NCBI RefSeq assembly: GCF_000022365.1
Contig: NC_012804.1
Span: 1,178,001-1,242,000 of the forward strand
Reading direction: 5' to 3'
Source of the DNA: Thermococcus gammatolerans EJ3
Lineage (GTDB): Archaea; Methanobacteriota_B; Thermococci; Thermococcales; Thermococcaceae
Length of the DNA: 64,000 nucleotides
Under the pieces are notes generated by a model. The model did no database searches and had not been told where the DNA came from. It was given only the letters and a program-made list of their open reading frames with translations. This document shows, one piece after another, positions 1-64,000 of the stretch (the stretch's first letter is position 1; every line of letters starts with the position of its first letter). Position numbers and translations under genes: made by a program.

Positions 1-28
1 CGGGAAGAATAGAATAGAGGAAAGAAGC

Positions 29-679
29 TCACTCGAGCTTCTTGTAGCAGAACCACCAGTCGTAGCACTCGATCTCGCCCTTGGCCTTGGCTTCCTCTCT
101 CTGCTTCTTCTCCTCGATGTTGCTGGCCGGCGGGATGATAACCTTGTCGCCGATGAGCTCGTTCTCGGGCCACTTGTGCGGAAGGGCAACGCCGTTCTCG
201 TCGCTGATCTTGAGGGCCTTGACGAGCCTGAGTATCTCGTCCCAGTCCCTCCCGACCTCGGCCGGGTAGTAGACTATCGCGCGAATGACGCCCTTGTCGT
301 CAACGACAAAGACCGCCCTGGCGGTAATGGTGGCACCGCTCGGAATCATGCCAAGCTTCTCGGCGAGCTCACCGCGGTCGTCTGCTATGATGGGGAACTC
401 AATCTCGACGCCGAGGTTCTCCTTAATCCACTCCATCCACTTGATGTGGCTGAAGACCTGGTCAACGCTGAGCCCGATCGGCTCGACGCCGAGCTCCCTG
501 AACTTGTCGAGCCTCTTCTGCATGGCGTAGAACTCGGTCGTACAGACCGGGGTGAAGTCAGCCGGGTGGCTGAAGAGTATGAACCACTTGCCCTGCTCGG
601 CGAAGTAGTCCGGGAGCTTTATCACTCCGTGGGTGGTCTTGACCTCAACCTCTGGGAACTTTTCTCCTATGACGACCAT
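29..679 (-). CDS. Peroxiredoxin (Prx6-like thioredoxin peroxidase)
   Basis: Reduces hydrogen peroxide and alkyl hydroperoxides with a cysteine thiol in the cytoplasm. The peroxidatic Cys46 lies in the PVCTTE motif of a thioredoxin fold. Two more cysteines near the C-terminus, Cys205 and Cys211, are spaced as in the archaeal Prx6-type enzymes of Aeropyrum and Pyrococcus, where one of them acts as the resolving cysteine. The length of 216 residues is normal for the family. The start at 679 has a GAGGTGATG-type ribosome site just upstream. The gene is alone on its strand, with a strong BRE/TATA about 60 bases upstream. Confidence in family is high; the electron donor cannot be read from the sequence. 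Confidence 0.95.
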
Positions 680-734
680 CTTTCATCACCTCTTCATTTT
701 TCTGTGTCGTCTTCACTATAAACCTCAGAGGTTC

Positions 735-752
735 GAATATATAAGCTTTTCG
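735..752 (-). promoter_or_regulatory. BRE/TATA promoter of the peroxiredoxin gene
   Basis: On the minus strand the sequence reads GAAAAGCTTATATATTC, a near-ideal archaeal BRE plus TATA box, placed so that transcription would begin about 25-30 bases downstream and leave a leader holding the Shine-Dalgarno site. This fits a strongly expressed peroxiredoxin. No regulator site was recognised. Confidence 0.65.
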
Positions 753-1022
753 GTTCGTTTTTGGGAAAATTCTTGACGGATAACCAGCGGTCTTTTAAAC
801 CGCGTGGCGAGATGTACGGAGAATACTGAAATTGATCGTCACTGTATAAAACACGCCAATTTATCTTTGTCAAAATTGGAAACTGGGGAGCCCCCATTCG
901 CCTTTAATTTTTCTAACATCGATCCACGTTGAACGACTTGTGGGCTGTTATTGGTATTCAGATTTTCCTGATCCGGAGCATTCCTCCTTTGGGTCTCACT
1001 CTCAGGCATCTTTCGTTAGAAT
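753..1022. other. Intergenic region without a supported gene
   Basis: This AT-rich stretch lies between the divergent peroxiredoxin and riboflavin operons. The open frames in it are short, lack ribosome sites and have no recognisable protein character. I see nothing in it beyond the promoter elements at its two ends. Confidence 0.5.
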
Positions 1023-1068
1023 GTTCCAAAAACGGAACAAATTCTTTTAAGATTTGGAACAAAGGTTC
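1023..1068 (+). promoter_or_regulatory. Riboflavin operon promoter with palindromic candidate operator
   Basis: A palindrome GTTCC-N6-GGAAC occupies 1023-1038. It is followed by a TATA-like TTCTTTTAAG at 1042-1051 and by a further GGAAC/GGTTC pair at 1056-1068. The TATA lies only about 25 bases before the ribD ATG, so the mRNA is probably leaderless or nearly so. A repressor bound at the palindrome would overlap the BRE. The archaeal riboflavin regulator RbkR is the obvious candidate, but that is inference. Confidence 0.5.
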
Positions 1069-1072
1069 AACC

Positions 1073-2155
1073 ATGAGCAACGAAGATGAGAGGTTCATGC
1101 GGCTGGCGCTCGAGCTGGCGAAGCGCGGTGAAGGCTGGGTGAACCCAAACCCCATGGTCGGGGCGGTCATCGTGAAAGACGGTAAAGTCATCGGCGTCGG
1201 CTGGCACAAGCGCTTCGGCGAGAAGCACGCCGAGGTTAACGCCATAGAGGACGCGAAAAGAAAGGGGCATGACGTCAGGGGTGCCACGATGTACGTAACG
1301 CTTGAACCCTGCTCCCACTGGGGGAAGCAGCCGCCCTGCGCCGACAGGATAATCAGGGAAGGCTTCAAGAGGGTTGTAGTTGCGATGGTGGATCCAAACC
1401 CGCTAGTCTCGGGTAGGGGAATCGAGAAGATGAAAAAGGCTGGAATAGAGGTTGAGGTGGGGGTTCTCGAAGACGAGGCGAGAAAGTTAAACGAGATTTT
1501 CATTAAATACGTGACGAAGAAAATGCCTTTCGTTTCAATCAAGCTCGCCTTAACCCTTGACGGGTTCATAGCCACTGAAACAGGCTCCTCCCAGTGGATA
1601 ACCGGAGAAAAGGCGAGGCAAAAGGTTCAGGAGCTCAGGAGGAGGCACATGGCAATAATGGTCGGCTCTGGAACGGTCTTGGCTGACAATCCGAGGCTCA
1701 ACTGCAGGCTGGAGAACTGCCCCGAGAAGATCAAGGTAATCCTCGATCGCTCCGGCAGAGTTGCAAAAGCCATCAGGGAGGGCAGAAAGTTCCGTCTTTT
1801 TGAAGACGGCAGGGTCATCTTTTTCACGGAAAAACCTGAGCTCTTCGAGGGAATAGCTGAAGCCTACCCGATAACCGAGCCGGGAGAAATCCTGAGGAAA
1901 CTTGGCGAGCTCGGCATCGACAGTGTCCTCATTGAGGGTGGAAGGATAACCTGCCAGTTTTTAAGCCATGCCGACAAGTTCTACCTCTTCTACGGGCCCA
2001 AGCTCTTTGGGAATGGAATAAAGCCCTTCGAGTGCCTTAAAGTTGAGGACGCGAACGAGGCCCCCGTCTTGAGGATTGACTCAATAGAGAGGCTCGGCAA
2101 GAGCTTCCTCGTAACCGCTTACCCCGGTGGTGGAGATGTTCAGCGGGATCGTTGA
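1073..2155 (+). CDS. ribD: Riboflavin biosynthesis deaminase/reductase RibD
   Basis: Bifunctional enzyme of riboflavin synthesis: the N-terminal domain deaminates the pyrimidine amine and the C-terminal domain reduces its ribosyl side chain. The zinc site of the cytidine-deaminase fold is visible as HAE (His52, catalytic Glu54) and PCSHWGKQPPC (Cys80, Cys89). From about residue 145 the sequence becomes the RibD reductase domain, with SIKLALTLDGFIA at its start. The frame is open further upstream to 929, but family alignment and the promoter position favour the ATG at 1073, giving 360 residues. It is the first gene of the operon and overlaps ribE by 20 bases. Confidence 0.95.
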   Translation: MSNEDERFMRLALELAKRGEGWVNPNPMVGAVIVKDGKVIGVGWHKRFGEKHAEVNAIEDAKRKGHDVRGATMYVTLEPCSHWGKQPPCADRIIREGFKRVVVAMVDPNPLVSGRGIEKMKKAGIEVEVGVLEDEARKLNEIFIKYVTKKMPFVSIKLALTLDGFIATETGSSQWITGEKARQKVQELRRRHMAIMVGSGTVLADNPRLNCRLENCPEKIKVILDRSGRVAKAIREGRKFRLFEDGRVIFFTEKPELFEGIAEAYPITEPGEILRKLGELGIDSVLIEGGRITCQFLSHADKFYLFYGPKLFGNGIKPFECLKVEDANEAPVLRIDSIERLGKSFLVTAYPGGGDVQRDR

Positions 2156-2693
2156 AGGAACGGGAAAGGCCCGATACTCCGCAGGAAAGCTTTACGTAGA
2201 GCTCCCGTTCGAGGTCAAACCGGGTGACAGCGTCGCGGTGAACGGGGCCTGCTTAACCGTCGTCGAGTTCGATGGAAAAACGGCCGTCTTCGACGTCGGC
2301 GAGGAGACCCTAAAGCGGACAAACCTCAGGGAGGCAAGGCTCGTGAACCTTGAGAGGGCCCTGAAGCTTGGAGACAGACTTGACGGCCACATAGTTACGG
2401 GCCACGTGGACGGGACAATCAGGTTTATCACCGCGCGGAGGAGCGGGAACACCACCTGGATGGCCTTCGAGATGCCGCGCGAGAGGTGGGGAATAGCTGA
2501 GAAGGGCTCGATAGCGCTCAACGGCGTCTCCCTCACCGTTGCAAGGGTCGAAGCCAACCGCTTCTGGATCCAGGTGATTCCATACACGCTCGAGGTGACG
2601 AACCTCGGCCACCTTAGGCCTGGAGACAGGGTAAACTACGAGATTGACGTGCTGGCAAGGTATGTAAAGCGCATCATGGAGGCGGGAGTATGA
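2136..2693 (+). CDS. ribE: Riboflavin synthase, bacterial-type alpha subunit
   Basis: Dismutates two molecules of dimethylribityllumazine to riboflavin. Two tandem lumazine-binding halves are visible: one begins at MFSGIVEGTG and the second at the DGHIVTGHVDGT segment, which also carries the family signature. The ATG at 2136 inside the end of ribD has GGTGGTGGAG directly before it and gives 185 residues. Most archaea use an unrelated riboflavin synthase, so this bacterial-type enzyme marks the operon as the bacterial-like set known in Thermococcales. Confidence 0.94.
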   Translation: MFSGIVEGTGKARYSAGKLYVELPFEVKPGDSVAVNGACLTVVEFDGKTAVFDVGEETLKRTNLREARLVNLERALKLGDRLDGHIVTGHVDGTIRFITARRSGNTTWMAFEMPRERWGIAEKGSIALNGVSLTVARVEANRFWIQVIPYTLEVTNLGHLRPGDRVNYEIDVLARYVKRIMEAGV

Positions 2694-3850
2694 ACCTTGA
2701 AGAGCTGAGAAGGGCAATCCTTGAGGGAAAACCCGTCGTGCTGATAGATGACAGAAGAGAATTCGAGGCAGATTTGATTTATCCGGCCGAGATTGCCTCT
2801 GCCGAGGTAGTCAACTTCATGCTCTCGGCCAAAGGCCTGCTGTGCCTCACGATGGACATGGACGAAGCCTTAAAGAAGGGCTTCTTCCGCCTGCCGAGCA
2901 AGGAAGGTGAGACTAACTTTCTGATACCGGTCGATTATAAGGAGACATTCACAGGCATAACCGCTAAGGAGAGGGCTTTGACTGCAAGAAAGCTCGCCGA
3001 GGGATTGAGCGTTGAGGCCTTCCGTTACCCCGGGCATCTGCACCTCCTCGGCGGAATTGGACTCAACAGGCGTCGCGGCCACACCGAGAGCTCGCTTGAG
3101 CTCATGGAATTCCTCGGCTTCAAGCGCTATGCACTGATAATCGAGATCCTCGATGAAAAGGGCGACTCCCACAACCGCGAGTACGCGCTGGCTTTTGCTG
3201 AGAAGCACGGCCTACCCGTTATCACCACCGATGACGTCTGGAAGGAGTTCGTGAGGAGGAAGCAGCTGATTAGAGTTTACGCCAACGCGAGGCTCCCAAC
3301 GAAATACGGCGAGTTCAGGATTATAGCCTTCGAGAACGAGCTCGATTTCAAGGAGCACGTGGCCATAGTCAAGGAGCCCTACGGCGACGTTCCGCTCGTC
3401 AGGATTCATTCGAAGTGCCTCACCGGGGACACGCTGGCATCGCTCAAGTGCGACTGCGGAAGTCAATTGGCAAATTCACTCAGAATGATAGCGCAAGAGG
3501 GAGGAATACTGCTCTACATGGACCAGGAGGGGAGGGGAATAGGCCTGAAGGAGAAGATCAAGGCCTACGAGCTCCAGGATAAGGGCCTCGATACGGTGGA
3601 GGCAAACAAAGCTTTAGGATTTAAGGCCGACGAGAGGACTTACGAGGCGGCTTTCCAGATGCTTCGCGCGCTGGGCGTCTCAAAGGTCAGGCTTATAACC
3701 AACAACCCGGCGAAGGCGAAAGCTTTGGAGGAGTTAGGAATAGAGGTCGTCGAGGTAGTTCCCGCCCCTCCAGAGGTCACTGAATACAACAGGAACTATC
3801 TCAAGGTCAAGGTTGAGAAGCTCGGCCACAAGCTTCCATTTGAGGTTTAG
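2690..3850 (+). CDS. ribBA: Bifunctional DHBP synthase / GTP cyclohydrolase II
   Basis: Supplies both precursors of riboflavin: 3,4-dihydroxy-2-butanone 4-phosphate from ribulose 5-phosphate (residues 1 to about 195) and the pyrimidine from GTP (about 200-386). The N-terminal half has the [10 protein letters not shown] acidic motif and the RYPGH histidine motif. The C-terminal half has the cyclohydrolase zinc ligands Cys243, Cys254 and Cys256 in HSKCLTGD and KCDCG, spaced as in Escherichia coli RibA. Its ATG overlaps the ribE stop by four bases (ATGA), indicating translational coupling. Length fits a full fusion protein. Confidence 0.95.
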
Positions 3851-3861
3851 GGGGTGTGTTT

Positions 3862-4326
3862 ATGGAGGTAAGGACGGTTGAAGGCGGTTTTATAGGAAAA
3901 GGCCTGAGGATGGGCGTTGTAGTTGCCCGCTTCAACGATTTGCTCACCGGGGAGCTCCTGAAGGGTGCCCTCGACTGCTTCGAGAGGCATGGAGTCGAGG
4001 AAGTCGATGTTGTCAAAGTCCCCGGTTCTTTCGAGATCCCGCTCGTGGCGAAAAAAATGGCCGAGAGTGGCAGGTACGACGCGGTTTTAGCTCTGGGGGC
4101 GGTCGTGAGGGGAGAAACCAAGCACTTCGACCTGGTTGCCAACGAAGTTGCCAAAGGCGTTGCTAATGTCTCGCTCGACACTGGCGTTCCGGTCATCTTT
4201 GGAGTCATAACCGTCGAGGACGAACTGCAGGGCTTCAACAGGGCGGGAGTAAAGAGCAACAAGGGCTTCGAGTACGCGATGGCCGCTTTGGAGATGGCAG
4301 ACCTGATGAGAAAGATGGAGGAGTGA
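3862..4326 (+). CDS. ribH: Lumazine synthase (6,7-dimethyl-8-ribityllumazine synthase)
   Basis: Condenses the RibD product with DHBP to dimethylribityllumazine, the substrate of riboflavin synthase; members form pentamers or 60-meric capsids. Family motifs seen are VVARFN near the start, [21 protein letters not shown] with the catalytic histidine region, and PVIFGVIT. The ATG at 3862 is preceded by GGGGGTG, so the in-frame GTG two codons earlier is less likely; this gives 154 residues. It is the last gene of the riboflavin operon and ends against the convergent ferritin-like gene. Confidence 0.95.
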
Positions 4327-4830
4327 TCAGGCCTTTTTCTCCATTAACTTTTTGAGGAGTTTGAGCTCGCCTTCAAGGCGCTCGTAGTGGCTCTTCTCGA
4401 CCTTGGCGAGGGACTCGAAGAGGTCCCTTAGTTCCGGATCCTCGGTTTCCTTGGCGAGGCGATTGTAAACTTCCATGGCGAGCTTTTCACTTTCCATTGC
4501 AGCATGGAGGGCTTCTATTGCATCCTCGGCCCTTTCAAACCTGTCGAGCACTGGATAAACCTCAATCGGCGGGATCTCCGGGGCTTTCGGTTCCTTGCCG
4601 TAGGTCTTTCTGTATATCTCCCTCAGCCTTTCCCCGTGCTCCCTCGATTCTTTTGAGAGTGTCCAGAAGGTCTCCACGAGCGAATCCGGCAGTCCTAGGT
4701 TCTTCGCCCTCCTCGCGAGTTCTCCATACAGTTTGGCCTCCTCAAGCTCGCCCTCTATCCAGTAGGCGATGAGCGATTCCTTGTCGAGCTTTCTCAGCCG
4801 CTCAAGGGCAATCTCAACGGTGTCCAGCAT
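4327..4830 (-). CDS. Ferritin-like / rubrerythrin-family protein
   Basis: A 167-residue all-helical protein with the repeated Glu and ExxH pattern of ferritin-like diiron proteins: EGELEEAKLY and ESREHGERL in the first helical pair, then EKLAMEVY and EKSHYERL in the second. This suggests a four-helix bundle binding two metals, with a role in peroxide or iron handling, but the rubredoxin tail of true rubrerythrins is missing. The ATG at 4830 has GGTGG five bases before it; in-frame starts at 4842 and 4845 are possible. It is a single gene convergent with ribH. Confidence 0.75.
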   Translation of the reverse strand: MLDTVEIALERLRKLDKESLIAYWIEGELEEAKLYGELARRAKNLGLPDSLVETFWTLSKESREHGERLREIYRKTYGKEPKAPEIPPIEVYPVLDRFERAEDAIEALHAAMESEKLAMEVYNRLAKETEDPELRDLFESLAKVEKSHYERLEGELKLLKKLMEKKA

Positions 4831-4877
4831 AACCGCCACCATCAAAATTTCACCGGATGGTTAATTAGCCTTCCGGT

Positions 4878-4906
4878 GTTCGAAGACCCGGCTAAGGATG
4901 TTATAA
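4878..4906 (+). promoter_or_regulatory. Shared promoter/operator block, copy 1 (mscS-archaeosortase operon)
   Basis: The block reads GTTCGAAGA, five bases, then CTAAGGAT, G, TTATAA. The last part is the BRE/TATA, 54 bases before the mscS start. The same block recurs at 10170-10198 with 25 of 29 positions identical, upstream of the secreted protein gene. Such conservation in otherwise unrelated intergenic DNA points to a common regulator binding just upstream of TATA. Confidence 0.7.
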
Positions 4907-4959
4907 GGGTAGGAAACTCTTAAAGCTCCGTACTCAAAACTCTTAGAGGTGTTGCGGTT

Positions 4960-5769
4960 ATGGAGATGGACAAACCCCTGCCCTACGTGGGGGTGACCCC
5001 CCTGCAGATGGCTACTACGGTAGCGATTCTTGTGATAGGGTGGGTGGTAACAAAGATACTCGTCGGTACCTTCAAGAGGGGATTGAAGAAGACCAAGCTT
5101 CCAGAGCTAGTTGTGGAGTTCCTCAGCAGGTTTCTGAGCGCGCTCCTGTACGTTGCGGTGATCCTTCTCGCGGTCAGCGCCCTGGGAATAGGTGTTGGCT
5201 CGGTCGTTCTGAGCATCTCCGCTGTGATCGGCCTGATCCTCGGCTTTGGAATGCAGGACACTCTAACCAACCTGGCGGCTGGAGTGTGGATAACCGCTCT
5301 GAGACCCTTCGATAAAGGAGACGTTGTCACCGTTGCCGGCCAGACAGGGAAGGTAAACGCCGTTGGGATCATGAGCACCGAGCTCTTAACCCCTGACAAC
5401 ACGCTCATAACGATACCCAACAAGCTCGTCTGGGGAAGCGTCATAACGAACTACACGAGAATGCCAACGAGAAGGGTCAGCGTTGATGTCGGCGTTGCCT
5501 ACGGGACAGATCTTGACAGGGCCATAAAGATCGCGATGGACATTATGAAGGGTCACCCGAAGGTGCTGAACGATCCGGAACCAAGCGTCGTCATAACGGC
5601 CCTCGCGGACTCCTCGATAAACCTCCAGCTCAGGGCGTGGACGAAAACCGAGGACTACTGGGCCGTCAAGGGCGACCTCACTAGGGCAATCTACGAGACC
5701 TACATGAAGGAGGGCATCGAGATACCGTTCCCGCAGATGGACGTGCACATAAAGGAAATGCCGAGGTAA
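4960..5769 (+). CDS. mscS: Small-conductance mechanosensitive ion channel (MscS family)
   Basis: Membrane channel that opens under membrane tension and releases osmolytes. Three hydrophobic segments lie at roughly residues 14-36, 55-77 and 82-105; the third contains the glycine/alanine-rich pore helix and GFGMQDTLTNLAAG, typical of MscS TM3. The cytoplasmic beta domain follows with FDKGDVV and the IPNKLVWGSVI region. At 269 residues it is a standard short MscS. It is the first gene behind the shared promoter block and is separated by only 14 bases from the regulator gene, so it appears to be cotranscribed with the polysaccharide/archaeosortase genes. Confidence 0.9.
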   Translation: MEMDKPLPYVGVTPLQMATTVAILVIGWVVTKILVGTFKRGLKKTKLPELVVEFLSRFLSALLYVAVILLAVSALGIGVGSVVLSISAVIGLILGFGMQDTLTNLAAGVWITALRPFDKGDVVTVAGQTGKVNAVGIMSTELLTPDNTLITIPNKLVWGSVITNYTRMPTRRVSVDVGVAYGTDLDRAIKIAMDIMKGHPKVLNDPEPSVVITALADSSINLQLRAWTKTEDYWAVKGDLTRAIYETYMKEGIEIPFPQMDVHIKEMPR

Positions 5770-5783
5770 AAGGTGACTTTCAA

Positions 5784-7121
5784 ATGGCAGTGGGAAGGGA
5801 TCTCAGGCTGCTTGCGGCCTTTCTCTTTCTCGCCCTTTTATCCCAGCTCCCTCTCCATTCAGCTTCGCCAGGTGAAAAGGCTAAGATACTGGTCGTCTGC
5901 AGCGATCCGGAGGATGTTATGTTCGCCAACACCCTTGGAGCCGAAGGCAACTTCACCGTTGACGTCCTCTATCTCGGCAGGGATCTCCCTGACGACCGTT
6001 CCCTGCTGTCGAATGAGTTATACCTAATCAAATACGATGAAATATGGATCCCAGACCTCAACTCCGAATGGACGTATGGTGGAAGGTTAACCAGAGATGA
6101 AATCGCCGCTCTGGGGGAGTACGTCAAGAGAGGTGGGATCCTAGTTCTGGGACTGAACACGTACACGCAGAGCTGGAGCAGGACTTTTGAAAGGATAACA
6201 GGGAGTCGGCTCATGCGGGTTGAGAAACCAAAAAAGACGAGTGAAGAGTGGGATCTGGTATTCAAGGGTAAAGTTTATCCCTATAATGCCACGTACCAAG
6301 TTGCCATTGTGAGTCCATACCGGGCCCAGGTTCTCGCCCAGTACTCCAACGGTCTTCCAGCGATAACACTTTCCCGCTATGGGCGGGGGGTAGGGGTTCT
6401 AATGACGTTCAACCCCGTTAAGGAGCTCGTCGAGTACAACCCTACTATCATCGACGTTTACGTTTATCTTGCCACCACCGTCCTTTCGGAGCGCTCTGGA
6501 AAGCCTGAAATCCCGCTTTATGAAGCTCTTATTATTAAGCTGGAGAGAACGTTCCTTCATCCTATCTTTCTCGGTGTGCTGATTTTAGTGGTGCTTGAGA
6601 TACTAGCGTATCTGGGCTTTGTTCCCTTCAGTGTTACGGTTATCTCTGCCATCCCCTTCCTGCCCTTCTCAGAGTTTTTACTGAGGAAAGAACCTTATTC
6701 CACAACCCTGGAGACCGTGAGAATGCTCAGGGGCGTAACCCTTACGAACCTAGCAGGTGAAATCGGGAAAACTCCCAGACGACTTAAGTTTCCTCTGGCG
6801 GTTCTCTTTCTCAAAAGGCAGATCAGCCTTATCGACCTTTCTTCCCTTGGTTTCAATGATACTTTGGTAGTTCTCCGGGGTCTTGAGGCGGAGGGTGTTG
6901 CGGCCTGGGCAATTGAAGTTTATCCCAAGATGATGGAGAAGATAGCCAACAACCCGGGAATCGGTGTGATAGACCTCGCACGTCAGGTGAACATGCCGCC
7001 CTACGACGTTCTTCGGCTCCTTAGAGAGCTCTCACGCTATGGGGTGGTTGAGCTCAGGAAGATAGTCGTCGATTACGAGGTCTATCCGATGAGAGCTCTC
7101 CTGAGGTGGTTTGAGGCATGA
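5784..7121 (+). CDS. Membrane-anchored winged-helix regulator 1 with extracytoplasmic domain
   Basis: I do not recognise a named family. The 445-residue protein begins with a signal peptide (hydrophobic residues about 8-25), followed by an extracytoplasmic alpha/beta domain up to about residue 245 that looks like a Rossmann or glutamine-amidotransferase-like fold (AKILVVCSDPEDV, GGILVLGLNTYTQSW). Hydrophobic membrane segments lie at about 258-295. The cytoplasmic tail carries two helix-turn-helix-like units, around TLTNLAGEIGKTPRR and VIDLARQVNMPPYDVLRLLREL. This is the layout of a one-component membrane regulator. A paralogue of the same design is encoded two genes downstream. It overlaps the glycosyltransferase gene by four bases. 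Confidence 0.7.
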   Translation: MAVGRDLRLLAAFLFLALLSQLPLHSASPGEKAKILVVCSDPEDVMFANTLGAEGNFTVDVLYLGRDLPDDRSLLSNELYLIKYDEIWIPDLNSEWTYGGRLTRDEIAALGEYVKRGGILVLGLNTYTQSWSRTFERITGSRLMRVEKPKKTSEEWDLVFKGKVYPYNATYQVAIVSPYRAQVLAQYSNGLPAITLSRYGRGVGVLMTFNPVKELVEYNPTIIDVYVYLATTVLSERSGKPEIPLYEALIIKLERTFLHPIFLGVLILVVLEILAYLGFVPFSVTVISAIPFLPFSEFLLRKEPYSTTLETVRMLRGVTLTNLAGEIGKTPRRLKFPLAVLFLKRQISLIDLSSLGFNDTLVVLRGLEAEGVAAWAIEVYPKMMEKIANNPGIGVIDLARQVNMPPYDVLRLLRELSRYGVVELRKIVVDYEVYPMRALLRWFEA

Positions 7122-8473
7122 GACGAAAACTGGTGTCCTACTTCTCCGCCCTCGTCGTTGCAAGCTACATTGTGTACATTGATTACCTCTTCGTCCAGGA
7201 GGCCGTGTGGAAAGTTATCTCGCTTCTTTTTCAGGGTGTCCCCAGGTATCCGGTCTATGCCTTTGTCAGGTATCTCTTCTACTTGACGGGGGCATTCGTT
7301 ATCTTGATATATGCAGCCTATTTCATTTTCTACCTCCACTTCAGAGAAAACGAGGGGTCAAAGCCAAATCCCCGCTTTTTTCCCAAGGTCTCCTTGGTAA
7401 TACCGGCCCACAACGAAGCCATGAACATCGAGCGTCTAATAGAGAGCATTCAGTATCAGGACTATCCCTTTGAGTGTTACGAGGTTATACTCGTAGACGA
7501 CGGTAGCGTTGATGGCACGCCCGAAATAGCTGAGAGGTATGGAATTAGGGTGATCCGCCACGAGAGAAACATGGGAAAAGCCAAAGCCCTCGAAACCGGG
7601 ATAAAAGCGGCTAAAGGGGACGTTATCATAACACTGGACGCTGATTCTTACTTTGCTGACGGTTCTTCTCTGAGGAACATCGTGGAGAACCTGTTCAGTA
7701 GGCCCTTCGTGGGAGTTTCCACCGGGGCGATTAGAATTGACGTCAGAAGTGGGAAGTTGATAGAGAAGTTTCAAGTAATCGAGTACCTACACTCCTTTGA
7801 AGTTGGGAGAAGAGTCCAAGGCTACCTTGACTGGCTTCTCGTAGTTCCCGGGGCCTTTTCAGCCTTTAAAGGATACCTAATAAAATCCCTTCCCGCGATA
7901 CCTAGGGACACGCTGGCCGAGGACTTTGAACTTGCCATGATAACGTATCGGGCCGGACTGACTTCAAACTTCGAGCCAAAGGCTGCAGTCTACACGGAGC
8001 CAGCAACTTCGTGGAGGGAGCTCTACAGGCAGAGGATAAGGTGGTATTACGGGGGTCTTCAGGTTATGGCCAAGTATCATGACATGATAATGAACAGGAA
8101 ATACGGGGAGAAGGGGCTTTTTCTATTCTTCCACATGATTCTCTTGGAGTACATCCTTCCGGTTCTGCAGGTGTTCGGTATAGTGGCGTTCCCCCTCATA
8201 ATGCTAGTTCATAACTTTCTCGGCCTGGAAATACTCGACATAACGCTGCCCTTCCCCCTTATGATGGCTGTCTTTCTCCTCGTTCTTTTCCTCCAGTATC
8301 TCCCGGGGGTCCTGATGAGCGGCATTGCAATGGCCATTGAAAGAAACCCCAGAACAGCCCTCGGGTATCTCCCCGTGATATTTCTTTACTATCCCATCTA
8401 CAACCCCCTTCTCTCGCTGGCAAAAATAGACGCAATGCTGAGGTTTCTCCGGGGGGTGGTTCAGTCATGGTAA
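7118..8473 (+). CDS. Processive family 2 glycosyltransferase (polysaccharide synthase type)
   Basis: Membrane enzyme that probably polymerises a surface polysaccharide. Two N-terminal membrane segments (about residues 8-30 and 50-75) precede the GT-A domain with the motifs VIPAHNEA, VDDGS (about 127), DADS (about 174), EDFELA and QRIRW (about 305). These are the D, DxD, ED and QxxRW signatures of cellulose, hyaluronan and poly-N-acetylglucosamine synthases. At least three more membrane helices follow. At 451 residues it matches PgaC/IcaA-like synthases. It is tightly coupled to regulators on both sides (4- and 7-base overlaps). The sugar made is unknown. Confidence 0.85.
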   Translation: MRRKLVSYFSALVVASYIVYIDYLFVQEAVWKVISLLFQGVPRYPVYAFVRYLFYLTGAFVILIYAAYFIFYLHFRENEGSKPNPRFFPKVSLVIPAHNEAMNIERLIESIQYQDYPFECYEVILVDDGSVDGTPEIAERYGIRVIRHERNMGKAKALETGIKAAKGDVIITLDADSYFADGSSLRNIVENLFSRPFVGVSTGAIRIDVRSGKLIEKFQVIEYLHSFEVGRRVQGYLDWLLVVPGAFSAFKGYLIKSLPAIPRDTLAEDFELAMITYRAGLTSNFEPKAAVYTEPATSWRELYRQRIRWYYGGLQVMAKYHDMIMNRKYGEKGLFLFFHMILLEYILPVLQVFGIVAFPLIMLVHNFLGLEILDITLPFPLMMAVFLLVLFLQYLPGVLMSGIAMAIERNPRTALGYLPVIFLYYPIYNPLLSLAKIDAMLRFLRGVVQSW

Positions 8474-9627
8474 AAAGGATTATACCCTTCCTTATCCTCC
8501 CCCTGCTCCTCGTTCCAGTGGCTGCAGCCACGGGAGTCGTTTATGTTGCTTCGGATCCAGGGGATGTTCCCCTGTACCATGCCCTTTCCGAGAGAATGGA
8601 CGTAACCCTCTCCCAAAAACCAGAAGGGGACATCATCCTGGCCCTAGATCTAAACTACAACTTCCTCAATGAGAGCGGTAGAGAGAATCTCGTAATGCTC
8701 CTTCGGGAAGCAAAGTCAGGTAAAACCGTTATAATAGGTTTCAACACGCTCAGGAGCCTTGAGCTTGAGGATCCGGAAGCTGTAAGGCTCCTTGGTATTT
8801 CAGTTACGTTCAGAAAGATCGGCATCATCAGAATAACCCCAAAAAATAGATTTGAGTTCACACCCTTCAATTATGATTCTGATGTCTACGGCATAGCGGA
8901 GGTAAATGCCACAGGCGGTAATGTGTTGCTGAAAGCTGAGAACCACACAATTCTTCTCGAAATACCTGTTGGAAAAGGTCGACTCGTGATACTAACCATC
9001 AACCCTGCGGATTATTATCTCAACACCAAAAACCCTGCGATTGTTGATTTTCTCGTGGCCACTGTGGAACACTACACTGGAGGGGAATTTCCAACTGGAA
9101 TTGTAGTTGGTCTGGGTGTCACGGGGGTAATGGCCGCCTATGTCGCCTTCTCCAACAATCCTCAGGCCGAGAAAATAAGGAGGTGGATAAAAACTCTCCC
9201 CCTAATATTCGGCAGGTTCATAACTCCTCCCGAAGACGTCCTCAAGAACAGCACGAGGGCGGCAATATACAACTACATCAAGGCCAAGGGGTACTCCACA
9301 ATAGATGACGTTGCTTCAACGTTTTCCATTTCGAGAACCAACGCCCGCTGGCACCTCAGCGTTCTTAAAAGGGCTCGGCTCTTGGAGGAGACTCCCGTTG
9401 GGAAGGTCATAATTTTCCATCTCCCTGGACAGAAGAACCGCAGAAGGGCTGTACGCGATTTCCTGCTTGAGAATACAACCCGCCGAAAGATATATGATCT
9501 CCTTCAGGCGGGAAAAAGCTTAAGCGAGATCGCCAGAATACTAGGGGTGAGCAAATCCACCATTCACTACAACATCCAGATCCTCAAGGAATACGGGGTG
9601 CTGGGGGAGGAAGATGAAAAGGAATAG
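8467..9627 (+). CDS. Membrane-anchored winged-helix regulator 2 with extracytoplasmic domain
   Basis: Paralogue in architecture of the regulator two genes upstream. Signal peptide at residues about 5-20, then an extracytoplasmic alpha/beta domain (VVYVASDPGDVPL, TVIIGFNTLRSLE) matching the same motifs in regulator 1, a single membrane helix at about 212-230, and two cytoplasmic helix-turn-helix units. The first is DDVASTFSISRTNARWHLS, an ArsR-like winged helix; the second is SEIARILGVSKSTIHYNI. The start has GGGGGGTGG upstream and overlaps the glycosyltransferase stop. It probably senses a cell-surface signal and controls the shared promoter block, which is inference from layout. Confidence 0.72.
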   Translation: MVKRIIPFLILPLLLVPVAAATGVVYVASDPGDVPLYHALSERMDVTLSQKPEGDIILALDLNYNFLNESGRENLVMLLREAKSGKTVIIGFNTLRSLELEDPEAVRLLGISVTFRKIGIIRITPKNRFEFTPFNYDSDVYGIAEVNATGGNVLLKAENHTILLEIPVGKGRLVILTINPADYYLNTKNPAIVDFLVATVEHYTGGEFPTGIVVGLGVTGVMAAYVAFSNNPQAEKIRRWIKTLPLIFGRFITPPEDVLKNSTRAAIYNYIKAKGYSTIDDVASTFSISRTNARWHLSVLKRARLLEETPVGKVIIFHLPGQKNRRRAVRDFLLENTTRRKIYDLLQAGKSLSEIARILGVSKSTIHYNIQILKEYGVLGEEDEKE

Positions 9628-10114
9628 CCTCGCCTTTGGGATACTGCAACTATTGGGATACCTTCTCGTATTCTCCATCATGATACTCGTGATAGGGGCT
9701 AAATTCGGCGATCCGCTGGTGAAGATGGAGGCAAAGAACATCCATGTCATGCTTAGAATCCTCCGAGTTCCGAACATCCTTCTAGGAAACATGGTATACT
9801 TACCGGAGGAAAGGCTCTCCTTCGAGATAACTTGGCAGTGTAGTGGGATGTTCAGCATAAGCTTGTACACTGTCGTTTACTTAACCTTCCCGAGGATACG
9901 CAGGAATCTTTGGGAATGGTTCTTTGGAGTTTCAGTTCTTTACGTAGTTAACTTCTTCCGCGTCCTTACCTCCATACTCCTCTATCACCACATGGGAGAG
10001 GAGGTATTCTCACTCTTCCACTATATCCTCGGGCCCGCGATGATGTTTGGGGTGGTTGTTCTTCTGCTGGGAGATCTCCTTGTGAAGAGCCTGAAGGAGA
10101 GACGGCAAAATTGA
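9614..10114 (+). CDS. Archaeosortase (exosortase/archaeosortase family)
   Basis: Integral membrane cysteine transpeptidase of the exosortase/archaeosortase family, which processes C-terminal sorting tails of exported proteins. The three family residues are present in order: Cys76 in QCSG, Arg116 in NFFRV and His136 in LFHYILGP, each at a membrane helix. About four to five hydrophobic segments are visible in 166 residues, shorter than many bacterial exosortases. The ATG has GGGGGAGGAAG before it and overlaps regulator 2 by 14 bases. The neighbourhood, a polysaccharide synthase plus a secreted protein with a VPEFP tail, fits a sorting role. I cannot assign the subfamily. Confidence 0.85.
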   Translation: MKRNSLAFGILQLLGYLLVFSIMILVIGAKFGDPLVKMEAKNIHVMLRILRVPNILLGNMVYLPEERLSFEITWQCSGMFSISLYTVVYLTFPRIRRNLWEWFFGVSVLYVVNFFRVLTSILLYHHMGEEVFSLFHYILGPAMMFGVVVLLLGDLLVKSLKERRQN

Positions 10115-10169
10115 GTAGGAAGTAGATGATTCTGGGGAGAAACGCTTATAATACCGAAAAAATCAGGAC

Positions 10170-10198
10170 GTTCGAAGAAACGTCTAAGGATATTATAA
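10170..10198 (+). promoter_or_regulatory. Shared promoter/operator block, copy 2 (secreted protein gene)
   Basis: GTTCGAAGA, five bases, CTAAGGAT, A, TTATAA, matching copy 1 at 4878-4906 in 25 of 29 positions. The left part also belongs to an inverted repeat, GACGTT (10167-10172) with AACGTC (10179-10184). The TATA ends 38 bases before the GTG start of the secreted protein, leaving room for a short leader with GGGGGTGGTGGG. Confidence 0.7.
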
Positions 10199-10235
10199 AT
10201 GGTTTTCCTCTTATCTGTGTGGGGGTGGTGGGATA

Positions 10236-10949
10236 GTGAGGGGCCTTAAATGGCTCATCATTGGGATGTCTCTCATCCTTCTAATACTCGGCCTACCTAA
10301 TGCGATGGCCGATTCCTCCTCTTTCTCCGATAGTATACTACACGTCTGGAGCCATGATAAGAGGAGCTCGTACACCGAGATACACGTGGTGGGTAAGAAA
10401 CTCGGAAGCAACGACACCTTCGCAGTTGAGCAGACCGTGCTCGCCAGCAACTACAGCGGACGTGAGGGAGTCGCTCTCCTCGAAGTGCAGGTGACAGACA
10501 GCGGAAAAACCGCATGGTATTCTGTTTACTGGTATGGGGAGGACAGGGTATACATAAACGGACCTGGTATGAGCATTAGCGTTGCCCTCGACATGAGCGT
10601 CCCGCACACGTACAGAATCGAGGTAACAAGGAAGCGTGTGGGCTTCTATGTGGATGGCTCAAATAAGATGATCATCGGCATCAAGAACATAACGGAAATC
10701 CAGCAGGTCAACACTGGAAGGTGGGACAAGGGGAGCACCTACGACCTCTACATAGACAACATAAAGGAGTACTGGAACGGCGAACTCATTGCGAGTGAGG
10801 ACTTTGATGACGACAAGGATGACTTTTACACCAGTGATGTGCTTAGGGGGAGTGGCGACAGCGGGGAAGAGGTAATCCCAAGCGAAGGAGTGCCTGAGTT
10901 TCCGTTCCTTGAGCCAATCATCAACGAACTCCTGAAAGTTGTGGGGTAG
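10236..10949 (+). CDS. Secreted beta-rich protein with PEF-like C-terminal motif, candidate archaeosortase substrate
   Basis: A 237-residue exported protein that I do not recognise. Signal peptide at residues about 5-25 (LIIGMSLILLILG, ending near AMADS), then a beta-rich middle resembling a LamG/concanavalin-like sandwich (WYSVYWYGED, RIEVTRKRVGFYVDG, YIDNIKEYW). After an acidic linker the tail reads GVPEFPFLEP and ends 15 residues after the PEF. This resembles the PEF-CTERM sorting motif, but the usual membrane helix and basic end are absent. It starts at GTG behind GGTGGTGGG and has its own copy of the promoter block of the archaeosortase operon, so it is the natural partner of that operon. 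Confidence 0.7.
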   Translation: MRGLKWLIIGMSLILLILGLPNAMADSSSFSDSILHVWSHDKRSSYTEIHVVGKKLGSNDTFAVEQTVLASNYSGREGVALLEVQVTDSGKTAWYSVYWYGEDRVYINGPGMSISVALDMSVPHTYRIEVTRKRVGFYVDGSNKMIIGIKNITEIQQVNTGRWDKGSTYDLYIDNIKEYWNGELIASEDFDDDKDDFYTSDVLRGSGDSGEEVIPSEGVPEFPFLEPIINELLKVVG

Positions 10950-10988
10950 GGAGATTCTAGCTCAAATCAGAGGGCTCTAATTATGAAG

Positions 10989-11010
10989 CTTCGAAGCCTC
11001 TCTAAGGAGC
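10989..11010 (+). promoter_or_regulatory. Degenerate third copy of the shared promoter block
   Basis: CTTCGAAG at 10989-10996 and CTAAGGAGC at 11002-11010 repeat the two conserved halves of the blocks at 4878 and 10170, with the spacing one base shorter and no TATAA. No gene starts downstream on this strand. It may be a decayed promoter or chance. Confidence 0.3.
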
Positions 11011-11047
11011 TTGATTCATCTCGATTCATTTTGAAAGTTGATTTGAA

Positions 11048-11635
11048 TTAACGATTCGAAGCCTGAAGTTCCCATCGATCCTTCCAGAGAACCCCGATGG
11101 TGAGCACCTTCTTTTCTAAGGGGAGCTCCAGAGCCTTTCTCGCAAGCTCTTCGGCGCTCTCAAAGGCCGGGAACTCAAGCTCGGTGAAGCCGAGGTTGTA
11201 CGTTGCCGTGGCGAAGGCCTTCCCTTCCCTCAGCTCCAGCTCCCTTACCCAAAACTCGTCCTTTCCAGCGAAGCCGAGCCACCCCTTGCCGTTTCTCCCC
11301 ACGATGCCCGCTATCCTCGGCGTGCTGTAGGCGTCTCTCTCGTAGTCGAGGGCATCAAGAACGTGGATTAGGGCCTTCTTCGGGCTTTCCCACTCGAGGG
11401 CCTGGGCAATGAAGTCCGTCTGCAGGCCGTTGGTGACGACGGCGTATTCGCTGAGGAGCCTCACGACCGGGTAGCTGATGTAGGGGTTGTCCGTCTCCGT
11501 GAGATTCTCGATGTAGACTGCGTTTTCCCTCACGATTGCCCTCCTTCTCGGGAAGGAACGGGAGCAGAGGAGGTAGAAGGCGAAGGGCTTTCCCTTCATC
11601 AGTCCGACCCCGAGGGTTCTGCCCGTGTATGTCAC
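11048..11635 (-). CDS. purO: IMP cyclohydrolase, archaeal PurO
   Basis: Closes the ring of FAICAR to IMP, the last step of purine synthesis in archaea. The 195-residue sequence begins TYTGRTLGVGL, the characteristic start of PurO, and runs colinearly with the family to its end; it is unrelated to bacterial PurH. Its ATG overlaps the purP stop by four bases (ATGA). It is the last gene of the leftward thiC-purC-purP-purO operon, so both final steps after AICAR are encoded together. Confidence 0.9.
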   Translation of the reverse strand: MTYTGRTLGVGLMKGKPFAFYLLCSRSFPRRRAIVRENAVYIENLTETDNPYISYPVVRLLSEYAVVTNGLQTDFIAQALEWESPKKALIHVLDALDYERDAYSTPRIAGIVGRNGKGWLGFAGKDEFWVRELELREGKAFATATYNLGFTELEFPAFESAEELARKALELPLEKKVLTIGVLWKDRWELQASNR

Positions 11636-12565
11636 GATACCACCTCCCCGAGCCGGTCTTCAGCGAGGGCGAGCTTAATCTCGCGCGCTATCCTCCTTCC
11701 GACGCTTATGGGCTCGTTCCAGTAGAGCCTTCCATACCAGTGGAGGGCGTTGGAACCTCCGTCTATCCGCGAGGCGAAGCCTATCGCCCTAAAGCTACCG
11801 TCGTAGGCAAAGTGGAGAGCGAAGGGGCCGATGATTCCGGGCGGTTCGAGCTTTTTCATAGCTTCCCACGAACGCCAGGCCGTAGTCGTAGAGCCTCGGC
11901 AGGAGCGACTCCCTCAAAGCGACACCAACGTTCCCCGCTATGGTGTAGGGGAGGGGCTTAACGGGCCAGCGGGCGTTTCCATCGGCTATGACGACGCGTT
12001 CGTCGACGCCGAGGAGTTCGAGCCTTCCCAGAATCGGCGAGTGGAAGAAGTGGACGTAGAGGTAGACCCCCGGTATGAACTCCTCAATCCTGGGGGGCTC
12101 GCTCAGCCCTGCAAGCCTCTCTTCAAGCTCGCTCCCCTTCGCTATGAAGTGCCCGCTCCCTCCCCTCGGCCCCTCAATTCTGACAAAGTAGAGCTTCTCT
12201 GGCTCAACCTCATCGGGCTCGATGACCCGAACCCTCGGGATTCCCGCCTCGTCGAGGGCTTTATCCTGCAGTTCAAAGGTCGTTTCCCACTTGAGGAAGC
12301 GTTTGTTGCCGAAGAACCTTGCCTTGGCCTTCTCTATCCTCTCAAGGCCGAGGTAGGCCACGAAGGAGCCGTGAGGGATTACTATTCCGTCGTCCTTTAG
12401 GATTGCGCTCATGTCTTCCGTGACGACAAGCTCGTCCGTGAGCCTCGTGGAGGCGTAGAAGGCTCTCCTTTCGGGCTTCACGTAGAGCCTTGTTCTGAAC
12501 CCCTCGTCCTTGGCCCCGAGGAGAATCTGGAGGGAGGAATGAGACGCTATCGTCGAGATTATCAT
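11632..12565 (-). pseudogene. purP: Formate-dependent AICAR formyltransferase PurP, interrupted by a one-base frameshift
   Basis: PurP converts AICAR, formate and ATP to FAICAR. The N-terminal part (12565 to about 11857) opens with STIASHSSLQILLGAK and shows the ATP-grasp features of PurP. The C-terminal part (FALHFAYDG, GRRIAREI) continues in another frame. The junction is a run of five T at 11852-11856 (five A in the gene). Removing one A joins the parts as SYEKLEPPG without loss and gives 310 residues. Both ends are coupled to neighbours by four-base overlaps, and both halves look conserved, so a sequencing error, a very recent mutation or slippage decoding are all possible. Confidence 0.85.
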
Positions 12566-13221
12566 CCAATCACCTCCGAGAGTTCCTCGTGCGTCAGAAC
12601 CCTCCCGTCCTTCGCGACGCGCATCGTGTCCCTGCTCAGCTCGTCTATGACGATTAGCTCACCGTCGAGCCTGCCGAACTCGAGCTTGAAGTCAACGAGC
12701 TGAAGGCCCTTGGAGGAAAAGAACTCCCTCAGAATTCCCGCGACCTTTCTCGTCTTTTCCTTCATTACCTCAACCTCTTCTTCGCTCGCGATTCCGAGAA
12801 CCACAATAGCTTCCTCCGCTATGAGCGGGTCGTCGAGCGAATCGTCTTTCAGCGTGAACTCCACTATCCCGAGCCTCTGAAACGGCTTGGCCCACCCCTT
12901 GTAGCGCCGAAGGAAGCTACCGTAGGCCAGCTCGCGGTAGATGACCTCCAGCGGGATTTTCTCCGCCCTTAGAAAGCGGGCCTTCCTCCCGTCAATCCGC
13001 TCGACGAAGTGCGTCTTTACGCCGTTCCCCTCAAGGAGTCTGAAGAAGAACTCGGTCTGCTCCAAAACGAGGCTCCCCTTCCCGGTTTTCTCCCCTATAA
13101 CCTCGTTGCCCCCGCTGTCTTCCCTGCCGTCCCTACCGAGAACCGTGTCCTTGAAGTGGAAGACGAGGTAAGGCCCGTCCTCGTAAACGTCCTTCGTCTT
13201 GCCGGAATAGACGAGCCTCAA
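12562..13221 (-). CDS. purC: SAICAR synthetase (phosphoribosylaminoimidazole-succinocarboxamide synthase)
   Basis: Joins aspartate to carboxyaminoimidazole ribotide using ATP. Characteristic segments are the start VYSGKTKDVYE, EQTEFFFRLLE, AEKIPLEVIYRELAYGSF, and the C-terminal LVDFKLEFGR with IDELSRDTMR, a family signature. Length of 219 residues is normal. It lies four bases after thiC and overlaps purP by four bases, so it is part of one operon. Confidence 0.95.
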   Translation of the reverse strand: MRLVYSGKTKDVYEDGPYLVFHFKDTVLGRDGREDSGGNEVIGEKTGKGSLVLEQTEFFFRLLEGNGVKTHFVERIDGRKARFLRAEKIPLEVIYRELAYGSFLRRYKGWAKPFQRLGIVEFTLKDDSLDDPLIAEEAIVVLGIASEEEVEVMKEKTRKVAGILREFFSSKGLQLVDFKLEFGRLDGELIVIDELSRDTMRVAKDGRVLTHEELSEVIG

Positions 13222-13225
13222 GCTC

Positions 13226-14506
13226 TCACCCCTTCCTCAGCATGTCGTTGATGAGCTTTATCGCGCATAAATCACCGCACATCGAGCAGGCCTCGGTTTT
13301 CGTCGGCCTTTCCTTCCTTATCTCGATGAACTTCTCTCTGTCCTGGCTCAGCTCGAACTGCCTCGCCCAGTCGAGTTTACCACGCGCAAGGCTCATCAGG
13401 TAGTCCTTCTTAAAGTCGGCTTCGAAGCGGGTCAAATTGACCGCGTGGGCGGCTATCTTCGCCGCTATAACTCCCTCGCGGACGTGCTCGACCGTCGGCA
13501 GTCCGAGATGCTCGGCAGGGGTAACGTAGCACAGGAAGTCCGCGCCGTTCAGGGCCGCTATCGCTCCCCCTATGGCGGACGTGATGTGGTCGTAGCCTGG
13601 GAAGATGTCGGTAACGATTGGGCCGAGGACGTAGAAGGGCGCGTTGTCGGTGGCAACCTTCGCGAGCTTTATCTGGGCTGGAATCTGGTCAATCGGCACG
13701 TGCCCTGGACCCTCGACCATCGTCTGAACGCCAGCTTCCCTCGCCCTCCTGACGAGCCTTCCGAGGGTGTAAAGCTCGGCAATCTGCAGTTCGTCACCCG
13801 CATCTGGAAGACCGCCTGGTCTAAGCCCATCACCGAGGCTCAGAACAACGTCGTACTCCTTGGCGAGTTCAAGCAGGTAGTCGTAGTCCCTGTAGAACGG
13901 ATTCTCCTCGCCCCAGTGGAGTATCCACGCCGCGAGGAAGGTTCCGCCGCGTGAGACCATGCCGACGACGCGCTTAACGCGCTTCATCTTCTCGACAACC
14001 TCTTTCGTAACCCCGACGTGAATGGTCGTGTAATCAACACCGTCCTTGAAGTGCTTCTCGACGGCATTCCACATGTCGTCCTCGCTCATCTCGATGATGG
14101 CCTTCCCCTTAGCCAGCATCTCCTCGGCGGCCTGATAGATTGGAACGGTGCCAATGGGCACGTCAACGGCGTGCATGATGGCCTTCCTTATCGAATCGAG
14201 GTCGCCACCAGTTGAGAGGTCCATTATCGTGTCGGCGCCGTATTTCACGGCGACCTTGGCCTTCTCTATCTCCGCCTTAACGTTCACTATGTCGCGCGAC
14301 GTTCCAATGTTGGCGTTGACCTTAACGCGGACGACGTTGCCAACTGCCACAGGCTTAACCCAGTCGTGGCGGACGTTCCTGAATATCACCGTGTACCCCT
14401 TTGCCACGCTCCTCCTGAGCTTTTCAGGGTCTATTCCCTCCCGCTCGGCGATGAACTTCATCTCCTCGGTTATCTCTCCCCTCTTCGCGGCCTCAAGCTG
14501 GGTCAT
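13226..14506 (-). CDS. thiC: Phosphomethylpyrimidine synthase ThiC
   Basis: Radical SAM enzyme that rearranges aminoimidazole ribotide (AIR) to the HMP-phosphate pyrimidine of thiamine. The 426-residue chain has the ThiC core (VNANIGTS, DLSTGGD, SLGDGLRPG, EGPGHVP) and a C-terminal cluster motif CSMCGDLC. The cysteine spacing is CX2CX3C, one residue shorter than the CX2CX4C of bacterial ThiC. The ATG at 14506 has GGTGATTGG upstream, so the in-frame GTG at 14515 is less likely. It is followed by purC, purP and purO, which use the same intermediate pool. Confidence 0.93.
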   Translation of the reverse strand: MTQLEAAKRGEITEEMKFIAEREGIDPEKLRRSVAKGYTVIFRNVRHDWVKPVAVGNVVRVKVNANIGTSRDIVNVKAEIEKAKVAVKYGADTIMDLSTGGDLDSIRKAIMHAVDVPIGTVPIYQAAEEMLAKGKAIIEMSEDDMWNAVEKHFKDGVDYTTIHVGVTKEVVEKMKRVKRVVGMVSRGGTFLAAWILHWGEENPFYRDYDYLLELAKEYDVVLSLGDGLRPGGLPDAGDELQIAELYTLGRLVRRAREAGVQTMVEGPGHVPIDQIPAQIKLAKVATDNAPFYVLGPIVTDIFPGYDHITSAIGGAIAALNGADFLCYVTPAEHLGLPTVEHVREGVIAAKIAAHAVNLTRFEADFKKDYLMSLARGKLDWARQFELSQDREKFIEIRKERPTKTEACSMCGDLCAIKLINDMLRKG

Positions 14507-14540
14507 TCCAATCACCCGGTTTTAAAACCCGTTTATAACA

Positions 14541-14583
14541 AAGTTTTTAAATTTCAAAACTTAGTTTTGAGCGGAACTTAAAA
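14541..14583. promoter_or_regulatory. Divergent thiamine promoter region with 15-bp palindrome
   Basis: The 94 bases between thiC and thi4 contain a perfect palindrome CAAAACT-T-AGTTTTG at 14555-14569, and a second inverted pair AAGTTTT (14541-14547) with AAAACTT (14556-14562). TTTAAA- and TTAAAA-type TATA candidates lie on both sides. A single regulator could control both divergent operons; the archaeal thiamine repressor ThiR is a candidate. No thi-box (TPP riboswitch) was recognised. Confidence 0.5.
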
Positions 14584-14600
14584 GGTTTTGGGTGGTCGGG

Positions 14601-15353
14601 ATGCTGAGGGAGATAGAGATAAGCAGGGCGATAATAGAGGCCTACACCGCCGAGCTTCTCGAAAGCCTGAGCCTTGACGTGGCCATAGTAGGCGCGGGTC
14701 CTTCGGGAATGGTCGCCGGTTACTACCTCGCGAAGAACGGTGCGAAGGTGGCAATCTTCGAGAAGAAGCTCTCAATCGGGGGCGGAATCTGGGGCGGCGC
14801 GATGGGCTTCAACAAAATCGTCGTTCAGGAGGAAGCGAGGGAAATCCTCGACGAGTTCGGGATAAACTACAGGCCCTTCGGGAACGGCCTCTACGTTGCC
14901 GACGCCATCGAGACGGCTACGACGATAGCGAGCAGGGCTGTAAAGGCCGGCGTAAGGTTCTTCAACATGATTGAGGTTGAGGATTTGGTCCTCAAAAACA
15001 ACCGCGTCGCGGGAATAGTGATCAACTGGACGCCGGTGATGAGGACAGGTCTGCACGTCGACCCGCTCACGGTCGAGGCGCGCTTTGTGGTTGATTCCAC
15101 CGGCCACGGGGCGCAGGTGAGCCAGCACCTAGTGAGGCGCGGCCTCCTCCAGGTTCCGGGCGAGGGCCCGATGTGGGCGGAGAAGGGTGAGGAGCTGACT
15201 GTGAAGCATACGAGGGAGGTCTTCCCCGGCCTCTACGTTACGGGAATGGCCGCCAATGCTATCGCTGGAGCGCCGAGGATGGGTCCGATATTCGGCGGGA
15301 TGTTCCTGAGTGGAAGGAAGGCGGCCCTCGAAATCCTTGAGAAGCTGGGGTGA
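14601..15353 (+). CDS. thi4: Thiamine thiazole synthase, archaeal Thi4 type
   Basis: Makes the thiazole part of thiamine from NAD, glycine and sulfide. The FAD/NAD-binding GAGPSGMVAGYYLA motif follows an N-terminal helix, then GGGIWGGAMGF and the C-terminal GMAANAIAGAPRMGP. At the position where yeast Thi4 has the sacrificial cysteine the chain has His152 in GLHVDPL. The methanogen homologue also has histidine there and uses free sulfide as a true catalyst. ATG at 14601 behind GGTGGTC gives 250 residues. First gene of the rightward thiamine operon. Confidence 0.93.
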   Translation: MLREIEISRAIIEAYTAELLESLSLDVAIVGAGPSGMVAGYYLAKNGAKVAIFEKKLSIGGGIWGGAMGFNKIVVQEEAREILDEFGINYRPFGNGLYVADAIETATTIASRAVKAGVRFFNMIEVEDLVLKNNRVAGIVINWTPVMRTGLHVDPLTVEARFVVDSTGHGAQVSQHLVRRGLLQVPGEGPMWAEKGEELTVKHTREVFPGLYVTGMAANAIAGAPRMGPIFGGMFLSGRKAALEILEKLG

Positions 15354-15357
15354 TGTG

Positions 15358-16641
15358 ATGGCCGTCCTGATTGTAGCGGGCCTCGACACGGGTGGCGGGG
15401 CGGGTTTAAAGGCCGACATCGAGACGGTCTCCGCTCTGGGCGAGCATCCGCTCCCGGTTCTGACGGCGGTGACCTACCAGAACCCCTTTGAGGTGAGGGG
15501 CTACCACACCCTTCCGTCCGAGGTCGTGAGGGAGGGGATACGAGCCGTTAAGGACGGCTTTGAGGTCAAAGCCGTCAAAATCGGGATGCTCGGAAGCGGT
15601 GAGGTTGCCCGGGTCGTGAGGGAAGAGACCGCAGGTTTCCCCAGGGTTTTCGACCCCGTGATTGCCTCAAGCACCGAAAAAAAGCTCATTGACGACACTG
15701 AGTCGCTCAAAACACTCGTCCCCGGTTCGATAGTCACTCCCAACGTCTATGAGGCTGAAGCGCTGGCGAGCATTGAAATCCGCTCTGTGGAAGACATGAA
15801 GAAAGCGGCGACGGCCCTTGTGGAGGAGTTTGGCGCCGAGGCTGCGGTTGTCAAGGGGGGACACCTTAACTTTACCGACGTCCTCTACTGGCGCGGTGAG
15901 TTCTACGAGTTCAGGGGAGAAAAAGTCGAAGGTTTCACGCACGGAACCGGCTGTGCCTTCTCCTCTGCCTTGGCGACGTTTTTGGCCAAAGGCTTTGAGC
16001 TTCCGAAGGCCGTTGAGAGGGCCAAGCGCTTCGTTGAAGGCTCGATAAGGTTCTCAAAAGCAGAATCTAAAGCGGTGAATCCACTCTGGGAGATTGAGAG
16101 AGATGCCCACCGCTGGAGGGCCAGGGAAGAGCTTGAAAAAGCGGTTGAAGAGCTAGTGGCCTTTGGGGAGAGGCTCAACCCGCACGTTCCCGAGGTGGGA
16201 ACGAACTTCGCCCTCGCGACGCCCTTTGGAGAAGTCTTAGCCGTCAAGGGCAGAATCGTCCGCTATGGTCAGACTATCAAGCCCGTTGGCCCAGTTGAGC
16301 TCAACGCCAGCGACCATCTCAGGAGGGCGTTGCTCAAGATGCGTGAGTTCTATCCAGAGATTAAGGCGGTTCTGAACCTCCGCTACTCGGAGGAACTCGT
16401 GGAGAGGTCCAAAAGGCTCGGCCTCGTCGTTTCGTTCTACGACCGCAGGGAGGAGCCCGAGGAAGTCAAGAGGGCAGAGAGAGGGACGATGGAGTGGGGC
16501 ATCGAGACCGCCGTAAAGAGGGCAGGAAAAAGGCCCGACGTGGTTTATCATCTCGGCGACTGGGGAAAGGAGCCGATGGTTCTGGTCTTTGGGAGGGACG
16601 CGGGGGAGGTCGTGGAGAGGGTGCGGAAGCTTTTGGGCTAA
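15358..16641 (+). CDS. thiDN: HMP-P kinase / thiamine-phosphate synthase fusion (ThiD-ThiN)
   Basis: Residues 1 to about 250 form the hydroxymethylpyrimidine phosphate kinase (start VLIVAGLDTGGGAG, TPNVYEAE, VVKGGHL, GTGCAFSSALA). Residues about 265-427 form ThiN, the archaeal thiamine-phosphate synthase replacing ThiE (ALATPFGEVLAVKGRIV, NLRYSEELV, PDVVYHLGDWGKEP). The protein phosphorylates the ThiC product and joins it to the thiazole. The ATG at 15358 lies four bases after the thi4 stop with GGGGTGATGTG before it. Length of 427 residues fits the fusion known in archaea. Confidence 0.93.
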   Translation: MAVLIVAGLDTGGGAGLKADIETVSALGEHPLPVLTAVTYQNPFEVRGYHTLPSEVVREGIRAVKDGFEVKAVKIGMLGSGEVARVVREETAGFPRVFDPVIASSTEKKLIDDTESLKTLVPGSIVTPNVYEAEALASIEIRSVEDMKKAATALVEEFGAEAAVVKGGHLNFTDVLYWRGEFYEFRGEKVEGFTHGTGCAFSSALATFLAKGFELPKAVERAKRFVEGSIRFSKAESKAVNPLWEIERDAHRWRAREELEKAVEELVAFGERLNPHVPEVGTNFALATPFGEVLAVKGRIVRYGQTIKPVGPVELNASDHLRRALLKMREFYPEIKAVLNLRYSEELVERSKRLGLVVSFYDRREEPEEVKRAERGTMEWGIETAVKRAGKRPDVVYHLGDWGKEPMVLVFGRDAGEVVERVRKLLG

Positions 16642-16679
16642 CGTTTTAACTCCTTTTTCCTATTTATCCTGGTGGTTCC

Positions 16680-18590
16680 ATGCTCATAAGGGGAAGGGTC
16701 GTCGGTAACGAAATCCCGCGCTTCAAGCACCGCTGGTTCGGAATCCTTGAGGTCGAGGCCGATGGGAAGAGGTACAGCCTCTACATGACGGGCAACGTCG
16801 CCCAGTGGTTTTTGACCGGCGACGAGGTCGAGGTTGAAATCCTCCATAAGCCGAAGGAAAGAGACGGAAAGCTGGTTCTCGACTTCGACGACTACAAACT
16901 GTGGAAGTTCTACGAGGGCGACAGGATTCCTGTGTGGCCCCTCTTTGAGAAAACCGTTGAGGCCAAGCGCTACTCACCTTTGACGGGCGAGCTCCTCTAC
17001 ACCTACAAAATCCGCGCCCGCGAGGCGAAATACGAGAGCGACTTCGAGGCGATAGCCGAGCTTGAGCAGTACCACTACGCGAGCCAGAAGGAGAAAGTAG
17101 CCCTCTGGCGCTGTGAGAACGGCCACATCTTCGAGGCCAACACCAGGCAGAGGTGCCCAATCTGCGGTGCTGAAAGCCATATACTCGAGATAAAGGGCTC
17201 AACTCCAGCGTCGCGCTTCCTCATCTTCGAGCTCGTCGAGCGGGAGGAGTACGAGCCAAGGATTCTCAGCTACGTCCGCGTTGACCCGCCGATACCGCTC
17301 ATGCACCGCCGCTTGCCGAACGGGGAAATTGAGAAGAACATCCGCGAAAAGGTCTTTCCGGAGGAGTGGTTCCATCCAGCCTTCTGGCCGGAGCGCATAA
17401 TGAAGGAACTCTACGAGGAGCTGAAGAGGAAGTATGGGAAGAGGAGAATAGCCCGTTCCTACCTCTGGGAGCAGGCCAAGTGGAAAGCTTTGGCAGAGAC
17501 AAACACCGCTGGAGCAAGGATTGCGAGGGTTGTGGTTCACCCCGACTACCGCTCCGACGGGCTGGGACAGTTAAGCGTCAAGTCGGCTCTCGAGTGGATA
17601 GCCGAGCGCAGGATTCCCGAGATGAGGAAAAAGAAGCACATAGTCGAGACCATAGCCCAGATGGCCCGCTACAATCCGTTCTTCGAGAAGGTCGGCTTCA
17701 AGTTCCTCTGGGAGACCGCGAGCGGAAGGCCGGTTCTCTTCTACCCGCTGACGGAAGAAGCTAAGGAGTACATCGAGCGCTTCCTGCGCGAAGACCCCTA
17801 CGCGCCTCCCGAGGGTAAGCTCTGGAAGCCGAGCTACGGGAAAGTTGAGCCCTTGGCAGGGCCGATAGTCTTCAGGAACGTGGGCAAGGTCTTCGAGAGC
17901 GAGCTCGACATCAAGGGCCTGCCAGAGGAGATCCAAGAACTGCTCAAGGCCTTTGGCGTCAGACACCGTATTATTCAGAGGCCCGTTCTGAGGAATTTGA
18001 ACTTCGAAATCCAGCCGGGCGAGCTAATAGCCGTTGTCGGCGCGAGCGGGGCCGGAAAGACGACACTTCTCAGGCTCATCCTTGGAGCGGCCAACGGCTG
18101 GTGGGAGGAGCGCTTTAGACCGACGGAGGGTGAGATTAAGGTTCCTGACAACGCCAAGGTTTCAGTTATGATTCCCGGCGAGTTCGAGCCGACCTTCGGG
18201 ACGGAGAGCATCTTGGAGCACGTTTACAGGAAGATAGGTGACCTCAATGCGGCAGTTGAGGTTCTCAACAGGGCCGGTTTGAGCGACGCCGTCCTCTACA
18301 GGGCAAAGTACGGCGAGCTGAGCACGGGCCAGAAGGAGAGGGCGAGGATAGCATCGCTTTTAGCGGAAAAGCCCAACCTACTCCTCATCGACGAGTTCGC
18401 GGCCCACCTCGATACGCTTACGGCGATGCGCGTCGCCAAGAAGGTTGCCGAGATAATCCGCGAGGCCGGCATAACTGCCTTGATAATCACCCACAGGCCA
18501 GAAGTGCTGAAGGCCCTCGACCCGGACAGGGTGCTCTTCGTGGGCTACGGGACGGCGAAACTCAAGGAGAATGAGAGAGAAGGGCGATAA
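16680..18590 (+). CDS. ABC-type ATPase fused to zinc-finger and acetyltransferase-like domains (COG2401 type)
   Basis: A 636-residue fusion with no membrane segments. The N-terminal part has a zinc-finger-like CENGH...CPICG near residues 145-161. A GNAT-like region lies around 285-345 (ARVVVHPDYRSDGLGQ, where acetyl-CoA would bind). The C-terminal third is an ABC ATPase with Walker A GASGAGKTT (about 453), signature LSTGQKERA (about 547), Walker B LLLIDEF (about 567) and switch histidine ITHRP. The architecture corresponds to the uncharacterised COG2401. The lack of a permease partner argues against transport; a role on RNA or ribosomes is possible but unproven. It overlaps the next, convergent gene by 29 bases. 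Confidence 0.8.
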   Translation: MLIRGRVVGNEIPRFKHRWFGILEVEADGKRYSLYMTGNVAQWFLTGDEVEVEILHKPKERDGKLVLDFDDYKLWKFYEGDRIPVWPLFEKTVEAKRYSPLTGELLYTYKIRAREAKYESDFEAIAELEQYHYASQKEKVALWRCENGHIFEANTRQRCPICGAESHILEIKGSTPASRFLIFELVEREEYEPRILSYVRVDPPIPLMHRRLPNGEIEKNIREKVFPEEWFHPAFWPERIMKELYEELKRKYGKRRIARSYLWEQAKWKALAETNTAGARIARVVVHPDYRSDGLGQLSVKSALEWIAERRIPEMRKKKHIVETIAQMARYNPFFEKVGFKFLWETASGRPVLFYPLTEEAKEYIERFLREDPYAPPEGKLWKPSYGKVEPLAGPIVFRNVGKVFESELDIKGLPEEIQELLKAFGVRHRIIQRPVLRNLNFEIQPGELIAVVGASGAGKTTLLRLILGAANGWWEERFRPTEGEIKVPDNAKVSVMIPGEFEPTFGTESILEHVYRKIGDLNAAVEVLNRAGLSDAVLYRAKYGELSTGQKERARIASLLAEKPNLLLIDEFAAHLDTLTAMRVAKKVAEIIREAGITALIITHRPEVLKALDPDRVLFVGYGTAKLKENEREGR

Positions 18591-19380
18591 TGACCATTGA
18601 AGTGGTCTCGGTGTTCTGGTCGCCTATAGGCACTGTCTTTCCATTTTTGACCACATAGCCAGTTGTGATACCTCCGTTCGGCGCCTGCAGTGCGGAGAGG
18701 ATCTTTAGACATCTAATGCGTATGTCTCTTCCAGTTTTCTCGTTCAGAGCCCGGTTTAAGTATACGAAGAGCGCGCATTTGTAGGATTGATAGACGCCGT
18801 TAAACGCCTTGTCCCGAAAGCCGTTGCCATCCCAGAGGGTCATTAGCTCAAGGTACAGTTTCTCGGCTCCCTCACGGTTTCCGCGTAAGAGCTCACTGAG
18901 GGCTCCGTACACGAGGAGGTCGGCGTACTCCTCCCAATCCTGCATAGGACAGGACGCGTTCCCCTTCTCAAGTTTTAGCTCGAAGGTTGTGTTGAATTTA
19001 ACTGATCTCACTTCACCGACCTCCACTATCATGGGGCAGAAAAACCCTGAAAGGGGCCTCCCAAGCAGTGGATCTATCCTGTCGTTGGACGAAACGTTAT
19101 AAAGAGAGAGCGCAACGGAAACGTTCCTCCAGAGCGGGGATCCCGAGAGCTTCAGCGCTTTAACGGCCAGAAGGTTATCGTTGGCGAGCCATATGGTCAC
19201 GTTGTCGGGATACGTGGTAACCGAGGCCCGCAGCAGTCCGGCCTCAGGAACGTACTGGGACTCAAGAAAGCTCCGCATGGCCGTTACGCTGGGTTCTTGA
19301 ACTGAAGGGTTCCGCGTCGAGACGAAGATTGTTATTATGACCAGCACGATTACAATCCCCATGAGTGGAACTCTCCGCAT
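18562..19380 (-). CDS. Membrane-anchored exported protein, possibly alpha/alpha toroid fold
   Basis: Unrecognised protein of about 272 residues. An N-terminal hydrophobic helix (MGIVIVLVIITIFVS) acts as signal or anchor, followed by an extracytoplasmic part with several N-glycosylation-type NxS/T sites. The C-terminal half looks helical, and its end, ALQAPNGGITTGY followed by TETTSMVIIALL, resembles the repeat of terpenoid-cyclase-like alpha/alpha toroids. The start is uncertain: the frame is open to 19452, and ATG codons at 19380 and 19362 both precede the membrane helix. It is convergent with, and overlaps, the COG2401-type gene. Confidence 0.65.
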   Translation of the reverse strand: MRRVPLMGIVIVLVIITIFVSTRNPSVQEPSVTAMRSFLESQYVPEAGLLRASVTTYPDNVTIWLANDNLLAVKALKLSGSPLWRNVSVALSLYNVSSNDRIDPLLGRPLSGFFCPMIVEVGEVRSVKFNTTFELKLEKGNASCPMQDWEEYADLLVYGALSELLRGNREGAEKLYLELMTLWDGNGFRDKAFNGVYQSYKCALFVYLNRALNEKTGRDIRIRCLKILSALQAPNGGITTGYVVKNGKTVPIGDQNTETTSMVIIALLSHSP

Positions 19381-19461
19381 GGGTGGGATATCCCCCGCGG
19401 GCGATAAAAAGTTGCCGAAACCCCTAAATCCCAGCAATTCCAAAAAAGTCAAGGTGACACG

Positions 19462-20025
19462 ATGCGGGTCCTCGATCTTGCCAGACGAAGGAAAACCGTA
19501 AGGAAATTTCGACCGGAAAGGCCGCCGATGGAAGATCTGCTGAAGGCTCTAAAAGCGGCGAAGGAAGCGCCGAGCGGCATGAACGCCCAGCCCTGGAAGT
19601 TTGTCGTCGTCGATGATGAGTGGCTGAAGGGCAGGATCCGAGAGCTGTGTGAGGCTGAGGAGAGAAAGTTCCACTCAAAAACGAAGGGTGACCTGATGGC
19701 CTGGCTTCAGAGCGAGGGCTTCAGACCTGAGAAACCTTTCCTGAGCGAGGCCCCATACCTCGTTCTTGTTTTTGGACATACGAAGGCCCCTTACTGGCTT
19801 CAATCAACGTGGATAGCGGTCGGCTACCTTCTACTCGCACTCGAAGAGCTCGGCCTTGGAACGGTAACCTACACCCCGCCCAACCCAAAGCCCGTTGAGA
19901 ACCTTCTCAACGTGCCACCTCAATACAAGCTCCAGACGATCCTGCCCATCGGCTATCCCGCCGATCCGGCTCCCAAACGCGGAAGAAGAAGGCTGGGGGA
20001 GGTAGTGAGCTTCAACGGGTTCTGA
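19462..20025 (+). CDS. Nitroreductase-family flavoprotein
   Basis: FMN-dependent oxidoreductase of the nitroreductase superfamily. It opens with the RRKTVRKFRPERPP segment that contacts the FMN phosphate, followed by APSGMNAQPWKFVVV and, near the C-terminus, the LLALEELGLGTVTYTPPNP region and LPIGYPAD. Length of 187 residues is normal. The substrate cannot be predicted. Starts at ATG behind AAGGTGACACG. Its end overlaps the convergent PadR gene by 14 bases. Confidence 0.9.
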   Translation: MRVLDLARRRKTVRKFRPERPPMEDLLKALKAAKEAPSGMNAQPWKFVVVDDEWLKGRIRELCEAEERKFHSKTKGDLMAWLQSEGFRPEKPFLSEAPYLVLVFGHTKAPYWLQSTWIAVGYLLLALEELGLGTVTYTPPNPKPVENLLNVPPQYKLQTILPIGYPADPAPKRGRRRLGEVVSFNGF

Positions 20026-20485
20026 TGCCGCTGAGGATTGCCCTAACTCGCCTGACGAAGTCCTTGAATTCCCTCGCCAGTTCTTCCTTTTGTTCCTCGC
20101 TCAGACCATCGAGCGAGCTGAAGGCCTCCTTGAGAACCTTTCCAACCTCAACCCCACCCAGGCGGGAGAATTCCCTGAACTTCTCCACAGTCCTGAGAAC
20201 CTCTTCGAGCTCCCTTGAGTTCTCCTCAATGTACTTCCTACCCTTTTCCGTCGCCCGGTAGAGCCTCTTCTCCCTCTTGCCCTCCCCTATAACTTCAATC
20301 AACCCCGATCTGCGAAGGGAGGCCAGGATGGGATATATCGTTCCGGGACTGGGCTGGGGCAGGCCATACCTCTCCTCCAGTTCCCGCATTATCCCGTACC
20401 CGTGAAGGGGTTTCTCCGAAAGCATCTTGAGTATGAGGATCTTGAGATGACCGCGGTAGCTGGGTTTCTCCAAAGTCACCACCAC
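20012..20485 (-). CDS. PadR-family transcriptional regulator
   Basis: Winged-helix DNA-binding protein of 157 residues. The PadR signature is clear: LKILILKMLSEKPLHGYGIMREL, then PSPGTIYPILASLRRSGLI with the recognition helix, and an RLYRATEKGRKYI wing. The C-terminal helical region from about 95 onward is the dimerisation domain. The start is uncertain because three GTG codons and a TTG lie close together near 20485. The neighbouring nitroreductase, in tail-to-tail overlap, is not obviously a target. Confidence 0.88.
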   Translation of the reverse strand: MVVTLEKPSYRGHLKILILKMLSEKPLHGYGIMRELEERYGLPQPSPGTIYPILASLRRSGLIEVIGEGKREKRLYRATEKGRKYIEENSRELEEVLRTVEKFREFSRLGGVEVGKVLKEAFSSLDGLSEEQKEELAREFKDFVRRVRAILSGIRTR

Positions 20486-20544
20486 ATGTCGGTCGATATA
20501 TTCAGGTTTAAAACCTTTCGGCGCGATGGTTGATGGGTGATCCC

Positions 20545-20973
20545 ATGAAGGTCGTTCTAAAACCCCTCTTCGACGCCGAACTACCCGCCGGGTTCGAGGA
20601 GATAGTACGGGAGAAGCTCAGGGGACGGGAATTGAGAACAGGTGAGACCGTCGAGGTTGACCTCCTCGGAAAGCCCCTGCCCTTCAAGGTTCTTCTGGCC
20701 GAACCGAGTCCCCTGAAGGTTGGCAAGGGACTAAAAATAGAGTTCTCGACGGGAGAAATTGAAGAGTTCACCCTCGAGTTCGAGCGCGGGGTCGATGACG
20801 CGGTTCCCTTCACCAAGGGACTCGTGGTGGTTCTCGGGAGCGAGGTTCGAATCTATAACTGGAGCGGGCAAAAGATTTATAGCAGAAGGTTCGAGAACCT
20901 GAAAAAGGTTAGAGTAGCCGAGGGAAAGGTGGTGGTAGTGCATGGCGAGGAAGTCACGGTCGTTGAGCCTTGA
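20545..20973 (+). CDS. Conserved hypothetical protein, beta-rich
   Basis: A 142-residue protein I do not recognise. The N-terminal part (KVVLKPLFDAELP, VREKLRGRELRTGETVEV, LPFKVLLAEPSPLKVG) resembles the second subdomain of the CDC48/p97 N-terminal region. The C-terminal part alternates short beta strands (VVVLGSEVRIYNWSGQKIY) like one blade of a propeller. The ATG at 20545 has GGTGAT before it; earlier in-frame starts at 20530 and 20533 are less likely. It overlaps the endonuclease III gene by 32 bases, so the two are cotranslated. Confidence 0.7.
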   Translation: MKVVLKPLFDAELPAGFEEIVREKLRGRELRTGETVEVDLLGKPLPFKVLLAEPSPLKVGKGLKIEFSTGEIEEFTLEFERGVDDAVPFTKGLVVVLGSEVRIYNWSGQKIYSRRFENLKKVRVAEGKVVVVHGEEVTVVEP

Positions 20974-21655
20974 CGGCTTCACCTTCGAGGAGAGCTGGGA
21001 TGAGAAGAGGAGAAGGGCCGAGAAAATAGTTGAAATCCTCATGAGGACCCACCCAAGGGAAAAGCTCCTCATCGGTGACCCTTACAGGACGCTGATCCAC
21101 TGCATAATCTCACAGCGCATGCGCGATGAGGTTACCTACCGCGTCTGGGAGGAGCTGTTCAAGAAGTACGGGGACATCGAGACGATAGCGAATACTCCCG
21201 TCGATGAGATGCGAGAGTTCCTCAGGAAGAGGGGCGTCGGCCTCTGGAAGACGAAGGGCGAGTGGATTGTGAAGGCATCGAGGATAATCCTTGAAAAGTA
21301 CGGCGGGAAGGTGCCCGATGACATCAAAGAGCTCATGAAACTGCCCGGCATAGGCAGGAAGTGCGCCAACATCGTTCTCGCTTACGGCTTCGGAAGGCAG
21401 GCGATTCCCGTTGATACGCACGTGAACAGGATAAGCAAGCGCCTCGGCCTCGCTCCGCCGAGGGTTCCCCCGGAGAAGGTCGAGGAGTACTTGATGGAAC
21501 TGATTCCAAAAGAGAAGTGGATTTACGTGAACCACGCGATGGTCGACCATGGAAGGAGCATATGCAGGCCGATAAGGCCGAAGTGCGAAAGCTGTCCGCT
21601 GAAGGAGCTCTGCCCCTATGCGAAGGGGCTCGTCAGGGACGAGGACATAAAGTGA
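20942..21655 (+). CDS. nth: Endonuclease III (DNA glycosylase/AP lyase)
   Basis: Removes oxidised pyrimidines from DNA and cleaves the abasic site. Helix-hairpin-helix motif LPGIGRKCANIVL with catalytic Lys140, catalytic Asp158 in PVDTHVNRISKRLGL, and a C-terminal [4Fe-4S] site with spacing CX6CX2CX5C (CRPIRPKCESC...C). At 237 residues it has a slightly longer N-terminus than the bacterial enzyme. The start at 20942 lies inside the end of the preceding gene, with GGTGGTAGTG before it. Confidence 0.95.
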   Translation: MARKSRSLSLDGFTFEESWDEKRRRAEKIVEILMRTHPREKLLIGDPYRTLIHCIISQRMRDEVTYRVWEELFKKYGDIETIANTPVDEMREFLRKRGVGLWKTKGEWIVKASRIILEKYGGKVPDDIKELMKLPGIGRKCANIVLAYGFGRQAIPVDTHVNRISKRLGLAPPRVPPEKVEEYLMELIPKEKWIYVNHAMVDHGRSICRPIRPKCESCPLKELCPYAKGLVRDEDIK

Positions 21656-21671
21656 TCCAAAAACAAAAGGG

Positions 21672-22496
21672 TCAAAACTTCAGATTCACTCCCCTTATGA
21701 CAACCTTCTTCCCAATCTCTTCCGAGAGATCCGAGGCTTCACGGTACAGGAAGGATTCGAGGGTTTCTTTCAGGTTTCTGCGATCGGTACTGGAGTTTGG
21801 CTTCCCTTCGATTGTCACGTTAATATGAACCCCAACTCCGGCCCCCAGAGCGTATCTGACTTCTTTAGCTTCAATTCTCAGTGTGGAGACCTCAACACCC
21901 AGCGATTTGGCGTACTTTGCAATCCTGTTCCCAAAGGGCCTTAGATACGGCTCAATGTTCCTTGGGGCGTTAACTACAAGCTTGAGCTTTTTCGCGGGCT
22001 TTTTCCTGGCAACGGGAGTTTCCCTGGGGCCCTGTTCTTCTGCTTTCTCCTGTGCTCTTTCCTGAAGAACACGGGATACCCCTGCAGTAGAACTGGGAAC
22101 GAGGGGACATAGCTCATCGAGGGACATCTTCGGGGTGGCATTGTAAACATCGATGTTATCAACTATGGAAATCTTAACATCAACATCACTCAGGGGAAAC
22201 GTGTCCACGATGACCGGTCCGGAGTCGAGCATCTCCTTAATCAGGTTCAGAGCTCCTTCTCCCGCCAGAGTGTCGCCCGAGTCAACGTCCCTGACTTCAA
22301 CCGCGAGGATTTTCCTATCGTCAACAAGCATTGTGGCGTAGTACGCCCTTCCCCTGACTTTTCCAAGTACCTTGAAAAACGCCCCTCCTCCGCTGGCTTC
22401 AATGGTCTCCCCCACAAGCCTCGCAAATTCCTCTTTATTGGAGCACAGATGGTTTTCTTTTAGGGGTACCACTGAGGGCAATTTCAACCGTATCAC
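21672..22496 (-). CDS. Conserved archaeal hypothetical protein
   Basis: A 274-residue cytoplasmic protein without membrane segments that I cannot assign with confidence; it has some resemblance to DUF2226-type archaeal proteins. An N-terminal alpha/beta part (FFKVLGKVRGRAYYATMLVDD, EVRDVDSGDTLAGEGAL) is joined by a charged linker at about 145-180 to a C-terminal alpha/beta domain (KLVVNAPRNIEPYLRPFGN, GVGVHINVTIEG). The start is GTG at 22496, though a TTG nine bases later has a better-placed GGTGAT. It is a single-gene unit with a TATA-rich upstream region. Confidence 0.6.
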   Translation of the reverse strand: MIRLKLPSVVPLKENHLCSNKEEFARLVGETIEASGGGAFFKVLGKVRGRAYYATMLVDDRKILAVEVRDVDSGDTLAGEGALNLIKEMLDSGPVIVDTFPLSDVDVKISIVDNIDVYNATPKMSLDELCPLVPSSTAGVSRVLQERAQEKAEEQGPRETPVARKKPAKKLKLVVNAPRNIEPYLRPFGNRIAKYAKSLGVEVSTLRIEAKEVRYALGAGVGVHINVTIEGKPNSSTDRRNLKETLESFLYREASDLSEEIGKKVVIRGVNLKF

Positions 22497-22643
22497 CCGA
22501 AAGACCTATACCACCATCGTATTTATGTTTTTCCCGCGGTGGTTTACAAAAAAACTGCCCAAAGGGTTAAGATGTCTATCTAAACGAGCTGACCCTTGGC
22601 AAATGTCAGGACAACAGGATAAAAAGCAAAAACAGGAGGGATC

Positions 22644-24527
22644 TCACCCAGCCTCAAGTTTCAGGTCGGTGAGTTCAACCTTGACGTAGCAGCCCCCTGC
22701 CCCCATCTCCGAGATGGCCGCCTCGACCTTTACCGGAAACGGCAGCTGGGGGGCAACGTATGTAACGCCGTTGGCCGGAACATCGACGTTCTCTATCAGC
22801 CCGCTCCAGGTGACCTTGTAGAGGTCGAACTCAATCCCAGCGAGGCCCACTTTGCCGTCCTTTTCAACGGTGTAGCCCTGACCGTTATTCGTTAGCGTTA
22901 CGTAGCTGACCACGTCTCCGTAGATCCCGCCGTAGAAGCCGGTGTGAAGGCTCCACACCATGTTGTAGTCCTGGAAGTCGTCGCTTATGTATCCGCAGTT
23001 GTAGTCGCCCTCCACGTTGCCGTTCTCGTCTGCTGTGTAATGGCAGCCAAGTCCGGTAATTTCGATCTTAATGAAATCCGGCCCGTTGGTCATATCGTAG
23101 ACCTGCGGTACCCACAGAATTCCGGAGGTGTACTCGCCTAGGGAGTCCTGCCTCACGTAGACCCTGTACGTGTATTCCTCGCCGTCCACGCTGAGGTTCG
23201 CGTAGAGGAGGTAAACGTTCTCCCCGTTGAGCTGGACCTCGCGGTAGCCCTTCGTGATGTTCATGTGGAAGGTGCTATCGCCCTTCTTGTACTCCACTTT
23301 GAAGGCGACCTCCTTTACGATGTAGTTCTCTCCGTTGATCTCTATCGGCTCGCTCGCGTCCCAAGCGAGCTGCCAGTTGGTGGAAAGTCCCTGAGGCGTT
23401 GACGTCGTCGTGGTTGTTTGCGTCTGGGTCTCAGTCTGGGTTTGAGTCTGAGTCTGCGTCGGTGTCAGCCCGCTGTACTGGAGCGTTCCAAAGCTCTGGG
23501 AGAGCTTAAGATCTTTGAGCTCGAACTTGCTCCAGGTGTTGAACCCTTCCATCGGGTTCGCAAAGGTTCCCTCAAAGCTTATCGGAATCGGAAGTTCGGG
23601 GGCTATTTTGCCCTTTCCGGTAGCGGTGACCCCTCCAAGGCCGTAGCTCCACTCAACTTCTGCCGTCTTAAAGGTCTTGCCGTTGAAGGTAACGGTCCCG
23701 TCCGGTGAGATCTTGTAGTGGTAGCTTATCCCCATGCCGTTCCAGTCGTACTGGCCGGGCTCCGTCAGGTCGTAGTTCTCGACGCCGGTCCAGATGCCAG
23801 AGCTAACAACGGCGGCCCAGATGGTGCCTATTCCCTCATCGAGCGAGGAGAAGACGTCGTTTAGGTCACCCTCCTGGTAGGGCATTTTGTCGTACATTCC
23901 GAGCGCCGCAGGGTTGGACCAGAAGTACCTCTCGGATCCGCTTACGATCTCCACTTCAACGACGTTTCCGCTTATGAGCGCCCCAAAGTTCAGTATTGGA
24001 GCCAGGAAGTATACATCTGTGTCCTTCGTCCTGTCTTTCACGAATATCCAGTACTCAAGGCCCGGGAGGGTGTTGTTGTTCACCGGCGTTAGCCTGCCGT
24101 GATAGGCAAAGACATTAAATACTCCGAGGTCTTTCTTGTTACCGTTCTCGCTCGTGTAAACGTGAATCTGAGCATAGCCGCGCTCCTTCATTACATCGAA
24201 GGTGTACTTTGCTCCATCGTTGTAGCTGGCCGTGTATGTGTACTCCACGTGGGTTATGTAGTAGGTCTTTCCCCCGAGTTCAATTGGATTGTAGGACTCC
24301 CAGGGAGACTGCCACGTCGAGACAGGGATCTGGCTTTCGCTCGTCGTGTCAACATGCTGGGAACTCGAAGACGAGCTACTCTGACCACCGTGACCGCCTG
24401 AACTCTGGCTTTCAGACGTTTCCTGGCTGCTCGTTGCGGTACCCCCACCGCCGCCGATACAGCCCGCGGCAACCACACTGAAAACCAAAACCAAAACAAC
24501 GAACAATGTCAAACTCTTTACCCTCAT
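22644..24527 (-). CDS. Duplicated-domain surface lipoprotein
   Basis: A large exported protein of 627 residues and unknown function. The N-terminal hydrophobic helix ends in a lipobox-like AAGCIGG, followed by a Ser/Gly-rich linker, so it is probably anchored through the cysteine. Two homologous beta-rich domains follow, beginning at STWQSPWESYNPIELGG and NWQLAWDASEPIEING, and separated by a Gln/Thr-rich linker (TQTQTQTETQTQ). Each domain repeats the order WSYGL/WSGL, APQLPFPV/APELPIPI, ELTDLKL/ELKDLKL, so the gene arose by internal duplication. ATG at 24527 behind GGAGGCGACG. It lies 21 bases after the next lipoprotein gene, in one operon. Confidence 0.82.
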   Translation of the reverse strand: MRVKSLTLFVVLVLVFSVVAAGCIGGGGGTATSSQETSESQSSGGHGGQSSSSSSSQHVDTTSESQIPVSTWQSPWESYNPIELGGKTYYITHVEYTYTASYNDGAKYTFDVMKERGYAQIHVYTSENGNKKDLGVFNVFAYHGRLTPVNNNTLPGLEYWIFVKDRTKDTDVYFLAPILNFGALISGNVVEVEIVSGSERYFWSNPAALGMYDKMPYQEGDLNDVFSSLDEGIGTIWAAVVSSGIWTGVENYDLTEPGQYDWNGMGISYHYKISPDGTVTFNGKTFKTAEVEWSYGLGGVTATGKGKIAPELPIPISFEGTFANPMEGFNTWSKFELKDLKLSQSFGTLQYSGLTPTQTQTQTQTETQTQTTTTTSTPQGLSTNWQLAWDASEPIEINGENYIVKEVAFKVEYKKGDSTFHMNITKGYREVQLNGENVYLLYANLSVDGEEYTYRVYVRQDSLGEYTSGILWVPQVYDMTNGPDFIKIEITGLGCHYTADENGNVEGDYNCGYISDDFQDYNMVWSLHTGFYGGIYGDVVSYVTLTNNGQGYTVEKDGKVGLAGIEFDLYKVTWSGLIENVDVPANGVTYVAPQLPFPVKVEAAISEMGAGGCYVKVELTDLKLEAG

Positions 24528-24548
24528 ACACGTCGCCTCCTTAAACAT

Positions 24549-25700
24549 TTAGTTGTCCTTCATCCTATTTAAACCTGACATTTCAGCACGATAAAGCCAG
24601 TAATCCCCGTATTCGCCCGAGACGAGCATGACCTTTCCGTCCTCGCTCAGCTTTATGTAGCCGAGCGAATCTCCCGGGACCCGGACGTGGAAGACCTCGT
24701 GAAAGTCGTCGAGGGAGTAACAGTGGATAACACCATCCTTGGCGGTAACGACGAAGTTATCGTTCGCGAAATAGGGAAAGCCCGGGAGGACTTTCACCTC
24801 TGTGAGGTTCCATGTAAAGACGTGCGTATCCTCCAGTGGCTCGTGGCGGAAGATGTAGTTTTTGGTAGGGATGAGCGTCCACCTAAGGAGTGTTGTCTGG
24901 CCGAAACCCGCTTTTTCTATGCTCGCAAGCACTTTTCCATCGAGCGATAGAACCTTCAGCGTATCCCCATAGCTTGCCACTAGCTTGTCGCCGTAGGCGA
25001 GCACGCTGGTAGTGTTAAGGGTCAGGACAGCGGAGCCGTTTCTCATGACGACCTCTTTATTGCCTTTGTCCAAAAGCACGAGGCCCGAATCGGAGACCCA
25101 CTTGAGCGAGTATTTGTTCTCGAGTTCGAGTTTCGTTCCGTCGCACACCAGAACCTGATCGGTTGCGGTCACCGCCATGAGGTAGCAGAAGTGGTTCCCG
25201 CTCGGTGAGCGCAGTATGTCGTCCGGAACGCTTCCGGCACCTCCCTCATGGGTCTCTCCAACCTTTCCGGACCAATCGTAGATTCTTACGCCCGTGAACT
25301 CCCCGTAAGAGCCGAGGACGTAGGCTTTACCCTCAACAATGGCCACCCCAGCAACAACTGGCTCCACGATGTCTCCCGGTTCCATCAGGTCAAAGGAAAC
25401 CGCGCTTCCGTCGGGACTTGCAAGGTAAATCCTGTGTCCCCACCAGTCTATCACGGCGGCCAAACTCCCGTCCGGGGCCAGGTCCATAACCGGCATGTCG
25501 GAGGTGTTGACGTGCCATACGACGCTCATGTTCCACGTCTCCGGGCCGGGTGCGGTTGTGGTCTGGGTTTGGGGAGAACTCGAGGTTGGGGTGTAGGTAT
25601 GTGTCCGGGAGCTAGACGTTGATGTGCCAGAGCCCCCGAGGCATCCAGCCAGCAGGAGCATTCCCGCTATCAGCGGAATAACGAGTGCTTTTCCTTTCAT
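24549..25700 (-). CDS. Beta-propeller-like lipoprotein
   Basis: Exported protein of 383 residues. Signal helix with lipobox LLLAGCLGG at the N-terminus, a Ser/Thr/Pro linker, then repeating beta strands with motifs such as LAPDGSLAAVIDWWG, LASPDGSAVSF and LSEDGKVMLVSGEYGDYWLY, typical of WD40 or PQQ-like propellers. No catalytic residues are evident; binding of a ligand or protein outside the cell is likely. The ATG at 25700 has GGAGGAAGG before it, and the longer open frame to 25769 is not used. It is the first gene of a two-gene operon with the duplicated lipoprotein. Confidence 0.8.
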   Translation of the reverse strand: MKGKALVIPLIAGMLLLAGCLGGSGTSTSSSRTHTYTPTSSSPQTQTTTAPGPETWNMSVVWHVNTSDMPVMDLAPDGSLAAVIDWWGHRIYLASPDGSAVSFDLMEPGDIVEPVVAGVAIVEGKAYVLGSYGEFTGVRIYDWSGKVGETHEGGAGSVPDDILRSPSGNHFCYLMAVTATDQVLVCDGTKLELENKYSLKWVSDSGLVLLDKGNKEVVMRNGSAVLTLNTTSVLAYGDKLVASYGDTLKVLSLDGKVLASIEKAGFGQTTLLRWTLIPTKNYIFRHEPLEDTHVFTWNLTEVKVLPGFPYFANDNFVVTAKDGVIHCYSLDDFHEVFHVRVPGDSLGYIKLSEDGKVMLVSGEYGDYWLYRAEMSGLNRMKDN

Positions 25701-25824
25701 ACTTCCTTCCTCCAAAGCCCGCGAAGAAAGAAAAGCGGGCCTTAGGGGGTTGTATAATATTGGCCACACCGGTATTAAAGACTTTCCAAAACTTCAAACA
25801 AACCTGTAGCTTTTCGAGGGCTAT

Positions 25825-26496
25825 CTAAAAGGGCTGGCGGTCATCGTATTGGTCGCGAAGCAACAAGTCCTTGAATGGAACGGGCTTTGCCCCTGCTCTT
25901 TCCCCTGCAAATCGGGCCAGATCAAAGACCCACCTCACACTACTTACGATCCCCACATCCGCCGTCGCCACAGCTTCAAAGGCCTTCAGCTCGTGATCCG
26001 GGCTCTTAACGAGCCGTGCTTCCCCAGAAACATTGAACTCCGAAAGGAGCTCGGTAGTCAGCGCTTTAACGAGGCCGCTTCCCGGATTGTTCCTGCCGTA
26101 AAAAAAGACAGCTCTTTCAGGAGAAAGCTCGGAAAGGGCCGAGATGATGAACCTCAGATTCTCAGCGGTGTGCTGGTGGGGCCTGTACTTTCCCCGGTAC
26201 TCCAAATCCCGGACGAGGCCGTCCTCGCAGAGTACAGCCTTCCCGGTGAGGAGCGACTCAAGGGTTATGAGGACGTTGAAGCCGTCCACCCCGAGAACTC
26301 GCCCCCCAACTCGTTCTGGAGAAAGGAGCTTTTGTTTAACTTCCCCAATCCAGGAATCCGAGAAAACACAGCGAGCCAAGAGGTGCCGCTCCTCCTTCCT
26401 CAGCCGGTAATGGTTCGCCACGAAGTTTAGGGCGACACTCTTCCGGTAGCCCCTGTTGAGGAGGTATTTGAGATCGCGGTAGGCCTCAACCAGCAT
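25825..26496 (-). CDS. DUF434/DUF5616 family conserved protein
   Basis: A 223-residue cytoplasmic protein. The N-terminal segment (EAYRDLKYLLNRGYRKS, FVANHYRLRKEERHLLARC) matches the archaeal family DUF434. The C-terminal part (LGVDGFNVLITLESLL, GKYRPHQHTAENL, AVFFYGRNNPGSG, SPDHELKAFEAVATADVGIV) looks like the attached alpha/beta DUF5616 domain. Its pattern of conserved acidic residues recalls PIN/NYN nucleases, which is only an impression. It is followed 20 bases upstream on the same strand by the HD-domain gene. Confidence 0.75.
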   Translation of the reverse strand: MLVEAYRDLKYLLNRGYRKSVALNFVANHYRLRKEERHLLARCVFSDSWIGEVKQKLLSPERVGGRVLGVDGFNVLITLESLLTGKAVLCEDGLVRDLEYRGKYRPHQHTAENLRFIISALSELSPERAVFFYGRNNPGSGLVKALTTELLSEFNVSGEARLVKSPDHELKAFEAVATADVGIVSSVRWVFDLARFAGERAGAKPVPFKDLLLRDQYDDRQPF

Positions 26497-26516
26497 GGAG
26501 AAAAATGGGAAAAGGC

Positions 26517-27293
26517 TCAGATAACCTTTTCGAGGGTCTCGCCGTCCTTGCCGGTGTGGATCCTCAGCTTAACCTTTCCGGTGAGCAGGGAGCTCTTGAC
26601 CTTTTTCGTCAGTATCTCGTCCACCTGAAAGATCCCCGCCGGGTGCTTCATCCAGATCTCAATGAGTACCGGTTGCCTCTCGTCGCCCTCCCTTATCTCA
26701 ACCCGCTCTATGGCCAGGGCGGAGACCGAGTGGATATCCACGCGATCCTTCTTGTAAGCTAACCTGCTCCTTCCAGATTCCATGTCGCAGCCGTCGGCAA
26801 TAGTGACGAGCGAGCCCTCTATTGTGGTGCACGGCACGTGCTCGTCGTGGGTGTATATTGCGTTGAGCGTTAGGGCCTTCAGGAGAAGTGGATCGCGCTT
26901 TTCAAACTCGTTCACGAGCTTGTCTATTATCGGCTCCGCAAGGAAGGCGCTGAACTCGTAGTGGTTTATCCTGTGGATCATGTTCCCTATGTCGTGGAAG
27001 AGGGCTCCAAAGGCCACGATGAACTTGCTCCACCAGAAGGGTTTGCCGAGCTTCTCGGCCGTCGTCTGGATCCCGAACTTCGTGATTATTCTGAGGAGCT
27101 CAAGGGCGCGCCTCGTCGTTAAGAGAACGTGAACGGGCCCGTGATCGTTGAACTGGTAGACGTTGAGCACTATGTAGTTGGTCGTGTCGAAGTAGTAGTG
27201 GTACTCCTTGAAGGTTCTCTCGTATGCCCTGTAAAGCCTCTCGTCCTCAAAAAGCTCCCTGATCTCACGGAGTATCTCCTCCTCGCTGTACAT
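26517..27293 (-). CDS. HD-domain metal-dependent phosphohydrolase
   Basis: A 258-residue protein with a clear HD-domain order: first histidine in HVLLTTRRALELL, the FHDIGNMIHR pair, further histidines in RINHYEFSAF and YTHDEHVPC, and the last aspartate in VTIADGCDM. These ligate two metals in enzymes that hydrolyse nucleotide or cyclic-nucleotide phosphates; the substrate is not predictable. The ATG at 27293 has GGAGGTGGTG directly upstream; the longer open frame to 27488 is low-complexity and rejected. It is probably cotranscribed with the DUF434 gene. Confidence 0.85.
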   Translation of the reverse strand: MYSEEEILREIRELFEDERLYRAYERTFKEYHYYFDTTNYIVLNVYQFNDHGPVHVLLTTRRALELLRIITKFGIQTTAEKLGKPFWWSKFIVAFGALFHDIGNMIHRINHYEFSAFLAEPIIDKLVNEFEKRDPLLLKALTLNAIYTHDEHVPCTTIEGSLVTIADGCDMESGRSRLAYKKDRVDIHSVSALAIERVEIREGDERQPVLIEIWMKHPAGIFQVDEILTKKVKSSLLTGKVKLRIHTGKDGETLEKVI

Positions 27294-27424
27294 TTTCACC
27301 ACCTCCGGCGGTGGAGGCTTTGGGGTTTTAAGGGTTTTGAATGCGGACGTTTCCAAAGCCCAAGCTCTGAACCCAGAGGTTGCACATGTTTTTGACCCAA
27401 GGGAAAACAGGAAGGGAAAGGGGA

Positions 27425-28195
27425 TCACCTTCGCCGGAGTGCCAGCAGGGGGCCGAGGATCAGCCCAACTAGAAGGGCGGGGCCACACATCGTTTTCTCC
27501 CCCTTGGCGGAGGTAGTGGTTTGTGTGCTTGATGTGTTAGTCCCTGTAGTTGATGTTGTGCTCGTGGTTTCTGTATCCATTCCCGATATCGTACCGTTTA
27601 TTGGTGGCCCGGGATGAGTCTTAAAGACAGGTTTTCCCCATTTACAGGTTACATTAGTTCCGTTCCTCCAGCACTCGAATGTGATGTAGTCATGACACTC
27701 ACCGAAGAAAGATCCATGGAGAGTCATGTTAAAGACCGTTGCATTCATTCCAATTTCCCACTTTTTTATCGAGCTATTCCAGTAGCCCTTGTACCAGTGC
27801 TTTCCAGTAACGTTCGGCAAGTAGTTCCTAACACCCCACTGATACTCCCTGAGGACTTTTGACAAATTCCAATCTGAAAGCTTGAAAGGAACGTCTTCCA
27901 TTGTTGTTGGGTAGTACTCGGTGATTCTCTCAATTTTCTCTGACCTCGATCCGGAGCGATAGTAGACGATTCTTATCAAGTGCGTTTTGTTGTAGGGTTT
28001 GAGTATGAAGAGCTCTTGAATTGAAGTGTCATTGAATAGATTTGTTGGAGGGGTTCCGTACTTCAAGGTTGCGTCTCCCCTAATGCAGATGCAGAGGTAA
28101 GTTCCGTTCTGATCAAGTTTCTCAAGAGCATTAAACGCACTAACCGGCTGAAGGAACATCAAAAAGGCAAAAAGCAGGGGAAGGAACCTTTTCAT
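27425..28195 (-). CDS. Secreted CGP-CTERM surface protein
   Basis: A 256-residue exported glycoprotein candidate with a signal peptide (LPLLFAFLMFLQPVSA), a cysteine-containing extracytoplasmic domain rich in NxS/T sites, a Thr/Ser linker (TETTSTTSTTGTNTSS) and a C-terminal sorting-type tail. The tail is Cys-Gly-Pro at residue 237, a hydrophobic stretch and RRR at the end, the CGP-CTERM domain known from Thermococcaceae. The cysteine sits 19 residues before the end, exactly as in the lectin-like protein ending at 48632. The domain function is unknown. The ATG has GGGGGTGAGGAG before it, which overlaps the stop of the upstream remnant. Confidence 0.82.
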   Translation of the reverse strand: MKRFLPLLFAFLMFLQPVSAFNALEKLDQNGTYLCICIRGDATLKYGTPPTNLFNDTSIQELFILKPYNKTHLIRIVYYRSGSRSEKIERITEYYPTTMEDVPFKLSDWNLSKVLREYQWGVRNYLPNVTGKHWYKGYWNSSIKKWEIGMNATVFNMTLHGSFFGECHDYITFECWRNGTNVTCKWGKPVFKTHPGPPINGTISGMDTETTSTTSTTGTNTSSTQTTTSAKGEKTMCGPALLVGLILGPLLALRRR

Positions 28196-28199
28196 CTCC

Positions 28200-28424
28200 T
28201 CACCCCCAGCGGGCGATCATATAGTAACCAACACAGGTGTACGGGCCGGTTTTCGGGATGTAGCCAGAGGGCAGATCCTGATCGGGGCTGCCGTCGAAGT
28301 CAAGGTCGAGGTAAAGTCCTGCATCGTAGGAATAGAACCAATTCTCAGCCGTGTGACCCTTGGCGAGAAGGTGGAAGATAGCCTTATATATGAGAGTATC
28401 GTGAGAACTATTCTCACCTTCTAA
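28200..28424 (-). pseudogene. Remnant of a secreted protein gene (C-terminal fragment)
   Basis: An open frame of 74 codons ending at 28200 reads like real protein (ENWFYSYDAGLYLDLDFDG, DQDLPSGYIPKTGPYTCVGYY) but has no start codon. In another frame, a GTG at 28417 with GGAGGTGA upstream starts MRIVLTILSYI, which looks like a signal-peptide beginning. This suggests a gene that lost its middle or suffered a frameshift. Its stop overlaps the ribosome site of the CGP-CTERM gene downstream, as in an operon. Family unknown. Confidence 0.45.
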
Positions 28425-28525
28425 TCACCTCCAAACCGCCAAGATTAAATTAAGGCACTTCTGTTTAAAAACTTCCCTACTAACTTTCGATGATAAAATT
28501 AGGGGAACCAAAAAAAGGAGAATAC

Positions 28526-29098
28526 CTAATAAACATCGACATCACCCCTAGCCTCATTAAGACGATCAAGGTCCATCTTGATCAGATAGGGCGGGAGAAA
28601 CGCCGGGAGATAAACCAAAATCAGTGGGAATGTGAACGCGGTCGAGAGGGTTGGGACCAGCATCAGGAGGACAAAGGGGAGGCCTTTTTCGGCGATCCGT
28701 CTGACGAGCCGGTGGTAGAGGTAGCTGAGGATCAACGGGCTCAGGAGGAGCAATATACCGCCGAGCGGCTCCGGGAGGGATTTTATTTCATCTGAGAAAT
28801 AAAGGGCCAGGATCGTGAGGAAGGGAACAACGTTGAAGAACGAGAACATCCTGTCAACGATTTCCCGGGGATTTTCCTTTACGTCCCTGATCGAGGGAAT
28901 GCCAACGAGACCGATGTAAAACGTTGGGGAAAGGAAGATCACAACCGCAAGCCGATCTCTCAGAAAGAGCTCATCCCACCACGCAAAGATGAGCGACAGG
29001 AGAATTATCGGCATGATGAAGATTATCTTCATCAGGAGGATAGCCTGTTTTATCTTTCCCGCCGCGTACTCATTGGGGATTACATCATCGTACGGCAT
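28526..29098 (-). CDS. Multi-pass membrane protein, unknown
   Basis: About 190 residues with five predicted membrane helices (AILLMKIIFIMPIILLSLI, LAVVIFLSPTFYIGLV, FFNVVPFLTILALYF, PLGGILLLLSPLILSYLYH, LPFVLLMLVPTLSTAFTF). I do not recognise the family. The ATG at 29098 has no ribosome site, but a TTTTAAA box lies about 28 bases upstream, which fits a leaderless transcript. The open frame continues to 29194, inside the end of the PIN gene, and is not expected to be used. Confidence 0.65.
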   Translation of the reverse strand: MPYDDVIPNEYAAGKIKQAILLMKIIFIMPIILLSLIFAWWDELFLRDRLAVVIFLSPTFYIGLVGIPSIRDVKENPREIVDRMFSFFNVVPFLTILALYFSDEIKSLPEPLGGILLLLSPLILSYLYHRLVRRIAEKGLPFVLLMLVPTLSTAFTFPLILVYLPAFLPPYLIKMDLDRLNEARGDVDVY

Positions 29099-29141
29099 GA
29101 TTGGGAGATGGTTTGAGACGTTTAAAATTTTCCGATACGGT

Positions 29142-29558
29142 TCACTCAAGCATTCCCTCGAGCTCCAGTATCTTTTTCGAGCGGAGGTAAACAACAGGAA
29201 TCCCTTTCTCGCGGAGGCGCTTCTTCAGCCCCTTGTCGTTGGTGCAGACGATAACGCGCTCGTTTTTGATCGCGAAGTCGTAGATCTGGTCGTCTATCGG
29301 TCTCTTCCCAAACTCCCCGATTTCAACGGTCTCAAAGCGCTCCGCTAGTTTCTTCGCCATTCTAACAGCGAGCAAATCCCTTCCTCGCGTCTTCCGCTCT
29401 ATAACGTCGAGCTCACGGAGAACCACGTTGGGGATTACGATTTTGAACCTGACATCGAGGATTCTGTTGAGCTCACCAACGATATCAACCCCGAACTGGC
29501 CGGGAACGAGGAGGAAGTTCGTGTCAGGAAGGACGAGCCATTCTCTCCTATGGACCAT
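29142..29558 (-). CDS. PIN-domain ribonuclease-like protein
   Basis: A 138-residue single PIN domain with the four acidic metal ligands of the fold: Asp in PDTNFLL, Glu in VLRELDVIE, Asp in IDDQIYDFA and Asp in TNDKGLKKRL. No antitoxin gene is adjacent. Instead it follows aIF2 gamma by 31 bases in the same direction, which suggests a role in rRNA or tRNA processing or quality control rather than a VapBC toxin; this is inference. The ATG at 29558 has GGTGGTCGCA before it. Confidence 0.85.
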   Translation of the reverse strand: MVHRREWLVLPDTNFLLVPGQFGVDIVGELNRILDVRFKIVIPNVVLRELDVIERKTRGRDLLAVRMAKKLAERFETVEIGEFGKRPIDDQIYDFAIKNERVIVCTNDKGLKKRLREKGIPVVYLRSKKILELEGMLE

Positions 29559-29589
29559 TGCGACCACCGGAAAGGAAAGAGAAGAGGGC

Positions 29590-30816
29590 TCACTCCCTTA
29601 TGAAGCCGTAGCCGATGAGGCGCCACCTGCTTCCGATCTGCCTGCTTATGGCAACCCTGTCGCCAACCTCAGCGCAGACGGGAATCTGGAGCTTGAGCTC
29701 GACCTCGTCCTTGCCGAGCCCGGTGACGAGGCCCATCGTCCTTGCCGTTCCGACGTTGAGGAGGAGAACCTCCTTCCTCTTGATGGGCTCAACCTTGAGC
29801 TCGTCCTCGGTTCCAACCACGCGCTCGAGCAGGTGAACCTCGATGCGGAGCTCGTCCCACACAGGCGGTAACTTTCCGGGCTTTCCTACAACGTTTCCAG
29901 CCATTAGGTCACCCTTGGTGAGGTAGGGGTCGAGCTTCGTTCCAACGCCGACGAGTCCACCGGGATAGGCCTCCTCGACGAACCTTCCACCTGCCTGAAG
30001 CGAGACGATCTCGGTCGTTATCGGCTCGTACTTGATTCTGCCGTGCTCCTCGTAGGGAACCCCTGGGCGGATCTCTATCTCGTCTCCGACCTTGAGCTTG
30101 CCCTGGACTATCGAACCACCTATAACACCGCCGATGAGCTTCTCCGGCGGTGTTCCGGGCTTGTTTACGTCGAAGCTCCTCAGGACGAGCATCTTGGGAG
30201 GCTTGTTCGGGTCGCGCTTTGGAGTGGGTATGAACTTCTCTATCGCCGCGAGGAGGACGTCAACGTTCGCGCCGTGCAATGCAGAAATCGGGATTATCGG
30301 GGCGTTCTCTGCGACAGTCCCCTTGATGAAGTCCTTGATCTCCTGGTAGCGCTTTATGACGGTCTCCCTGTCAACGAGCTCGATCTTGTTGAGCGCTATA
30401 ACGATGTTCCTGTTGCCGACTATCTGCAGGGCCATGAGGTGCTCCCTGGTCTGGGGCATTACCCCCTCGTTGGCGGCAACGACAAGAACGGCACCGTCCA
30501 TGAGAGAGGCTCCAGCGAGCATCGTCGTCATCAGCGCCTCGTGGCCCGGCGCGTCTATGAAGGAAACGCGCCTCTCGAACTCTGTCTCGGCGCCGCAGTA
30601 CGGGCAGACCGGAGAAGTGGAGTAACGCCCGCACTTCGGGCACTTCCTTATCTCCGCGTCCGCGAAGCCTATCTTTATCGTGATACCTCTCCTGAGCTCC
30701 TCGCTGTGCGTGTCGGTCCATATTCCGGTTAGAGCCTTGGTGAGCGTCGTCTTCCCGTGGTCAACGTGACCTACCATTCCAATGTTGACCTCGGCCTGTT
30801 TAAACTTCTTTGCCAT
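29590..30816 (-). CDS. eif2g: Translation initiation factor aIF2 gamma subunit
   Basis: GTPase that carries initiator Met-tRNA to the small ribosomal subunit together with alpha and beta subunits. G1 motif GHVDHGKTT at residues 16-24, switch region [12 protein letters not shown], the zinc knuckle [23 protein letters not shown] and NKIEL. Two beta-barrel domains follow. The 408-residue length equals that of Pyrococcus orthologues. The ATG at 30816 has GGGGTGAGAG before it, so the longer open frame is not used. It is the first gene of an operon with the PIN protein. Confidence 0.97.
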
Positions 30817-30943
30817 CTCTCTCACCCCTAAGGCTAAAAAGCGGGGACGTTTATTAAGGTTATCCATAACCCACGTTGCCGAGAGGGGGCGAAAGAATCA
30901 ACGCGGATAAAAGGGAGAAATGAAAAAGAACAAAAAGGCGGAT

Positions 30944-32263
30944 TCACCAGTTGACCTCGTACTCGAAGGTTACACTCCTCGAACCGCCCGCCGGGACCGT
31001 GAGAATAAACTCCACGTACTGCGCAGTCTCATCAGAGGGGCTTATGGTCGAGCTGATGAGCTTTCCACCGTACTTGTAGTGGCGGACTATTACAGTCTTC
31101 GACTCGTCGCCGAAGTTTTCGATAGTCACCTTAATCCTGTACTTTGCCCAGCCCTCGCCGTGTTCTGAGTCGAGAACCTTCGTAGTGCCCTTGAGGTCGT
31201 AGTCCTTGCCGATGCCGATTCTCACCACATCGCCCTTTGGTGTGTGCTCGATGTGGTTCTCCCCTATTAGAAGGTTTCCACCCTCGGTTTCCCGGTAGAT
31301 CTCCACGACTCCGGCAGGGAGAACCCTGTCAGCCTTGAAGGAGATGGACTCGTAAACGTTGGCCGTTCTGTCATAGCTCCAGCTCTCGTAGAGGTACTGC
31401 CTCTTTATCTCCACCTCCGTCGAGATGTAGGGTATCATCATCGTGCTCGCGGCCTTTATGTCCGTCGGGCCCAGGGGATAGACGTGGAAGGCCTCTACCT
31501 TAACCGGCTCTCCCTGACTGCCCCCTGACTTTTCCGCCGCCACAGCGAGGGTGTAAACGTACCTCGGGGAATAGGGGCTGTAAAACTGAACGTCACCCGA
31601 GACGAGGGCGACCTTGGCATTTTCGTACTCCTTCGAGGTGGGGTTCTTCACGATAATGTAACCAAAAAGGCGGGCGGTTTTTTCGCCCAGGTAGAGTTTG
31701 TACCTGCTCCCCCAGCTCATTCCAGGGACGCGATAGGTCACTTCAACGGCGTACTTTCCATCTTCGGGGGCGGAGAAGAGGGCGTAGACGCCGCCTTTCT
31801 TTTCCATCCGCGAGGCTTTGAAGTAGACCAGCTCGCTCGGATTCACCGCGTACAGTCCGTCCTCACCCTGGATCACGAGCTTGCCGTCCTTTAAACCGAG
31901 GAACTTGCCCCTGATTACGTCCCCGCTCGAGGTTTTCACCTCGACGTCGCTGCCCACGTTCGAGTCGTACATGTTCTCACTCGATTCAGAGCTGTAGAGC
32001 CCGAGGAACTGGACGTTGGGGTCAAGGGGTCTCACCGTTATCTCCTCAACGTTCAGGCCGGCTAGGTCATCCAGCTGAACCCTGTTGATTCCCTTCTTAA
32101 GGCTCAGGTTCAGAACCTCGCTGATGACGCCAATCTCGGCCGAGTCATAGAGGGCAACCGTTGTGTCGCTACTTGCGGCCCGGATCTGCTCGGTGCCGTG
32201 GAGGGCCACCATGAGGATTATCACGAGGGCCACCCCGGCAAGAACTTTAAACGCGTTTCTCAT
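30944..32263 (-). CDS. Exported DUF4139-domain protein
   Basis: A 439-residue exported protein with an N-terminal membrane/signal helix (VLAGVALVIILMVAL) and a long beta-rich extracytoplasmic domain. The segments EVTYRVPGMSWGSRYKLYLG, SVTFEYEVNW and the RVLPAGVVEIYRE region match DUF4139, a family of unknown role also found in bacteria. There is no C-terminal anchor, so it is either secreted or held by the N-terminal helix. The ATG has GGTGATGGG before it. It is divergent from acdB, with 170 bases between them containing both promoters. Confidence 0.8.
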   Translation of the reverse strand: MRNAFKVLAGVALVIILMVALHGTEQIRAASSDTTVALYDSAEIGVISEVLNLSLKKGINRVQLDDLAGLNVEEITVRPLDPNVQFLGLYSSESSENMYDSNVGSDVEVKTSSGDVIRGKFLGLKDGKLVIQGEDGLYAVNPSELVYFKASRMEKKGGVYALFSAPEDGKYAVEVTYRVPGMSWGSRYKLYLGEKTARLFGYIIVKNPTSKEYENAKVALVSGDVQFYSPYSPRYVYTLAVAAEKSGGSQGEPVKVEAFHVYPLGPTDIKAASTMMIPYISTEVEIKRQYLYESWSYDRTANVYESISFKADRVLPAGVVEIYRETEGGNLLIGENHIEHTPKGDVVRIGIGKDYDLKGTTKVLDSEHGEGWAKYRIKVTIENFGDESKTVIVRHYKYGGKLISSTISPSDETAQYVEFILTVPAGGSRSVTFEYEVNW

Positions 32264-32433
32264 ATCCCATCACCATGAACAATTGGTTCTTCATGGTACT
32301 TATACCATAACCATAGCTTCAAAAGCCGTTGAAGTGTTCCTGGGCCGTTAGGAAGCCCTAACTCCTTGGCAAATGGAAACCCTTTTAACCTTCCCCTCTG
32401 AGTGATAAACGTCAGGCTTACGAGGTGATTGAA

Positions 32434-33132
32434 ATGAGCCGTGTCGAAGAGGCAAGGAAGATAATCGAGAAGGCCAAGGCCGAGAACAGGCCGCTCGTCG
32501 AGCCCGAGGCGAAGGAGATACTCCGCCTTTACGGCGTCCCGGTTCCGGACTTCAAGGTCGCGACCAACGAGGAGGAGGCCGTTAAGTTCGCCCGTGAAAT
32601 CGGGTATCCGGTGGTTATGAAAATCGTTTCTCCGCAGATTATCCACAAGAGCGACGCCGGTGGTGTTAAGGTCAACATCAAGAACGACGAGGAAGCGAGG
32701 GAAGCCTTCAGAACAATCATGGAGAACGCCAGGAAGTACAAGCCCGACGCCGACCTCTGGGGCGTCATAATCTACAAGATGCTCCCGCTCGGCAAGGAAG
32801 TTATAGTCGGTATGATACGCGACCCGCAGTTCGGTCCAGCTATAATGTTCGGTCTCGGTGGAATCTTCGTCGAGATTCTCAAGGATGTTTCCTTCCGCGT
32901 CGCCCCGATTACCAAGGAGGAAGCCCTTGAGATGATTAAGGAAATCAAGGCCTACCCGATTCTCGCCGGAGCGCGCGGTGAGAAGCCGGTGGACATTGAG
33001 GCCCTTGCAGACATCATCGTCAAGGTCGGCGAGCTCGCCCTTGAGCTTCCAGAGATTAAGGAGCTCGACATCAACCCGATTTTTGCCTATGAGGACTCAG
33101 CTGTTGCCGTCGACGCGAGGATGCTCCTCTGA
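32434..33132 (+). CDS. acdB: ADP-forming acetyl-CoA synthetase, beta subunit
   Basis: Small subunit of the NDP-forming acyl-CoA synthetase that conserves energy as ATP from acetyl-CoA during sugar and peptide fermentation. ATP-grasp fold with His71 in IIHKSDAGGVK, the residue phosphorylated in the Pyrococcus ACD-I beta subunit, and the GLGGIFVE and ELDINPIF motifs. It is 232 residues from the ATG at 32434, which has GAGGTGATTG upstream. The alpha subunit is not adjacent, as is usual in Thermococcales. A TTTTAACC box lies about 50 bases upstream. Confidence 0.95.
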   Translation: MSRVEEARKIIEKAKAENRPLVEPEAKEILRLYGVPVPDFKVATNEEEAVKFAREIGYPVVMKIVSPQIIHKSDAGGVKVNIKNDEEAREAFRTIMENARKYKPDADLWGVIIYKMLPLGKEVIVGMIRDPQFGPAIMFGLGGIFVEILKDVSFRVAPITKEEALEMIKEIKAYPILAGARGEKPVDIEALADIIVKVGELALELPEIKELDINPIFAYEDSAVAVDARMLL

Positions 33133-34251
<1,119 letters not shown>

Positions 34252-34362
34252 TGTGTATTCAAAAAGGCAAGTGAGAAAGCCTCTAGTGTTCGATAACCCC
34301 ATTCACATGATCATAGCACTTCATTCGGAGTGAGATGCTATAAGCCGTCGGAGTGATAATTC

Positions 34363-35037
34363 TTAAACCAGAGGAACCACGAGCTTTTTCCTTCCCCGCT
34401 TCTCCTTTTTGATGTAACCTTTTCTTTCCAAGCGAGACACATACTCACTTATAAAAGGCGTGGAATACGTTGAATCGTTTATGAGTTCCAATTGATTTCT
34501 CAGTTCTGTAAGACTCGGCGGCCGTCTCCTCCTTTTTATATAATCCTGTGCGAGTTTCAATATCTGTAACTCTAAGGGAGTTAGCTGAACTTTGGGGTCC
34601 ACCACGGGAAACTCTATAACACCGCCCTTCTCCGTGACGTAAAAGACGGACTTTATTGCTTCTGGATTCTCATTTCTGACAAGAACGGCCGCATAGAGGA
34701 GTTCATACCCCACTATTCGCCTCCCACCTGTGATGTTTATTACTGTCTCGGGAATTATGAGCTTCTTAAACTCTTCTATCCTCTCTTGGAACAGGTATGG
34801 TTCTTTGACTTCTATCACTGCCACAGGGATTCCTAGGCCTTTAAATCCTTCCTCTGCGTCTTTAACTTTGGAGAGGACTATCTCTCGATATTCCTTGGTG
34901 GCATCTTCCCTTATTGAATAAAGCACGACAGCACTGCTGATTTGGGAGTTCCCTTCGCTGATTCTCTTGGGCAGTATCACCTCTCCATTTCTGAATATGT
35001 GATTGATGTGTTCCCCTACTGTAACCACGTATCTCAT
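34363..35037 (-). CDS. csa3: CARF/HTH regulator Csa3
   Basis: CRISPR-associated transcription factor of type I-A loci. The N-terminal CARF domain (residues 1 to about 130) has the ligand-loop motif NITGGRRIVGYELLYAA; such domains bind cyclic oligoadenylate. The C-terminal winged helix (about 150-224) includes LTPLELQILKLAQ, SLTELRNQLEL and YVSRLERKGYIKKEKRGR. It is transcribed away from the csa5-cas7 operon from a shared 106-base intergenic region, the expected position for a regulator of the interference genes and of itself. Confidence 0.88.
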   Translation of the reverse strand: MRYVVTVGEHINHIFRNGEVILPKRISEGNSQISSAVVLYSIREDATKEYREIVLSKVKDAEEGFKGLGIPVAVIEVKEPYLFQERIEEFKKLIIPETVINITGGRRIVGYELLYAAVLVRNENPEAIKSVFYVTEKGGVIEFPVVDPKVQLTPLELQILKLAQDYIKRRRRPPSLTELRNQLELINDSTYSTPFISEYVSRLERKGYIKKEKRGRKKLVVPLV

Positions 35038-35066
35038 TCTCCCACCATACTTGATTAAATCTCAAT

Positions 35067-35502
<436 letters not shown>

Positions 35503-35503
<1 letters not shown>

Positions 35504-36507
35504 TGTACGTTCGGATAAGCGGTAGGGTCAGGTTGAACGCTCATTCCTTAAACGCTCAGGGCGGAGGGGGAAGCAACTACATCGAGGTCACCAAGACGAA
35601 AGTGACTGTGAAGACCGACAACGGCTGGGCCGTCGTCGAGGTTCCGGCCATTACGGGGAACATGGTGAAGCACTGGCACTTCGTCGGCTTCGTGGACTAC
35701 TTTAGAAAGACACCATTCAAGGATAACCTCACCGAGAGGGCGCTGAGGTACAACGGGACGAGGTTTGGGCAGGGCGAGACTAAGGCAAAGAAGGCAGATG
35801 GCACGGAGGTTGAGCTCAAAGATGAGGGGAAAATAATAAAGCACCTCGCCGATGCAGACGTCCACGGCTTTCTTGCCCCAAAGACCGGGGTTAGGAGGGT
35901 CTCCCTCGTCAAGACCTCGTTCGTGGTTCCCGCGGAGGACTTCATAAGGGAGGTCGAAGGCGAGCGCCTGATAAATGCCGTAAAGCACAATCGTGTTGAC
36001 ATTACTGAGAAGGGTACCATAGGAAGCTCTGAGGAAGGAACCGCTCAGATGCTCTTCAGCAGGGAGTACGCGACAGGTCTCTACGGCTTCTCCGTGGTTC
36101 TCGACCTCGGCCTCGTTGGGGTTCCCCAGTCGAATATCGCCGGAGGAAGCGCAATCCCCGACAACGAGAGAAAGGAGAGAATCAAGAGCGCCCTGCTTGC
36201 TCTGATTCCTATGCTCAGCGGCTACATCGGGGCGAACCTCGCGCGCTCTTTCCCGCTTATGAAGGTCGAGGAATTCATAGCGGTAGCAAGCGCAGAACCC
36301 ATCCCCGCACTCGTCCACGGCTTTTACGATGACTACGTTGAGGCAAGCGGGGCAATAGTGGAGAACGCTCGTAAGCTGGGCTTCGACATCAAGGCCTTTG
36401 CTTACAACACTAAGTTTGTAGAAAGTGCTAATGAAGTTTCGTCAGTCGAAGAACTCGTGGGCAAACTCCTCGAAACGCTAGAATATTCCAGCGGAGGGAG
36501 TAGCTGA
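35503..36507 (+). CDS. cas7: Cascade backbone protein Cas7 (Csa2)
   Basis: Forms the helical backbone that covers the crRNA spacer. RRM-like fold: VRISGRVRLNAHSLNAQGG at the start, the VPAITGNMVKHWHFVGF segment characteristic of Csa2/DevR proteins, and the G-rich GLYGFSVVLDLGLVG. 334 residues, normal for type I-A Cas7. It is translationally coupled to csa5 by a one-base overlap and directly followed by cas5. Confidence 0.92.
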
Positions 36508-37311
36508 ATGGACGTTCTCCTCGTGCGCCTCCGTTTTCCATTTTATTCCGTCGCCAGAAGGTCGTTTCAGGTGAGGACCTCCCTGTTATTGCCGTCACCC
36601 TCGGCGCTCAAAGGGGCCCTTGCGAGGGGTCTCGTGCTAGTGAAAGGCATCAAGGGAGAAAACCTTGATGAAGTCGCCAGAAAGGCTGTGAAAGACATCG
36701 AGGACAAGCTGGTGGACGTTAGGGCCGTTGAAGTCGCTCCGCTGACGCCGATGGTCAAAACTGCGTTCCTGTTAAAGAGGCTGAGGAACCTCGAACCTAT
36801 AAGGGACAAGAAGAAACTCAAAACTCCAGAAGACTGGGAGAAGGCAATGACCAAGGACGACGCCATGAGGCGTGAATACGTTTTCACCCATGAACTCCTC
36901 GTGGCCTATGTCTTTAAGGGTTTATCTGGGGAGGAGAAGGAACTCTACCTGAAGGCCGCGATGCTGATTGACACCATCGGGGATACAGAGAGCCTCGCAA
37001 CCGTCGTCTGGGCGGATTTTGTTAGCCCGAGTGAGAAGAGTGCCCCGTTGGCGTTTTACGCGCCCTATCAGGAGATTTCACAGGCCTTAGCTAACAAGGT
37101 AAGGAACGGTGGGGCCGTTAAAGTTCATACGGAGACCATGCTCGTGTCGCCGGACTACGGGAGCAGAAGGGAGGAGGTTTTCTACCTTCCCGTTGAGGAA
37201 AAGCGGAGGAAGAGAGTCGTTTACTATGAGAGAACTACAAAGGTCCCCGATGTCGAGAATGCAATCGAGCTGAACGGGGAGGTGCTGGGATTATGGCTTC
37301 CCGGGAACTGA
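36508..37311 (+). CDS. cas5a: Cascade protein Cas5a
   Basis: Caps the 5' end of crRNA in Cascade. The N-terminal RAMP fold is visible as LLVRLRFPFYSVARRSFQVRT, followed by LPSPSALKGALARGLVL, the typical Cas5 segment with an arginine and a small-residue loop. 267 residues. The ATG directly follows the cas7 stop and has GGAGGGAG upstream. It overlaps cas3' by 19 bases. Confidence 0.9.
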   Translation: MDVLLVRLRFPFYSVARRSFQVRTSLLLPSPSALKGALARGLVLVKGIKGENLDEVARKAVKDIEDKLVDVRAVEVAPLTPMVKTAFLLKRLRNLEPIRDKKKLKTPEDWEKAMTKDDAMRREYVFTHELLVAYVFKGLSGEEKELYLKAAMLIDTIGDTESLATVVWADFVSPSEKSAPLAFYAPYQEISQALANKVRNGGAVKVHTETMLVSPDYGSRREEVFYLPVEEKRRKRVVYYERTTKVPDVENAIELNGEVLGLWLPGN

Positions 37312-39296
37312 GCGCTGAGGAACTCTTCAGGCGCATAACTGGCCACGAGCCATACGACTACCAGCTCAGGGCATGGGAGAAGATAGATACGGCCATGTCC
37401 AATGGTGGAAAAGTCGTGATTGAGGTTCCTACTGCAGGAGGAAAGACAGAGGCCGCCATCGTGCCATTCTTGGTTGAAGCATACAACGGAACGTGGGCGG
37501 TTTCGAGGCTAATCTACGCCCTCCCCACGAGGTCTCTCGTTGAGAAACAAGCCGAAAGAATACGCAAACTCCTTGTGAAGGTTCTGGAACTCAAGGGGAA
37601 GTCAGAGAGAGAAGCCAAAGAACTCGCAGAAAGGCTTGTAATCGTTGAGTACGGCCTCGAACCAACCCACGCCTTCCTCGGCTGGGTCGTCGTTACCACT
37701 TGGGACGCCTTCCTCTACGGTCTTGCCGCCCATAGAACAGTTGGTAGGAGGTTTACATTCCCGGCTGGAGCCATAGCCCAGAGCCTCGTCGTCTTCGATG
37801 AAGTTCAGATGTACCAGGACGAGAGCCTTTACATGCCTAGACTTCTCTCACTCGTTGTAAAGCAACTCTCAAAAGCCAATGTTCCGGTAGTCGTGATGAG
37901 CGCAACAATCCCGAGCGAACTCAGGAAGATGATATCTGGAGAGCCAGAAATCGTCATGGTAAGGTCGGATGATGGTAAGAAACCCGAGAGGGGGAAGGTG
38001 AGCGTTCAGGTCGTCGAGGGAACTATCGAGAGCGTGCTCGATGACATTAAGAAGGCCCTAAAAAGGAAAGAGCGAGTTCTTATCGTCAGGAACACCGTTG
38101 ATAGGGCCGTCTCAACATATCTTACGCTGAAGCCAGTCGCCGAAGAGCTTGGGGTGGAGGCCCTTCTGATACACGGTCGCTTTGCCGTTGAAGACCGAAA
38201 GAAAAAGGAAAGGGCGCTCGACGGAGCCCAACTCATCGTGGCAACCCAGGTTGTGGAGGCGGGCCTCGATCTGCTGAACGTCGGCCTCGTCGTGACAGAC
38301 ATAGCTCCCCTCGATGCCCTCATACAGCGCATTGGAAGATGTGCGAGAAGAAAAGGAGAGAAGGGTAAGGCGATAGTGCTTGTTGAAACACAAGATATCG
38401 GTAGCTTTCCTAAGATTAAAAGTTTCTCTGAGGCCCGCAGAATCATCGAGGAGAGAATCGGGGCAAAAATAGAGCCATTCGTCGAGTTCGAAAACCATAA
38501 GGAGTACAAGCGTGTTCTCAAGCTAACTCTTGTTTCAGATAAGAAGCAGACCACCTGGTACATCGGAACTCTCGAAACGATTAAAGAGCTCAAAAAGAAA
38601 AAACCACCAAAGGACCTCTTCATCGTTCCCTACGACACCGCCCCGTACGACCCTCTCGTGTTGCTCCGCACCTACGACGAGCTCGACTCCTTAGGGCATT
38701 ACCTCTACAACGTCGAAGAAGCGAGAAAAGCGCTCGATAGGGTTTATGAGTTCCACTACGCCAACAACATCGTACCAAAGGAATTCCACTCCGCTTATAT
38801 CTACTTCAGGGAGCTTAAACTTTTCTCTGCACCGCCAGAATACGAGTTACGCTCACGGCCCGAGCTGTATTCAATGCTTTATATTCTCGATGAGGACCTG
38901 GAGAAGGAATTGAAGCCCAATTCGAGGAACGAGGTGAATCTCAATCCAAACAGAATAATTCGCATCAGTCACTCCACTTTGGGGGCTATGTGGGACTCAA
39001 TAAAGAATTGCATCAAAAGAAAGGTCGTGAGAGAGTGGGATTCGAAAAAAGAAAAGTATCGCTGGGTTCTTGAGAGCGTCAACGAGAAGAGCCCCAGAGC
39101 ACTGACAATCTACGCCGTCTCCAAGGATTGCTACAGCGAGGAGCTCGGCCTCTGGAGGCGGACAAGCGACGCCACTGTAAATGGGAGAAAAGAGGTCAAC
39201 CAAACCCAGGTGACCAGAACTTCTAAAACTCACGAAAAGAAAAACTTCGAAAAGAAAGGTCAGGCCACACTTCTTGACTTCGTGGGGGGTGAGTGA
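37293..39296 (+). CDS. cas3': CRISPR helicase Cas3' (separate helicase subunit)
   Basis: Superfamily 2 helicase that unwinds the target DNA. Walker A VPTAGGKTEAA, DEAD-type box DEVQ in VVFDEVQMYQ, motif III VMSATIP and motif VI QRIGRCARR are present in order within 667 residues. The nuclease domain is not fused; it is encoded by the next gene, which is the rule in type I-A systems. The C-terminal region from about 430 carries the Cas3 accessory domain. ATG at 37293 behind GGAGGTGCTGG. Confidence 0.94.
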   Translation: MASRELSAEELFRRITGHEPYDYQLRAWEKIDTAMSNGGKVVIEVPTAGGKTEAAIVPFLVEAYNGTWAVSRLIYALPTRSLVEKQAERIRKLLVKVLELKGKSEREAKELAERLVIVEYGLEPTHAFLGWVVVTTWDAFLYGLAAHRTVGRRFTFPAGAIAQSLVVFDEVQMYQDESLYMPRLLSLVVKQLSKANVPVVVMSATIPSELRKMISGEPEIVMVRSDDGKKPERGKVSVQVVEGTIESVLDDIKKALKRKERVLIVRNTVDRAVSTYLTLKPVAEELGVEALLIHGRFAVEDRKKKERALDGAQLIVATQVVEAGLDLLNVGLVVTDIAPLDALIQRIGRCARRKGEKGKAIVLVETQDIGSFPKIKSFSEARRIIEERIGAKIEPFVEFENHKEYKRVLKLTLVSDKKQTTWYIGTLETIKELKKKKPPKDLFIVPYDTAPYDPLVLLRTYDELDSLGHYLYNVEEARKALDRVYEFHYANNIVPKEFHSAYIYFRELKLFSAPPEYELRSRPELYSMLYILDEDLEKELKPNSRNEVNLNPNRIIRISHSTLGAMWDSIKNCIKRKVVREWDSKKEKYRWVLESVNEKSPRALTIYAVSKDCYSEELGLWRRTSDATVNGRKEVNQTQVTRTSKTHEKKNFEKKGQATLLDFVGGE

Positions 39297-40013
39297 ATGA
39301 CTCTTCTCGCGTTCAAGGGTCAGCCCCTTGAGGAACACGTGAAGGCTATGTTGCAAGCATGGAATGAAGTAAAGGGCAAATACATACCTTCCATAATCAG
39401 GGCGATGAAAGCTTACGGCGTCGAGCTAAGCAGAGAAAAAGTGGATAGGCTTATGAGAGCGCTTATAATTCTTCATGACTCCGGAAAGGGGGCGAGGATT
39501 TACCAGGATTATCTTAAAGACGGGGAGAAGCTTGGAGGTTTCAGGCACGAGCTGGTGAGTGCGTACTATGCTCTGAAAATCCTTTCACAGCTCTTCGAAG
39601 AGAGAACGGCGTTCGTTGGCTCACTTGTTGTTATGCTCCACCACGAGCCGATACTCATGGGGCAGATTGCCAACTTTGACAGGGACTCCCTGTCTGCAGA
39701 AGTGACCCTGGACAAGCTGAGAAACTTTGATGGAGTGGTCTCAGAACTGGACGAGTTCCTGAGGAAAAGTTTCAAGAAGTACCTTGGTGCGGACGTTGAA
39801 GTTCCCAACGCGGAGACGGGGGAAGTCGTCAGGACTGTGGTGGAGCTTAGCGTGAAGGCACGCCACCTTCCCGACGCTGGAAAGCTTCGCTTAATCGTTG
39901 GGGCTCTGCTCATTCCGCTCGTCCTATGTGACTACAAAGGCGCTGAGGATAGAGAAGGGGAGACCCCAAAGTTCGCTGAAGTTCTTGAGGCGGAGTGGAT
40001 GGGGGTGGTATGA
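39297..40013 (+). CDS. cas3'': CRISPR HD nuclease Cas3''
   Basis: Single-strand DNA nuclease partner of Cas3'. HD-domain ligands are visible as ILHDSGKGARIY, FRHELVSAYYAL, MLHHEP and the final aspartate in LCDYKGA, with the first histidine in EEHVKAM. 238 residues. The ATG begins immediately after the cas3' stop. A GTG start for cas8a directly follows its stop. Confidence 0.92.
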   Translation: MTLLAFKGQPLEEHVKAMLQAWNEVKGKYIPSIIRAMKAYGVELSREKVDRLMRALIILHDSGKGARIYQDYLKDGEKLGGFRHELVSAYYALKILSQLFEERTAFVGSLVVMLHHEPILMGQIANFDRDSLSAEVTLDKLRNFDGVVSELDEFLRKSFKKYLGADVEVPNAETGEVVRTVVELSVKARHLPDAGKLRLIVGALLIPLVLCDYKGAEDREGETPKFAEVLEAEWMGVV

Positions 40014-41060
40014 GTGGAGACTTACCAAACCCCTAGCGTTGATGGGATATTCGACCTTTACGTGGCATACGGCTATGTTGAAGCCCTTGTGCGGGGCGGG
40101 GCGAAAGAGGTAACCCTTATTCCAAGGGGAACTTTGGAAGGAGGTTATTACAGCGTTAGAGGCGACGGGGACTTTAGGAGTGGACTAATTGGTGCGCTTA
40201 AGGAGATGCTTTCGCTACACTACGCTTTCGGTAACTACCGTTATTCCCGTGAGGGTGTCAAAGTTATAAGCGACGCCGACTTCAGCGCGGGGGCAAATGT
40301 GAATAATACGTATTGGGATAGCGTTCCATCGCGATTGAGGGATGTCCGTGAGAAGTTAAAGGAAGGGAAAAAGCTTGGGGGAAAGTATCCTCTCCCCATA
40401 ACTCTTATGCCCTCTGCTGGCAAATTCATACCAAAACACATGGGGGTTCAAGGAGGGAATCCCCTCAAAATAGATCCTCTAAACTATGCTCTTGCCTGGG
40501 TGGGATTCCACTATTACACTCCTTACATTAGGTATACTAAGGGCACCAGAACGTGGGTGCACATCTATCAGGTCGCGCCCCAAGAAGAACTAAATCTCTT
40601 TGAAGTGCTCGCCCTCAAGGACCTGAAGAAACACTTTCCCCACTACTACGAGGCTAATATGAGCTATCTCTCAAATCCCCGTCTTGCGCTGTTCTACCAC
40701 ATTCTCCATACTGAAAGTCTCGGCGCCGTTGAAGAAGTAACGAGAAAGTTCCTTCTTGTAAGGTCGTATACTCTCGAGAGAGATGGTAACAACCAGGCCA
40801 TACGCTCCTATGGTGAGGAAGATCTTGGGAAACTGATGGACTTTCTCTGGGAACTGAAAAAGAGGAGCACCTACCACACGGTTAGGTTCTTTGACGCGCT
40901 CCTCAGAAAGGAAAGTGAAGCCGTTTTGGCCGTTATAGATGCCGTCATTAATGACAGGCCAGAGGGGCTTTACCAAGGACTCAGGATTGCAAAGAGAGCT
41001 GGTATAACTCCCCCTCAAAGTGTCGTTGAAGGCATGGAGGCATTCATCGATGAGACTTAA
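40014..41060 (+). CDS. cas8a: Type I-A large subunit Cas8a (Csa4/Csx9-like)
   Basis: Large subunit that in type I-A Cascade recognises the PAM and recruits Cas3. No enzymatic motif is visible in the 348-residue chain. The assignment rests on length, position after cas3'' and general likeness to Csa4/Csx9 (PKHMGVQGGNPLKIDPLNYALAWVGFHYYTPYIRY is a typical aromatic segment, quoted here only by its ends PKHMG and YIRY at about 141-175). It starts at GTG 40014 directly behind the cas3'' TGA, with GGGGGTGG upstream. It overlaps the second cas6-like gene by 11 bases. Confidence 0.75.
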   Translation: METYQTPSVDGIFDLYVAYGYVEALVRGGAKEVTLIPRGTLEGGYYSVRGDGDFRSGLIGALKEMLSLHYAFGNYRYSREGVKVISDADFSAGANVNNTYWDSVPSRLRDVREKLKEGKKLGGKYPLPITLMPSAGKFIPKHMGVQGGNPLKIDPLNYALAWVGFHYYTPYIRYTKGTRTWVHIYQVAPQEELNLFEVLALKDLKKHFPHYYEANMSYLSNPRLALFYHILHTESLGAVEEVTRKFLLVRSYTLERDGNNQAIRSYGEEDLGKLMDFLWELKKRSTYHTVRFFDALLRKESEAVLAVIDAVINDRPEGLYQGLRIAKRAGITPPQSVVEGMEAFIDET

Positions 41061-41823
41061 ACTCCTGCTCCACTTTGAAGAGCCCTTCCTCATCCCCTAC
41101 AACTACCCTCGCCCGCTCTACTTATTCCTAATCCATGCGATAAAGCTGGGAGACCCAATGATAGCGAAACGCATACACGAGAACAAAAAGGACATCAAGT
41201 TCGTTGCCTCTAAGTTGTTCCCGGTGAGGAGTGCCGAAAAAACCGATAAAGGCCTGCTTGTAAAGTCCGGAAAGGTCGAGCTCCTCGTGGGCTCCCCTGC
41301 GTGGCCAGTTCTGGAGGCCCTTGCCAACGGACTCGCCATCGGCATCGGCCAGCTTCATATACTCCGGAAACGCCTTCTTGATGTGGAAGTTAGACCTGTT
41401 GAAACCCCTAAGCGCCTCTCCGGACGGAAGCTTAAAACTCTCTCACCGGTCAGCGTTTACCACAACAATCCTCCCAACGGTTTCAGACAGTGGGACCTCT
41501 CGCCGGTTGGCCAGCCAAACAGCCCCTTCGAGAATGAGCCAGCCGTATGGAAGGAACTGGTCTTTAGAAACCTTCGCGAGAAGTATTTCATGGTTTACGG
41601 GGAGTCTTTTGAGGGAGATTTCGAGATTGAGGTTTTCCCGGAAAGCGCGAGGAGCAAGATGTTCAGGATTAAACGCGATGACAGAACCGGAAGGCACACT
41701 CAGGTTCGCGCCTGGGAGTTCTACTTCAGAATGCAGGGTGATGAGGAGTTGCTCCGCGTTGCCCGGGACACTGGACTCGGAATGAGGAATGCTCACGGTT
41801 TTGGGATGATTGGGATGGTCTGA
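41050..41823 (+). CDS. cas6: Second Cas6-family protein with altered catalytic positions
   Basis: Homologue of the Cas6 at 33460: both share LSGRK..TLSP near residue 130 and the C-terminal glycine-rich loop, here TGLGMRNAHGFGMIGMV. At the positions equivalent to the Tyr29-His44-Lys50 triad this copy has His29, Glu44 (next to His43) and Lys50. It may therefore cut differently, or only bind repeat RNA and serve as a Cascade subunit. 257 residues from the ATG at 41050 inside the end of cas8a. It abuts cas4. Confidence 0.85.
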   Translation: MRLKLLLHFEEPFLIPYNYPRPLYLFLIHAIKLGDPMIAKRIHENKKDIKFVASKLFPVRSAEKTDKGLLVKSGKVELLVGSPAWPVLEALANGLAIGIGQLHILRKRLLDVEVRPVETPKRLSGRKLKTLSPVSVYHNNPPNGFRQWDLSPVGQPNSPFENEPAVWKELVFRNLREKYFMVYGESFEGDFEIEVFPESARSKMFRIKRDDRTGRHTQVRAWEFYFRMQGDEELLRVARDTGLGMRNAHGFGMIGMV

Positions 41824-42513
41824 ATGAACCTCCCTAAGGAAATCGAATCTTTCAACGAGAGAATTAGGAACGCCATAAACGGCAACCACAGGCCCGAGAG
41901 GAGGATATGGGTAACCTCTCTAAGCTACTGCCTCAGGAAGACCGCCCTCGATATCTACCTCAACGCGTACAGCCCCTCACGCAACTGGGAGGCCAGGATA
42001 GGCTCCGCCCTGCACGGCTGGCTGGCGGACGTAGTGGGGAGCGCGGAGTTCGAAGTTCCGGTTGAATATCAGATAAGAGACGGGTGGAAGCTCGTTGGAA
42101 AGGCCGAGGCCGTTAAGGGCCCCTACGTTCTTGAGTTCAAGTTCAAGGGGTTTGAGGGCAACGGGGAAGGGATTCCGCGAAAAAATTACGACCTTGAGCA
42201 CGCGGAGCCATCGCGGGAGTGGGTCGAGCAGATTAACGCCTACATGGGAATGCTCGGAAAGGAGAAGGGATACATCTACATCTTCGATAGAAACGGGCTT
42301 GACTTCCGGGTGTTTCCTGTCGAGTTTGATGAGACTCTCTTCAGGAGGTTCCTGAGGAGGGCCGAAAGGGTCATTGAGGCCGTAGAGGAGCTGGAAAGCG
42401 GGAAGTTCCCGCGCTGGATATCGACGGTCGGGAGAAAGGACTGGGTGTGCAACCGTTGTCCTTACCGGCCAATTTGCGCCGAGATTGATAGGGAGGAGCT
42501 AAAGGTCAGATGA
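41824..42513 (+). CDS. cas4: CRISPR adaptation nuclease Cas4
   Basis: RecB-like nuclease that trims prespacers and selects for the PAM. The iron-sulfur cysteines are Cys36 in SYCLRK and the C-terminal CNRCPYRPIC. The nuclease core shows the histidine in GSALHGWLAD, VGKAEAVKG with the acidic residue, and EFKFK. 229 residues. The ATG follows the cas6-like stop directly. It is the last rightward gene of the operon and overlaps cas2, on the other strand, by eight bases. Assignment to Cas4 rather than Csa1 is by motif arrangement. Confidence 0.88.
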   Translation: MNLPKEIESFNERIRNAINGNHRPERRIWVTSLSYCLRKTALDIYLNAYSPSRNWEARIGSALHGWLADVVGSAEFEVPVEYQIRDGWKLVGKAEAVKGPYVLEFKFKGFEGNGEGIPRKNYDLEHAEPSREWVEQINAYMGMLGKEKGYIYIFDRNGLDFRVFPVEFDETLFRRFLRRAERVIEAVEELESGKFPRWISTVGRKDWVCNRCPYRPICAEIDREELKVR

Positions 42514-42763
42514 TGTCCTCCATCGGGTTCTTTTCCGTTCCGAGGACGTCGCGGAGGGGCTGTGAGCGAAGGCGGTAGATTACAACGGAGTCCTCATTTT
42601 CGTCTATTATCTCCCTCAGTCCGGCCTTAATCCTCTCGTACTCGGCCCTCGTGACTTCTCCCTCGAAGACGCTGTTCTGGACCCAGTGGAGGTGCCGGCG
42701 GAGGAACTTCTTGACGTGGTTGACGCGCCTGACGTTGACGTCGTAGACAACGATGATGTACAT
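42506..42763 (-). CDS. cas2: CRISPR adaptation protein Cas2
   Basis: Scaffold of the spacer integrase. The 85-residue ferredoxin-like chain begins MYIIVVYDVNVRRVNHVKKFL with the conserved aspartate, then HWVQNSVFEGEVTRAEYERI and the C-terminal VVIYRLRS strand, all typical of archaeal Cas2. The ATG at 42763 has GGTGGTATT before it; the longer frame to 42817 is not needed. It is transcribed towards the cas operon and away from the array. No cas1 accompanies it. Confidence 0.93.
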   Translation of the reverse strand: MYIIVVYDVNVRRVNHVKKFLRRHLHWVQNSVFEGEVTRAEYERIKAGLREIIDENEDSVVIYRLRSQPLRDVLGTEKNPMEDII

Positions 42764-43277
42764 AATACCACCATAGGGGTCAGGAAGTTCTGGATTTAAC
42801 CTTTTCTGACATATCACGCTAGAAGTTCTTCAATTTTCAAAAAAGGCTGTTTGAGAGGAGGAAAATTGAAAATCTTCCCTCGAATACGGCTGGAAATCAA
42901 TTTTTGTTGTTTTAAAATTGTTACTTATTGTTACATATTCCCGCTTGAACTGTAACGAATTTTCTTCGAGAATTGAAACGGAGCTCGTCAATCCCCCAGA
43001 TAATGCCATAACCTGTGGAAAATGATGTTATTTTAGATTCAACATCTTTAATCGTCGATTTTGGAGTTTAACGGCATCAAACGGATTTGCATTTCTCAAA
43101 CCGTTTTACCAACATTATAGGAAGGATTCTTCTGGCCACCATTTTGGAAATCCAGAGATGCACAACGACTCCAATTGGAGGGGATCTGTGCCTTCTTTTC
43201 CAGAAGGTTTCCAGAAAAGCTTAAATATATGAGAACGTACAACCCCCTGTTGGGCAAACGGACGGAAAATCCGCCCT
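42764..43277 (+). other. CRISPR leader region
   Basis: 514 bases without a gene, strongly AT-rich with homopolymer runs, directly before the first repeat. A BRE/TATA AAAAGCTTAAATATATG at 43214-43230 would start the pre-crRNA about 20-25 bases before the array, reading towards it. A short inverted repeat CGGA-AAA-TCCG (43263-43273) abuts the first repeat. I searched this stretch for a decayed cas1 in all frames and saw none. Confidence 0.75.
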
Positions 43278-44718
43278 GTTGCAATAAGACTCTAGGAGAA
43301 TTGAAAGGGAGATTGGTCAACTCTGGCTTGACTGGAGGGCTGGTGTTGCAATAAGACTCTAGGAGAATTGAAAGCGCGTAAATGAGGGCCGGGTAATTCG
43401 CGAGATAAGCGTTGCAATAAGACTCTAGGAGAATTGAAAGATACTCAAAGCCGGCCCCAACAGCCCCAAAATAATCAGTTGCAATAAGACTCTAGGAGAA
43501 TTGAAAGCTGGATCTCCCACACGGCCTGGGCCTTCTCAACCTGCGTTGCAATAAGACTCTAGGAGAATTGAAAGTAGTTCTTAACGAAACTCCGCACCCT
43601 CCTCCTAACTCGTTGCAATAAGACTCTAGGAGAATTGAAAGTTGGGGTGCTCTACCTCGCTAGGACTGGCAAAAAGAGGGTTGCAATAAGACTCTAGGAG
43701 AATTGAAAGCTCATTGAATCCCTCTCAACCTCAAGGTACTCCTTCGGTTGCAATAAGACTCTAGGAGAATTGAAAGGACTTTGGTCGGGGCCCGCAAAGA
43801 GTATCCGAACCTCTCAAGTTGCAATAAGACTCTAGGAGAATTGAAAGTTAAGTGTTCATGAATTGATACTGGAAGTCGAAACACGTTGCAATAAGACTCT
43901 AGGAGAATTGAAAGAAGCGTTGTTATTTGCCTCATGCCGATCCCCCCATGTTGCAATAAGACTCTAGGAGAATTGAAAGTTTGTCGGGGACTACTTCGTA
44001 ATGGCACACAACGGCTGTTGCAATAAGACTCTAGGAGAATTGAAAGAACTCGTAACTGAAGATGTTATAGTTGCTTCTATCGTGTTGCAATAAGACTCTA
44101 GGAGAATTGAAAGGAGTTGGTCGTGTGGGTTGGGGTTATCAGTGCATGCTTGTTGCAATAAGACTCTAGGAGAATTGAAAGTTCTTCTATGACGTATTTA
44201 TTGATTTTACTGATTATTGGTTGCAATAAGACTCTAGGAGAATTGAAAGGAGCGAGGTTGGGCATCTCCTCAGCGACGGGAGTGGGTTGCAATAAGACTC
44301 TAGGAGAATTGAAAGAAGAGTGCACAAAAGAATACATTTCAACTAAAGAACGTTGCAATAAGACTCTAGGAGAATTGAAAGAACAAAAAACGTGTTTGAC
44401 TTCCCGGCCTTTACTTTTGTTGCAATAAGACTCTAGGAGAATTGAAAGCCTAATGGCCCCGGTGGTCGGGGCCGCCGACCAAAGCAGTTGCAATAAGACT
44501 CTAGGAGAATTGAAAGACGGGAGCACGGCGGAGATCGAGTACACGGTCAAGGGTTGCAATAAGACTCTAGGAGAATTGAAAGGGTTGAACGTCACGAACT
44601 GGCTCAGGCCTTCGTACAGGTTGCAATAAGACTCTAGGAGAATTGAAAGCGGAACAATAATCGGCGAAAAACCACTTTATCTTATCGAGTTGCAATAAGA
44701 CTCAAAAAGAATCGAAAG
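43278..44718 (+). CRISPR. CRISPR array, 22 repeats of 30 bp
   Basis: The repeat begins GTTGCAATAAGACTCTAGG and ends AGAATTGAAAG; its last eight bases ATTGAAAG are the typical Thermococcales crRNA 5' tag. Repeats start at 43278, 43345, 43411, 43478, 43545, 43612, 43680, 43747, 43818, 43885, 43950, 44017, 44084, 44152, 44220, 44286, 44352, 44419, 44487, 44553, 44620 and 44689, with 21 spacers of 35-41 bases. The first 21 are identical; the last (44689-44718) has several changes in its middle, as expected at the leader-distal end. Transcription is rightward from the promoter at 43214. I recognised no spacer as matching this window. Confidence 0.98.
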
Positions 44719-44980
44719 AATTCCTCTCCGGACATCTTTTAGATAAGATCACGGTCGAAAACCCCCGCAGATCTCAACTTTCCCCCTACCTATTGGAATA
44801 TTTCTCCAAGGACGGGCTTTTATCCAAAATCATGGGAGTAATTTATCCTCAATAAAAATTCATTTCCATCCTGCGATATTCTTTAAAGTTTCAATGCACC
44901 TTAAATTTTCAGTTCAATATAATACAATGGGACAGAAAAAATTTTTAACAGTAACTTTCGAGAACAGGACGTAATGGACT
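44719..44980. other. AT-rich region after the CRISPR array
   Basis: About 260 bases without a gene. It contains several T-rich runs that could end the pre-crRNA and, near 44935-44948, AAAAAATTTTTAAC, a probable BRE/TATA for the large surface protein gene that follows. No RNA gene was recognised. Confidence 0.45.
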
Positions 44981-44993
44981 GGAGGTGAACACT

Positions 44994-47900
44994 GTGAAAC
45001 AGAATAGGAAAACAACTTGGCATATTGCAATCCTGATTGGGGTTCTGGTGCTGGTGAGCACTGCTCCTCTGGAGCACCCAGCCGAAGCTTCAAACACATC
45101 CATTCAGGGATACGTGGATGCCCTTAAAAGCGCGTTCCGCGAGCTTACCGACAGGGATCTCCAGGGCACCGTCGAGGTAACTCCAGGCTCAGGGTTTGAA
45201 ATAGATCCCAACGCAAAAGTCGTGAAAGTTGGGGCCGACGAGTTCACGAAGTCCTACCACGGTATCATTGGGGGCAGGGGCTTCTACCTGGTCGCCTACG
45301 GGCTGGTCAACCTCTCCATCCCCAACCTGCCCGGAAACGGCGCAGATCCCCTGTGGCACTTCAACCTTACGTTGAAGAAGGGCGAATTCAAAACCGAACT
45401 CGCCACTGAGGTCGTGACCTACTGGCTCCTCGAGAAAGTCGGAAGCTACAATGGGGTCAACCTGAAGAAGATCGCAGAGTACAGGAAGAGTGAGGTGATA
45501 AGCGAGTACAAAAAGATCGGAAAGGCCAAGCAGGTGGAGTGGCTCTTCAAGTACCTCAACGACAAGACGATCAAGGACGTCATTACCGGTGTGTACTGGG
45601 GAGACTATCCGGACGTTTACGGCTGGACGTGCAAGAGCTCCCTCCTGTACAGGGAGATCAAGAAAACCTATCCCTACGTCAAACCGCCCGTCCCGCTCTC
45701 AAGCCCAAAGAAGATAGAGCATGACTCCTGCCTGATAAACGTTCTGCCGATCTACCACCTTGGAATAAAGCTCGGCAACGAAAAGCTCTCCTACACGGTA
45801 ATCCTCTTCAACCACACCTCGCGGGAGTATATAATCGGAATAAACAAGACCTCTTCGGGCTACACAGTCGGCCTTTGGATAAAGTACCTCAACATGACGA
45901 CACTGGAGGTAAAGCCCCTCTGGTTCGACTCGTCCGAAAAGCTCACCCTGACTTTCGTCGACGGATACAACCTCACTATCAGCTCCGCTGACGTCGGGAA
46001 GACCTTCACAACTCCTCTCGCTGGTGGATTCTGGGAGTTGGAGTATCTGGATCTGTACTTACACTCCTATTGGTGGGGAATTCATGAGGTGCACAAACCT
46101 AAGCTCAAGTGGTATGATCACAAGGGATACGTTATCATAGAAGAGTACCTCTCCAGCCTTGCTGGCGACTCTCTGAGAGCATCCTTAAACGTCTCAGCCT
46201 GGAGTGATAAGATGCTCAAAATTGAAATGCTCTACCTCGTGGACAGCAGCTACAAGCAGGAGATTGACTACGGAAACGCCACAGTCAACCTAACGCTTGA
46301 AGACATCGGGAAGACTTTCATACTTGATAGGGAGACGGGACTCGTGGTAGGGCTTCAAGGCGAAGCACTTCCAGGATGGAGCTTTGTGGGGAACACAAGA
46401 ATCGATCCGAGGAAAGGGGTCATAATTCTCACCCCCGACGAGTGGGGAAGGAGGGGTGCGGCCTGGTTCGATAAGCCAGTTGACCTCTCCCGGCCCTTCA
46501 CGGCAACCATAATATTCTACGCCGGACACAAAGGAGGAGCGGATGGAATTGCGGTTGGCTTTCAAGCCAGAGGACTTGACGCCCTTGGAGGGAGTGGAGG
46601 CGACTGCGGTTTCAAGGGCATCACCCCGGCCGTTGGGTTCAAGCTCTGGGAGTACAAAGAAAAGGTAACCTTCGTGGACGATGGAAACGAGGAAGACGTT
46701 ACCGGGGGAGTTTCCTTCGCCGACGGGAAGGAGCACGTGCTCAAGCTTTCATGGAACCCGACAACGAAGAGCCTCACCCTTGAGGTCGACGGCCACGTCT
46801 ATGCCAGCAGAACTATCGATCTGAACGCAAAGTTCGGATCCGCAAAGGTGTACTTTGGAGTTACCGCGGCAACGGGTGGAAGAACAAACCTTCACTACTT
46901 CGTGCCGGCCGATGAGTTCATGCTCGCCGCCGTGCCTGAAAAGGCAAAGACAATGCTCTCCACTTTGAGTGGACTCGGGCGGGATACCATCGAGCTCGCC
47001 CCTATTGTCAGCGATATGGAAACCGCTCTAAAGGAAGAAAACTACCGGAAGGTGCTCCAGGACTATTACACCTTCAGAACTCAACTGGTTAGAAGGACTC
47101 TTCCAGAGATAAAGGAGAACCTCAAGGACACCCTTATTGTCCAGCAGATGAACATCTCCTCGATAGCACTTGATGCGCTGGTACAGGCCATTAAGAAGGC
47201 GGCGTTTGAGGGGGACGTGGTCTCAGCCCTTAACTACTCCGAATCCGCCCACAACCTTGCGCTCAATATGAGCGAGCAGAAGATCGCGGAGATGATCCGG
47301 GAGATCAACAAGCTCAAGGAGCAGCTGAGGGAACACGGGGTCTCGGTGTCTTCAATGGACGAGAAGATAAGCTCAATAGAGGAGCTCAGAAAAGAGGGCA
47401 GATACGTGGAGGCGTGCCGCGTTGCCGCATCGCTCGAGACAAAACTCAGGGAAGTACTCAACATGACCCTCATGGTGGAGGAGAGGATAACGGGCCTCCA
47501 GAGCCTCTACAAAGCCTCAAAGATCGGGGAGATCAGTGAGGATGAGTTCAACGCCGGAATAGCCCGGGCCAAAGAGCTCATGAGGGAGTGGAAGTTCAGC
47601 GAGGCCATGAGGGTCCTCTCGGATCTGGAGAAGAAGATAATGCCCTGGCAGCTTGTTGGAGATGCGTACTTTGACAACTCTACAGGTGTAATAGTTCTTA
47701 CACCCGATCAGGCCTCCAAGAGAGGAGCTGCTTGGTTCAAATACCAGGTGAACCTCTCTAGGCCATTCAAGGCGATCTTGATGTTCTACGCTGGAAGGCA
47801 GAGTGGAGGTGACGGAATCGCGGTCGGCTTCCAGTCTCTGGGTCCCAAAGCCATCGGAGGATATGGAAGCGATTGTGGTTTCCGCGGCATAAGCAGGGCC

Positions 47901-48632
47901 GTTGGGTTCAAGCTCTGGGAGTTAAACAGGGAAATCTACCTCGTTACTCCCGGAGGAGAAAGGAAGCTCGCTGACGTCAGCTTCGCGGACGGTAAGGAAC
48001 ACAAAATGACCATCTACTGGGATCCAAAGACCAAGACTCTGACCCTCGAAGTTGACGGCAGGAACTACACCCAGGTGAACGTAGACATTCCGGCGTTGCT
48101 TGGCTCCGAAACGGCCTACTTCGGCGTCAGCGCCGGCAACGGGGCCGCCCACAACCTCCACTACTTCGTACCACTTGCCCTGTACGTTCCAGGGGAAATG
48201 AAGGCGAAACTCAAGATAACAGGAACCCCTGAGGGAGCCGAAGTCTACATCAACGGAACACTTAAGGGCAAGATTCCGGTCGAACTCACGCTCAAGCCCG
48301 GCAAATACTCGATCACCATTAGAAAGGAGGGTTACAATGAGAAGAGCCTGACCATCACACTGAAACCCGGGGAGAGCAGGGAACTCAGTGTAGCCCTCGA
48401 GAAGGTTCAGACTTCAACGACTTCCGTCGTCAGGACCACGACCTCTTCCACCACGCACAGGGAACACTCGACGACCTCAACGACCACAACCACCTCCAAG
48501 ACTGGAGAAACGAGCTCGACTACAGAAAACACCGGCACGAGCAGCAGCTCAAAGAGTGGTGGCGGCATTTGCGGGCCTGCCTGGCTCGTACTGCTCGTAC
48601 TGTTGCCCGTACTCGCAAGGAGGAGGCGCTGA
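44994..48632 (+). CDS. Large lectin-like surface protein with PEGA domain and CGP-CTERM tail
   Basis: Exported protein of 1212 residues, function unknown. Signal peptide at about 10-30. An N-terminal domain of about 430 residues is unassigned. Two homologous L-type-lectin-like beta-sandwich domains follow at about 461-635 and 884-1060 (both with RGAAWF, LSRPF, GIAVGFQ, DCGF, AVGFKLWE), separated by a helical, coiled-coil-prone segment. A PEGA domain lies at about 1071-1140, then a Thr/Ser-rich linker and the CGP-CTERM tail with Cys1193 and a final RRRR. A carbohydrate-binding cell-surface role is likely. The GTG at 44994 has GGAGGTG six bases upstream; a GTG at 44985 lies inside that site. 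Confidence 0.85.
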   Translation: MKQNRKTTWHIAILIGVLVLVSTAPLEHPAEASNTSIQGYVDALKSAFRELTDRDLQGTVEVTPGSGFEIDPNAKVVKVGADEFTKSYHGIIGGRGFYLVAYGLVNLSIPNLPGNGADPLWHFNLTLKKGEFKTELATEVVTYWLLEKVGSYNGVNLKKIAEYRKSEVISEYKKIGKAKQVEWLFKYLNDKTIKDVITGVYWGDYPDVYGWTCKSSLLYREIKKTYPYVKPPVPLSSPKKIEHDSCLINVLPIYHLGIKLGNEKLSYTVILFNHTSREYIIGINKTSSGYTVGLWIKYLNMTTLEVKPLWFDSSEKLTLTFVDGYNLTISSADVGKTFTTPLAGGFWELEYLDLYLHSYWWGIHEVHKPKLKWYDHKGYVIIEEYLSSLAGDSLRASLNVSAWSDKMLKIEMLYLVDSSYKQEIDYGNATVNLTLEDIGKTFILDRETGLVVGLQGEALPGWSFVGNTRIDPRKGVIILTPDEWGRRGAAWFDKPVDLSRPFTATIIFYAGHKGGADGIAVGFQARGLDALGGSGGDCGFKGITPAVGFKLWEYKEKVTFVDDGNEEDVTGGVSFADGKEHVLKLSWNPTTKSLTLEVDGHVYASRTIDLNAKFGSAKVYFGVTAATGGRTNLHYFVPADEFMLAAVPEKAKTMLSTLSGLGRDTIELAPIVSDMETALKEENYRKVLQDYYTFRTQLVRRTLPEIKENLKDTLIVQQMNISSIALDALVQAIKKAAFEGDVVSALNYSESAHNLALNMSEQKIAEMIREINKLKEQLREHGVSVSSMDEKISSIEELRKEGRYVEACRVAASLETKLREVLNMTLMVEERITGLQSLYKASKIGEISEDEFNAGIARAKELMREWKFSEAMRVLSDLEKKIMPWQLVGDAYFDNSTGVIVLTPDQASKRGAAWFKYQVNLSRPFKAILMFYAGRQSGGDGIAVGFQSLGPKAIGGYGSDCGFRGISRAVGFKLWELNREIYLVTPGGERKLADVSFADGKEHKMTIYWDPKTKTLTLEVDGRNYTQVNVDIPALLGSETAYFGVSAGNGAAHNLHYFVPLALYVPGEMKAKLKITGTPEGAEVYINGTLKGKIPVELTLKPGKYSITIRKEGYNEKSLTITLKPGESRELSVALEKVQTSTTSVVRTTTSSTTHREHSTTSTTTTTSKTGETSSTTENTGTSSSSKSGGGICGPAWLVLLVLLPVLARRRR

Positions 48633-48718
48633 GCCCCTCCTCAACTTTTTTCAACTTCCACCCCATTCTTCCACAATTACATAAAAACATTAACATGCAA
48701 TTCTGCAATTGGGTAAGA

Positions 48719-49651
48719 TTAAGTGGACTCCGCCATCTCCATGACCCTGTCGAAGACTGCCCCGTGGTTGCCGAAGGCCTCGAACATCCTGTCGGAATAG
48801 CCCTTGGACGCCGTCTGGAGGAAATCCCAGAGGTTGCGGTTTATTTCATCGCTCACTGGAACGTGGAGGGGCATCGGCTCGTAGTAGTCTAGCCCCTTTA
48901 TGAGGGCCGTTGAGAAGTACCAGAGTGTTTTTCTCACCTTTCTCCCGCTTATCTTGGAGAAGCTCGCCTCCATGCAGTTGAAGGCGGCGTGGAGAACGAT
49001 AATCATGTTGATCTCAACACCCTTTCGGAGGAGTTTTAGACGCCCCCTGTTGGAGGACAGATCCTTGATCCTGTACCCGCTTTTAGTCTTCGTATCGTAA
49101 GGAACCTTGATGCCGTAAATGCCCTCCACTCTGGGATCGTAGACAAGAACGTCGGTACCTCCGACTATGTACAAGCTGTCCCCCCTGACCTCGACGACGG
49201 TGTTTTCGGTGCTTAAAACGGGAAGACCGCTGGCCAGTGCCAGTACTGACATCGTACTTTTCCCCGTGTGCGGGTAGCCCACGAAGAGAACCGCCCGTCC
49301 GGAGGGGGAGACAACGCCCACAGAGTCAGTGACGAAGATCCTGCCCTCCTTGGCCCCGGCCCTCGCCGCGGCCTGCAGGGTGAAGAAAACCGGGGCCTCG
49401 TTTCCGTACGCAGAGGGGACGCCGGATTCTATTTTGTACTCGTCCCGCCCGAGATGATCGTAAACAGCACTGAAAACCCTGAAGCGCTCCCCCTTAAAGC
49501 GTTCTATGAGAACGCGCTCCCCCCCATTGGTCTCTCTAACGTCAGGGAGGTACCTCCGTGCAAAGAGACTTCTCAGACCTTCCGGGAACCCATCGTCGAG
49601 TTCCCCGGTTATAGAGAAGGGGACTCCTCCGATCTCCAAATCCATCGTCAT
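48719..49651 (-). CDS. HPr-kinase-like P-loop protein
   Basis: A 310-residue protein with the P-loop GYPHTGKST near residue 130 and surrounding features of the HPr kinase/phosphorylase C-terminal fold (VSPSGRAVLFVG, LPVLSTENTVVEVRG, YIVGGTDVLVYDP). The rest is unassigned. Archaea of this group lack the bacterial phosphotransferase HPr as the usual substrate, so it may phosphorylate another protein or small molecule. The ATG at 49651 has no good ribosome site, suggesting a leaderless transcript. It is followed by nothing on its strand and shares no operon. Confidence 0.7.
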   Translation of the reverse strand: MTMDLEIGGVPFSITGELDDGFPEGLRSLFARRYLPDVRETNGGERVLIERFKGERFRVFSAVYDHLGRDEYKIESGVPSAYGNEAPVFFTLQAAARAGAKEGRIFVTDSVGVVSPSGRAVLFVGYPHTGKSTMSVLALASGLPVLSTENTVVEVRGDSLYIVGGTDVLVYDPRVEGIYGIKVPYDTKTKSGYRIKDLSSNRGRLKLLRKGVEINMIIVLHAAFNCMEASFSKISGRKVRKTLWYFSTALIKGLDYYEPMPLHVPVSDEINRNLWDFLQTASKGYSDRMFEAFGNHGAVFDRVMEMAEST

Positions 49652-49713
49652 CCCAGAGTGGGTGGAGCGGAGGGGTTAATAACTTTATCGAAACCGAAAA
49701 GGGGAAAAAGAAC

Positions 49714-50394
49714 TCACTCCAGAGCCGCGAGGAGCTTCTCCATGAACATCTTCTCGGGGTAAGCTCCCTCGAACTGAACCTTGTCCTCTCCGTCCACCTG
49801 GATGACTATCTTCGGAACGGCCATGACGCTGTACTGGTCGGCCCACTCGGGGTATTCAATCGCCTCGACCATGTCGCCGAGTATCCTGCCCTTGCCGGCG
49901 TTGGTGTTTTCGATGGCAAACTTGTGGGCCATTCTAACTGCCAGCGGACAGTAGGGGCAGGTTGGCGTTACGAAGACGAGTATCCTGACGTCCCTGTCAA
50001 TCTTCGCAAGTGCCTCCTTGCTCTCGGGCATGAGGTCGGTGGTCATGTTGCTGACGTCGACTATGTCCTCAAGGAAAGCGCTGAACTCATGGCCGGCCGG
50101 AAGGCCAAAGAACCTAACGCCGACGTCCTTTCCGTCGTGGGTTATCGTAACGGCCGGAGCGCGGTCAATCCGGTACTGCTCGGCTACCTTCCTGCCTTCT
50201 TCGGTGTCGAAGTCGTAGAACTCGTAGGTGAGCTTGTCGGTGAGCTCGCTTAACTCCTGGACGAGCTGCTTGAGCTGGTCGCAGTACTGGCAGTGCTCCT
50301 TTCCGGTGAAACCAATGATCTTGACGGGGTTCGTCATTTTGGAGAAGAACTCCTCCTTTATGATCTTCTTATCGGCATCGCTAATCAGTCCCAT
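49714..50394 (-). CDS. pdo: Protein disulfide oxidoreductase (glutaredoxin-like PDO)
   Basis: Two tandem thioredoxin folds in one 226-residue chain, each with a CXXC site: Cys35-Gln-Tyr-Cys38 and Cys146-Pro-Tyr-Cys149, the same motifs and positions as Pyrococcus furiosus PDO. It oxidises, reduces and isomerises disulfides in the cytoplasm of hyperthermophiles and accepts electrons from thioredoxin reductase. It is divergent from surR, with a canonical SurR site between them, as in Pyrococcus. ATG at 50394 behind GGAGGTGTG. Confidence 0.96.
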   Translation of the reverse strand: MGLISDADKKIIKEEFFSKMTNPVKIIGFTGKEHCQYCDQLKQLVQELSELTDKLTYEFYDFDTEEGRKVAEQYRIDRAPAVTITHDGKDVGVRFFGLPAGHEFSAFLEDIVDVSNMTTDLMPESKEALAKIDRDVRILVFVTPTCPYCPLAVRMAHKFAIENTNAGKGRILGDMVEAIEYPEWADQYSVMAVPKIVIQVDGEDKVQFEGAYPEKMFMEKLLAALE

Positions 50395-50460
50395 CTATCA
50401 CACCTCCATCTAAAGGTTTATAATCCTCGCGAACCATTTTCTCCGGGTGAAAATCCCCAG

Positions 50461-50477
50461 GTTTGCAACCTTAGGTT
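50461..50477. promoter_or_regulatory. SurR operator between pdo and surR
   Basis: The sequence GTTTGCAACCTTAGGTT fits the published extended SurR site GTTn3AACn5GTT at every fixed position. It lies about ten bases upstream of the surR TATA (TATATAA, 50488-50494) and about 67 bases upstream of the pdo start. SurR binds such sites when its CXXC is reduced and releases them when sulfur oxidises it. Confidence 0.85.
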
Positions 50478-50526
50478 GAATGATCACTATATAAGCTTTA
50501 CGTCACAGGTTTGGGTGGTGTTGGGC

Positions 50527-51228
50527 ATGCCTGAGAAAGAGCCGGACTTGTTTTATATCCTCGGGAACAAGGTGAGGCGCGACTTGCTGAGCCACCTCAC
50601 GTGCACCGAGTGCTACTTCAGCTTTCTGAGCAGCAAGGTCAGCGTTTCCTCAACTGCCGTTGCCAAGCACCTTAAAATAATGGAGCGCGAGGGAATCTTA
50701 AAATCCTACGAGCGGGAGGGACCCTTCATAGGGCCCGCGAGGAAGTACTACAACATAAACATCGCCAAGACGTACGTCGTCACGATTACCCCCAACATCT
50801 TCTGGTACCGTGGGCTCGACCTGGGCGAGGGATCGGAAGTCCCAATAGAGCTCCCGGAGGAGCTTAAAAACCTCGGGGGGATGGTTCTAACCTTCAGGGA
50901 CTTAAGCAAAAAGCTTGAGGAAGTCCTCAGGGAGCTCCAGGCGATAGAGAGCCAGCGGAACAGGCTCATGGCGATGATCAAAGAGACATACCTCAAGGAA
51001 ATCGGTGACATGACCCAGCTGGCAATCCTCCACTACGTTCTCCTCAACGGCTCGGCCACCGTTGACGAGCTCAGCGACAGGCTCAACCTCAAGGAGAGGG
51101 AGGTGCTTCAGAAGGCGAGCGAGCTGGACAGGTTCGTTCCGTTAAGAATAAAAGACGGCGTTATAACGATAGATGACGAAAGGCTGAAGGCAAAGCTCGG
51201 CGGTGAAGGCGATGCCGGAGAAGATTAA
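50527..51228 (+). CDS. surR: Sulfur-response regulator SurR
   Basis: Redox-sensing transcription factor that switches Thermococcales between hydrogen production and sulfur reduction. The N-terminal ArsR-like winged helix contains the redox switch Cys26-Thr-Glu-Cys29 in HLTCTECYF, then SSKVSVSSTAVAKHLKIMEREG as recognition region. The C-terminal part is a helical dimer domain followed by a second winged-helix-like unit (ATVDELSDRLNLKEREVL). 233 residues from the ATG at 50527, close to the 232 of the Pyrococcus protein. It overlaps the ferredoxin gene by 17 bases and is divergent from pdo. Confidence 0.95.
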   Translation: MPEKEPDLFYILGNKVRRDLLSHLTCTECYFSFLSSKVSVSSTAVAKHLKIMEREGILKSYEREGPFIGPARKYYNINIAKTYVVTITPNIFWYRGLDLGEGSEVPIELPEELKNLGGMVLTFRDLSKKLEEVLRELQAIESQRNRLMAMIKETYLKEIGDMTQLAILHYVLLNGSATVDELSDRLNLKEREVLQKASELDRFVPLRIKDGVITIDDERLKAKLGGEGDAGED

Positions 51229-51415
51229 AATCGTTGTTAACGAAGACCGCTGTTATCTCTGCGGTGGTTGCGCCGGGGTCTGCCCGACGTTGGCGATAGA
51301 GGTGCACTCGAGCGGCTGGGAGTTTCTGCAGGACAAGTGCATAAGTTGCAGGATATGCATCAACGCCTGTCCGGTTGGAGCGCTGAGCGCCGAGCCCCTG
51401 GAGGTGAAAGCATGA
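51212..51415 (+). CDS. 2[4Fe-4S] ferredoxin
   Basis: Small electron carrier of 67 residues with two complete CX2CX2CX3CP motifs ([12 protein letters not shown] and [12 protein letters not shown]), so two [4Fe-4S] clusters. It lies between surR and the geranylgeranyl reductase, with overlaps on both sides; its likely role is to feed electrons to that reductase. The ATG at 51212 has GGTGAAGGCG upstream and lies within the surR end. Confidence 0.92.
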
Positions 51416-52599
51416 GCTGGAAGTACGATGTCGTCGTCGTTGGGGCAGGAATAGCAGGGCCCATAGTCGCCAGAAACGTTGCCAGGGCAGGTTTTTCTGT
51501 CCTGCTCATTGATAAAAAGTGGGCGATAGGCACTCCAAAGCAGTGCGCCGAGGGCATAAGCATAAAGGTCTTTGAGAAGTACGACATTCCCTACGACAAG
51601 CGCTTCATCAACCGCGAGATTTACGGAGCAAAACTCTACTCCCCGAGCGGTTACGAGCTTGAGATGAGGTACAAGGACGTCAGCGGTGTTATCCTCGAGA
51701 GGAAGGTCTTCGACAAGATGCTCGCCTACTACGCCGCCAAAGCTGGAGCCGACGTTCTCGCGAGAACTGAGGCCTTAGACGTCATAAGGAAAGATGGAAA
51801 GGTCGTTGGAATCAAGGCCAAGCACGAGGACGAGCCGATTGAGATTTACGCCGACGTTATCGTCGCGGCTGACGGCGTTGAGAGCACGATAGCGAGGAAA
51901 GCCGGCATAAACACCTACGCCCCACCGCATGAGTTCGATTCGAGCTACGAATATGAGATGCTCATCGAGGGATTCGACCCCGATTTAATCCACCTCTGGT
52001 TCGGCAACGAGATAGCACCTCGCGGTTACGTCTGGGTCTTCCCGAAGGACGAGGACAGGGCCAACGTGGGAATTGGAATTAACTCCGACAACCCGCAGAC
52101 GGCCAAGTACTACCTCGACAAGTGGCTGAAGGAGAACAACATACCAGCTAAGAAGCTCCTCGAAATAAACGTCGGAGTCGTCCCGGTTGGAGGCTTCGTC
52201 AAGGAGCTCGTCAAGAACAACGTCCTCGTCGTCGGCGATGCAGCAAGGCAGGTCAACCCGATGCACGGCGGCGGAATGGCGGAGGCGATGGAAGCGGGAA
52301 CGATAGCGAGCAAGTGGATAGTCAAGGCCCTCGAAGAGGAGAACCTCTCCCTGCTCCAGAACTACACCAAGGAGTGGTGGGAGACCGACGGAAAGAGGCT
52401 TGAAAAGGTTCTAAAGGTCAGGCGCGTTACCGAGAAGCTCACGGATGAAGACCTCGACCTCTTCATACAGGTTCTCAGCGGAGCAGATGCGGAGAAGATA
52501 GCCGGCGGAGACTACGGAGAGGTCATAAAAGCCCTCCTCAAGCATCCGAAGGTCCTCATGAGCAAGAGAAGGCTGAGCCTTCTTAAAAGCCTTCTCTAA
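51412..52599 (+). CDS. Digeranylgeranylglycerophospholipid reductase (geranylgeranyl reductase family)
   Basis: Flavoprotein that saturates the isoprenoid chains of archaeal membrane lipids. The FAD-binding [20 protein letters not shown] motif at the N-terminus, the PKQCAEGIS loop near residue 45 with the family cysteine, VAADGVEST, and the second FAD motif [21 protein letters not shown] are all present. 395 residues, typical. The ATG overlaps the ferredoxin stop by four bases, and the ferredoxin is the probable electron donor. Confidence 0.92.
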
Positions 52600-53431
52600 T
52601 GCACCTGATTCCCTTCCCCATTTTTCTTGAGAACACCACGATCTCAGCGGGCTTGCCCATTTTGATACTGCCCCACGGGAAGTTAAGCCTCCTCTCGCCT
52701 TCAAGTCTGTAAAGTAAGACGGTGTCACCATTGTCCTCAACTACTGTAAAGCCCTCACTGTTCTTCAGGCATTCTATCACCTCACACCATCCATCTCTAC
52801 AAGGAAGTGGCCTAGGAAGTAAGCCCTCCAAGATTTCCAGATGGACGAGCCTGGAAAGACTCTCAATTTCGGGGGGACTCATAGTGTACAGTCTCCGGAG
52901 TGCAACGAGAAAAACAGGGAATCGTCTGTCTCCACTTTCAACACCGTATCCAAGCTCTCTAAAGGGATCCCGTGGAAAATCTCCATGAAGGGCATTCCTT
53001 AGTTTGATTATCCTGTTGACCCATACCTGTATTTCCAGTGGCTCCCCGAGGAGGGAAAAGCGCCTGTCGAGGGAAAAGCCCCTACTCAAGTTTAAGTCTC
53101 TGAGATAGCCAAGCTGCAGACCCAGCTCAGGAACATTGATGAGAAGACCGTTTTTCCGGAGAACTTTGTAGCCCCTGACAAAAGTAGTGTAGGAGTCTTC
53201 GACAAGATCGTCAAGCTCCAGTGCAAAGGAGTAGAGGCTTAGATCGGATAGGCCCAAAACGAAAGTAGACTGGACGTCCAGCAAAAAGAGCGAGTCAATG
53301 CTCTGGTTTTCTATCCTTTCCTTTAGCCTCCTTAAGGTTTCACCGGCATCTCTGGCGAGAATATTCACCAAGTGTTTTAAGTCTTTAAGTCCTTTGCTAT
53401 TCAGACTACTATTCACTGAAACAACCCCCAC
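52583..53431 (-). CDS. Hypothetical protein
   Basis: An unrecognised cytoplasmic protein of about 282 residues. Predicted alpha/beta with a helical middle ([43 protein letters not shown]). No catalytic motif or membrane helix is visible. The start is uncertain: the frame is open to 53527, but a TTTAAAGTTAAAA promoter-like sequence at about 53444-53457 favours one of the GTG codons at 53431 or 53416. Its end overlaps the geranylgeranyl reductase gene by 17 bases. It may be a lineage-specific gene. Confidence 0.55.
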
Positions 53432-53553
53432 AGTTACATCTGGTGACTTTTTAACTTTAAAATTATCGAATTCCGAACACCGAAACTTTAATAACCAGAA
53501 ATGAGGTATGAATATATACTGCTTCATGACAAAGGGGAGTTGGAGGTGTCAAG

Positions 53554-53931
53554 ATGCCCGCTGGAATGACTCCAGGAGTCTTGGGTCTAGGGGCTATTGG
53601 AGTTCTTGGAATAATTGTGTTCCTGATAGCCCTGTTTGTAGCTGGTCTCTTCCTGTACTTTGGAGCAAAGATAGTCGGGATCGAAGACGCAACCATCGGC
53701 AAGTCAATGATAGCCGTTTTAGGCGGTGGAATATTGGAGGCTATATTGTCGATTGTTCCAGTTATAGGCTGGTTGCTCGGCATAATAGGTTACATCTGGG
53801 TCATAAAGGCTGTCTTTAACACAACGTGGCTAAAGGCTTTCCTGGCGTGGATAATGACTATAGTAGTGGTTATCATTACTGCATTCGTCTTGGGCGCAAT
53901 CATTGGACTCTCCATTTCAGCAGTCCCGTGA
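53554..53931 (+). CDS. Small four-helix membrane protein
   Basis: A 125-residue, almost wholly hydrophobic protein with four membrane segments (LGIIVFLIALFVAGLFLYFG, IAVLGGGILEAILSIVPVIG, LLGIIGYIWVIKAVF, AFLAWIMTIVVVIITAFVLG). No charged residues suggest catalysis. The family is unrecognised; it is somewhat like small archaeal Yip1-type or DUF membrane proteins. ATG at 53554 behind GGAGGTGTCAAG. It ends against the topoisomerase gene with a T-rich run shared as terminator. Confidence 0.7.
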   Translation: MPAGMTPGVLGLGAIGVLGIIVFLIALFVAGLFLYFGAKIVGIEDATIGKSMIAVLGGGILEAILSIVPVIGWLLGIIGYIWVIKAVFNTTWLKAFLAWIMTIVVVIITAFVLGAIIGLSISAVP

Positions 53932-53933
53932 TT

Positions 53934-56072
53934 TTATTTTTTCCACTCCTTGCAGTTCATGTCGAGGCAAATCTCGTACTCCCTGCCTTTCTCGCGAATC
54001 TTCACAACTGGAGCGCCGTTGCAGCAGGTTTTTCCGGTGGGAATCACTTCTCCGCGCTGGAGGATTGGATAGGTGACGTTGCACTTCGGCCAGTTGGAAC
54101 AGCCGACGAAGCGCTTGCCGGTTTTCCTGTTGTATTTGAGAACCAAGTCGCCGCCGCACTTGGGGCACTTGCCGAGGACTAAGCGCTTCCTGGAAGACTC
54201 GGAGGACTTGGCGTTCTCACCCTTACTGGCACCTGACCTTGAGGAAGTCCCAGAGATCTCAGAGCTCTTTTCAACTTTCACGGAGTCCTTCGAGGTCGTC
54301 TCAAGGAGCATCTTTCCAATGTCCAGTTCTTTCTCCTTGAAGACCTTGAGGATTTTAATCAATTGCTCCTTGCTCTCCTCGATTACCTCGTCCCTCTTCG
54401 CCTTCCCGGCCATTATCTCCTCCATCTTTTCCTCGAAGGCCCTCGTGAGTTCAACGCTGACTATGTCGGGGACGTTCTTTTCTAGGGCTTCAACGACGCG
54501 CATTCCCAGCGGTGTAACTTTTATCTTCTTCTTGCCCTCGATGTAGCCCCTCTGGTAGAGAGTTTCCAAGATTTGCGCGCGCGTTGCCTTCGTGCCGATG
54601 CCCAAATCTTCCATTTTCTTGATTACTGCCGCCGGGGAATACCTCGCGGGAGGCTTGGTTTTCTTCTTCTCGCGCTTGATCTGGATAACCTTGACTGGCT
54701 CGCCTTCCTTGAACTGGGGAAGGATTACCTCGTCGAACTTGACGTATTTCCCATAGACCTTCAGCCAGCCCTCCTTGAGGGTTCTCGCACCGCTCAGGAT
54801 GAAGCGATGCCCGTTGGAGTTTATGATCACCCTCATGCTCTCCCTTACTGCCGGCTCCATGAAGAGCGCCAGAAAGCGCCTCACTATTAGGTCATAGAGG
54901 TTTTGCTCATCCTTTGTGAGCTCTCCAGGCTTTGGAAGCTCACCGGTGGGATAGATTGCCGGATGCGCCGGGTCTTCCTTCTTGCCCTCGACGGGCTTGA
55001 ACGTTCCCTTGCCTAAGAGCTCGTGGGCGAAGGGCTTGTACTCCGGCAACTTCGCGATGTTCTGCAGTATGGAGCGGAAGTTGAGGTTCTTGGGGAGCTT
55101 CTGTGAGCTTGTCCTCGGATAGCTTGAGAGCCCGCGCTCATACAGGCGCTGTGCGAGCTCTAAAGTCTTCTTCGGGCTGTAGCCGAAGGCCGAATATGCC
55201 TCCCTCTGAAGCGTTCCGAGGTCGAAGGGCACTGGTGGGTTCCTCTTCTGCTGTTTTACTTCAACTTTCTCAACGAAGGCCGGCCCCTTCTTGGCCTCGC
55301 TGACTATTCTCTTCGCCTCTTCCTCGTCCCATATCTTGTCCTTCTCGTAGGTCGCCGTGTACTGGCTGTTGTTTTTCTCAAGAATCATCTTGATGACCCA
55401 GTAGGGCTTCGGCTTGAAGTTCTGGATTTCCTTCTCGCGCTCGACTAGGAACTTTAGGGTTGGCCCCTGAACCCTGCCAGTGGAGAGAACCATCCACTTC
55501 CCGCTGGCGCGCTTTATTGCGGATGTTAAGGCCCTTGAAAGGTTCACGCCCCAGTACCAGTCGAGGACGTGGCGCGCTATTCCGGCATCGGCCATCCCGA
55601 AGTTTATCGTCGGCTCGAGGTTGTACCAGGCTTTGAGGAGGTCTTTTTTCGTTAAAGCGGAGAACTTCATGCGCTTGGCCTTTGATGGGTCAACACCGCA
55701 GGCGTATTTCAGAGCTGTATAACCGATGACCTCGCCCTCGGTGTCGTAGTCGCAGGCGACTATGAACTCGTCGGCGCGCTTGGCGAGTGTTGCCAAAGCC
55801 TTGATGTAATCTTTCGCATAGTTCTTGCCCTTTTCGGCGACGTAGACCGGCACCCATTCGATGTCAAAGACAGGGTAGCCGTAGGTTTTGGTTTTCGGGG
55901 CGAGGGAGAAGAGATGGCCGACGGCAGGGGCGACGATTACCTTCTTCCCGTCGCGGGTGAACTCGTAGTAACTCACCTTTCCTATCGTCTTCCTGACGGG
56001 CTTGCCCTCAGCCAAGGCGTAGGCGATTTTTCTCGCGACGTTGGGCTTTTCGGCTATGATGAGCGTGACCAT
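53934..56072 (-). CDS. topA: Type IA DNA topoisomerase
   Basis: Relaxes negatively supercoiled DNA or decatenates by single-strand passage. The TOPRIM domain lies at residues 1 to about 140 ([26 protein letters not shown]). The catalytic Tyr318 sits in [10 protein letters not shown], and the toroid domains follow, with [21 protein letters not shown]. From about 600 there is a low-complexity Ser/Lys linker and C-terminal zinc fingers ([10 protein letters not shown]...[12 protein letters not shown]). At 712 residues it matches archaeal topoisomerase I/III and has no reverse-gyrase helicase. A TTTTTATATCC box near 56100-56110 is its probable promoter. Confidence 0.95.
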
Positions 56073-56270
56073 GAGGCATCCTGAGTGTGTGGGATCGGGG
56101 ATATAAAAATCCTACTGACACCCGGTTTAGGTTTTTCATGTGTGAAACGAAACGTCCCGAGGTCAGGGATGAGAGACTCCAACAAAACCGCCTGTTTTAA
56201 AGTGTACGGAATTGCATGGCCTCTTGAATAGTTAACATTTTGATCAAACTTTTTGCCAGAAAAGTTTCTG

Positions 56271-56378
56271 TGGTGCCGGGGCGGGGCTTTGAACCCCGGA
56301 CCTCTCGGTTTCTCAGGCTCCCCCGAAGGGGAGCGGCCCTATGAGCCGAGCGCTCTGACCAGGCTAAGCTACCCCGGC
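56271..56378 (-). tRNA. Intron-containing tRNA-Met (CAU)
   Basis: On the minus strand the acceptor GCCGGGG pairs with CCCCGGC, followed by ACCA encoded in the gene. The D arm is GCTT/GAGC, the anticodon stem CTCGG/CCGAG with loop CTCATA...A giving anticodon CAU, and the T arm CGGGG-TTCAAAG-CCCCG. About 30 bases are inserted after position 37; they form their own hairpin (CTCCCC-TTC-GGGGAG). Elongator tRNA-Met of Pyrococcus and Thermococcus carries an intron at this place, so this is elongator rather than initiator. Confidence 0.95.
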
Positions 56379-56435
56379 ACGGCCCGAGCGCTCGACCTAT
56401 ACCTTTCGGAAGAGCTTTTTAAATCTTTCGATGCC

Positions 56436-57182
56436 TTAAAGCTTGAAAATGCCGAGGAGCCAGATGCCTATCGCGATGAGCAAAAGCCCAGCGATAACCG
56501 AAAGCTCCGCCGAATGCCTCACCATCGCCCTCGAGAACTCCTTGCTCTCCCTCAAGCTCCCCATCGCGAACAGTATCGTGAGCAGGGGGAGGACGAATAT
56601 CAGGTTGTAGAGGGCGAGGAGGAGAAATACCATCGCGGTCGATGATCTAGCTATAACGGCCGCGTAGACGAGGTAGGGGCCGGCGGAGCACGGGAGGAGG
56701 GTCGTGGAAACACTGATCCCCAGTATAAGCGCCCCTATGACGGTCGTATCTGTGGAGAACATCTTCCTGCGAAGGGCCCTCTTGTCACCGGTCCTCGAGC
56801 GCTCTGCTATCCCAGTTGCTATGGTGTAGATGCCAAAGGCTATCGCAAAGTAGCCGGCCCACCTGAGGGGAATCCTGCCGGCTATGAACGTCAGGCCCAG
56901 CCCAAGGGTGTAGTACGAGATGTAGACGGCGATGACAAAGGATAGGCCGACGAGGTAGAGCCTCCTCTTATCCACGCCCTTCACCGAGAGCGCGATGAGG
57001 AAGAGGGTGTACACCGCGAAGGTGCACGGATTGACGGAATCGGTCAGAGCCAGAGAAAGGAACTGCGGTATAAAGTATGCCATGCCTATCAGGGAAAGAA
57101 CGACAGCACTTATCCCGAAGGACAGCACGATTATCAGGAGCAGGTACTTGAACTCCCCCCTGCGCAGGATTTCCGCCGGCAT
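56436..57182 (-). CDS. CcdA/DsbD-like thiol-disulfide membrane transporter
   Basis: Membrane protein of 248 residues with six to seven helices. The two reactive cysteines of the CcdA family are visible: SVNPCTFAVYTLF in the first helical pair and STTLLPCSAGPYLV in the second half, related by the inverted repeat of the family. It carries electrons from cytoplasmic thiol proteins (here perhaps PDO) across the membrane. ATG at 57182 near CTGGTATC; the frame is open to 57311, but a canonical SurR site at 57221-57237 lies in that stretch, which supports the shorter start. Confidence 0.85.
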   Translation of the reverse strand: MPAEILRRGEFKYLLLIIVLSFGISAVVLSLIGMAYFIPQFLSLALTDSVNPCTFAVYTLFLIALSVKGVDKRRLYLVGLSFVIAVYISYYTLGLGLTFIAGRIPLRWAGYFAIAFGIYTIATGIAERSRTGDKRALRRKMFSTDTTVIGALILGISVSTTLLPCSAGPYLVYAAVIARSSTAMVFLLLALYNLIFVLPLLTILFAMGSLRESKEFSRAMVRHSAELSVIAGLLLIAIGIWLLGIFKL

Positions 57183-57220
57183 GATACCAGCTAAGGAAGG
57201 GCCGATATTAGGTTTTCCTA

Positions 57221-57237
57221 AACCGATGGTTCTCAAC
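57221..57237 (-). promoter_or_regulatory. SurR operator upstream of the CcdA-like gene
   Basis: On the minus strand the sequence is GTTGAGAACCATCGGTT, an exact GTTn3AACn5GTT. It lies 39-55 bases upstream of the start codon and just upstream of a CCTAATATC TATA-like element, the position of an activator. A partial second site lies at 57265-57281. An 11-bp inverted repeat TTTCCTAAACC (57214-57224) with GGTTTAGGAAA (57272-57282) frames the region. Confidence 0.75.
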
Positions 57238-57322
57238 CTCAGGAGTTTGAACGCTAGCATCTTCAACCTAAGGTTTAGGAAACCCATAAAATCCGGCCGG
57301 CTGAGACTCAAGCGGTGGGAGC

Positions 57323-57616
57323 ATGATCATCTCAAAACCCTGCGTCACGATGAAGGGCGTCGTCATTGGGGCCTACTCGTGGGAGAGGAGGATAAAGCTC
57401 GACCTGAAGAAAACGGCCGAGTGTTTGAAGGAGAGGGGCTACGCCGTCAAGAAGCTCCTGCCCGGGATGATGCTCATCGTTGAGATGGAGGGCTATGAGG
57501 TGAGCGTTTACCCGAGCGGGAAGATAATTGTCAAGCTCTTAGAGGACGCCAAAAAGGGTGAGGAAATCGCGAGGATTGTTTACGACTGCGCTGGAGTTCT
57601 GGAGGTGGTAGCGTGA
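57323..57616 (+). CDS. Small conserved protein upstream of cysteine desulfurase
   Basis: A 97-residue alpha/beta protein that I cannot name. It resembles half of a TBP-like or KH-like fold (KLLPGMMLIVEMEGYEVSVYPSGKIIVKLLEDAKKGEE), with cysteines at positions 7, 33 and 89. It overlaps the cysteine desulfurase gene by four bases and shares a divergent control region with the CcdA-like gene, suggesting a role in sulfur or redox metabolism. ATG at 57323 behind GGTGGGAGC. Confidence 0.7.
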   Translation: MIISKPCVTMKGVVIGAYSWERRIKLDLKKTAECLKERGYAVKKLLPGMMLIVEMEGYEVSVYPSGKIIVKLLEDAKKGEEIARIVYDCAGVLEVVA

Positions 57617-58812
57617 GGATTCCCGAAGATGTAAGAAAGGACATCCCGCTGACGAGCGAGGTGATTTATTTCGACAACACGGCCACTTCGCTCACGCCCA
57701 AACCTGTTGTGGAGGCGATGAACGAGTACTACCTCAGATACCGCGCCAACGTCCACAGAGGTGTTCACAGACTCTCCCAGATGGCGACGCACAGGTACGA
57801 GGAGAGCAGGAAGGTGGTTGCGGACTTCATCAACGCGAAGTTCGAGGAGGTGGTTTTCACCAAGAACACGAGCGAGAGCCTTAACCTTGTGGCTCTCGGC
57901 CTTGAGGGCATCTTCAGGCCCGGAGATAAGATAGTAACGACTCCCTACGAGCACCACTCGGATTTGCTCCCCTGGCAGAGATTAGCTAAAAAGCTCGATC
58001 TCAGGCTTGAGTTCATCGAAGGGGACGACGAGGGCAACCTCGATTTAAGCGATGCGGAAAAGAAGATTAAGGGAGCCAAGCTCGTCGCGGTCCAGCACGT
58101 CTCCAACGCGCTTGGCGTCATCCATGAGGTCGAAGAACTCGGAAGGATTGCGAAGGAGGAAGGGGCGATATTCGTCGTCGATGCCGCTCAGAGCGTAGGC
58201 CACATGGAGGTAGACGTTAAAAAGCTCCATGCGGACTTTTTAGCTTTCTCGGGCCACAAGGGGCCGATGGGGCCGACTGGAATTGGAGTGCTCTACATCA
58301 ACGAGGAGTTCTTCGACGTCTTCGAGCCGCCGCTAATCGGAGGTGGAACGATTGAGGACGTTTCCCTCGACGGTTACAAGCTGACCGAGCCGCCGGAGCG
58401 CTTTGAAGCGGGAACGCCGAACATAGGGGGAGCGATAGGCCTCGCCGCGGGAATAAGGTACATAGAGAAGATTGGGATAGACAAAATCGAGAGGCAGGAG
58501 AGGAAGCTCGTTAAGAGAACCACCGAGGGACTTGATGAGCTCGAAATCCCCTGGTACGGGCCGAGGAACCTCGATAAGCACGCTGGAGTCGTTAGCTTCA
58601 ACGTCCCGCCGCTCCACCCGCACGACGTCGCGGCGATACTGGATGAGAACAATATAATGGTTCGCTCGGGCCACCACTGTGCCTTACCAGTTATGAAAAA
58701 GCTGGGGATAGACGGGACGGTGAGGGCTTCGTTCCACGTCTACAACAGCCTTGAGGAAGTTGAGACGTTCCTTGGAGTCATGGAGGTGCTTGTAAAAAGT
58801 TTGAGGGGTTAG
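57613..58812 (+). CDS. Cysteine desulfurase, SufS/CsdA type
   Basis: Pyridoxal-phosphate enzyme that takes sulfur from cysteine for iron-sulfur clusters and thiolation. The PLP lysine is Lys216 in SGHKGPMGPTG, DAAQSVGH holds the cofactor ring, and the persulfide cysteine is Cys356 in SGHHCALP, typical of group II enzymes. 399 residues. It starts at GTG 57613 behind GGAGGTGG, coupled to the small protein upstream. No SufE or SufU partner is adjacent. Confidence 0.93.
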   Translation: MRIPEDVRKDIPLTSEVIYFDNTATSLTPKPVVEAMNEYYLRYRANVHRGVHRLSQMATHRYEESRKVVADFINAKFEEVVFTKNTSESLNLVALGLEGIFRPGDKIVTTPYEHHSDLLPWQRLAKKLDLRLEFIEGDDEGNLDLSDAEKKIKGAKLVAVQHVSNALGVIHEVEELGRIAKEEGAIFVVDAAQSVGHMEVDVKKLHADFLAFSGHKGPMGPTGIGVLYINEEFFDVFEPPLIGGGTIEDVSLDGYKLTEPPERFEAGTPNIGGAIGLAAGIRYIEKIGIDKIERQERKLVKRTTEGLDELEIPWYGPRNLDKHAGVVSFNVPPLHPHDVAAILDENNIMVRSGHHCALPVMKKLGIDGTVRASFHVYNSLEEVETFLGVMEVLVKSLRG

Positions 58813-59708
58813 ATGTGCAACTCCCCCAGCTCCACGTTTATCGTCTCGGGTGTGCGGTAGATGAACGCTCCCTGACCTTTGAGAACGTGCCTCCTCATCG
58901 GACCCGGGGGGACGCCGTTGGCCTCGTAGATCATACTCTGAACATCCGGGTCGTGGTAGAGAAGCAGAACCGGACCGGATATGTTCAGTAGGGAATCGGG
59001 GGCGTATTCGCTGGCTATGACGGTTGCCCTCTTAAGGGCGGGCTTTGTTAGGAGGGGAAGTCCCGCGCCTCCTGCTGTGGTGTACGTTAAAACCGCTGCG
59101 TCGTTGAGGCCCACCATGACTTTCTTTCTCTTCTCAACGGCGGCCGCGAGTATCAGGAAAGCGTTTCCGACGAGGGTTATGCTGTGGGCGTCCCCAAAGT
59201 CCACGAGGATGTTTTGGCCGAGTTCCGGCACTTCGCCCGAGTAGAGGAGCTGATCTATGGCCGTGTAGCTCTCCGCGATTACCTCGGAGTACTTTTGACC
59301 GGCCTTCAGCGCTTCCGGGACGCTTTCAACTTTCCCGGCCAGGATATCAGAGTAGAGGGTCTCGGTGAGTGCCCGGTCAAGCCCGTAAATGGTCTGTACT
59401 ATCGTAGCGGCGGTGTAGAAGTCAAAGTAACCCTTTTCGGCCATCTTTACTGGGTCGAGGCCGCTTGGCTGTGTATCCCGGATTTTGAGGACAGTATCGA
59501 AGCCCACTCCATCAAAACTTCCCTTCGTGTCAAAAATTATCCTTGAGTATCCCTTCTTATGGTACTCCCCCGCCAGGTACCCAAGGGCTTTGTCGGGGAA
59601 CGCCTCCATTCCGAATACTTTCAGAGTCCTGCCGTGGTAGGCGGGGTCGTAAAAGACGTCTTCACCTTCCCTCTCAAACAGCTTAACGGCTATTCTACTG
59701 TACCTCAT
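58809..59708 (-). CDS. Conserved hypothetical protein (possibly degenerate ATPase-like)
   Basis: A 299-residue protein without membrane helices that I cannot assign. It alternates strands and helices (RIIFDTKGSFDG, NILVDFGDAHSITLVGNAFLILAAAVEKRKKVMVGLND, GPVLLLYHDPDVQSM), giving the impression of a HerA/FtsK-like or RecA-like fold, but no Walker A is present. The C-terminal region has GVPPGPMRRHVLKGQGAFIYRT. ATG at 59708 behind GGTGGACTCC. It overlaps the cysteine desulfurase by four bases at their ends. It is preceded by the NAD-kinase-like gene on the same strand. Confidence 0.55.
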   Translation of the reverse strand: MRYSRIAVKLFEREGEDVFYDPAYHGRTLKVFGMEAFPDKALGYLAGEYHKKGYSRIIFDTKGSFDGVGFDTVLKIRDTQPSGLDPVKMAEKGYFDFYTAATIVQTIYGLDRALTETLYSDILAGKVESVPEALKAGQKYSEVIAESYTAIDQLLYSGEVPELGQNILVDFGDAHSITLVGNAFLILAAAVEKRKKVMVGLNDAAVLTYTTAGGAGLPLLTKPALKRATVIASEYAPDSLLNISGPVLLLYHDPDVQSMIYEANGVPPGPMRRHVLKGQGAFIYRTPETINVELGELHI

Positions 59709-59754
59709 GGAGTCCACCGATCCATCCTGGTGAACAAACTATAAACGGCTTCCG

Positions 59755-60897
59755 CTAGATTACCTTGACCATTCTCTCTCTCCAGGGACCCACCCTGACC
59801 CTGATGTAGCCCCTGAACTTCTCATCAACTTCCCTGTCGCCGGTGTAGACCCTCACAAAGCCGTCCTTGACCTTGGAGGGAGTTGCAATGACTATTATGT
59901 TCTCCTTTGGAACGTGCCTCAGAACCTCCGCGGAGAACTGCTGGTTCCCCCTGCCGAATAGGAAGTTAAGGCCCCCGATGACGGTGACGATGATCTTCGG
60001 GTTTCTCTCAGCAAACTTGAGGAGATCCTTCTCGGCCGCATCCTTCACGAGGAGCCGGGCCTTGCCGTCCTTTATCTCGACTACGTCAACGCCGAGGAGC
60101 GTTCCGTCTATACCCAGCCGGTCCTTGAGCTTCTTTATGGTTGAACCTGCCCCCAAGAAGTAGACGCCATCTTCCAGCTCCTCGGCGAGTGCCTCTATTG
60201 TTGCGTCGACGTCTTCGGCCTCGTCAGTTTTCGCGGGCTCCTTCGCCCCCTGGAGGAGCATCTCAACGTGGGGCGTGAGGGCCTTTCCGTAGTGCTTTGG
60301 CCTTACTTCATCGCGCCTGAAGGCGTTCTCATCGAGGTCCATCACGTCCCTCTCAATTAACGCTGCGTTTCCCCTGATGAACTCAACGAGCAGCCTAGCC
60401 GCATCCTCCGGGGATGCCGCAAAGACCCCGGAGAACATCTTAACGCCAGTCGGAATACCGAGGATTGGAATCCTTTTTCCGACGACGCTGAAGACGTCCC
60501 TCGCTGTTCCGTCCCCGCCTGCAAAGAGAATCAGCTCAATCCTCCCCAGCATTTCGCGGGCGAGCTCCTTTGTGTCCTCCGGGGTCGTGTCGGGTATCCT
60601 TACGCCAAGAACCTCCCGGTAGCCCACTTCCCTGTGCCTGATGACCTCGAAGGGGAATTCAAATTCCCTCAAAACGTTTTCTCCAAGGGGGCCCGGCCCC
60701 GTCAGAAACTCAAGCTTCCCGGCCTCTTCATAGCCGCTCAGCTCCCGCAGGAAGAGCCTTGCGAAATCCTCCGCGATGGGCCTCGCACCCCTCCTTATCG
60801 CTTCCTCCACGACGCCGTCTGTTCCCTTCAGGGCGACCCTTCCGCCCATCCCCGCTATGGGGTTGACTATGAACCCGATTCTCATCCTTTCTTTCAT
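59755..60897 (-). CDS. ATP-NAD kinase-like protein (COG3199 type)
   Basis: A 380-residue protein of the NAD kinase/diacylglycerol kinase superfamily. The N-terminal GFIVNPIAGMGGRVALKGTDG, the central FAGGDGTARDV nucleotide-binding motif and ILGIPTGVKMFSGVFA are typical of the archaeal family annotated as ATP-NAD kinase-like. A second domain with VIGGLNFLFGRGNQQFS follows. Substrate unproven. Two possible ATG starts, 60897 and 60885, cannot be separated with confidence. Confidence 0.82.
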   Translation of the reverse strand: MKERMRIGFIVNPIAGMGGRVALKGTDGVVEEAIRRGARPIAEDFARLFLRELSGYEEAGKLEFLTGPGPLGENVLREFEFPFEVIRHREVGYREVLGVRIPDTTPEDTKELAREMLGRIELILFAGGDGTARDVFSVVGKRIPILGIPTGVKMFSGVFAASPEDAARLLVEFIRGNAALIERDVMDLDENAFRRDEVRPKHYGKALTPHVEMLLQGAKEPAKTDEAEDVDATIEALAEELEDGVYFLGAGSTIKKLKDRLGIDGTLLGVDVVEIKDGKARLLVKDAAEKDLLKFAERNPKIIVTVIGGLNFLFGRGNQQFSAEVLRHVPKENIIVIATPSKVKDGFVRVYTGDREVDEKFRGYIRVRVGPWRERMVKVI

Positions 60898-60937
60898 TCC
60901 TATCCCCGTCGAATTTATGAGCGAGGGCTTAAAGGTT

Positions 60938-62386
60938 TCACCTCATGTACTTCCTCGCGAAGACCGTGAGGAACACCGCCCACATGAACATTCCGAAGAG
61001 CGCTTCGAGCGATGCTATTGCCCGCCCAACGCCCACCGGATGGTAGTCCCCATAACCGAGGGTCGTCGCTGTCACTATGCTAAAGTACTCGTAGTCGAGG
61101 AAGCCCATACTGCTTGAGAGTCCCCGAACGCTCCCCGTCAGGAAAAATAGGATCGGGAAGAAAACGTTGACCGCGGCCAGCCATATCAGTATCGGCCTCT
61201 TCCAGTCGGTTCCGTATTTGCATGTCAAATCTGCGAAAAGCCATTCGAAGAGTATCTCCATCTTTTTAAGAAGCTTCCTCCATCCCCTTCTCCTCGCAGA
61301 GGCCTTTATCTTCCTCTTGGCGACCATCTCAAGGTAGTAGTACTCGTCGGCCTTTTCAAAGTCCCCGCTCCGCTCCCAGCTCGTTCTGGCGAGGCGATAG
61401 AAGACCTCCTCCGCGTGGGGACTGTTGAACTGACAGTCCTCCACGATAACGAAGCCCTCAACGTTGAGCTCCAACAGTAAAGTTGGAAGGACAGTGAGGT
61501 TCCAGGTCGGCGATATCACGAGCGTTGATCTGCGCAGGATGAAGTTGCTCTCGATGCGGACGTGAACGAACTCCGGCGAGAGGAGCCTGCTCTGCCTTAT
61601 CTCGACGTGGCCGAAGACCTCAAGGTTTTCCAGGGTTAACCTTCCGGAGAAGCCCCTCACGGTGAGCCTGACCTGCCTCTTGAACCTCGGAGCTGTGTCG
61701 AAGCGTACGTCCCTCAGAACGAGCTCTCTCGCCCTGACCATCCGGGCTTTCCCCTCGGATACGCTGACGCCGTGCTCCTCGAGGATTTTCCTGAGGAGGG
61801 GGTAGCGGGTGTTTATCCCGATCTTCCTCACGTTCTTGAGGCCCGATATCTCGATGAATCCTATGATCTCCTTTCTCTCCCCGTATGCCGCCTCTTCTCC
61901 TCCTTCTCCCCCACCAACGTAGCGGGTGGAGTTTACCATGAGGTACTTAACGTCGGAATCGCGGACGGCTATGTGGCCGCTGAAATCAACACGGAGTATG
62001 TTGAGGCCGAACACCTTCGAGTCCTTGAACAGGAGAACTTCCAGTTTCGTGTCAAATACAATGACCCTCTCTATCGTCGAACCGACCACCACGAGACCCT
62101 TGATGGAAGAGCCGTCCACTATGAGGTTCTTGATGTGGGAGTTTCTAAAGACGAGCACCCTCTCGGATGTGAAGTCCTTTATCGTAACGTCGTACAGGTA
62201 AACTCCCTCAAAATAGCTCTGACCGGCCTTGAGTCTCTCCGCGAACTTCTCGGCCTTGATCCGCTTTATCTCTTCACCGAGAAGTCGCTCGCCCTCATCG
62301 TAGGGAATATGGAGGGGACAGTACTTCGATCCCTCAACCGGCTTTAGCCTGCACTTTTTCCCGTTGCTGTAGACGTACTCACACAG
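60938..62386 (-). CDS. Potassium-channel protein with zinc-binding N-terminus and beta-helix-like region, probable CTG start
   Basis: Probable two-helix potassium channel. The last 100 residues contain membrane helix PILIWLAAVNVFFPILFFL, the selectivity filter TTLGYGDYHP and a second helix ALFGMFMWAVFLTVF. Before them lies a long beta-helix or pentapeptide-like region. Frame analysis shows convincing protein upstream of the first standard start (GTG 62158): a cysteine motif CEYVYSNGKKCRLKP...YCPLH and helices up to 62386, where CTG precedes TGT GAG and follows GGGGGGAG by five bases. No ATG, GTG or TTG exists in that part. From CTG the protein has 482 residues. It follows the GNAT gene directly. 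Confidence 0.75.
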   Translation of the reverse strand: MCEYVYSNGKKCRLKPVEGSKYCPLHIPYDEGERLLGEEIKRIKAEKFAERLKAGQSYFEGVYLYDVTIKDFTSERVLVFRNSHIKNLIVDGSSIKGLVVVGSTIERVIVFDTKLEVLLFKDSKVFGLNILRVDFSGHIAVRDSDVKYLMVNSTRYVGGGEGGEEAAYGERKEIIGFIEISGLKNVRKIGINTRYPLLRKILEEHGVSVSEGKARMVRARELVLRDVRFDTAPRFKRQVRLTVRGFSGRLTLENLEVFGHVEIRQSRLLSPEFVHVRIESNFILRRSTLVISPTWNLTVLPTLLLELNVEGFVIVEDCQFNSPHAEEVFYRLARTSWERSGDFEKADEYYYLEMVAKRKIKASARRRGWRKLLKKMEILFEWLFADLTCKYGTDWKRPILIWLAAVNVFFPILFFLTGSVRGLSSSMGFLDYEYFSIVTATTLGYGDYHPVGVGRAIASLEALFGMFMWAVFLTVFARKYMR

Positions 62387-62388
62387 CG

Positions 62389-62922
62389 CTACTCCCCCCT
62401 GAAGAGTTCATAGATCAGGACGTCCACGAAGCCTTCCCCCGGAACGTACTGGTGTTTTCTCAGCCTGCCAACGAGCCTGAATCCGTTCTTTTCGAGAACA
62501 CGGGCAGAGGCTACGTTTGAACTGAAAACACGGGCGTAGAGCTTTCTGAGGTTGAGCCACTCGAAGGCGTATGTGATCGCGAGAGAAACGGCCTCGGTCG
62601 CATAACCCTTCCCCCAGTGCTCCGGCCCGAGGAAGTAACCAAGCTCGGCGTTTCCACTGTGGAGATCAACGTTATGGAGGCCGATGAGGCCGAGGAGCGT
62701 CTTTTCCTCGTTCTTTATGATGGCAAAGACCTTCTCTCTCGCCTTTTCCCGCCTTATTGCCTCATACCACTCCATCTCGTCCTCGAAGAAAAAGATCTCG
62801 TGGGGTTTCGTGAGGTATCTCCTGACGGCCCTGTCGTTGTACCACCTCCACAGCAGGTGAACGTCCTCTCTCATCGGGACGGCGAGGCTGACTTTCCTCC
62901 CCTCGAGTATGGTCGGCCTCAT
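62389..62922 (-). CDS. GNAT-family N-acetyltransferase (RimJ/RimL-like)
   Basis: A 177-residue acetyltransferase. The acetyl-CoA binding motif is visible in ELGYFLGPEHWGKGYATEAVSLAI, then RVFSSNVASARVLEKNGFRLVGRLR, the C-terminal motif of the RimJ/SpeG group. The substrate is unknown; protein N-termini, ribosomal proteins or polyamines are possible. The ATG at 62922 has AGGTGCTTGCG before it. It is the first gene of a leftward operon with the channel protein. Confidence 0.9.
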   Translation of the reverse strand: MRPTILEGRKVSLAVPMREDVHLLWRWYNDRAVRRYLTKPHEIFFFEDEMEWYEAIRREKAREKVFAIIKNEEKTLLGLIGLHNVDLHSGNAELGYFLGPEHWGKGYATEAVSLAITYAFEWLNLRKLYARVFSSNVASARVLEKNGFRLVGRLRKHQYVPGEGFVDVLIYELFRGE

Positions 62923-62968
62923 CGCAAGCACCTTAAACTTAAAAGGGTCGTCCCGTATTTAAAACTTG

Positions 62969-63922
62969 ATGGAGAGGGAGAGACTCATAGACATCGTCGC
63001 GAGGATACTTCGAAGGTCTGGCCTGAAGGTCGCGAGGGTCGAGCTTAGGGGAGGGTGTTTTGACCTCGTTGCGAGCGGACTCTTCACGCTCCTCTTCATA
63101 AAGGTCGTTACCAACATCGACACGGTTACGCCCGAACAGGCGGAGGACCTGAAGAGGCTGGCCAAGCTTTTCAAGGCGACTCCGATGATAGTGGGTGTGC
63201 GAACCAAGAACTCGGAGATAGAGGAGGGAGTCATCTACGAGCGCTTCGGGATATACGCCCTCAATCCAGCGACGCTCTACCGGGTTTTGATAGAGGGCGA
63301 ACTTCCGGCGATATTTGCGGAACGCGGCGGCCTCTACGTTCGGATCAACGGGGAACTGCTGAAGAAGCTTCGTGAGAAGCACGGCTACTCAGTGGGGGAG
63401 CTGGCATCCCTCCTCGGGGTTTCGAGGAAGAGCCTCCTGAACTACGAGCGGAACGAGCAGGCGGTTTCGCTGGAGGTTGCGCTCCGGATGGAGGAGCTCT
63501 TTGACGAGCCCATAGCCGAACCGATCGACGTTCTAAGGGCAAAGGTCGACGTCGAGCTGAAGCCAGCGGAGCCGGAAACGCCCCTTGAGCAGGAGGTCTT
63601 TGAGAAGCTCAAAGAGCTCGGCATGGGAGTGGTCAAGGTGAAGAGGGCCCCCTTCAACGCCCTTTCAAGGGAAGACGAGGTCACGATTCTAACGGGGATA
63701 GACGAGAAGAAGACGCGCTCGACAGTCAGGAGGGCTGAGATGGTCGCTGAGGTCGGGAGAATCATCAACACGGGCGGCCTCTTTGTCCTGGAGAAGTCAA
63801 AGATGGAGGTCGTTTCCGAGGTTCCGCTGATCCCCAAAGAGAGCCTGAAGGAGATAAAGGACGTGGACGAACTCATAGAGCTCATCGAAGGCCTCAAGAG
63901 GGAGATAAGGAAGAGCATTTAG
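62969..63922 (+). CDS. Putative HTH-type (XRE family) transcriptional regulator, archaeal COG1395 type
   Basis: 317-residue DNA-binding protein of a family widespread in euryarchaea. The N-terminal part (RGGCFDLVASGLFTLLFIKVVTNIDTV) is a nuclease-like alpha/beta fold without an obvious active site. The central XRE helix-turn-helix is LREKHGYSVGELASLLGVSRKSLLNYERNE (key residues at about 132-160). A C-terminal alpha/beta domain follows. ATG at 62969 without clear ribosome site; an AACTTAAAAG box about 30 bases upstream suggests a leaderless transcript. Targets unknown. Confidence 0.87.
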   Translation: MERERLIDIVARILRRSGLKVARVELRGGCFDLVASGLFTLLFIKVVTNIDTVTPEQAEDLKRLAKLFKATPMIVGVRTKNSEIEEGVIYERFGIYALNPATLYRVLIEGELPAIFAERGGLYVRINGELLKKLREKHGYSVGELASLLGVSRKSLLNYERNEQAVSLEVALRMEELFDEPIAEPIDVLRAKVDVELKPAEPETPLEQEVFEKLKELGMGVVKVKRAPFNALSREDEVTILTGIDEKKTRSTVRRAEMVAEVGRIINTGGLFVLEKSKMEVVSEVPLIPKESLKEIKDVDELIELIEGLKREIRKSI

Positions 63923-64000
63923 GAAAAGAGAACGTCCCTCCAGACTTTCTGGAGCTTCTCCACGTATTCCTCGGGTGAAGCTATGAGAACGGCCCATCTG
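63919..64000 (-). CDS. 3' end of a gene running off the window
   Basis: The minus strand is open from the window edge to a TAA at 63919-63921 and reads RWAVLIASPEEYVEKL and then QKVWRDVLFS, which has normal codon use for this genome. The stop overlaps that of the convergent XRE regulator. Only 26 residues are visible, so the function is not assignable. Confidence 0.6.
   Translation of the reverse strand, partial: RWAVLIASPEEYVEKLQKVWRDVLFS

Follow-up and report, generated by a model that had tools for sequence, protein, structure and literature searches.

Which substrate, partner genes and regulation belong to the archaeosortase ArtF? The question arises from a locus in the complete genome of Thermococcus gammatolerans EJ3 (2,045,438 bp; published size, PMC2718504). 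An ArtF gene there follows genes for a mechanosensitive channel (mscS), a membrane protein with winged-helix-like units (MWH1), a family 2 glycosyltransferase (GT2) and a second membrane protein with helix-turn-helix (HTH) domains (MWH2), and it precedes the gene of a secreted protein, hereafter the tail protein. We analyzed the window (the whole 64,000-nucleotide stretch containing these genes) and addressed genome-wide questions by pattern and profile searches.

A five-gene unit found in nine genomes

The six open reading frames are present at the coordinates and with the overlaps that an earlier reading of the letters alone (the sequence-only reading) had assigned to them (Table 1). A 14-nt gap separates mscS from the MWH1 gene, and the following genes overlap by 4 nt (MWH1/GT2), 7 nt (GT2/MWH2) and 14 nt (MWH2/ArtF). 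The first five genes are thus close-packed, as had been claimed, but the tail-protein gene could not be joined to them, since it begins after a 121-nt gap and has a promoter element of its own.

Table 1. Features of the ArtF locus, in positions of the window
Feature	Position	Strand	Basis
Promoter element and TATA box at the operon head, upstream of mscS (GTTCGAAGACCCGGCTAAGGATGTTATAA)	4878..4906	+	24/29 bases identical to 10170-10198
MscS-type mechanosensitive channel; co-regulated neighbor, not core	4960..5769	+	PF00924 and PF21082
MWH1: leader, extracytoplasmic glutamine-amidotransferase-like (GH42 trimerisation-type) domain, transmembrane segment(s), two C-terminal winged-helix-like units	5784..7121	+	AlphaFold2, Foldseek, PF08532, hydropathy
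GT2: membrane-bound family 2 glycosyltransferase of predicted processive type (DDG, DAD, TLAEDF, QRIRW/QRVRW)	7118..8473	+	PF00535/PF13632/PF13641, PgaC/IcaA
MWH2: leader, extracytoplasmic domain, one transmembrane segment (210-228), two ArsR-like HTH domains	8467..9627	+	PF12840, hydropathy
ArtF archaeosortase (TIGR04293)	9614..10114	+	361 bits; Cys76, Arg116, His136
Promoter element and TATA box, second copy, upstream of the tail-protein gene (GTTCGAAGAAACGTCTAAGGATATTATAA)	10170..10198	+	Pattern and scans
Tail protein: secreted laminin-G/concanavalin-A-like jelly-roll protein with VPEFPFL and amphipathic tail; presumed sole ArtF substrate	10236..10949	+	AlphaFold2, Foldseek

The sequence-only reading had staked its proposal on the gene order being kept in relatives. 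We found the order MWH1-GT2-MWH2-ArtF-tail-protein gene, with all five members, in the same 9 of the 94 Thermococcales genomes searched. These four genes and the tail-protein gene are the core unit, and the combination that had been pointed out, of GT2 synthase, archaeosortase, secreted protein and a pair of membrane HTH proteins, is conserved as such. All nine genomes have ArtF, MWH2 and the full-length tail protein, and no other searched genome has any of the three (for MWH2, among 115 genomes of the phylum). At two loci (L016 and L021), three genes are inserted between the ArtF and tail-protein genes. Orthologues of GT2 and MWH1 are found in the nine ArtF genomes and in G076 (10/115 genomes of the phylum for MWH1), and in G081 a further MWH1-GT2 pair lies on a separate contig. 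The unit looks like two sub-units, MWH1-GT2 and MWH2-ArtF-tail protein, because the pair in G076, located after mscS, is without MWH2, ArtF and the tail protein; GT2 can therefore do without the sorting arm.

The EJ3 archaeosortase belongs to the ArtF family over its full length (NCBIfam TIGR04293; 361.4 bits for a cut-off of 150, positions 1 to 166 of 166), and proteins above this cut-off were present in 9 of the 94 Thermococcales genomes, covering two genera. A contig search returned no related loci with a single ArtF protein as query and two named loci only with the ArtF alignment. Cys76, Arg116 and His136, which the sequence-only reading had singled out, are all present and invariant in the nine orthologues; they correspond to the conserved Cys, Arg and third (His/Arg) residue of exosortases and archaeosortases, which predicts catalysis by ArtF. 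GT2 resembles the processive synthases PgaC/IcaA, its top NCBIfam match, and has a QxxRW-type motif, although its score of 161.6 bits lies below the equivalog cut-off of 422.3. The motifs DDG, DAD, TLAEDF and QR(I/V/L)RW were kept in 8 of 8 GT2 orthologues, with hydropathy peaks on either side, and processivity is predicted from these features.

A shared promoter element and two candidate regulators

At the head of the operon and again at the tail-protein gene, the element GTTCGAAGNNCTGNCTAA abuts a TATA box, which occupies 4901-4906 at the former and 10193-10198 at the latter. The common upstream pattern, directly before the TATA box, is GTTCGAAG-N2-CTG-N-CTAA, and the strict pattern matched exactly twice in the whole EJ3 genome, at these two sites. 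Over the 94 genomes it gave 22 matches, versus 3 for a reversed control, and 20 of the 22 precede mscS, MWH1, the tail-protein gene or a three-gene cluster with an ODP-family protein. The element upstream of mscS or MWH1 is kept in relatives. In addition, 17 sites from nine genomes were aligned by eye and used in leave-one-genome-out scans, where these promoters scored best within their loci (the MWH1 promoter of L015 being weak, at 15.5) and the three-gene cluster of L016 and L021 also scored high. Two other matches were taken as chance, as both lie inside coding frames: a third site, TTCGAAGAAATAGCTAAGGA, at genome position 721,722 (L114), and a match at 42048 of the window, within the frame 41824-42513.

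Two genomes that have neither MWH1, MWH2 nor ArtF also carry the element: in G023 it precedes mscS, and in G069 it precedes both mscS and the three-gene cluster. Because it precedes these genes where the module is missing, the module appears to have joined a wider mscS regulon.

We then considered what might read the element. Transmembrane transcription regulators such as ArnR of Sulfolobus combine a DNA-binding domain and a transmembrane region in a single protein (PMC10269533, PMC6396743). MWH2 has this architecture, with a 70.7-bit match to HTH_20 (PF12840) over two stretches. For MWH1, described earlier as a winged-helix protein, the sequence match is weak (HTH_24, 14.9 bits, below the cut-off), but the AlphaFold2 model has two winged-helix-like units at residues 303 to 435. 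The extracytoplasmic domain of MWH1 resembles the GH42 trimerisation type (Foldseek E value of ∼1e-8, with PF08532 just below its cut-off), and its hydropathy profile has two hydrophobic stretches, so that the C terminus could lie on either side of the membrane. By this definition (PMC10269533), both proteins would be putative transmembrane transcription regulators, MWH1 less surely; they differ from the known examples by the amidotransferase-like ectodomain of MWH1 and by the C-terminal position of the HTH domains, for which DNA binding is a prediction.

The proposal of built-in regulators is thus plausible, but not in the sense of sole readers of the element. G023 and G069 carry the element without either MWH protein; therefore, MWH1 and MWH2 cannot be its only readers, and we dropped MWH2 as the sole one. 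The same two genomes favor a general Thermococcales factor (responding, e.g., to osmotic or envelope stress) that would read the GTTCGAAG element and control mscS and the module, while the MWH proteins would control other targets or act as assembly sensors. We take this alternative very seriously and rate it only a little short of even, as it has to accommodate an MWH2 with two clear HTH domains that co-occurs exactly with ArtF, as well as G076, in which no element was found before mscS and which has only MWH1-GT2. It bears on regulation alone and is compatible with the sorting function considered below.

The C-terminal tail of the secreted protein

The ectodomain of the tail protein was modeled by AlphaFold2 as a laminin-G/concanavalin-A-like jelly roll (mean pLDDT of 82), and Foldseek matched it to sialidase lectin domains, PL7 lyases, GH16 enzymes and neurexin LNS domains, a fold which suggests sugar binding. 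Among the nine tail proteins, ectodomain identity ranges from 26 to 82%, and VPEFPFL is invariant, followed by 12 to 15 residues of amphipathic character up to the C terminus. These seven residues form the longest invariant column run of the alignment, and a run of seven was reached in 10 of 20,000 column shuffles. The model places a C-terminal helix at residues 223 to 236.

The sequence-only reading had called this end a PEF tail; PEF-CTERM is the signal of ArtC (PMC5244752). Only the letters PEF are present: a transmembrane segment is lacking (best 19-residue hydropathy, 0.57 to 0.89), as are a basic cluster (0 or 1 K/R in the last 8 residues) and any match in NCBIfam. Because the first two are missing, we conclude that the tail is not a PEF-CTERM signal, and ArtF itself scored 23.8 bits against the ArtC model (cut-off, 100). 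The sorting signal of ArtA is tripartite (PMC9263693). The ArtF pair shares with ArtA/PGF-CTERM and ArtC/PEF-CTERM the enzyme superfamily and a short PxF-type motif near the C terminus (PMC9263693, PMC5244752) but differs in that the tail of its presumed substrate contains neither the transmembrane segment nor the basic cluster.

Full-length matches to the tail protein occur only in ArtF genomes. Four genomes without ArtF contain ectodomain homologues, which match only to about position 206 of 242, before the tail; those at L082 to L084 end with PFFG, a transmembrane segment and RR/RW, and that at L081 ends with PIPG, a transmembrane segment and a basic end. We found no other convincing protein with a C-terminal PEFPF in the ArtF genomes, the remaining matches being out of frame or not C-terminal in a convincing secreted protein.

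Locus L021 (genome G026) was informative. Its ectodomain groups with those of the window, L014 and L015 (51 to 54% identity, versus 26 to 31% to the others; tree support, 100/100). Its ArtF, MWH1, MWH2 and GT2 group with those of L018 to L020 (100/99 or 100/100), its leader is nearest to those of L016 and L017 and its tail is nearest to those of L016 to L020. The ectodomain of L021 was exchanged, and the leader and tail were retained, a pattern to be expected of a tail that works with the resident machinery.

We tentatively propose, at rather less than even confidence, that ArtF recognizes VPEFPFL and the amphipathic tail on a substrate that lacks the customary transmembrane anchor. Such a tail would add a new type to the known C-terminal sorting signals, in a one-substrate module with an interchangeable surface domain that the shared promoter element ties to the mechanosensitive-channel regulon. 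Alternatively, the tail could stay uncut and act as a docking helix for ArtF, GT2 or the membrane surface, with ArtF perhaps serving as a binding partner only. Such a role would agree with the missing transmembrane segment and basic cluster, with the modeled C-terminal helix and with the canonical tripartite anchors of homologues elsewhere; we nevertheless consider it unlikely, as the three invariant residues in nine ArtF proteins suggest that catalysis is kept and as the tail is found only with ArtF. It is still more improbable that the target of ArtF is the glycan or some other substrate and that the tail protein is merely a co-regulated, polysaccharide-binding neighbor: the separate promoter element of the tail-protein gene, the three-gene insert at L016 and L021 and the existence of GT2 without ArtF would permit this, but the strict co-occurrence of tail and ArtF, the invariant motif and the exchange of the ectodomain with the tail retained argue against it.

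Neighboring genes and the likeness to XrtG

The mscS gene adjoins the module in five of the eight assessable genomes, is not adjacent in L015, L016 and L017 and, in G019, is unlinked to the module and preceded by the same promoter element. Since it is absent from the neighborhood in three of the eight, we do not count it as core. A six-gene unit with mscS as its integral sensor, as had been proposed, is thus very doubtful, because the adjacency in five genomes, the promoter element of mscS and its distance of 14 nt from MWH1 in EJ3 are outweighed by its separation elsewhere and by the mscS genes of G023 and G069, which have the element without the module.

On the other side of the unit, a PF10131 membrane protein of ∼810 to 830 aa follows the tail-protein gene in eight of the nine ArtF genomes, and orthologues above 1200 bits are found in these eight and in no other of the searched genomes. 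The same profile search detected no orthologue in EJ3, which therefore has a shortened version of the module, and the EJ3 pathway may be incomplete without this protein. The PF10131 family was rejected as a marker of the module alone, distant members (≤420 bits) being present in 17 other Thermococcales genomes. The PF10131 proteins also contain a weak PF08532-like stretch, and in G019 the reading frames of GT2 and of the PF10131 protein are split.

This gene set recalls the XrtG system of Firmicutes, to which we were led through GT2 matches; a tblastn search of plasmids with the PF10131 protein gave no XrtG cluster. The cluster of Lachnospira eligens encodes a Firmicu-CTERM protein, XrtG, a TIGR03111 GT2, a hypothetical protein, a 6-carboxytetrahydropterin synthase and a PF10131 protein, and the L. 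plantarum system comprises a CTERM protein, Xrt and two glycosyltransferases (PMC12854382). XrtG and ArtF loci have in common a small exosortase beside a GT2, a single substrate for sorting and a membrane protein of the PF10131 family, a set that is complete in eight of the nine ArtF genomes but not in EJ3. The two systems differ in that ArtF and the archaeal GT2 score far below the XrtG and TIGR03111 cut-offs (26.1 bits against TIGR03110, cut-off 102.75, and 112 bits against TIGR03111, cut-off 363.95), in that XrtG substrates have a transmembrane segment and a basic end and in that the annotation of the two XrtG clusters viewed lists no membrane proteins with winged helices. Because of these scores, we place the ArtF module outside XrtG; by analogy, it probably works like an XrtG system. 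NCBI had already named ArtF as a family, and bacterial XrtG has the same gene content; new for ArtF are the candidate substrate, the operon and the promoter element. We found no paper naming both "ArtF" and "archaeosortase" in a search that fell short of most subscription papers, and an earlier mention is possible.

Our favored explanation, which we hold to be fairly probable, is that the module is to archaea what XrtG is to bacteria, combining polysaccharide synthesis with the sorting of a single substrate under a common promoter control; the cleavage, the polymer and the identity of the regulator we infer. GT2 would make a polysaccharide and export it through its own membrane domain, and in most relatives, not in EJ3, the multi-pass PF10131 protein would complete or modify this polymer. 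The leader would export the tail protein, whose laminin-G-like, probably sugar-binding domain would fold outside the cell and leave VPEFPFL and the amphipathic tail presented at the outer membrane face. ArtF would then recognize and cut the tail with Cys76, Arg116 and His136 and pass the protein on to an anchor, either a lipid or a glycolipid. The tail-protein gene and the mscS-headed operon would be switched together via the element beside the TATA box, and MWH1 and MWH2 may sense an external cue with their extracytoplasmic domains and signal through their cytoplasmic winged helices.

The orphan family ArtF thereby gains a candidate substrate, a gene set and promoter control, and archaeal protein sorting would be linked to polysaccharide synthesis by a gene set like that of bacterial XrtG. 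ArtF and the tail protein would represent a one-enzyme, one-substrate pair, and the non-canonical tail raises a testable question, namely, whether an archaeosortase requires a transmembrane segment in its substrate.

Partial and possibly broken forms of the module

Pairs of MWH1 (a membrane winged-helix protein) and the glycosyltransferase GT2 also occur without MWH2, the archaeosortase ArtF or the tail protein, and in G076 such a pair lies 3' of mscS. The incomplete assembly G081 carries a second MWH1-GT2 pair closely resembling the other, which may reflect strain mixing. In G019, the GT2 and PF10131 membrane-protein frames are both broken up, which suggests either module decay or sequencing errors.

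Coordinates of the features (L, loci from compared genomes)
Feature	Position
MWH1-GT2 pair alone	L105:7946-10671; L106:2858-4755
Broken GT2 and PF10131 frames	L017:9629-10995 and L017:4688-7128
Three-gene cluster	L021:6266-8172; L016:10225-12125; L110:4696-6588
Imperfect element copy	window 10987-11005
Possible CRISPR locus	window about 40000-44600
279-aa archaeosortase	L001 / L022:8694-9533 (genome 13801-14469)

Promoter element and other window features

The module's promoter element is also borne by a three-gene cluster (products of about 105 aa, 268 aa without a Pfam match, and an ODP-family metallo-beta-lactamase-fold protein), which two of the genomes have inserted after ArtF and before the tail gene, and which occurs on its own in G069. 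Directly past the EJ3 tail gene, near the site of the PF10131 gene in relatives, TTCGAAGCCTCTCTAAGGA is an imperfect element copy (5-nt versus 6-nt spacer) with no obvious TATA box. Elsewhere in the window, cas-like reading frames and the recurring translation SFNSPRVLLQ suggest a CRISPR locus.

A second archaeosortase

EJ3 encodes another, larger archaeosortase, for which none of the NCBIfam equivalogs compared reached its own cut-off. Its neighbor is a GH57 protein ending in LFFG, a transmembrane segment and KRH; similar PFFG-TM-RR tails end several proteins in G014, G017 and G048. The 279-aa archaeosortase and the GH57 protein with its LFFG-type tail look like a canonical sorting system of Thermococcales, separate from the ArtF module.
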